Part shown: piece after piece, positions 1 through 24,748 of the stretch
How positions within the stretch are numbered: position 1 is the stretch's first letter
How the letters are laid out: each line of letters starts with the position of its first letter
Source: a virus
Strand: one strand, 5' to 3'
Length of the DNA stretch: 24,748 bases
Virus record (IMG/VR): IMGVR_UViG_3300023245_000107
Span: 1 to 24,748 of that record
Made by a program: the position numbers and the translations under genes
The notes under the pieces: model-generated
What the model saw: only the letters and a program-made list of their open reading frames with translations
What the model was told of the DNA's origin: nothing
Database searches by the model: none

Positions 1-137
1 AATTGGAACGTCTTTTCCAGTTGACCGAACAGATGAAAGAACGAGAAAGTCTTTCTGAAGTTCAAGATAAAATGAGTGTACAAACCCCTAACATTGAAGA
101 AATAGCAGTTTCTGCTAAAGGAGAACCAAATGGTTAA
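1..137 (+). CDS. 3' end of a truncated gene, probably the portal protein
   Basis: The frame beginning at base 3 is open from the window edge to a TAA at 135-137 and gives a 44-residue tail rich in Glu, Gln, Lys and Leu at its start (LERLFQLTEQMKERE), a likely coiled-coil or helical C-terminus. It overlaps the next gene by 8 nt (ATGGTTAA). Nothing in the tail itself names the protein. Because the usual gene order in this phage type is terminase, portal, small proteins, scaffold, capsid, the portal is the best guess; that is inference from position only. Confidence 0.5.
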   Translation, partial: LERLFQLTEQMKERESLSEVQDKMSVQTPNIEEIAVSAKGEPNG

Positions 138-411
138 AAAATACCATCAAGATGCTAAGGATCGTCATGACGAATCTGTAGGCATGAAAAGATACGAAAG
201 ATCAAGAGAGCATGGAACAGGCTTTTACGGCATGTTGTCAGAAGACCATTCTGCTCCAGCTAACCTTCCACAACACGTGGTTCATAAGTTCTATCCTAAG
301 TGTGATGAATTCATGGGTTCTAAGCTAGATGACACAATCCGTGGTCTAGATGATACTCGTAGTGAAGACATTGATCTTATGGAAAAGCATGAATCAAAAG
401 TTAAATATTAA
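130..411 (+). CDS. Small conserved-type phage protein, 93 aa, next to portal
   Basis: Soluble, charged 93-residue protein of unknown function. Its N-terminal part carries KDRHDESVGMKR (residues 10-21), which is closely echoed by KDRRDESKGMEK in the 78-residue product at 593-829, so the two are probably diverged duplicates. No membrane segment or catalytic motif is visible. The start overlaps the preceding gene by 8 nt, which fits translational coupling. It belongs to the cluster of small genes between the portal and scaffold; a role in head assembly or as a minor virion component is only inferred from location. Confidence 0.75.
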   Translation: MVKKYHQDAKDRHDESVGMKRYERSREHGTGFYGMLSEDHSAPANLPQHVVHKFYPKCDEFMGSKLDDTIRGLDDTRSEDIDLMEKHESKVKY

Positions 412-419
412 GGGTTAAT

Positions 420-590
420 ATGGCTATGCCAAGACCTCAAGGCAAGGCATTCGAAATCGCACAAGATACGGTTCCGGGCTTGCATCATACTAAAGACAAA
501 CCGAGCGCCTTGAAAAATACAGGCCAAGATGGTTCTATGTCTGAAGTTGAGATAAACCAAACAAATAATATTTCAAATAAGGAAAGTTAG
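420..590 (+). CDS. Small hypothetical protein, 56 aa
   Basis: Reading frame of 57 codons from ATG at 420 to TAG at 588-590, filling exactly the gap between two neighbouring genes (8 nt after one, 2 nt before the next). AGGG at 411-414 lies 5 nt upstream as a modest ribosome site. The product begins MAMPRPQGKAFEIAQD, is hydrophilic with an Asn/Ser-rich end, and shows no recognisable domain. Packing and frame length support it as a real gene although it is short. Function unknown. Confidence 0.6.
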   Translation: MAMPRPQGKAFEIAQDTVPGLHHTKDKPSALKNTGQDGSMSEVEINQTNNISNKES

Positions 591-592
591 TT

Positions 593-829
593 ATGAAAAG
601 ACAAGGTTTTAATGATAGACTCGACGATTCCTTGGGTGCTAGACATCCAGGACCCCATAAAGAATCGATGAAAGATCGTAGAGATGAGTCTAAAGGAATG
701 GAAAAGAAAGCTACAGGTCACGCTTATGCCGGTGATAAAGCTATGGATAAGCAGTATGATAGTCATATGGCTCATGCTCACCATAAATATATGGCTGCTA
801 AGCATCGCAAAAAAATGCACAAGAAGTAG
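593..829 (+). CDS. Small Lys/His-rich protein, 78 aa, related to the protein at 130-411
   Basis: Basic protein with many Lys, His and Met residues and a very basic end (AAKHRKKMHKK). The motif MKDRRDESKGMEK (residues 26-38) matches the product of 130-411, suggesting duplication. AAGGA at 580-584 is positioned as its ribosome site, 8 nt before the ATG. A GC-rich hairpin follows the stop. Possible roles are nucleic-acid binding or virion packing, but no family can be named and this is inference from composition. Confidence 0.75.
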   Translation: MKRQGFNDRLDDSLGARHPGPHKESMKDRRDESKGMEKKATGHAYAGDKAMDKQYDSHMAHAHHKYMAAKHRKKMHKK

Positions 830-833
830 TAAT

Positions 834-855
834 AGTAGGGGTTTCGGCCCCTATT
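834..855 (+). other. Intercistronic hairpin
   Basis: An 8-bp stem, AGTAGGGG (834-841) against CCCCTATT (848-855) with one G-U pair and loop TTTCGG, sits 4 nt after the stop at 827-829 and just before the ribosome site (861-865) of the next gene. There is only a short T stretch (854-856), so it is either a weak terminator or an RNA stability/processing element rather than a strong terminator. Confidence 0.55.
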
Positions 856-873
856 TCATAAAGGATAAATATT

Positions 874-1155
874 ATGCCCTTTAAATCAGAAGCTCAAAGA
901 AAATATTTTAGAAGTCAGCTTCCCCATCTAGCAGATGAATGGGAATCACATACTCCTAAAAAGAAGTTACCAAAAAAAGTTAAGACTGGAGTCCAGAATG
1001 GCCTTAAAAAGAAAAGTCCCATCAAGAAAAAAGTCAGTAAAAAAGTCACCAAAAAAGCGTGCTGTAAAGGCTGCAAAGAAAATCATTCTTGCGAAGGGAA
1101 TAAAAGTAAAGCGAGGAGTAGAGTCCAAGCTAGAAAAAAAACCCGGAGGAAGTAA
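874..1155 (+). CDS. Small phage protein of the MPFKSxAQ type with Lys-rich tail, 93 aa
   Basis: The N-terminus (MPFKSEAQRKYFRSQLPHLA, then a Trp-containing segment and a Thr-Pro) follows a pattern I recognise in many small phage proteins that start MPFKSKAQ and end the conserved part with a Leu-Pro-x-Lys-Val motif, here LPKKVK (residues 32-37). Function of that family is not known to me. From about residue 40 the sequence becomes a Lys-rich tail with a CCKGC cluster (residues 63-67). AAGGA at 861-865 is the ribosome site. Its last 158 nt overlap the next gene in another frame, so the tail is dual-coding. A sequencing or natural +1 indel joining the two frames is an alternative. Confidence 0.7.
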   Translation: MPFKSEAQRKYFRSQLPHLADEWESHTPKKKLPKKVKTGVQNGLKKKSPIKKKVSKKVTKKACCKGCKENHSCEGNKSKARSRVQARKKTRRK

Positions 1156-1360
1156 TGTTGGAGAATATAAAAAAGTTTCTAAGGGGAAGTTCTGTGGTCC
1201 TAGTGGCGGTTCTCCTAAGGCTAGCTATCCTGTTAATTCTGCGAAACGCTGTCGTGCCGCTTTAGCTTATGCTCACAATGCTCCTAATCCTTCAGGGATA
1301 AGATCGTGCGTCCGCCAAAAATGCAAGGGTAAGGTTAAAGAGTTTGAAAAGAAGAAGTGA
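998..1360 (+). CDS. Basic phage protein with conserved FCGPSGG...NAPNPSGI domain, 120 aa
   Basis: The C-terminal half (GKFCGPSGGSPKASYPVNS, then RCRAALAYAHNAPNPSGI and two Cys) is a recognisable small conserved domain found in many phage head-region proteins, function unknown to me. The N-terminal half is Lys/Arg-rich, histone-like. I place the start at ATG 998 because GGAG at 988-991 lies 6 nt upstream; the longer frame back to 935 has no ribosome site. It overlaps the previous gene by 158 nt in a different frame and the next gene by 4 nt (GTGA). A plausible role is binding DNA or structured RNA, but only composition supports this. Confidence 0.7.
   Translation: MALKRKVPSRKKSVKKSPKKRAVKAAKKIILAKGIKVKRGVESKLEKKPGGSNVGEYKKVSKGKFCGPSGGSPKASYPVNSAKRCRAALAYAHNAPNPSGIRSCVRQKCKGKVKEFEKKK
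1155..1265 (+). CDS. Possible embedded 36-aa membrane peptide
   Basis: A third reading frame inside the previous gene opens at ATG 1155, overlapping the TAA of the gene ending at 1155 (TAATG). GGAGG at 1145-1149 gives a strong ribosome site 5 nt upstream. The product is 36 residues with a short basic N-terminus and a hydrophobic stretch (SVVLVAVLLRLAILLIL, residues 13-29) containing one Arg. TAATG junctions are used by real genes elsewhere in this window. Against it: the frame is short and the overlapping frame carries a conserved domain, so hydrophobicity may be accidental. Confidence 0.25.
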   Translation: MLENIKKFLRGSSVVLVAVLLRLAILLILRNAVVPL

Positions 1361-1545
1361 TAATCCAATGTCCCTCTTGTAAGATACAGACCAAAGACTC
1401 CACCTACCCTGAGGAAGGATATTCTACTCCCATTTGTTCTTTTTGTTCACAATCACGTACTCAGAAAGAAATCCTAGACTGGCAAGTATCCAATTTAGAG
1501 CAGATTCCTCCTGAGTTTTTTCCTGTTGTATTTAGACATTTCTAA
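1357..1545 (+). CDS. Small zinc-ribbon-like protein, 62 aa
   Basis: Starts with GTG at 1357 overlapping the previous stop (GTGA). Two CxxC pairs, CPSC at residues 5-8 and CSFC at residues 27-30, form a four-cysteine zinc-binding knuckle of zinc-ribbon type. The rest is a short hydrophilic helix and an aromatic end. Such small ribbons in phages bind nucleic acid or proteins; partner unknown. The 4-nt overlap argues for coupled translation with the upstream basic protein. Confidence 0.65.
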   Translation: MIIQCPSCKIQTKDSTYPEEGYSTPICSFCSQSRTQKEILDWQVSNLEQIPPEFFPVVFRHF

Positions 1546-1579
1546 AGGTATCTTTGTAGTCAACTTAAAGATATAAGTA

Positions 1580-2086
1580 GTGGAGAATATGGTAGAGACA
1601 ATAGGAAAAATAGCGACTGATCTGCAAGTCAAAGCTGATATGCAGACTGATTCTATAGAACTGCAAAGAGAAATGCTTGACGGCTCGAATTCTGAAAAGT
1701 CATTTGAAGATGAAGTAAGGTTTACCATTAATAGAGGTCTTAAAGACAGTGAAATTAATGGAGATTTCTTCGTCGTGGTATTGACCAAGAAAGAGCGTCT
1801 ATTAAAAAACGTTCTTCGGAATTACTTCTTTTATAGACAATCGTGTCCTACTCCTGAATTTGATCAAACGGTTTACCATTATCACCGAAAAGTAGATGAG
1901 GCGGAAAATCTATGGACCGTTCCTAATAATGCAGCATGTCGTTTTCTTCCAGAGCTAAGTAAAGACTTGCCTGAAGATCAGATGAGACTTGTTTATATGG
2001 TAGAGGCCTTTAATAACGGAGACTTAGACAGACTATGTTCTAAGCTTAACCTTAAAAAAGAATCAAAGATTCTTATAACTCCCTAA
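1580..2086 (+). CDS. Conserved-type phage protein with CPTPEFDQTVYHYHR motif, ~168 aa
   Basis: N-terminal third is helical and charged; the middle reads LTKKERLLKNVLRNYFFYRQ followed by SCPTPEFDQTVYHYHR and LWTVP, then a helical end (ED..RLVYMVEAFNNGDLDRL). I recognise this arrangement as a recurring uncharacterised phage protein found in the head gene region, but know no function. The start is uncertain: GTG at 1580 opens the frame, while ATG at 1589 lies only 3 nt after GGAG (1582-1585). It is the last gene before the regulatory gap preceding the scaffold. Confidence 0.75.
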   Translation: MENMVETIGKIATDLQVKADMQTDSIELQREMLDGSNSEKSFEDEVRFTINRGLKDSEINGDFFVVVLTKKERLLKNVLRNYFFYRQSCPTPEFDQTVYHYHRKVDEAENLWTVPNNAACRFLPELSKDLPEDQMRLVYMVEAFNNGDLDRLCSKLNLKKESKILITP

Positions 2087-2166
2087 CTACTAATCTTCTA
2101 CTTATTTCTACTGATTTAGTAATAACCGTATATTTATTAGTAGTTAAATATTTAATTATTTATACT
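2084..2166 (+). promoter_or_regulatory. Inverted repeat and possible promoter before the capsid genes
   Basis: A perfect 11-bp inverted repeat, TAACTACTAAT (2084-2094, including the upstream stop codon) and ATTAGTAGTTA (2136-2146), flanks 41 nt of AT-rich DNA. Downstream TATACT (2161-2166) is a good -10 box, but the best -35 at 18-nt spacing (TTAGTA, 2137-2142, inside the right repeat arm) is weak. The arrangement could be a repressor site over a capsid-operon promoter or a long-loop RNA stem ending the previous transcript; neither is proven. Confidence 0.4.
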
Positions 2167-2212
2167 TATGGAAGGTATTTTCGCATAGCCAGCGTCATGG
2201 TCATACCCACTC

Positions 2213-2248
2213 GACGTACCGCGTTAACGTCAAACGCAAAGGAGATAT
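2213..2248 (+). promoter_or_regulatory. Structured leader and T7-gene-10-like ribosome site of the scaffold gene
   Basis: Just before the scaffold start the DNA becomes GC-richer. Two mutually exclusive 5-bp stems are possible: GACGT (2213-2217) with ACGTC (2227-2231), or GCGTT (2221-2225) with AACGC (2233-2237). The second ends directly before AAAGGAG (2238-2244), which is followed by ATAT and the ATG at 2249, a site resembling the strong leader of T7 gene 10. This may tune translation of scaffold and capsid. Confidence 0.4.
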
Positions 2249-2968
2249 ATGGACGAACCAACTTTGAACGTAGCTGAAGAAATTCAGCAAGAGGAAGCCG
2301 TTCAGCCTCAAACAGACCAAGAGTCTGAGTCTAATATTCCCGAAGGTTCATCTCAGGAAGAGAAGAGGGCTACATCGAAAGATGAGAACTTTATCAGACT
2401 AAGAGAAACCAAGGAGCAGCTTGAGAGAGAGAATAGAGAGCTTAAGCAATATTATCTGAAGATGCAAGCGAAGGAATCCCCTAAAGAAGAGGATGATTTC
2501 AACGTAGAAGATGATGATATAGTAGAAGGTCGAATTGTTAGAAAGCTTCATAATGAGATTAAGGAACTGAAGAAATTCAGAGATTCTTATAATCAAGAGA
2601 AGCAGGCTAGTATACCCGATCGTCTCAAATCTAAGTTTTCTGATTTCGAACAAGTTGTAACTCCTGAAAATGTAGAGAAATTAAAACAAACCGAGCCAGA
2701 GCTTTATGCTTCTATAACGGCTGGGGGAGATCTCTATAATAAAGGCGTTTCGGCTTACAAGACGTTGAGGGCGATTGGTATTGTGAAAGATGATCCATAT
2801 GTATCAGAGAAAAAACAAGTGCAATCTAACACTGAAAAGCCTGTGTCATCACAAGCAATTCGGGGTCAGGGCGCCTTGTCCGACGCAAATATCTTTGCTC
2901 AGGGATTGACTCCGACTTTAAAGAAACAACTCCAAAAAGAAATGGAGGAGGCTTCTAAGGCTCGATAA
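2249..2968 (+). CDS. Capsid scaffold protein
   Basis: Highly acidic, Gln/Glu-rich 239-residue protein lying directly before the major capsid gene, the standard place for a scaffold. Residues 1-40 are disordered and acidic, residues 45-75 form a predicted coiled coil (LRETKEQLERENRELKQYY), an acidic patch EEDDFNVEDDD follows near 80-90, then further helices and a basic helical end (LKKQLQKEMEEASKAR), as expected for a scaffold tail that contacts the coat protein. The protein would fill the procapsid interior and leave on maturation. Assigned from composition, length and position rather than a domain hit. Confidence 0.8.
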   Translation: MDEPTLNVAEEIQQEEAVQPQTDQESESNIPEGSSQEEKRATSKDENFIRLRETKEQLERENRELKQYYLKMQAKESPKEEDDFNVEDDDIVEGRIVRKLHNEIKELKKFRDSYNQEKQASIPDRLKSKFSDFEQVVTPENVEKLKQTEPELYASITAGGDLYNKGVSAYKTLRAIGIVKDDPYVSEKKQVQSNTEKPVSSQAIRGQGALSDANIFAQGLTPTLKKQLQKEMEEASKAR

Positions 2969-2981
2969 CTCGAGGTATTAG

Positions 2982-3929
2982 ATGACTACAACAACATCCA
3001 TCTTGTCCGCTCCGGTTCAGCAGAGTTTTTCTTACAAGCTTTTGTCTGTTCCAGTGCCGAACATGATTTATAATATACCTGCGATGTATAAGCAAATGCC
3101 CCGTAATGGTGGTACAACACTTAGAATGCGCAGATATGATCCTTTGGCAACAGCCACAGTTCCATTAGGGAACACAGGGGTAACACCTCCACCACAACAA
3201 CTAACCGCGGTCAACATTGACGCGACGATTGATTTTTACGGGACATACATACTGCTAAATGAGCAAGTAACCCTTCAGAATCAAGACCCTGTTCTTAATG
3301 AAGCTGCTCAAAGATTGGGAATATCCCTCAGACAAACAGAGGATGAATTAACTCGTAATATGCTTGCATCTACGGCTTCTTTCATCAATGCAACGGGTGG
3401 TACTAATGGAGACAATCCTACAGAACTAACTCGTTCAGACGTAGATGATGTTATTCGCACATTAGCTGATAACAATGCATATACAATTTCTGCGAACATT
3501 CGTGGAGAAGACAGATTTGGTACAGCACCGGTACGAGATGCATATTTCGCACTGGCTTCTACTAAATTGATTGGTGACTTAGAGAATGTACAGGGATTTA
3601 TTGCTAAAGCCCAGTACCCTTCTCCAATGGAAGCTTTAAGAGAAGAATGGTGTTCCATTTCTAACTTAAGATTCTTAGTATCCTCTATTGGCTCAGTTTC
3701 AGTGGGCGCATCTAACCTCGGTGCTGACGTTTATAACGTCTTCAATGTAGGTATGGAAGCATTCGCTGTTATCGAACAAGATGGTTACAGCTCACAGTTC
3801 TTATATCGTCCACCTATTTATGATGGTCCTTTAGCGCTTAACGCTTCAGTAGGATATAAGATGGCACAAGTACCACGTATCACCAACGATGCATGGATCA
3901 TTAATCTACGTACAACCCTAGCAGCATAA
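2982..3929 (+). CDS. Major capsid protein, N4-gp56 family
   Basis: The 315-residue protein shows the typical N4-gp56-type beginning: a short arm, then FSYKLLSVPVPNMIYNIPAM and a Gly-Thr-Thr-Leu-x-x-Arg-Arg-Tyr segment at about residues 44-52, followed by a PLGNTGVTPPP turn near 59-71. Central and C-terminal parts (HK97-type fold in known relatives) include the VIRTLADNNAYTI and DAYFALAS stretches. It assembles the icosahedral shell on the scaffold encoded just upstream. Start is 13 nt after the scaffold stop with a weak ribosome site (CGAGG). A strong AAGGAGG follows for the next gene. Confidence 0.88.
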   Translation: MTTTTSILSAPVQQSFSYKLLSVPVPNMIYNIPAMYKQMPRNGGTTLRMRRYDPLATATVPLGNTGVTPPPQQLTAVNIDATIDFYGTYILLNEQVTLQNQDPVLNEAAQRLGISLRQTEDELTRNMLASTASFINATGGTNGDNPTELTRSDVDDVIRTLADNNAYTISANIRGEDRFGTAPVRDAYFALASTKLIGDLENVQGFIAKAQYPSPMEALREEWCSISNLRFLVSSIGSVSVGASNLGADVYNVFNVGMEAFAVIEQDGYSSQFLYRPPIYDGPLALNASVGYKMAQVPRITNDAWIINLRTTLAA

Positions 3930-3939
3930 GGAGGCTATA

Positions 3940-4914
3940 ATGGACAACACAATTATCCAACAAGGCCGCTTTACTTCTACGGGAGAAGCGGTAGAATTAC
4001 AAATCCGATCTGATGTAGATTGGATGCGAGTAATAAACTATACGATTGCTGATGCTGATCAAACAGCCGCTATCGGTGTAGAGTATTACTGGCAGAGAGG
4101 TATGGCAGCAGACACTGGGATTTCTTATTTGAAATCAAATGCAGCAGCAGCGGCTAACTTAACGAATGCGATGGCATCAGGTGGTTTTACACTTCTTGAT
4201 ACATCTGATTCACCTCTTGGTCCTATTAATGCCACAATCACAGCTATCAGTGCAGCAGCACCTCCTGTTTCAACAAATACGGGTGTGAATGCTTTATCTG
4301 CTGGCGATGTAGTAAGATTGACTAATGTAGCAGGAGCTCAACAATTAGGTGGACTAGACTTTACAGTAGGGAATGCAACTCTTTCCGATACTACTTTTAG
4401 TCTTGATTATATGCCTTTAATTGTAGCGGGTACAACAGGGTCTTGGAGAAAAGTAAATTTCCAACCTCAGTTCTATCCTAGACATAGAGCTATTAGCTCT
4501 ATCTCAGCGGCTCAAAGTGCAGTTGTTATTATGACTGTTACCCATGGGTTTACTGTTGGACAAGAGGTAAAACTCGTGGTTCCTGCAGCTTATGGAATGG
4601 TACAAGCAGATTCTCTTCAAGGTAAAATTACAGCAATAAATACAGCGACTAACTCTATTACACTAGATATCGATTCTAGTGCTTTTACAGCTTTTGCGTT
4701 CCCTGTTTCTGCTATAGTTCCTTTTAGTCCTGCTTTAGTCGTTCCAGTGGGACAAGCAGTTGAAGGTACAACAAGCAATCTATTAGATGATGCGACAATA
4801 AATACTTCATTCTTAGGAATGAAATTAGCAGCTGGTACAGCAAGTCCAGCGGGCGCTAATGCTAATGTAATTTACTGGGTAGCTGGTAAATCCTATAGTG
4901 TAAGTAACGCTTAG
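3940..4914 (+). CDS. Probable head decoration/capsid-associated protein with repeated beta domains
   Basis: 324-residue Ala/Thr/Ser-rich protein placed between the major capsid gene and a terminator, preceded by an AAGGAGG ribosome site. After an N-terminal beta domain (residues 1-50) there appear to be two copies of a small beta module: one around residues 100-165 (ALSAGDVVRLTNVAGAQQ) and one around 180-250 (THGFTVGQEVKLVVP, then ITAINTATNSITLDID). This module resembles the FCCH-like phage beta domains and recurs in the hub protein at 6878-9112. Co-transcription with the coat gene suggests a capsid surface protein in high copy; this is inference. Confidence 0.65.
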   Translation: MDNTIIQQGRFTSTGEAVELQIRSDVDWMRVINYTIADADQTAAIGVEYYWQRGMAADTGISYLKSNAAAAANLTNAMASGGFTLLDTSDSPLGPINATITAISAAAPPVSTNTGVNALSAGDVVRLTNVAGAQQLGGLDFTVGNATLSDTTFSLDYMPLIVAGTTGSWRKVNFQPQFYPRHRAISSISAAQSAVVIMTVTHGFTVGQEVKLVVPAAYGMVQADSLQGKITAINTATNSITLDIDSSAFTAFAFPVSAIVPFSPALVVPVGQAVEGTTSNLLDDATINTSFLGMKLAAGTASPAGANANVIYWVAGKSYSVSNA

Positions 4915-4923
4915 ATAAACTTT

Positions 4924-4946
4924 AGAGGGGAGAAATCCCCTCTTTT
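4924..4946 (+). terminator. Rho-independent terminator after the capsid genes
   Basis: Perfect 8-bp stem AGAGGGGA (4924-4931) and TCCCCTCT (4936-4943) with a GAAA tetraloop and a following T stretch to 4946. It starts 10 nt after the stop of the decoration gene and precedes the adaptor operon, so it probably sets a high capsid-to-tail expression ratio. Confidence 0.88.
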
Positions 4947-4963
4947 CATACAGTGGAGACGAT

Positions 4964-5323
4964 ATGACAACAATAATCAAACAACAGCCTAACAGGCGTA
5001 AGATCACCAGTACCGAGATGAATAAACTCAGAGAAGCAGATCACAAAATGGTGAAGGGCATATTCAGATGTTATGAGCCAAGAGGTGGTTCTTTTACTTT
5101 TAATTTTAAAAAGTATAAGGGTGATAATGTCTTAAAGTATACTATGGTCGATGGCGAAACCTACGATGTTCCAATCATGGTCGCTAAACATTTAAATCAA
5201 AACTGTTGGTATCCAAGACATACCCACATTCAAGATATGAATGGAGTACCCATGGTAAATCAGGGCAAGAAAGTACAGAGATGTAGTTTTGAAAGTCTAG
5301 AATTTTTTAGGGAAGAAGAATGA
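4964..5323 (+). CDS. Small head-completion-region protein, 119 aa
   Basis: Basic, mixed alpha/beta protein of unknown function. The middle holds FRCYEPRGGSFTFNFKKYKG (about residues 37-56), then YTMVDGETYDVPIMVAKHLN, and NCWYPRHTH with clustered Cys and His. I recognise the general pattern as a small uncharacterised protein found after the capsid gene in related environmental phages. GGAG at 4955-4958 is the ribosome site. It overlaps the adaptor gene by 4 nt (ATGA), suggesting a connected role in closing the head or building the neck. Confidence 0.7.
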   Translation: MTTIIKQQPNRRKITSTEMNKLREADHKMVKGIFRCYEPRGGSFTFNFKKYKGDNVLKYTMVDGETYDVPIMVAKHLNQNCWYPRHTHIQDMNGVPMVNQGKKVQRCSFESLEFFREEE

Positions 5324-6327
5324 GCACACTCGGTCTAATACGAAATAAAGTTAGAAGATTGACGGGGCGTCCCTCGGAGCAACAGATAACACTTGCTCAA
5401 GTGGATGAATACATTAATACGTTTTATCTCTATGACATGCCTGAGACTCTCCGTCTTTTTGATCAAAAGACTATTTTTCAATTCATGACCGAAGCGAACG
5501 TCGACACGTACGATATGCGTAACCAAATGGTTACCGATGATGCGGGAAGTTCTACTCTTTATCGAGCAGCCGATGTTTATAATAACCTTATTCCTCCTGC
5601 TTACGTAGCTGGATATCAGGTAATGTGGACTCAGTCCAGAGAACAGCTCTTTATCCAATATCCTGCAATCGCTCAGTTAAATCAAACGTTAGAGGGAGAT
5701 GGAACAGCAGGTCCTTATAGTGTTACTTTTGCCAATACTCCTATCTTACAAAGATCTGTCTCAGTCGGAGCCATTGATAATACCGAAACAGTTATCAATC
5801 TAGTAGATGAGCCAGTGAATAGAAGAGATGGGGACTTGTATCCTATAAATACAATGGTACCCACCGCTATATCTCCTTTTGATATCAACTATCTAACGGG
5901 GGTTGTCACTGTAACTTTTTCTAATGCAATACCTATAGGGAATGAAATCTCTTTTAGTGGTGTTCCTTATGTGGCTAATAGACCCCAAGCCATCTTATTT
6001 TTTGATAACATCCTGACGATGCGTCCTATTCCGGATGCGAGTTATCTAATACGGATCGATGCTTATAAGCGACCCACCTCTTTACTAGCTACTAATACGA
6101 ATCCGCAGTTAACTCAGTGGTGGCAATATATAGCTTTTGGTACAGCTTTAAAGATATTTGAAGATCAACAAGACATGGACGGCTATAATCAGATAATGCC
6201 GATGTTTATGAAACAAGAAAGTCTTGTCTTAAGACGGACAATTGTTCAGCAAACTAACCAAAGAACTAGTACTATTTATACAGAAGGACTCTCGTTTCCT
6301 TATGGTAATAATAACAATCAATTTTAG
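5320..6327 (+). CDS. Head-tail adaptor / tail tube-type protein
   Basis: 335 residues. The N-terminus is helical (LGLIRNKVRRLTGRPSEQQITLAQVDEYINTF in outline) and is followed by a beta-rich middle (residues 120-220) and a helical C-terminus with QWWQYIAFGTALKIFEDQQD (about residues 266-285) and an Asn/Gln-rich tail. This helix-beta-helix layout, and its place after the capsid block and before the hub gene, match the ring-forming adaptors of short-tailed phages that sit under the portal. Start overlaps the previous gene (ATGA). Confidence 0.65.
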   Translation: MSTLGLIRNKVRRLTGRPSEQQITLAQVDEYINTFYLYDMPETLRLFDQKTIFQFMTEANVDTYDMRNQMVTDDAGSSTLYRAADVYNNLIPPAYVAGYQVMWTQSREQLFIQYPAIAQLNQTLEGDGTAGPYSVTFANTPILQRSVSVGAIDNTETVINLVDEPVNRRDGDLYPINTMVPTAISPFDINYLTGVVTVTFSNAIPIGNEISFSGVPYVANRPQAILFFDNILTMRPIPDASYLIRIDAYKRPTSLLATNTNPQLTQWWQYIAFGTALKIFEDQQDMDGYNQIMPMFMKQESLVLRRTIVQQTNQRTSTIYTEGLSFPYGNNNNQF

Positions 6328-6335
6328 GAGGCTCA

Positions 6336-6878
6336 ATGGCCTACGTTCCCACCACTCCTAGTGGCCCTTCCGAAGATCCTTCTCAAAGCCAACCCAAAAT
6401 TACTGCTAACTTTGAAGGCATAAGCACCTTTGTACAAGTTAATCATGGAAACTTTGACGATCCAGATGAAGGTAAGCATTTATTTATGCAAATGCCGGTT
6501 CAAGGAGCAGCTCCTACTACAGGAGCAACTGAAGGAGCTTTATACACTAAAACTCTAGCAGCTCAAGCAGAGCTTTATTACCGTAAACAAAGTTCAGGAG
6601 CGGAAGTGCAAATGACAGGACCTTTTACTGCTGCTGCTAATGGCTTAGTAACTCTACCTGGTGGGCTCATCATTATATGGGGCACAGCCTCATCTGGAAA
6701 CGGACTTCCAGTAAGCTACCATACGGCTTTTCCTACAGCTAGTTTTACAGTCCAGGTAACGCAAAATACCACGGGAGCACTAGCGGTAGGAGCGGTAGTT
6801 GTAGATAATACTCAATTTACTTTTTTTTCTAATCCTCCTAATGTAGTGAGTTTCTCGTATTTAGCTATAGGTAACTAA
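6336..6878 (+). CDS. Short tail fibre protein with gp53-like C-terminal domain
   Basis: 180 residues. After a Pro/Ser-rich arm (MAYVPTTPSGPSEDPSQS), the segment ITANFEGISTFVQVNHGNFD and EGKHLFMQMPVQ follows a pattern common to phage fibre shafts. The C-terminal part (LPGGLIIIWGTASS near residues 107-120, an aromatic beta sandwich, and a final FSYLAIGN) matches the gp53-like fibre-tip domain, whose members end in an Ala-Ile-Gly-Tyr/Asn motif. It is likely a trimeric receptor or attachment spike. TAGGAGG lies directly before the start; its stop overlaps the hub start (TAATG). Confidence 0.72.
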   Translation: MAYVPTTPSGPSEDPSQSQPKITANFEGISTFVQVNHGNFDDPDEGKHLFMQMPVQGAAPTTGATEGALYTKTLAAQAELYYRKQSSGAEVQMTGPFTAAANGLVTLPGGLIIIWGTASSGNGLPVSYHTAFPTASFTVQVTQNTTGALAVGAVVVDNTQFTFFSNPPNVVSFSYLAIGN

Positions 6879-9112
6879 TGGCCCTTAAACCTTTTCTAAT
6901 AGCTCCAATCAATGGGGGTTTAATAAACAATTTAGAGCCCTGGTTATTACCAGAGGACGCCTTCTCTGTATTGAATAACGCTTATGTTTGGAGAGGAAGG
7001 GTTAGGAAGAGATTTGGTACAGCTTTACTAGGGGATACGGATTTACTTTCTAGGCTAAGAATTGACCTAGGAAATACGGATGCATCGGGAAATTTAGCTT
7101 TAACAAATATTCCTGGTATTCAATTAGAAGTGGGAATGATGTTTAGTTGTGGAACTAATATTTTTACTGTTACCGTGGTTCCCACTGTAGGTTTGACTTC
7201 TCCAACTCTTTCTACTACTTCTCCTTCCACTGGAACAGTTGAATTTACTTCTACCCCTCCTAATTTATATAAATTTTCTATTGGTGGTTCAGATGGTACT
7301 ATAGCTAGTACGGCAGTGTATTTCTATCCGGCTACTCCGGTCATGGGACTTAGACAAAGAGAGCTAGGAACTATAAATGTAGAAGAAACAGTGGGTTTCG
7401 ATACACAATTTAGCTACATTAGATCGGGGGGTGGTTGGGAGAGATTAGATACAGCATCCACTGGGATTTGGACAGGAAGCGATTCAGATTTATTTTGGTC
7501 AGTTAATTATCGAGGAGTGAATTTGTATGAGACAGCGTTGTATGTAGTGAATGGTGTGCAAGCTGATGGAATTAGATTTCTTCCTCAAGGATCGACTGCG
7601 TGGACACCTATAAATCCACAAACTACAGTACTGGCAACGTTTAAGTTAAATAGTGGTAAAATAATTATAGGATTTAAAAATAGACTTATAGTGTTAAATA
7701 CTTTGGAGACGGTAGCGGGATTGCCCCGACAATTCAAAAATAGAGCTCGTTGGAGTATAAACGGTGACCCGACGGTTGAGGCCACTTCATGGAGAAGTGA
7801 TATAAGGGGACAAGGAGGATATAACGATGCGACTACCACGGAAGCTATCGTTACTTGTGAGTTCATCAAAGATCACTTAATTGTATATTTCGAAAGATCC
7901 ACCTGGGAATTAGTTTATACGGCCAACAAAGGTCTTCCATTCGTCTGGCAAAAGATTAATAGTGAACTAGGAGCCGAAAGTCGATTCTCGGTTATTGGAT
8001 TTGATAAGGAGGCTTTAGGGGTGGGAAATGTAGGTGTTCATGCTTGCAATGGAACCAATGTAGAAAGAATCGATCAGAAGATTCCCGATGAAGTTTTTAA
8101 AATACATAACGGAAATGATGGGCCAAAGCGAGTCTATGGAATAAGAGATTACTACAACGAACTTGTTTACTGGACTTTTCCGAGTGCTACTCACAACCCC
8201 ACTTATCCTAACCGGGTATTAGTTTATAATTACCAAAATAAATCATGGGCCTTTACTGACGATTCATTTACATGTTTCGGGTACTTTCAAGAAGATTCGG
8301 ATTTAACCTGGGCATCTGTAGGAAGAATATACGGTACTTGGGAGAAATGGAATACTCCATGGGGATCCGCTACTAATCAAAGTCAGTTTGCAAATATATT
8401 AACTGGAAACCAGCAAGGGTTTACACACTTGATAAAGCCGGGTCGATCATCTAATTCCCAATCTCTTTATATCACAGCTATGACTCCGGCTACATCTACT
8501 ATTACATGTCCTAATCACAATTTACAGACAGGGGATTATATCCTTATTGAAGATTCCCAAGGAGTTACTGATCTAAATGGTATTGTTGTAAGGGTTTCTG
8601 GGCCCATTGGAGGTGTTGATAGTTTTCCAATCGATACTTCTTTCACAGGAACATATACAGGAGGAGGTAAAATTACTACCGTTTCTAATATCGATATTAG
8701 AAGTGTACAGTTTAATCCTGGTACTCCAACAGGTCTTCAGTTTGCTATGCCTTACATTGATTTACTATTAGATAAAACAGAAGAAGGTGAGGTTTCAGTT
8801 GATTATTTAATAGATTCTACTATTGGATGGACTATTCAAAGTCAGATCGAAAACCAGGAAGCGGGTAATGGAGAACCAACCGTACTACTAGGGAATAATA
8901 TTCTATTTACTAAACCGGAAACAAATAGTACTTATCAAACTCAACAAGAAAGAATTTGGCATAGATATTATGTTCAAACGGAAGGACGAATGATTCAACT
9001 CAAATTATACATGTCCGACTCACAGATGAGGAATCTATCTATTTCCAATAGCAACTTTCAGCTTAATGGAATAATACTTTACGTCGAGCCTACGGGGAGG
9101 ATAATTGGATAG
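6878..9112 (+). CDS. Tail hub / packaged-DNA stabilisation-like protein with FCCH-like insert
   Basis: 744 residues. The N-terminus (GGLINNLEPWLLPEDAF, then LNNAYVWRGRVRKRFG) and the repeated propeller-like blades in the middle (VTCEFIKDHLIVYFERSTWE, then VGNVGVHACNGTNVERIDQ, then VLVYNYQNKSWAFTDDSF) resemble the P22 gp10-type plug that closes the head after packaging. It is longer than P22 gp10 (about 470 residues) because of two insertions: a beta domain near residues 56-130 and an FCCH-like module near 530-605 (CPNHNLQTGDYILIEDSQG). The C-terminal domain ends IILYVEPTGRIIG. It acts in the tail below the adaptor. Confidence 0.7.
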   Translation: MALKPFLIAPINGGLINNLEPWLLPEDAFSVLNNAYVWRGRVRKRFGTALLGDTDLLSRLRIDLGNTDASGNLALTNIPGIQLEVGMMFSCGTNIFTVTVVPTVGLTSPTLSTTSPSTGTVEFTSTPPNLYKFSIGGSDGTIASTAVYFYPATPVMGLRQRELGTINVEETVGFDTQFSYIRSGGGWERLDTASTGIWTGSDSDLFWSVNYRGVNLYETALYVVNGVQADGIRFLPQGSTAWTPINPQTTVLATFKLNSGKIIIGFKNRLIVLNTLETVAGLPRQFKNRARWSINGDPTVEATSWRSDIRGQGGYNDATTTEAIVTCEFIKDHLIVYFERSTWELVYTANKGLPFVWQKINSELGAESRFSVIGFDKEALGVGNVGVHACNGTNVERIDQKIPDEVFKIHNGNDGPKRVYGIRDYYNELVYWTFPSATHNPTYPNRVLVYNYQNKSWAFTDDSFTCFGYFQEDSDLTWASVGRIYGTWEKWNTPWGSATNQSQFANILTGNQQGFTHLIKPGRSSNSQSLYITAMTPATSTITCPNHNLQTGDYILIEDSQGVTDLNGIVVRVSGPIGGVDSFPIDTSFTGTYTGGGKITTVSNIDIRSVQFNPGTPTGLQFAMPYIDLLLDKTEEGEVSVDYLIDSTIGWTIQSQIENQEAGNGEPTVLLGNNILFTKPETNSTYQTQQERIWHRYYVQTEGRMIQLKLYMSDSQMRNLSISNSNFQLNGIILYVEPTGRIIG

Positions 9113-9636
9113 TGTCTTCTAACTTCGAAGGAAATACAAGCAACTTACTTCCCAATACTTTTTTAATTCCCCAGGATCCAGTTCAAAAAGATTTAATGTT
9201 GAGACGGTATCTAGATCAAATAGCTACTGCGGTTAATGATAAGGACTCTGCTATTTATGATGGTTTAGAAACTATAACAGGACAACAGTTTTATCCAACT
9301 TTTCCTGGCACAGAATCAACCAACTCAGTTTACAGAGAAGTTTATCGAAAAGTAATTGATTGCGGTACGCTTCCTTCATCAGCTTCTTCCACTACTGCGC
9401 ATGGAATAACAACTACACAAGACTTTACTTTTGTTAAGATATATGGAACCTCAACCGATCCTGGCGTGTCAACTATCACTTCTTCTATTCCTCTACCTTA
9501 CATGAATACTACTACCCCTGGAGATTCTGTAGAGTTGTCGATCAATGCTACGGATGTTATCATTACTACTACTACGGCTAACTACGCCGCTTACACTAGA
9601 ACGTTCGTCGTCCTCGAATGGATGACTCAACTTTAG
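9112..9636 (+). CDS. Virion structural protein, 174 aa
   Basis: Starts with GTG at 9112, overlapping the hub stop (TAGTG). The first 55 residues are helical (QDPVQKDLMLRRYLDQIATA), followed by a beta domain with VYREVYRKVIDCGTLP (about 80-95), HGIT, FVKIYGTSTDP, IPLPYMN and a final TRTFVVLEWMTQL. I recognise this RKVxDxGxLP...HGI...IPLPY...LEW pattern as a recurring tail-region protein of environmental phages with no established function. Tight coupling to the hub gene suggests a tail accessory or fibre-anchoring role. Confidence 0.65.
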   Translation: MSSNFEGNTSNLLPNTFLIPQDPVQKDLMLRRYLDQIATAVNDKDSAIYDGLETITGQQFYPTFPGTESTNSVYREVYRKVIDCGTLPSSASSTTAHGITTTQDFTFVKIYGTSTDPGVSTITSSIPLPYMNTTTPGDSVELSINATDVIITTTTANYAAYTRTFVVLEWMTQL

Positions 9637-9645
9637 GAGCTTAAC

Positions 9646-10173
9646 ATGGCCTTTTTAGATTTTCTCCTTGGGAAGAAAGAAAAAACAGAACAAGTCCCAA
9701 GATTTACCCCTCAACAACAAGGTCTTCAAAACGACGTTATATCTGGTACTCAGCAAGGTCTTCCTCAAGCCTTTCAATATCTTCAACAAATACTCGGTGA
9801 TAGTCCCGAACTGATGGAGCAATTTCAAGCTCCTGCAATGAGACAATTCAACGAAGATATTATTCCATCTATAGCCGAAAGATTCTCTTCTATGGGTTCT
9901 CAAAAGAGCAATGCCTTTGGACTAGAGCTAGGACAAGCAGGGGCGGGTCTAGCAGAGAACTTAGGAGCTCAGCGAGCGAATCTAAAGGGTGGAGCCGTTA
10001 ATAGCTTACAGGGTCTTCTAAACCCCAGTATGCAGTCATCCTTTGAAAACAATTTCCGTCCGGCTACTTCCGGGCTATTAGGCGGTGCTTTGTCTAATGC
10101 TTCTCAAGGGCTAGGCCAAGCGGGTGGGATGGCTGCTATGATGAAATTATTACCAATGCTAGGAATCCTATAG
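9646..10173 (+). CDS. Probable internal/ejected virion protein, 175 aa
   Basis: Begins MAFLDFLLGKKEKTEQ and is then Gln- and Gly-rich with amphipathic helices: FTPQQQGLQNDVISGTQQGL, then ELMEQFQAPAMRQFNEDIIP, SIAERFSSMGSQKSNAFG, and a Gly/Ala/Met-rich C-terminus (GGMAAMMKLLPMLGIL). This composition is typical of small ejection proteins that travel with the DNA into the host. The neighbouring large helical protein at 10181 has similar hydrophobic Gly-rich parts. TAGGAG before the start is a good ribosome site. Confidence 0.6.
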   Translation: MAFLDFLLGKKEKTEQVPRFTPQQQGLQNDVISGTQQGLPQAFQYLQQILGDSPELMEQFQAPAMRQFNEDIIPSIAERFSSMGSQKSNAFGLELGQAGAGLAENLGAQRANLKGGAVNSLQGLLNPSMQSSFENNFRPATSGLLGGALSNASQGLGQAGGMAAMMKLLPMLGIL

Positions 10174-10180
10174 GTTATTT

Positions 10181-12784
10181 ATGATCGTTACCCCTCAACA
10201 TGATTATGGTGAAGAACTCGGACAAGCGTTGGGCGGTGGGTTTTCTTCCGGAGCTAATCAACTTATGAAATTTAAGTTGAAGAGTATGCTTAGGGAAAGT
10301 ATGAAGGCGAAAGAAGCTCAGAAGCCTTTTTCTATGTTGGATATGGGCAAGAATTTAGTTCGAACTGGTATGGACAAAGATTTGGTTTCATCCATTGATG
10401 GACATAAACTGAACGACATGGCGCAGCTAGCCTCAAATTATTCCAAAACTATGTCTCGAGATGACGCTTTGTTAAAAGCCAGGGATGAAACATTAGGGAT
10501 AGGCAAAGAGTCCCAACTCTCTCAAATTCTGGGAGGAGGTGAACCAGCCGACTCCTGGGGAGATGTTTTGAAAAAAGCATATACCGGAGGAAACATTGGG
10601 AGGGGAATTTCCGCTTCTAAAGGTGAAGGAGCCGAATCGTTTAAAGAGAGAACCTCATTAAAAAATCCAACCTTCCTTCAAGAACTGGTTCACGATGGGA
10701 ATAGGTTGGTAGCGGATTCCCCCTCTCTAGCAGTCGGTGGGGCTTTAGGATTCGCTGCAGGAGGACCCGGGGGGATAGCACCAGGATCTATAGGATTTAA
10801 TCGGGCTTTAGAAACAGGGTTAGAAGAGTATCAAAAATATATAGATAAAGGTAAAAAAGGTTCGTTTAAAGACTTCTTAGTTTCCTCCGGTAAGACAGCC
10901 CTATCCGGAGGAAAAGGAACGGCCCAAGGTTTATTGCTCAATTACCTAGGTCCCCTGTCGGTTTTGGATAAGATTCCGGGAGGAAAGAAACTACTAAATA
11001 TGACCGGAGGTAAGGCGGTTTCGTCTTTGATCAATACTGCATCCAAAGCGGGGATCTTTTCTGCTGGTAGTTCAGCTATAGAAGGAGAGATGCCTACTCT
11101 CAGACAATTTGGAAAAGATCTGGCTTTGTTTGCAGGATTTGATCTCCTCCGTGTAGCCAATCCCAAAGCTCGTAATGCACTTAATAAAATGAGAAAGAAG
11201 GGATTGGGTGGGGAGGAACTTGGAAATAAGATTAAAGAAACAGCGGAGTCCAAAGGCTACGACCTAAACAAATCGGGTGATATTGAAAGAGTAGTCAGGG
11301 ACATTACCGAAGAAGCCTCCCCCAAGGGAGAAGTCCTAAGAGAAACTATTAAAGAGCAGCCGATCAAGCCCCAATCTCCTAAAGAAATTGCTAAGAATTT
11401 AAAAAACCGTCCCTTAGATGAATATATAAAATGGGATGAAGATTATAAATCTGAGAAGGATTCTCCCTTAACAACGCGCGAAGAAACGAAGAGATCAGTT
11501 GCGGGGGAAAATGCACAAGAAAACCGAAGAAGGCTAAAAACACTTCAAGATGATTTATCTCATATCCAGGAGACTTTATCCAACCCTAAAATAAAACCAG
11601 AACCTCGAGCTATGGCTGAGGTGGCTAAGGCTGGGACAGAACAACAAATAAAGCTTCATGAGAAAGCAATAGAAGAGCAGAGTTCGATTGAAAAAACGGG
11701 TAAAAAACCATTTAGAGAGCACGAAGTTTTAGAAGGGATCGACAAGCATATAGAGGAACTGAGTCAGGCTGCTGAATTTCCTCAAGGAGAAATGGCCCAT
11801 AAATATAAGAATTGGTTTGAAAGAGACCAGAAATATATTGATAAACTTTTTGAACTAAAAGAAAAAGGAGAAATTCCAGAAAAAGCCTTTAAAGATCACT
11901 ATATTAAAGTACTGGATATGTATAAGAAGGGATACAAGGAAGCCTGGGAAAGATCGAATGATTTTTATAAAGATATGAAGCCTTTTACTAAGGGAGCGTT
12001 AAAAGAACACATCGGGAAGGAAGTTCCTGTTATGGAGAGGTATAGAAATCTACTAGAAAATAATATGGATATAAATGAAGCTAAAATTAAGCTTCAAGAA
12101 GACAAGTACAATTCCCTTTACCAACTTAAAAAGCCTTTAGTTAAACACCATCTTAAAACGATGAGGAACGATCTTAAGTCCATTCAAAATGATTATGTTA
12201 GACAGATAAAATATGCCGACGATTTAACTAAAAAAGTTGAAAGTCAATTCAAGAAGAACCTTGAACCTTTCGAAAAAGATGTGACTAACGTGACAGAAAA
12301 AAAACTACACAACTTATCTCGAAAAGGAAAAGTTCCTTATGAAGACGTTAAGAAAGCCTATAAGGAATCTCAGTCAATTGGAGAGGATCTATTTGAAAGC
12401 CTTAAAAAAGGAAAGATCTCTCATGAGTTTCAGCCTAAAATTAAAAAGTTCTTTTCTAAAAACCCTAAATTACCCAAAGCAATGGCAGGTGGGCTTATAT
12501 TAGGAAGTATACAAGAATCGGTTAAGAGTCTAACGGGCATTCATGTCCCAATAAGTACTCTTTCATTTGCGTTTGGAGGAAACAAATGGTTTCAAGGTAT
12601 GAGATACGGAGCAGCCTTGATGTTTGGCATAGGAAAACAAATTCTCAATAAACTGGGGACCGCATCTCAGAGAAGAAAATTCGAAAAAGCCAATACCTTT
12701 GAAGAAAAACAAAAGATAATTAATGAACTCATTCAAAAAGGATGGAGTAGACAACGTCGCAAGAAGGTTATTCCGAGTTCATAG
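10181..12784 (+). CDS. Large internal virion / DNA-ejection-type protein, 867 aa
   Basis: Residues 1-170 are helical and charged. Residues about 178-205 are a hydrophobic Gly-rich segment (SLAVGGALGFAAGGPGGIA), another hydrophobic stretch is near 310-320 (ALFAGFDLLRV), residues about 330-760 are highly charged Lys/Glu coiled coil, and residues 765-825 return to a hydrophobic/amphipathic part (AMAGGLILGSIQESV, then RYGAALMFGIGKQIL). No lytic transglycosylase motif is visible. Size, place as last gene of the tail block and alternation of membrane-prone and coiled-coil parts suit a protein ejected to span the cell envelope. Its 3' end overlaps the minus-strand cassette by 17 nt. Confidence 0.6.
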   Translation: MIVTPQHDYGEELGQALGGGFSSGANQLMKFKLKSMLRESMKAKEAQKPFSMLDMGKNLVRTGMDKDLVSSIDGHKLNDMAQLASNYSKTMSRDDALLKARDETLGIGKESQLSQILGGGEPADSWGDVLKKAYTGGNIGRGISASKGEGAESFKERTSLKNPTFLQELVHDGNRLVADSPSLAVGGALGFAAGGPGGIAPGSIGFNRALETGLEEYQKYIDKGKKGSFKDFLVSSGKTALSGGKGTAQGLLLNYLGPLSVLDKIPGGKKLLNMTGGKAVSSLINTASKAGIFSAGSSAIEGEMPTLRQFGKDLALFAGFDLLRVANPKARNALNKMRKKGLGGEELGNKIKETAESKGYDLNKSGDIERVVRDITEEASPKGEVLRETIKEQPIKPQSPKEIAKNLKNRPLDEYIKWDEDYKSEKDSPLTTREETKRSVAGENAQENRRRLKTLQDDLSHIQETLSNPKIKPEPRAMAEVAKAGTEQQIKLHEKAIEEQSSIEKTGKKPFREHEVLEGIDKHIEELSQAAEFPQGEMAHKYKNWFERDQKYIDKLFELKEKGEIPEKAFKDHYIKVLDMYKKGYKEAWERSNDFYKDMKPFTKGALKEHIGKEVPVMERYRNLLENNMDINEAKIKLQEDKYNSLYQLKKPLVKHHLKTMRNDLKSIQNDYVRQIKYADDLTKKVESQFKKNLEPFEKDVTNVTEKKLHNLSRKGKVPYEDVKKAYKESQSIGEDLFESLKKGKISHEFQPKIKKFFSKNPKLPKAMAGGLILGSIQESVKSLTGIHVPISTLSFAFGGNKWFQGMRYGAALMFGIGKQILNKLGTASQRRKFEKANTFEEKQKIINELIQKGWSRQRRKKVIPSS

Positions 12785-12893
12785 CTACTTTTACCTGTGC
12801 CCACCATCCCTTATAGTCTTCAGTAGGGTCGATTGTTACATCCTTAAACACACTCACTATCCAAATAGTAAAAATTATTCCAGCAGTTGTCAT
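12768..12893 (-). CDS. Small hydrophobic peptide in the minus-strand cassette, 41 aa
   Basis: Frame of 42 codons starting at ATG 12893-12891, one base after the stop of the ribbon-helix-helix gene, with a GGGGG ribosome site inside that gene's end. The product has a hydrophobic N-terminal stretch (AGIIFTIWIVSVF, residues 4-16) and a polar end with DPTEDYKGWWAQVKVAM, so it may be a small inner-membrane protein facing the cytoplasm or periplasm with its tail. Function unknown. It runs convergent to, and slightly into, the 867-residue gene. Confidence 0.5.
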   Translation of the reverse strand: MTTAGIIFTIWIVSVFKDVTIDPTEDYKGWWAQVKVAMNSE

Positions 12894-12894
12894 G

Positions 12895-13053
12895 TCAATT
12901 CCCCCTTATTTTTTCTTCTTTAGCTATCTGCTCGGTAACGGCTTGTAACACATACTTCGTCATAGACATGTTTCTATAGGTGGCATGAAGTTTAATTTTA
13001 GTATGAATATCCTTATGGATACTCATTAGCAGTATTTTAGTAGATTTTATCAT
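12895..13053 (-). CDS. Small ribbon-helix-helix DNA-binding protein, 52 aa
   Basis: Product of 52 residues with a strand-helix-helix pattern: ILLMSIHKDIHTKIKLHATY (residues 7-26), then RNMSMTKYVLQAVTEQIAKE. The I-x-x-x-x-H-x-x-x-K spacing, an Ala at the end of helix A and the Ser-Met-x-x-Tyr-Val turn into helix B are typical of Arc/ParG/antitoxin-type repressors, which bind DNA as dimers through the strand. There is no Shine-Dalgarno site; a promoter ending 7 nt before the ATG suggests a leaderless transcript. It lies opposite to all surrounding late genes and next to the tail-fibre promoter, which it could regulate (inference). Confidence 0.7.
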   Translation of the reverse strand: MIKSTKILLMSIHKDIHTKIKLHATYRNMSMTKYVLQAVTEQIAKEEKIRGN

Positions 13054-13060
13054 ATATAAA

Positions 13061-13090
13061 TATATAACATCAACGGTTATTAATTGCCAA
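13061..13090 (-). promoter_or_regulatory. Promoter of the minus-strand RHH cassette
   Basis: Reading the minus strand, TTGGCA (13090-13085) is followed after 18 nt by TATATA (13066-13061). Transcription would begin near 13053, which is the A of the RHH start codon. The -35 box overlaps the -35 box of the divergent tail-fibre promoter, so the two promoters compete for the same face of DNA. Confidence 0.5.
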
Positions 13091-13112
13091 TTTAAATCTT
13101 AAGTTATATAAT
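13084..13112 (+). promoter_or_regulatory. Sigma-70-type promoter of the tail-fibre operon
   Basis: TTGCCA (13084-13089), 17-nt spacer, then a perfect TATAAT (13107-13112), about 34 nt before the start of the 632-residue fibre gene, whose ribosome site is GAGGAA at 13139-13144. It is the best promoter in the window and would be read by unmodified host RNA polymerase. Sequence around it is strongly AT-rich. Confidence 0.75.
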
Positions 13113-13146
13113 TAATATTTAATTTTAATTACTCCTTTGAGGAACC

Positions 13147-15045
13147 ATGGCAAAAATAACCCAATCTTACGGATTCGATAATCCACTACAAGAAGTCTTC
13201 CCAAAACCTATCGTTAGTAATAGGGCTCCTACTACTACTGATAAGAAATTTCCAATCGGGCAGCAATGGGTCAATAAAACAGCAGGTACTTTTTATGGGC
13301 TTTCATCAGTGGTTGCTGGCTCAGCTGAATGGGAAGTTCTTGGTGGCTCTGGAGGCGATGTAAACACACTTACTGGTACAACTGGTGGAGCGGTTCCTCC
13401 AGCTGCTGGAACCATTAACCTTGCTGCCGGTACTGGTATTGCGATTGTCGGAGATCCGGGAACAAGTACATTAACCTTTTCATCAGCGGGTACTGCGGCC
13501 GAGAGCTTGACAGGTGACAGTGGTGGTGCAGTCTCAGCTACTGCTAACAACATTTCATTACTCTCTGGAACAGGAATGAGTATTATAGGTGATCCAGGTA
13601 CAAGCACCCTTACCTTTACATCAGCTGCATCTTCTCCAGAGACTTTAACAGGAAATAGCGGTGGAGCCGTCAGCGCCACACTTAATGACATAAGTCTTAT
13701 TGGGTCAGGTGGTGTATTAGTTACTGGGAATCCTGGAACTAGTACGTTAACGATTACCGCTCCAGGTGGAAGTGCATTCCCTGTTTCAGCTTACACTGTT
13801 GGAATCGTAGGAGAAGCTGATTATCAAACTATCGCTGCAGCCATTACAGCGGCGACTGCTACTGGAGGGACCATCTATATACAGGATGGAACGTATAGCG
13901 AAAACCTAACCTTAGTTTCTGGGGTTAATTTACGAGGGAACGACGGAACTTCGGTAATCATCTCAGGTATCCATGTGCCTCCTGCCACTGGATCATTAAC
14001 TATAGAAAACATAGCTATGACTGGAACTTCGGCTATCTTTTCTCTAGCAACTCCAATTTCACCGACACTGATCTTAAAAGGGGTAAACATTTCCCTTATT
14101 AATGGTATTTGTTTTGAGTTGGCTGCTATGAGTGGAACCATCCTTATGTTAAATTGTACTAATCTGGGTACAACGATTGATGCCATTCTAGATTGCACCT
14201 CCGGTTGTACCTTTATTGCAAAGGATAGTACTTTAGGAGAAGGAACAACTCCTTTCACTAATACCGATGGAGAAAGTAGTTTCTATAACTGTACTGTTTC
14301 TTGTCCTATCTTAGTCGATGGTATTGGAATAGGTTTAGTCGATTTCTGCAGTTTAGAAGGTACATTTACAACTGCTGGAAGTGCTGTTTGTCGAGTAAGC
14401 CATACTAACATTGATACGGTCGCATCCGATTGTGTGACTCATAACTCTACCGAAATTCTTACTGTCGATGAGTCTACCCTAAATTCTGGTGGTACGTACG
14501 CAATCGGAGGAACAGGTAGCGGGATCGTTTATATAACCTCAAATACCTTCTTCAGTCCTCCAGATATTCAATCCTCTTTGACTAACATTAACGGTTATAC
14601 TTCCATTTCAAATTCTTATAGAACAAGTGATCCTGCCAATGCAGTTCTAATAGAAGATAATGAAGTTACGGGATTTGGTGCAGGAGCTGATGTTGACATT
14701 CTCTTAACTCCTAAAGGTATTGGTAAAATTAAATCTTCTTCGGACGTGGCTTTAATTACTGCGGGGACTTCATTAGTTGTGACCGGAGGAGCCGCAACCG
14801 ACTTTATTGGTTCAGGGGTTCTAGTTAATGGAACTGTCACCATTCTTAACACTAACATTGCTGTAAACGATGTAGTTTTAATCACTCGTGTAAGTGGAGC
14901 CGCTTCCACAACTTTAGGTGAGTTAAGTGTAGTTATTACAGCGAATACTAACTTTGTTGTTAACTCTTTACAAACAGCTGTTCCCGGATCGATAGAAAGC
15001 AACGATGTCTCAACTTTTACTTACTTTATCGTTAAATACGTGTAA
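13147..15045 (+). CDS. Tail fibre with repeat shaft and beta-helix domain, 632 aa
   Basis: Residues 20-65 form a domain (SNRAPTTTDKKFPIGQQWVN, then EWEVLGG) shared with the 475-residue fibre, probably the attachment module. Residues about 73-210 contain three ~46-residue repeats, each with LTGxxGGAV, IxLxxGTG and a GDPGTSTLTF-like end, giving a beta shaft. From about 217 a pectate-lyase-like right-handed beta-helix follows (EADYQTIAAAITAA, GGTIYIQDGTYSENLTL, VNLRGND), followed by further beta coils and an end domain. Such fibres bind or degrade host surface glycans; no catalytic residues can be assigned. First gene after the strong promoter. Confidence 0.75.
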   Translation: MAKITQSYGFDNPLQEVFPKPIVSNRAPTTTDKKFPIGQQWVNKTAGTFYGLSSVVAGSAEWEVLGGSGGDVNTLTGTTGGAVPPAAGTINLAAGTGIAIVGDPGTSTLTFSSAGTAAESLTGDSGGAVSATANNISLLSGTGMSIIGDPGTSTLTFTSAASSPETLTGNSGGAVSATLNDISLIGSGGVLVTGNPGTSTLTITAPGGSAFPVSAYTVGIVGEADYQTIAAAITAATATGGTIYIQDGTYSENLTLVSGVNLRGNDGTSVIISGIHVPPATGSLTIENIAMTGTSAIFSLATPISPTLILKGVNISLINGICFELAAMSGTILMLNCTNLGTTIDAILDCTSGCTFIAKDSTLGEGTTPFTNTDGESSFYNCTVSCPILVDGIGIGLVDFCSLEGTFTTAGSAVCRVSHTNIDTVASDCVTHNSTEILTVDESTLNSGGTYAIGGTGSGIVYITSNTFFSPPDIQSSLTNINGYTSISNSYRTSDPANAVLIEDNEVTGFGAGADVDILLTPKGIGKIKSSSDVALITAGTSLVVTGGAATDFIGSGVLVNGTVTILNTNIAVNDVVLITRVSGAASTTLGELSVVITANTNFVVNSLQTAVPGSIESNDVSTFTYFIVKYV

Positions 15046-15060
15046 TTACAGGAGTCTATA

Positions 15061-15405
15061 ATGTCATATGGAAAAAGAGTTTTATTTGAAACTTTACGAG
15101 AGGAGTCGTTCTCTTTTACGGCTGCTACTTATAAGGCATTTGGTGATCCCTTGTCTAATTCTTGCAGACAAATAAGATTTACTAACGAGATGGATGAACC
15201 GATGTATATTTCATTCGACGGTACTAATAATGTAGAAAGAGTAGCCACTAACAGTTACGTCTTATGGGATTTTTGTTCCAATAAAGTAAACGATGGTGGA
15301 TTTTTCCTTGGAAAAGAAACTCAGATATATATTAAAAATGCCTCGGGAGCACCCACTTCCGGAGTCTTTTATGCTACTGTAGTCTATGGTAAAGGAGATA
15401 ACTAA
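15061..15405 (+). CDS. Small beta-rich virion protein of the tail-fibre locus, 114 aa
   Basis: Begins MSYGKRVLFETLREESFSF and contains CRQIRFTNEMDEPMYISFDG, then SYVLWDFCSNKV and IYIKNASGAPTSG with a beta-strand end. I recognise this as a recurring small protein of phage fibre loci with a compact beta fold; a role as a fibre-associated or capsid-surface protein is likely but unproven. AGGAG precedes the start and the stop overlaps the next start (TAATG). Confidence 0.7.
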   Translation: MSYGKRVLFETLREESFSFTAATYKAFGDPLSNSCRQIRFTNEMDEPMYISFDGTNNVERVATNSYVLWDFCSNKVNDGGFFLGKETQIYIKNASGAPTSGVFYATVVYGKGDN

Positions 15406-16085
15406 TGTCTAATGCAGGAATTGTTTCTTCAACGGTTACATCAGGTACCTCATCTATAAATCTTCAAGTTTTTGAATCCTCTGGAGTCTATACTCCTACC
15501 TCTGGTATGACTCATTGTATCATAGAATGCGTCGGTGGGGGTGGCGGCGGTGGCGGAATTGCCAATTCCGCCGTAGGAAATACTGGAACCGCTGGGTCTG
15601 GAGGTGGTGCAGAATATACTAAAACTTTTGCTACGGCTGCGACAATCGGAGTTTCTCAAGTGGTCACTGTCGGTGTATTAGGTGAAGCTGGGACGGACGC
15701 AGACGGAAACGGGGCAAATGGTGGTACGACCTCCTTAGGGACTATTATAACTGCAATTGGAGGTTCGGGTGGAACTGGCGGACGAGGGGCTGCGGGCGGA
15801 ATCGGTGGTACGGGTGGAACAGGTGGTTCCATTACTATCCGAGGGGGTAACGGTGCAAGCGGAGAAGTAGGAATTAGCATTAACATATACGTGACTCAAA
15901 CTTCTGGAGGATGTTCTTTTTTCTCCCCTAAAAGTGACGGAGGAAAAATTAATCTATCTAAAGTTGGATCTCCGGCTATTGATTACGGTCAAGGCGGTGG
16001 TGGAGGGATAAGTTTCAACAACCAAGGAGCTGCTGCAGGCGGAAGAGGATTTTCTGGGGTAATTGTAATAACGGAATTTATATAA
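15405..16085 (+). CDS. Glycine-rich tail adhesin, 226 aa
   Basis: Residues 20-50 (LQVFESSGVYTPTSGMTHC, then IIECVGGGGGGGGIA) start the phage glycine-rich domain; glycine-rich loops follow (GGSGGTGGRGAAGGIGGTGG near 124-143), and the end reads GRGFSGVIVITEFI. Its entire body is paralogous to residues ~255-475 of the next gene. Glycine runs of this kind form polyglycine helices in known phage adhesins such as S16 gp38, where loops between them bind receptors, so this is a probable receptor-binding tip. Strong base bias (GGN codons) creates long proline-rich shadow frames on the other strand. Confidence 0.75.
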   Translation: MSNAGIVSSTVTSGTSSINLQVFESSGVYTPTSGMTHCIIECVGGGGGGGGIANSAVGNTGTAGSGGGAEYTKTFATAATIGVSQVVTVGVLGEAGTDADGNGANGGTTSLGTIITAIGGSGGTGGRGAAGGIGGTGGTGGSITIRGGNGASGEVGISINIYVTQTSGGCSFFSPKSDGGKINLSKVGSPAIDYGQGGGGGISFNNQGAAAGGRGFSGVIVITEFI

Positions 16086-16086
16086 A

Positions 16087-17514
16087 ATGACAGTACCGGG
16101 TGGATCACCATTAAATTACCAAGTTAATTCCCAGTCTCCATTAAAGAGAGTCTCTCTTAATAGAGCTCCTACCACTAACGACTCTAAGAATTTTAGAGAA
16201 GGAGACGAGTGGCTCGATAAGTCTTCCGATGATTGGTATAAACTCGCTGATATTACCGGAAATACTGCTCTATGGGTTCTTATAGGCGGAACGGCTGCTT
16301 CAACAGAAAGCTTTGTTCCCGATTCTGGAACTAGTCCCGTTATTCCCGATGCGTCAAATGAAATTACTCTTACAGGATCCAATGGTATAACTACAGTTGG
16401 GGGAACCAATTCCGTCACTTTTACGACCTCTAATGGAGAATTAGCCACTAAGTTTCTTCCTGATTCAGGCACAACTCCGGTAGTCCCGGATGCAACAGGG
16501 GAAGTCACTTTAGCAGGCGGTACCAATCTAAATACTGTTGGGACACTTAATACCCTAACGACCAACTTAGATGCTACCATTACCCTTACCCAAGTAAACG
16601 CTACAACTTTTGATACCAACGTCGCTGCAGCAGGTCTCACAGCTAGCGGAACAACTATTTCCACTGACGGAACAGATGCGAATATCTCTATAACCATGAC
16701 TCCTAAAGGGTCAGGTACTGTTAACCCTTCTGCCTTGAGTGTTAACTCAGCTTTTACCTTTCCCACTACAGATGGTACAAATGAGCAAGTACTTCAAACT
16801 GATGGAGCCGGAGTCGTGACATGGGAGAATTCTGGAGGAGGAGCTGTTCAAACCATTAACATTCAGAAATTTACGGCTAGTGGAGTCTATACCCCTACGG
16901 TTGGAATGCAACAATGTATAGTCGAAATGGTCGGTGGTGGTGGCGGTGGAGCTGGAGCTGATACAGAAGGGGGATCAGGCCCTTATACCGGTAGTAATGG
17001 TGGAGGAGGAGAATATTCTAAATCCATCTTTCCCGCAGCCACCATTGGAGTTTCACAAGCCGTGACAATTGGCGCTGGAGGAACCGGTGGAACGAATACA
17101 CCCCAGACGGTTGGGGCAACAGGTGGAACAAGCTCACTAGGGGCTCTCATTACTGCAATCGGTGGTGGTGGTGGACAAGTAAGAGCCCCTCCAGGTTTTA
17201 CGGTTGGAGGTATTGGAGGCACAGGGGGAACAGGGGACATAACCTTTGTTGGACAAGCGGCGGACGATATAATCTCACCTTCATCCGACTCTCCTGTCGT
17301 TTTTGGTGCTTCTGGAGGATCTGTTTTTGGATTCGGACTTCCTGTTAAAACTACTTCGAATCAGGTTGCTCCATATGGAACTGGTAGGACTGCTCCAAAT
17401 TATGGGGTAGGTGGAGGAGGTGGAATGGGAACGACCATTGGAGTTGTTCCAGCCGTAGGACATGACGGGGGTGTAGGGAGCGATGGTTATATGATTATAA
17501 CAGAGTATATTTAA
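16087..17514 (+). CDS. Tail fibre with attachment domain and glycine-rich tip, 475 aa
   Basis: A mosaic protein. Residues about 20-65 (LNRAPTTNDSKNFREGDEWL, then ALWVLIGG) match the attachment module of the 632-residue fibre. Residues 75-160 hold two repeats containing FVPDSGTSPVIPDA and FLPDSGTTPVVPDA. A short linker with MTPKGSGTVNPSAL and QVLQTDGAGVVTW, typical of fibre shafts, leads into the glycine-rich adhesin domain (FTASGVYTPTVGMQQCIVEM onward) shared with the preceding gene and ending MIITEYI. It is probably a trimeric fibre whose tip recognises the host. Confidence 0.78.
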   Translation: MTVPGGSPLNYQVNSQSPLKRVSLNRAPTTNDSKNFREGDEWLDKSSDDWYKLADITGNTALWVLIGGTAASTESFVPDSGTSPVIPDASNEITLTGSNGITTVGGTNSVTFTTSNGELATKFLPDSGTTPVVPDATGEVTLAGGTNLNTVGTLNTLTTNLDATITLTQVNATTFDTNVAAAGLTASGTTISTDGTDANISITMTPKGSGTVNPSALSVNSAFTFPTTDGTNEQVLQTDGAGVVTWENSGGGAVQTINIQKFTASGVYTPTVGMQQCIVEMVGGGGGGAGADTEGGSGPYTGSNGGGGEYSKSIFPAATIGVSQAVTIGAGGTGGTNTPQTVGATGGTSSLGALITAIGGGGGQVRAPPGFTVGGIGGTGGTGDITFVGQAADDIISPSSDSPVVFGASGGSVFGFGLPVKTTSNQVAPYGTGRTAPNYGVGGGGGMGTTIGVVPAVGHDGGVGSDGYMIITEYI

Positions 17515-17567
17515 TGCAGAAAGTTCCCTATAGTCAGGGGTTCAGAGAAATCAATGAAGGAGTCACT

Positions 17568-17753
17568 ATGAAGTACAAGATCATTTTACTATTTCTAGCA
17601 GTTTTTTTAGGGTTAGTGGTTGTTTTTCTAACGTCATGCGAATCCATTAAATCGTATCCTGAGGACAATATTATTGAAGAATTTATTGAAGAGATTATTG
17701 AAAAAGAGTCGGGGTGGGATTTAGATCTCACCCCTTTTACCCCAGAAGATTAG
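17568..17753 (+). CDS. Small acidic lipoprotein, 61 aa
   Basis: I choose ATG 17568 because GAAGGAG (17556-17562) lies 5 nt upstream and because the product then begins with a classic lipoprotein signal: two basic residues, a hydrophobic core (IILLFLAVFLGLVVVFL) and the lipobox LTSC with Cys at residue 24. The mature 38-residue part is acidic (DNIIEEFIEEIIEKESGWDL) and ends DLTPFTPED. The longer frame from 17514 (TAATG) would bury the signal. It could be an outer-membrane spanin-like or superinfection-exclusion lipoprotein; there is no partner gene to decide. The terminator stem lies in its last codons. Confidence 0.7.
   Translation: MKYKIILLFLAVFLGLVVVFLTSCESIKSYPEDNIIEEFIEEIIEKESGWDLDLTPFTPED
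17711..17734. terminator. Bidirectional terminator between converging operons
   Basis: GGGGTGGGAT (17711-17720) pairs with ATCTCACCCC (17725-17734) around loop TTAG, with one G-U pair on the plus strand. TTTT follows on the plus strand (17735-17738) and five T follow on the minus strand (complement of 17701-17705, after GACTC). It therefore can end both the late plus operon and the early minus operon. It is located inside the coding end of the lipoprotein gene. Confidence 0.75.
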
Positions 17754-18658
17754 TCGTTTGGGCAAGTAATTCTATAGGATATCGTCTCACTCTTCTTTAG
17801 ATACTTGTCCACGTCTATTCCATCTATTCTCATTTGATCTAAGTTGTAAGAACTTCTAGGTGCACACTTCTTTATCTTAAATCCTGAACAGGTAAAACTG
17901 TTACCATCTGCATACCCCTCTATCTCTTTCTTAAGAACTTTTCTTTTATCACTCCAAACCTTTTCTTGTGCTAGTATTTCCTTATAAGATTGTAAATCCG
18001 CTTCAATCATTTCACTTTCTACTTCTATGTAGTCATCATCTTTACATTCAGGACGAGTCCCACCAACTACTTGAGTCCAGAACTCATCAGCTTTTTTTTG
18101 CATAACCTTTTGGGTATCGCTAAGTCTAATTAGTTCTATTGTAATGCACTCATCATATCTATAATCCCATAGAGCTAGAATAGTTCTTTTAGGCTTACAT
18201 AGCATTATCTGCCATTGAACTTGATCTAGCCAGTACTGAGGAAATACCTGGTGATTACGAGCATTATCTAATACCTTTTCACTCACGGGACACTTAATTT
18301 CTACTAAGGTTTTCGAATCGACGTCGAACCCGTCTAATGAAGCTTTGTAATGAGACTTTTCCTCATCCTCAATACATAGAGGATTTAGAGCTAAGCCTAA
18401 ATTATCATTTAACCATTGTCTAGCTATGTCCTCGTGATCCATTCCATGACGCATAGCAGGATTAATCTTATCTTCTTCTCTAAACCCACACTTCTTCTCC
18501 CATAGTTTCATAGGAGTTGAATAGGGATTAGATCCTGTTAGCACTGAGATCTCGGAAGCGCCAATTCCTGACATGCGCCATTGGGCCCAAGCCTCACTTC
18601 CTTGAGTATGTTCAATTATTTTCATTTGTTTTCCTTGATTATGTTCAATTATTTTCAT
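17750..18658 (-). CDS. YqaJ/lambda-exonuclease-type recombination nuclease
   Basis: 302 residues with the PD-(D/E)XK nuclease layout of the YqaJ family: GSEAWAQWR (20-28) and GASEIS (33-38) at the start, RHGMDHEDIA (70-79), catalytic ASLDGFD with D109, VEIKCP with E120 and K122, and the YWLDQVQWQI helix (142-151). The enzyme is expected to chew 5' ends to give 3' single strands for the ERF annealing protein encoded in the same operon. The start region is tandemly duplicated, so translation may also begin at ATG 18625 with the same ribosome site. Last gene of the early operon. Confidence 0.9.
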   Translation of the reverse strand: MKIIEHNQGKQMKIIEHTQGSEAWAQWRMSGIGASEISVLTGSNPYSTPMKLWEKKCGFREEDKINPAMRHGMDHEDIARQWLNDNLGLALNPLCIEDEEKSHYKASLDGFDVDSKTLVEIKCPVSEKVLDNARNHQVFPQYWLDQVQWQIMLCKPKRTILALWDYRYDECITIELIRLSDTQKVMQKKADEFWTQVVGGTRPECKDDDYIEVESEMIEADLQSYKEILAQEKVWSDKRKVLKKEIEGYADGNSFTCSGFKIKKCAPRSSYNLDQMRIDGIDVDKYLKKSETISYRITCPND

Positions 18659-18670
18659 TTGTTTTCCTTG
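18607..18670 (-). repeat. 31-bp tandem repeat duplicating the exonuclease start site
   Basis: Two identical 31-nt units, 18607-18637 and 18640-18670, with 33-nt period. Each contains AAGGAAAACAA (minus strand) and the first codons MKIIEH. The product therefore starts MKIIEHNQGKQMKIIEHTQG, with two in-frame starts, each with its own ribosome site. Confidence 0.9.
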
Positions 18671-18673
18671 TGT

Positions 18674-18688
18674 GTAGTCCGTGACTAC
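18674..18688 (-). other. Intercistronic hairpin between SSB and exonuclease genes
   Basis: GTAGTC (18674-18679) and GACTAC (18683-18688) form a 6-bp stem with a 3-nt loop directly after the SSB stop (18691-18689). There is no T run, so it is likely an RNA stability or processing hairpin, not a terminator. Confidence 0.45.
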
Positions 18689-19045
18689 CTAAAATGGTAG
18701 CGCTTCTTCAATATGTTTAGGGGTACTTTCTTTCTTTTCTGGAGACCCAACAAAGTTGATATAGAAGGGCTCACAGCTCATTTTAATCCTAGGCCCGTTT
18801 TGACTCTCATAGATGACCGGAGTCTTAAGATCAGCTCCTATGATAACTCTGGATCCCTTCTTAAGGTGAGGGATCAAACCTTGGAACATAGGCTTTCTCT
18901 TTTCCCATATCACACAGTCATACCAAACCGTCTCTTCTTTACCTGACTTTACAGCTAGTGAAAAAGTAATTAAGTCCTTTCCACTGGCGGTGCTTCTTTC
19001 TTCAGGGTCTTTTCCTAGATTTCCTACTAACGTTACTTTTTGCAT
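18689..19045 (-). CDS. ssb: Single-stranded DNA-binding protein
   Basis: 118 residues with an OB-fold start typical of SSB (MQKVTLVGNLGKDPEER, then FSLAVKSG), the WYDCVIW strand (41-47) where aromatic residues stack on DNA, and a helical/acidic tail ending EEALPF, the conserved tip that recruits partners such as replication and repair enzymes. Short compared with E. coli SSB (178) because the linker is brief. It protects the single strands made by the exonuclease and used by ERF. Start overlaps the upstream stop (TAATG). Confidence 0.92.
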   Translation of the reverse strand: MQKVTLVGNLGKDPEERSTASGKDLITFSLAVKSGKEETVWYDCVIWEKRKPMFQGLIPHLKKGSRVIIGADLKTPVIYESQNGPRIKMSCEPFYINFVGSPEKKESTPKHIEEALPF

Positions 19046-19302
19046 TACATTCCCTTTATTAATTTTATTATGGCGTAAATACCGAATCCCACTAGTCCGT
19101 ATAAGATCAGAGTTAAAACAGTGAAAACTTTATTAAGGTTCTTTTTTATCTCTAGCTGGAAGTGCTGGACGGCCTGAGTATTTTGTTTCATTTCCCTTAT
19201 CATTGCGGTCTCGTAAGGAGTAGGCAATAAAAGATCAGGATTCTTAGGCCTTCCTGGTTTTCTTCTAGGAGCCACTTTAGGTTTTGTTTTCTTCTTATCC
19301 AT
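19045..19302 (-). CDS. AT-hook-like, membrane-anchored small protein, 85 aa
   Basis: Basic N-terminus with an AT-hook core, RRKPGRPKNPD (residues 13-23), which in known proteins inserts into the minor groove of AT-rich DNA. A charged helix (30-57) follows, and residues 59-80 are a membrane segment (VFTVLTLILYGLVGFGIYAI). Between ERF and SSB in the recombination operon (8-nt overlap with ERF, TAATG with SSB). It may tether phage DNA or recombination proteins to the membrane, like the membrane proteins used in phi29 replication; this is inference. The hook is a short motif and could be fortuitous. Confidence 0.75.
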   Translation of the reverse strand: MDKKKTKPKVAPRRKPGRPKNPDLLLPTPYETAMIREMKQNTQAVQHFQLEIKKNLNKVFTVLTLILYGLVGFGIYAIIKLIKGM

Positions 19303-20362
19303 TATTTATATCCTTAGCTTTTTTTATGTTTCGAATTCTGTCTAAGCAGGAGCTATAGGTCTTAGCTGGTATCTCCGATAGCTTCTCAATATTATATCCT
19401 TTCAATAAACTCTCTAGTATTTCTTCATACCCTTCGAGCTCTTTGCTTAAAACTTGAAGCTGTGCTTTGGTGATATTAGGATTAGACTTAGCTACAGTAT
19501 CTATATCTCTACTTTCTTTCATGGCTGATTCCCCGTCGTCGTCTTCTTCACCAGCTGTACATCCTATAATCGAAGCCATATTGTATCTCTTCAAGTAAGT
19601 AAGATAACTCCCCATAGATTGGATATCTGCCTTAGGTGGATTAATCTTCATCTTTGATTCCATCCACTGTCCAGATGCATGACATAGACGTGTATAGAGC
19701 CACTGTGTGTCTTTCTCCCCATCAAGCACTCTTTGGATTATCGATAGCCCATACTTCGATAGAGCCGGTCTAGAGGCATTTACAATCGATGTCAGATCTG
19801 CGTACTTAGACTTAAAATAGGAGTTTACTACATTAGCCTTCGCTACCTTCATCTCTCCTTGTGCTTTACCTAAAGCTGTGAAGAGCTCCCCTAGTTCTTT
19901 TGATTCCATCTTAATTACCTCTTCGATTATTACTCTTTCTATATTTAATTTTTCTTCAGTCATTTTTTTATCTCCAGTGGTTGAGACTTCCGAAGGGAGA
20001 CCATTTATATAATTTATGATAGGACACCATACTGTCATACTGAGGGATTCACCTTCTAAAGGACAGTAGGCACTTACTTCTTCTTGTATATTGAGGACAT
20101 CCGTCAGCCAATAGGAGACACTCCCCTTATAGATTTCAATAAATTTAATAAGAAATGTATTAAACTCAAATCGGCTCCATCTATAAAACACACTCTTTAT
20201 GTGGGTTTTAGAATAGAAATTTCCTTTTTCGTATTCCTTATCTATTATGCTTCTTATTTTATCCAACATCTCCTCATCAGCCCCGTCTATCAGGAGTTTC
20301 TTGACTTGATGGAGCGTCTTCTTCCTCGACGCTTCTCCCTCTTTCTTTAGTTCTTCAGTCAT
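19295..20362 (-). CDS. ERF-family single-strand annealing protein with extra N-terminal domain, 355 aa
   Basis: Residues about 152-275 are an ERF domain: MESKELGELFTALGKAQGEM, then ANVVNSYFKSKYADLTSIVN (177-196), WLYTRLCHASGQWM and SMGSYLTYLKRYNMASIIG (249-267). ERF anneals complementary single strands in phage recombination and partners with the exonuclease and SSB downstream. Residues 1-133 are an extra helical region of unknown function beginning MTEELKKEGE. Residue 134 is a second Met that restarts MTEEKLNIE with its own ribosome site, so both a 355- and a 222-residue form may be made; 222 is the ordinary ERF length. A C-terminal helical tail covers 290-355. Confidence 0.85.
   Translation of the reverse strand: MTEELKKEGEASRKKTLHQVKKLLIDGADEEMLDKIRSIIDKEYEKGNFYSKTHIKSVFYRWSRFEFNTFLIKFIEIYKGSVSYWLTDVLNIQEEVSAYCPLEGESLSMTVWCPIINYINGLPSEVSTTGDKKMTEEKLNIERVIIEEVIKMESKELGELFTALGKAQGEMKVAKANVVNSYFKSKYADLTSIVNASRPALSKYGLSIIQRVLDGEKDTQWLYTRLCHASGQWMESKMKINPPKADIQSMGSYLTYLKRYNMASIIGCTAGEEDDDGESAMKESRDIDTVAKSNPNITKAQLQVLSKELEGYEEILESLLKGYNIEKLSEIPAKTYSSCLDRIRNIKKAKDINNG
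19961..19975 (-). promoter_or_regulatory. Internal ribosome site and start inside the ERF gene
   Basis: On the minus strand GGAGA (19975-19971) lies 7 nt before ATG 19963, in frame with the 355-residue product. Initiation here would give the 222-residue ERF alone. The 15 nt from the ATG are identical to the start of the gene at 21168, ATGACTGAAGAAAAA. Confidence 0.55.
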
Positions 20363-20922
20363 CCTTCTTCTCCTAGCTTTTCTAATTCTTCCATAATTAA
20401 GGTCCAGATGGGATCGTCTATGTTATCCCAAGCACTTTTCTTAAGTTCTCTTATAGAATCTTCAAGAGCAAATCTTGTAATAAAATATTCAGTTATATCT
20501 AATTGACTGGATTCAACGAGATCACTGATAAATATAACCAATTCTTCATTTCCTATCTTGGAAAGCTCTTCTTTTACTAATTTAATAAGATAATCATTAA
20601 CGTGTTTATAATAGGGATTGGTGCAAAAATTTATTCCTAGCAAAGAGCACATAGGTTTAATTATTCGAAGACCCCACTTGTCTATAATATCTTCTATTAA
20701 AATCCACAGAGGGGTGGATCTCTTAAGGTTGGGAGGCGTCAACTTTGTAAGTAATTCACAACACTCCTCTACTAAATTTTGGGTTTTATCTGCAATCCCC
20801 CATCTTAGATTTAAGTGAACAGACTGATTATCCCTAATAATGTTTGACACTATTCTCAGCATAGAAGCAGTAGAATATCCAACCAATTCCTGTTGGGCTT
20901 TTAATTTGTTTTCTTCATTCAT
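20359..20922 (-). CDS. Early-operon protein of the KTxxLVEEC array, 187 aa
   Basis: Largely helical protein with no named domain. Residues 46-55 read KTQNLVEECC, matching KTQLLVEEC in the 58-residue and KTRHFIEEC in the 66-residue products upstream, so it probably contains one copy of the array's repeated unit. Further parts are a Trp-containing helix (TPLWILIEDIIDKWGL, about 70-85), a Cys-rich turn, and an acidic helical end (IWTLIMEELEKLGEEG). It overlaps ERF by 4 nt (ATGA) and its terminal GGAGAAG supplies the ERF ribosome site. Function unknown. Confidence 0.7.
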   Translation of the reverse strand: MNEENKLKAQQELVGYSTASMLRIVSNIIRDNQSVHLNLRWGIADKTQNLVEECCELLTKLTPPNLKRSTPLWILIEDIIDKWGLRIIKPMCSLLGINFCTNPYYKHVNDYLIKLVKEELSKIGNEELVIFISDLVESSQLDITEYFITRFALEDSIRELKKSAWDNIDDPIWTLIMEELEKLGEEG

Positions 20923-20937
20923 ATTTGTTCTCCTACT

Positions 20938-21168
20938 TTAATTGTTCTTATTTTTTTCTACTCTAAGGGCGATCCGGCACATCTCTTCTACTGTCTGGAA
21001 AAATGTTTCTTCTAAGTTATCCTGGGGATACATAATTTTTATCGAATTGATGATCATTTGTAACCCTTGTCCCATTAGAAGGGATACTTTTTCCTTTTTC
21101 GTCCATCCATAAGACTCCAGAACTTGTTTCACACTTGCGTTGCAGGCTTTCATTTTTTCTTCAGTCAT
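20938..21168 (-). CDS. Small early-operon protein, 76 aa
   Basis: Helical protein starting MTEEKMKACNASVKQVLESY, with MGQGLQMIINSIKIMYPQDN and TVEEMCRIALRVEKNK. The start is preceded by GGAGG. The first 15 nt equal those of the internal ERF start. Overlaps the upstream gene by 8 nt. Function unknown; expected to act early, before or during DNA replication, as part of the operon. Confidence 0.65.
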   Translation of the reverse strand: MTEEKMKACNASVKQVLESYGWTKKEKVSLLMGQGLQMIINSIKIMYPQDNLEETFFQTVEEMCRIALRVEKNKNN

Positions 21169-21337
21169 CTATCCTCCAAAGGTCAGCAAGTTCTTGTAAA
21201 CATTCTTCTAATAATCCCAGGTCATTCTGATTTAAATAGACTCGGCACTCTTCTACTAGAAGTTGCGTCTTGCATCTCTTTAAAGGATCGACGTCGTCGT
21301 CTTCAAAGACATCGTAACGGTATTCATTTAGACTCAT
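21161..21337 (-). CDS. Small acidic early-operon protein, 58 aa
   Basis: Frame of 59 codons between two accepted genes, start preceded by GGAGAAG (minus strand). The product has an acidic start (VFEDDDVDPLKRC) and KTQLLVEEC at residues 23-31, then LLEECLQELADLWRIDD. The KTxxLVEEC and ADLW elements match the 66-residue product at 21756-21956, so the two are paralogues. Overlaps neighbours by 14 nt (upstream) and 8 nt (downstream). Function unknown. Confidence 0.65.
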   Translation of the reverse strand: MSLNEYRYDVFEDDDVDPLKRCKTQLLVEECRVYLNQNDLGLLEECLQELADLWRIDD

Positions 21338-21527
21338 GACTCTTCTCCTTTTCGCTACATTGACCGGTATAAAGATGGTCTAAAGTTTTTAAAGTGTCCT
21401 TCCAAGTGCAATTCCTAACGTCTCCATGTTGTTCTAGACTTTTAACATGCTTTACTAAGTCTTCGCATAATATTTTCCATCTAATTAATTCCATATCCGT
21501 AGGATAATAATCACATCTACAAGGCAT
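21324..21527 (-). CDS. Small Cys/His-containing early protein, 67 aa
   Basis: Starts MPCRCDYYPTDMELIRWKIL and continues with a helical, charged body and another Cys near 40 and 57. The MPCRCDY start is a pattern I associate with small phage proteins of unknown role; it could bind a metal through its Cys pair. GGAGAAG in its upstream neighbour is the ribosome site; its own end (SEKEKSHESK) contains the GGAGAAG of the next gene. It overlaps neighbours on both sides. Confidence 0.65.
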   Translation of the reverse strand: MPCRCDYYPTDMELIRWKILCEDLVKHVKSLEQHGDVRNCTWKDTLKTLDHLYTGQCSEKEKSHESK

Positions 21528-21771
21528 TATTCTTCTCCCTTTCTTCTGAATCTTTAATATTATTCCTAATTATAGAAAGAGAAGGAAGATATCCGTTTTC
21601 ATCGAAATTATTATAACAATTCCAGAAGCACTGTTGGGCGATATTTAGATTCCCGTCCCGTCCTGTTTTAAAAACCTCTTTCAGTAGTTCTCCTATTAGC
21701 TCCACCATCTCTCTTTCGAGGATAAGTTGTTCGCTTAAGATTTTTTTTAGTGGGGTCATTTCAATTTCCAT
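21517..21771 (-). CDS. Small helical early protein, 84 aa
   Basis: Start ATG 21771 is supported by GGAG (21782-21779) 7 nt upstream; a second Met at 21759 overlaps the previous stop (ATGA) and is an alternative. N-terminal helix MTPLKKILSEQLILEREMVE, then IAQQCFWNCYNNFDENGYLP and an acidic/Asn-rich end. A helix-rich adaptor-like protein with no recognisable family. Part of the small-gene array. Confidence 0.6.
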   Translation of the reverse strand: MEIEMTPLKKILSEQLILEREMVELIGELLKEVFKTGRDGNLNIAQQCFWNCYNNFDENGYLPSLSIIRNNIKDSEEREKNNAL

Positions 21772-21956
21772 CTATCTTCTCCGTTTGTTTTTTTGTAGTT
21801 TATACACTGTTCGATCAATTCATCTTTGTCAACGTCCCACAAATCGGCCAGATCATAAATGGCCTCCGTAAGAACCTGGGCCATCCCCAAATTTATGTAC
21901 GTTACACACTCTTCTATAAAGTGTCTGGTCTTTCTCTCTTTATCAGGTAGGCTCAT
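21756..21956 (-). CDS. Small early protein with KTxxFIEEC and LADLW motifs, 66 aa
   Basis: 66 residues starting MSLPDKERKTRHFIEECVTY. KTRHFIEEC (residues 9-17) and YDLADLWDVD align with the 58-residue product at 21161-21337, indicating a duplicated small gene. The end reads NGEDRWKLK. Overlaps the next gene by 16 nt. The preceding ribosome site is a weaker AGGGAAAAAAGAG. Unknown function; duplications of this type are common among phage genes that target host proteins, but that is inference. Confidence 0.65.
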   Translation of the reverse strand: MSLPDKERKTRHFIEECVTYINLGMAQVLTEAIYDLADLWDVDKDELIEQCINYKKTNGEDRWKLK

Positions 21957-21994
21957 CTCTTTTTTCCCTGTCTTCTATAATTTCTTTCATTCAT
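21953..21994 (-). CDS. 13-codon mini-ORF linking two early genes
   Basis: ATG 21994 to TGA 21955-21953 encodes MNERNYRRQGKKR. It overlaps the stop of the 96-residue gene (ATGA) and the start of the 66-residue gene (ATGA), and carries the full GGAGAAGAG ribosome site of the array. It may be a decayed gene, a coupling ORF that carries ribosomes across the 34-nt gap, or a functional micropeptide. Confidence 0.35.
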   Translation of the reverse strand: MNERNYRRQGKKR

Positions 21995-22281
21995 AGCTCT
22001 TCTCCGTTTTTATAGTGGTTTAAAAATCTCTTCTTCTTTTCTTCGTATTCTCTCGCATCTTCTTCATTAAGAATACGTTCATTGTGGTCGAGTCTTTTCT
22101 TCTCTTTGGAGTACTCCTCACGACCCGTTGTGGTCAACTCTTTCATGTGACTCGACGCTATGCCTCCAAAGACATCCCATGCACAAGAGATCGTCCAATC
22201 CCCGTACTCAAGGGCACTGCATAGATGCATCATTTGGTTTCTAGTCTTAATCGCTAAAGCTAAATATTCCTTCTTAGTCAT
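21991..22281 (-). CDS. First gene of the early operon, 96 aa
   Basis: Product starts MTKKEYLALAIKTRNQMMHL, then a Trp-rich portion (YGDWTISCAWDVFGGIASSH, about 26-45) and a highly charged coiled-coil C-terminus (EEKKKRFLNHYKNGEEL). The IKTRNQM stretch is a weaker relative of the KTxx motif found in the other array genes. It is preceded by GGAGAAGAG directly before the ATG, and is the first gene after the divergent control region. Function unknown. Confidence 0.65.
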   Translation of the reverse strand: MTKKEYLALAIKTRNQMMHLCSALEYGDWTISCAWDVFGGIASSHMKELTTTGREEYSKEKKRLDHNERILNEEDAREYEEKKKRFLNHYKNGEEL

Positions 22282-22361
22282 CTCTTCTCCGTTTGTGCTT
22301 GTTGTTAATTTGAGTATACGTTAACATAGCCACAACATTAATGCAACCCCAAACTTAATAA
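22282..22361. promoter_or_regulatory. Divergent promoter/operator region of the early operon and Cro-like gene
   Basis: 80-nt gap between divergent genes. On the minus strand TATACT (complement of 22313-22318) is a -10 box about 30 nt before the first early gene; its -35 (TTAATG) is poor. The region holds three short palindromes: GTATAC (22314-22319), GTTAAC (22320-22325) and CATTAATG (22336-22343). GTATACGT (22314-22321) also occurs in both end-of-window repeats. The Cro-like gene has no ribosome site, so its transcript may be leaderless. Likely target of that regulator. Confidence 0.5.
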
Positions 22362-22553
22362 ATGCTAAATATAAAAGAATTACACACCTACATCAAGAAA
22401 ACTAAGGTTAGACTACTGTGGCTTTCAGATAAAACAGGGTATTCCAGACACCACATTTCTAATGTACTCAATGAAAATATGAACACTTCTAAGTCTTTTC
22501 TTAGGGTCATGAACTACGCCATCGACGAACACAAAAAAACCCCTCAGCAATGA
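22362..22553 (+). CDS. Cro/XRE-like transcriptional regulator, 63 aa
   Basis: A single small helix-turn-helix protein. Residues 18-37 (LLWLSDKTGYSRHHISNVLN) form the helix-turn-helix with Gly at the turn, as in XRE/Cro proteins, followed by helix SKSFLRVMNYAI and a polar end. The size is that of Cro rather than a CI-type repressor. It lies divergent to the early minus operon, the classical place for its operator. The last codons and a little of the following sequence form a minus-strand terminator. No Shine-Dalgarno site precedes the ATG. Confidence 0.75.
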   Translation: MLNIKELHTYIKKTKVRLLWLSDKTGYSRHHISNVLNENMNTSKSFLRVMNYAIDEHKKTPQQ

Positions 22554-22563
22554 AACTGAGAGG
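22533..22563 (-). terminator. Rho-independent terminator (minus strand) ending transcription from 22978
   Basis: Minus-strand stem CCTCTCAG (22563-22556) with CTGAGGGG (22547-22540), one mismatch, loop of 8, followed by seven T (22539-22533). It stops transcription of the 86-residue gene before it enters the early control region. Confidence 0.75.
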
Positions 22564-22620
22564 CTACAAACTAAAAAACAGAAAACATTTGTAAAAATTC
22601 TAACTCTCTATACCTTCGAA

Positions 22621-22662
22621 GGTTCAAAAGGTTCGAAAGAGGAGTTTTGAACCTTTTGGACC
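22621..22662 (+). other. Long RNA hairpin, 18-bp stem with two G-U pairs
   Basis: Left arm GGTTCAAAA then GGTTCGAAA (22621-22638), loop GAGGAG, right arm TTTTGAACC then TTTTGGACC (22645-22662). All 18 positions pair on the plus-strand RNA, two as G-U (22624-22659 and 22635-22648); on the minus strand these become A-C mismatches, favouring a plus-strand RNA. It lies 67 nt after the regulator stop. No T run follows, so it is not an ordinary terminator. At the DNA level it is two direct 9-bp repeats facing two inverted ones. Confidence 0.8.
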
Positions 22663-22717
22663 CTCATCATCTATTAGTTCTTCTGTTTTCCTGATAGTCT
22701 TTCTTTTTTTATAGAAG

Positions 22718-22978
22718 CTAGACAATTACGTCGTCGCCTTCCTCCCTCATAAAGGTCAAAATACACAAATCAGCCCAAACTTCTTTGAAGCTAATGGGAC
22801 ATTTCTCCTTTACGAAACTTGTTCTCAAGATGTAATGAGCCTCCGATAAAAGTTCGCTGATTATCGTCTCAATTCCTGTGGAGCCCTCCGTTCTGTTCAT
22901 ATGAATAAACTCTTTTAAGTGCTTCCTAAAGACTTTACTTAAAGCTAACTTCATCGGTTCTACCTCATCTATTTTCAT
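22718..22978 (-). CDS. Small unidentified protein, 86 aa
   Basis: Begins MKIDEVEPMKLALSKVFRKH, continues with a His/Lys-containing helix, GIETIISELLSEAHYILRTS and FKEVWADLCILTFMREEGDD. Mixed helical protein with no family I can name. GAGGAAG upstream supports the first Met; a second Met at residue 9 is a fallback. It has its own transcription unit, bounded by the terminator at 22533-22563 and the ncRNA terminator at 23043-23077. Confidence 0.6.
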   Translation of the reverse strand: MKIDEVEPMKLALSKVFRKHLKEFIHMNRTEGSTGIETIISELLSEAHYILRTSFVKEKCPISFKEVWADLCILTFMREEGDDVIV

Positions 22979-23042
22979 CTTGTTCTTCCTCTTTTTTAGT
23001 TATTTGAAATTTTATGTTGATATAAACATTATTTAGGCGCAT

Positions 23043-23169
23043 AAAAAAACTCCGTAACTTTAAATAAAACTACGGAGCGAAGCTGGGATGGTTACCCCAC
23101 TTAAAACAATTTATTTAAACAAATTTCCCGTCAGAAGGAAATTACAAACACTACCCCAAGGTAACCCAA
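23043..23169 (-). ncRNA. Predicted structured small RNA of ~127 nt with terminator
   Basis: The minus strand has a promoter-like pair upstream (TTGCAA, 18 nt, TATAAA) predicting a start near 23169, and ends in a terminator: stem CTCCGTA (23050-23056) and TACGGAG (23071-23077) followed by seven T (complement of 23043-23049). Between them are further perfect inverted repeats: GGTTACC (23090-23096) and GGTAACC (23160-23166) enclosing the whole, AATTTCC (23122-23128) with GGAAATT (23137-23143), and TTTAAATAAA (23059-23068) with TTTATTTAAA (23110-23119), which would make a loop-to-linker pseudoknot. No reading frame of note is present. It could also be part of a replication origin. Confidence 0.45.
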
Positions 23170-23175
23170 TCTCAT

Positions 23176-23205
23176 TTTATAAAAAACATCACCATAGGAT
23201 TGCAA
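23176..23205 (-). promoter_or_regulatory. Possible promoter of the minus-strand RNA
   Basis: TTGCAA (23200-23205, a palindrome, so it reads the same on both strands) is 18 nt from TATAAA (23181-23176, minus strand). The -35 abuts the start codon of the replication gene at 23206, so initiation here would interfere with that gene's translation start. Confidence 0.4.
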
Positions 23206-24261
23206 ATGTCAGAGCAGCTTAACATCAATAAAGAATTAGAGTCAAGCCTCCAACTAACACCGGAGATTAAACAGGAGTGGGATACTCATCCATCTCAATA
23301 CTCGGTTACTATTCCCGATGATATCAAAGATGAAGTGGGCATTCTATTAGCCTACCTATATGGACTAATCGATATCCTCTGTTTCAAAAAGGGGTTCTGC
23401 TTTATGAGTGATGAAGCTTTGGCCGTTAAAATGGAAACCTCGGTTAGACAGGTTAAACGCTATATTAAAACCCTTGAAGAGAAAGGCATGATACACCGCA
23501 ATACCTATAACACCCCTCGAGGCCGAAAACGCCACATTATAACCAAATCCCGATACAAAGAGTACTGGGATAAGTTCCTATGTCATCCCAAAGTACCCGA
23601 AAAGATTCGTAAAGACTTCTTGAAAATAGCCTTCGATGCCAAAGGACAAAACGTGCCTAAAACGGAAACGGAAGCAACCCAAGAGCCAAATCTGTCCCTT
23701 GCATATACACAGGACAAATCTGTCCCTTGCTTTATTAAGTTAGACTTACAAGAGAGAGATACACCGACGTCGCCCCCCAAACCCCCCTCTATTCCCAAAC
23801 CCACCCAAAACGACGACGAAAGAACGAAGGTAAAAGAAGAGCTTAGAAAAGCTGGAATAACTGGCGAACGAGCCGAAATAGGGACAAGATACTATTTCAA
23901 TAACATCGAGGATTTTCAAAGTAGGGACAATCCTATCGCTTATCTTATTCATGGTATTCGGAATGGATGGGCTATCGATTCTGATGCTGTTCAACAGAAG
24001 AGCAAGAAAAACGCCGTTAAGAAAGAGGAAGACTTCGTCGATGGCCAGGACCTCTGTACCAAGTTCTACACGGAACATCCGAGTTGTCGAGGACTCAAGT
24101 ATTACCTGGGAGACTATGCTCTTGAGGTTACTAGGGATAATGCAGGGTATAATGTGCCATACAACGATCCTCAAATTAACCATAAACTCACAAAACTAAG
24201 GAGAGAGCATGCAATTTACTATTCCAGGAAAACCCATCACATGGAAGAGGACAGGTCGTAA
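23206..24261 (+). CDS. Phage replication protein with winged-helix domain, 351 aa
   Basis: I start at ATG 23206, with AGGA (23196-23199) upstream; the TTG at 23200 extends the frame but has no better site. Residues about 55-125 form a winged helix-turn-helix: GFCFMSDEALAVKMETSVRQ, then VKRYIKTLEEKGMIHR and RKRHIITKSRYKEYW, as in phage replication initiators of the O/DnaD type. A Pro/Thr-rich linker (about 175-200) and a C-terminal helical domain (NPIAYLIHGIRNGWAID) follow. It would bind the origin and load the helicase; the 22-bp iteron-like repeats downstream are candidates for its sites. It overlaps RusA by 53 nt. Confidence 0.7.
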   Translation: MSEQLNINKELESSLQLTPEIKQEWDTHPSQYSVTIPDDIKDEVGILLAYLYGLIDILCFKKGFCFMSDEALAVKMETSVRQVKRYIKTLEEKGMIHRNTYNTPRGRKRHIITKSRYKEYWDKFLCHPKVPEKIRKDFLKIAFDAKGQNVPKTETEATQEPNLSLAYTQDKSVPCFIKLDLQERDTPTSPPKPPSIPKPTQNDDERTKVKEELRKAGITGERAEIGTRYYFNNIEDFQSRDNPIAYLIHGIRNGWAIDSDAVQQKSKKNAVKKEEDFVDGQDLCTKFYTEHPSCRGLKYYLGDYALEVTRDNAGYNVPYNDPQINHKLTKLRREHAIYYSRKTHHMEEDRS

Positions 24262-24646
24262 GGGAGACATGTACTACGACAGACAGGCTAAGTACAAGCA
24301 GATGTACGCACTTATCATTCAACAGCAGATGAGAACACTGATGGTAAAGCCAGTTCCTTACACAGAGCCTCTCTGTTTAACGATCGACTTCTATATGCCA
24401 ATTCCACCCAGCTGGAGTAAGAAAAGAGGACTACGGGCCCTTAGAATGCCTCACAGGACTACTCCAGACCTTGATAACCTTACCAAATTCATTGGAGATG
24501 CCTTGAATAAGATACTTTGGGTTGACGATGCTTTAATCTATGAAATCCATTGTCAGAAGTTCTTTGGGTCGGAAGGCAAGACAGTTATTACGGTAGAGCC
24601 TTATGAAGCAGGTGATATGATTACCCCTGTAACACCTTGTTCTTAA
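24209..24646 (+). CDS. rusA: RusA-family Holliday junction resolvase
   Basis: 145 residues; RusA in E. coli has 120. The signature RTTPDLDNLTKFIGDALN (83-100) and LWVDDALIYEI (103-113) contains the conserved acidic residues D87, D89, D97 and the D106-D107 pair needed for metal-dependent cleavage. Start is supported by TAAGGAG six nt upstream, although it overlaps the replication gene by 53 nt in another frame. It resolves branched DNA produced by ERF/exonuclease recombination. The C-terminal tail is short and lacks other domains. Confidence 0.93.
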   Translation: MQFTIPGKPITWKRTGRKGDMYYDRQAKYKQMYALIIQQQMRTLMVKPVPYTEPLCLTIDFYMPIPPSWSKKRGLRALRMPHRTTPDLDNLTKFIGDALNKILWVDDALIYEIHCQKFFGSEGKTVITVEPYEAGDMITPVTPCS

Positions 24647-24748
24647 TGCATATATAATTTATATTGAGGGAAATAACGAACTATCAATAACAGCAGATTT
24701 TAAACAAATAATTTACCGGTATACGTGGCAGGGATTACCGGTATACGT
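24647..24748. repeat. Iteron-like 14-bp direct repeats, 22-bp period, at window end
   Basis: TTACCGGTATACGT occurs at 24713-24726 and again at 24735-24748, exactly 22 bp apart (two helical turns), with GGCAGGGA between them. Each copy holds palindromes ACCGGT and GTATAC. The second copy touches the window edge, so more may follow. The 66 nt between RusA and the first copy is AT-rich, includes a TATAAT (24653-24658) without a clear -35, and codes for nothing I can see. Typical origin or operator arrays look like this. Confidence 0.7.

Follow-up and report, generated by a model that had tools for sequence, protein, structure and literature searches.

A candidate OOP-like antisense transcription unit at a phage replication initiator gene

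Antisense RNAs at the initiator genes of phages and plasmids

The purpose of the lambda OOP RNA has been argued for decades, and roles as a replication primer, as an antisense RNA to cII, or in transcriptional coupling at the origin have been advanced. OOP is a cII antisense RNA working through RNase III, and the activity of pO affects replication by restraining rightward transcription (PMC3985674; PMC5869508). The oop RNA acts on cII mRNA, with the stability of the O-P mRNA reportedly unaffected (PMC3985674), and the RNA itself is said to matter little for lambda replication (PMC3985674; PMC5869508). An ncRNA at the oop position, OOP-BTP1, was reported by transcriptomics in the Salmonella prophage BTP1 (PMC7067206). 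OOP-BTP1 is antisense to the 3' end of cII, in a prophage and at the lambda oop position, whereas the unit described here has no cII overlap.

Plasmids, pT181 and R1 among them, also make antisense RNAs directed at their rep leaders. Another kind of small phage RNA is represented by the immunity RNAs of P4 and P1 (CI RNA, C4), which derive from an operon's leader or regulate a different operon in trans. In plasmid pMV158, RNAII is an antisense RNA on the rep leader (PMC4485353). Such plasmid countertranscripts resemble the present unit in covering the rep leader and ribosome site and in having their own terminator (predicted here). They differ from it in initiator family and replication mode, and the RNA predicted here has no conserved stem-loops beyond its terminator (body z about 0). 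In Bacillus subtilis, the antisense RNA ArrA lies over the dnaA leader (PMC12112137). ArrA shows independently that the leader of an initiator mRNA can be covered by an antisense RNA. Like the unit predicted here, it spans the 5' untranslated region of a replication-initiator mRNA, but it is chromosomal, repressed by DnaA and associated with an unrelated initiator.

Transcription signals in front of rep

The whole stretch of DNA analysed (the window) is a virus record of 24.7 kb. Around the interval under study, positions 23043-23205, the order from left to right is a leftward recombination operon (exonuclease, SSB, Erf), an HTH gene, a small leftward ORF, the interval itself, rep and a RusA resolvase gene. 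The Rep protein matched PHROGs replication initiation and O-like families (best E 2.6e-9) and gave a sub-threshold match to HTH_36; the SD of rep, AGGA at 23196-23199, is weak. Homologues of the HTH gene were identified as HTH ORFs at the same place in contigs L002, L091, L093 and L117. The features on which the comparison depends are the following.

22362-22553, plus strand: gene for a small HTH protein, transcribed divergently from the leftward recombination operon, at the position of lambda cro
22533-22564, minus strand: T1, a further leftward terminator, at the HTH gene's 3' end, which would end a read-through transcript
22718-22978, minus strand: small leftward ORF downstream of T2, with a good SD; the 65-nt gap between the two contains no promoter for it
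23004-23032, plus strand: candidate rep promoter TTGAAA-17-CATTAT, score 8.5, start ~23039
23043-23078, minus strand: intrinsic terminator (T2), a 13-bp hairpin (23078-23049) followed by T7 (23043-23049)
23043-23209, minus strand: predicted antisense RNA of ~167 nt (~127 nt from the weaker promoter), based on promoter and terminator predictions
23050-23056/23071-23077: inverted repeat CTCCGTA, outer part of the terminator hairpin 23078-23049
23059-23068/23110-23119: 10-bp inverted repeat TTTAAATAAA, proposed pseudoknot
23090-23096/23160-23166: inverted repeat GGTTACC/GGTAACC, a long-range pair
23121-23144, minus strand: internal hairpin AATTTCC/GGAAATT (23122-23128/23137-23143) with loop TTCTGACG, by itself not beyond chance
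23176-23205, minus strand: weaker promoter, TTGCAA (23200-23205), spacer 18, TATAAA (23176-23181), predicted start ~23169
23206-24261, plus strand: rep, 351 aa, an O-like/DnaD-like replication initiator (helicase-loader class)
23216-23224, minus strand: -10 hexamer TAAGCT (23216-23221) and extended -10 TGT (23222-23224) of the pO-like antisense promoter, predicted start ~23209
23240-23245, minus strand: -35 hexamer TTGACT of the same promoter, inside rep
23687-23730, plus strand: two 16-bp direct repeats CAAATCTGTCCCTTGC (at 23687 and 23715, spacing 28), candidate origin iterons inside rep

An earlier note on this DNA had read the interval as a highly structured RNA of the minus strand. Its minus-strand stem followed by seven T was confirmed as T2, which, with a folding z of -5.0 on that strand, is the sole element of the interval clearly above chance in folding energy. 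The four perfect inverted repeats of the note were likewise all found at their positions. When 2000 dinucleotide shuffles of the same 163 nt (23043-23205) were examined, P was 0.037 for at least four such repeats, 0.025 for a 10-bp repeat and 0.0165 for the summed length, and the repeat content was equalled by 1.6% of the 163-nt stretches of the window. The description of the interval as having far more structure than a spacer needs was thus too strong, since the repeats are only mildly enriched (P 0.02-0.04) and the folding signal is that of the terminator alone. Between 23079 and 23169 the folding energy was no better than that of shuffles on either strand (minus z -0.2, plus z -0.8), and the longer antisense RNA folded with z -2.8, the terminator contributing most.

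The 10-bp repeat required for a pseudoknot and the outer closing stem GGTTACC/GGTAACC both exist, but near chance level and with no counterpart seen in relatives. The 10-bp repeat, moreover, is composed of A/T only and would compete for the inner half of the terminator stem. No Rfam family reached its gathering score anywhere in the window. GGTTACC was considered as a conserved operator and rejected, the motif occurring at just one further place in the window outside the interval, as was a leader peptide, the longest minus-strand ORF within the RNA having 24 codons and no ribosome site.

Scored with an E. coli sigma-70 model, which may not suit the host of this phage, the best minus-strand promoter near rep was TTGACT-18-TAAGCT (23216-23245), with a score of 9.9, a level met 0.1 times per kb per strand and unmatched by any control gene of the window. 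Only 3 of the 6 positions of its -10 agree with the consensus, and the score depends on the -35 and the extended -10. The predicted start coincides with the rep start codon. The promoter pair noticed earlier is also present, but it is weak (score 6.3, a level met 2.75 times per kb per strand) and abuts the rep ATG instead of overlapping the start codon as had been claimed. The predicted RNA is the complement of the rep leader together with its ribosome site and the start codon, and it fully covers a rep leader beginning at ~23039. With the rep promoter and the antisense promoter placed in this way, the two transcripts would converge, overlapping over ~167 nt.

The same scripts were run on lambda as a positive control. 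They returned pO as TTGAGT-17-CATAAT with a start at 38676, the published oop 5' end being 38675 (PMC5869508). The oop terminator came out at 38626-38599, 59-60 nt away from the start of O, so that pO-oop-tO was recovered within 1 nt. Like lambda, the window has a predicted leftward promoter where its O-type initiator gene starts, a predicted short RNA that stops at an intrinsic terminator lying between this gene and its left neighbour, candidate origin iterons inside the initiator gene, and a cro-like gene and recombination operon to the left. Unlike lambda, it has no cII gene, the unit (23043-23209) overlaps no rightward coding sequence beyond the first rep codon, the left neighbour 22718-22978 is leftward, the RNA would have ~167 nt compared with 77, no sequence similarity was seen, and the virion genes are not lambda-like. 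Because the defining cII overlap and sequence similarity are both absent, the unit of the window is not filed as an OOP RNA.

The same layout in related phages

No close relative of the Rep protein was found in viral_contigs, genome_contigs or phages, and no close relative of the DNA in phages, plasmids, or by exact 20-mer; L008 and L009, species-level relatives of the window, do not carry the rep region. Covariation of the stems could not be assessed because no close relative carries the interval. Two sets of contigs from distantly related phages, in which the neighbourhood is present, were compared. Set one consisted of 12 contigs gathered through RusA, a small conserved protein and the portal protein, in which rep-RusA is rightward and Erf, in nearly all, leftward. 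Set two consisted of 18 contigs gathered afterwards through Erf, none of them present in set one.

A compact leftward terminator within 500 nt upstream of rep was found in all 13 phages when the window was counted with set one. As controls served the other genes on these contigs whose upstream gap measured 80 nt or more, of which 6 of 75 had such a terminator (Fisher 2e-11). The corresponding figures for set two were 15/18 and 4/59 (7e-10), giving 28 of the 31 phages of both sets, window included. Rightward terminators were rare in the same regions (1/13 in set one, 4/18 in set two). The best minus-strand promoter with a start within 25 nt of the start codon had a mean score of 7.4 at rep in set one, against 4.4 at other ORFs of at least 100 aa (P 6e-7, or 2e-6 without the window), and of 7.5 against 5.1 in set two (P 3e-5); all of these P values are indicative, because the phages, being related, count as less than independent observations and ORF calling supplied the start codons. 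In L101, L109, L112, L117, L167, L169, L185, L190 and L191 the predicted antisense start falls within 3 nt of the rep start codon. What sequence statistics show is the predicted terminator and antisense promoter, and that their position at rep is conserved.

The sequences of the relatives differ, L117 having the outer stem CTCCGTA/TACGGAG in common with the window, and their RNA bodies fold differently, that of L117 most strongly (z -4.2). The reading of the four stems as one structured RNA that is conserved was therefore not supported: outside the terminator the hairpins are at chance level, and the relatives differ in both sequence and fold. It is the predicted placement at rep that is conserved, though the sequence is not. 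According to the maps, the antisense RNA of the relatives overlaps almost no upstream coding sequence (~21 nt in L093, ~7 nt in L111), leaving rep as the only constant neighbour, which favours rep or the origin as the putative target throughout the clade. In L002 and L091 the terminator lies 420-490 nt from rep, and the unit would be long or its promoter elsewhere.

Some of the regions in front of rep have peculiarities of their own. L167 (reverse complement, 8816-9593) contains seven successive leftward terminators, some nearly identical, between rep and the small ORF that follows the HTH gene. In L112 (5207-5503), a leftward ORF named by eye as SpoVG-like is located between the HTH gene and rep, ~25 nt past a leftward terminator. 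A noncoding stretch upstream of the rep operon of L002 (2580-2708) has three 43-nt direct repeats, which are absent from the window.

Role of the unit and position of the origin

The interval can be read, with a probability of roughly 0.6, as an OOP-like antisense transcription unit that probably limits rep expression in cis; both the synthesis of an antisense RNA and its action on rep are inferred. The antisense regulator suggested earlier is retained in this form, as a leftward, terminator-ended unit antisense to the rep leader, a layout that recurs in relatives and matches lambda pO-oop-tO. A leftward promoter in the first ~40 bp of rep would start the RNA at ~23209, about the rep start codon, and the intrinsic terminator 23078-23043 would end it as a short, untranslated RNA of ~167 nt. 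By pairing with the rep leader, this RNA could block translation or expose the leader to RNase III, and collision of the two converging polymerases could also lower rep expression in cis; the supply of initiator would in this way be limited as the phage copy number rises. Judged from its recurrence, the unit is probably involved in the control of phage replication and not a product of chance.

The lambda precedents cut both ways for the role of the window unit. One account, unlikely here although for lambda pO it is the current model (PMC3985674), gives the role to leftward transcription near the origin, which would modulate the rightward transcription reaching the origin; the RNA itself would not matter, and the terminator would only end the transcript. 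The position of the unit, a few hundred bp left of the mid-rep iteron-like repeats, agrees with such coupling, as does the free variation of RNA length and sequence among relatives. Sequence alone cannot separate coupling from antisense action, but the fully overlapping rep promoter of the window makes an effect on rep expression also likely. It is improbable that the leftward RNA is instead the 5' leader of ORF 22718-22978, with T2 as a conditional and T1 as the final terminator. The best promoter score in the gap between T2 and this ORF is 3.9, and the SpoVG-like gene of L112 is similarly placed past a terminator, but no family recognises the product of ORF 22718-22978, and in nearly all other relatives the promoter and terminator are present but not followed by a leftward gene; attenuation is thus not the shared function, although T2 could double as an attenuator in the window and L112.

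Terminators 27-53 nt from the rep start, or consecutive leftward terminators, in several relatives (L101, L167) would suit a role in insulation only, by which T2 and its counterparts stop fortuitous antisense transcription from rep and beyond with neither a dedicated promoter nor a regulatory RNA. The enrichment of antisense promoters at the rep start codon in two separate sets, and the absence of such terminators from most other genes of these phages, make this likewise improbable. Very little credence can be given to the proposals of the earlier note that the interval is origin DNA or a P4-type immunity RNA, even though it adjoins the initiator gene and contains inverted repeats. No Rfam family matched. 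The predicted RNA runs antisense to the gene that follows it downstream, an orientation and anatomy unlike those of a same-operon leader RNA. No direct-repeat array was found within 23043-23205; iteron-like direct repeats sit in the middle of rep, as in lambda O, where the ori iterons are annotated, and in most relatives, direct repeats with 24-31 nt spacing occurring inside 7 of the 10 rep genes tested. These repeats place the probable origin of the window inside rep, at 23687-23730, and not in the interval.

More tentatively, the antisense unit at an O-type initiator may be an ancient and general replication-control element of tailed phages, with control of rep or the origin as its primary job, the lambda use against cII being a later add-on and the terminator serving also as a switch for leftward genes in a few members, the window included. 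If the element is ancient, its persistence in the clade beside unrelated left genes, or none, would point to that primary job. The same anatomy without cII overlap in dozens of phages, always at the initiator gene, makes the two roles separable, and the replication hypothesis for an OOP-type unit becomes testable outside lambda. For uncultured phages, a simple search rule is provided by an antisense promoter at the start codon together with a leftward terminator upstream.

Several minor observations were made in the window and in its relative of the same species, L008. L008 joins the right end of the window (24713-24748) through a shared repeat. At positions 23-947 of L008, between RusA and the next gene, there are four different tandem arrays, all with a 22-bp period but built from units of their own: TTACCGGTATACGTGGCAGAGA, TTAGGGCAAAGTGTTAGGGTAC (twice), GATAAGTTACAAGCTTT-type (twice) and GATGGGTCACTAACTTGCTATA. 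They resemble the iterons of four initiator types in one noncoding stretch, gave no convincing plasmid match, and may represent decoy sites or a second origin. The terminase gene of L008 (2264-4666) is interrupted in a conserved stretch by an apparent intein (CFDSKTEILTERGWK ... SGN). In the window, an 11-bp perfect inverted repeat, AAGGTTCAAAA/TTTTGAACCTT (21-nt, 86%), occurs at 22618-22665 between the HTH gene and ORF 22718-22978. At the start of the exonuclease gene (18598-18670), a 33-bp unit is repeated 2.2 times and duplicates the N-terminal residues MKIIEH. The leftward ORFs 21161-21337 and 21756-21956 are paralogues with 42.5% identity over 40 aa, which suggests gene duplication in the leftward operon of the window.
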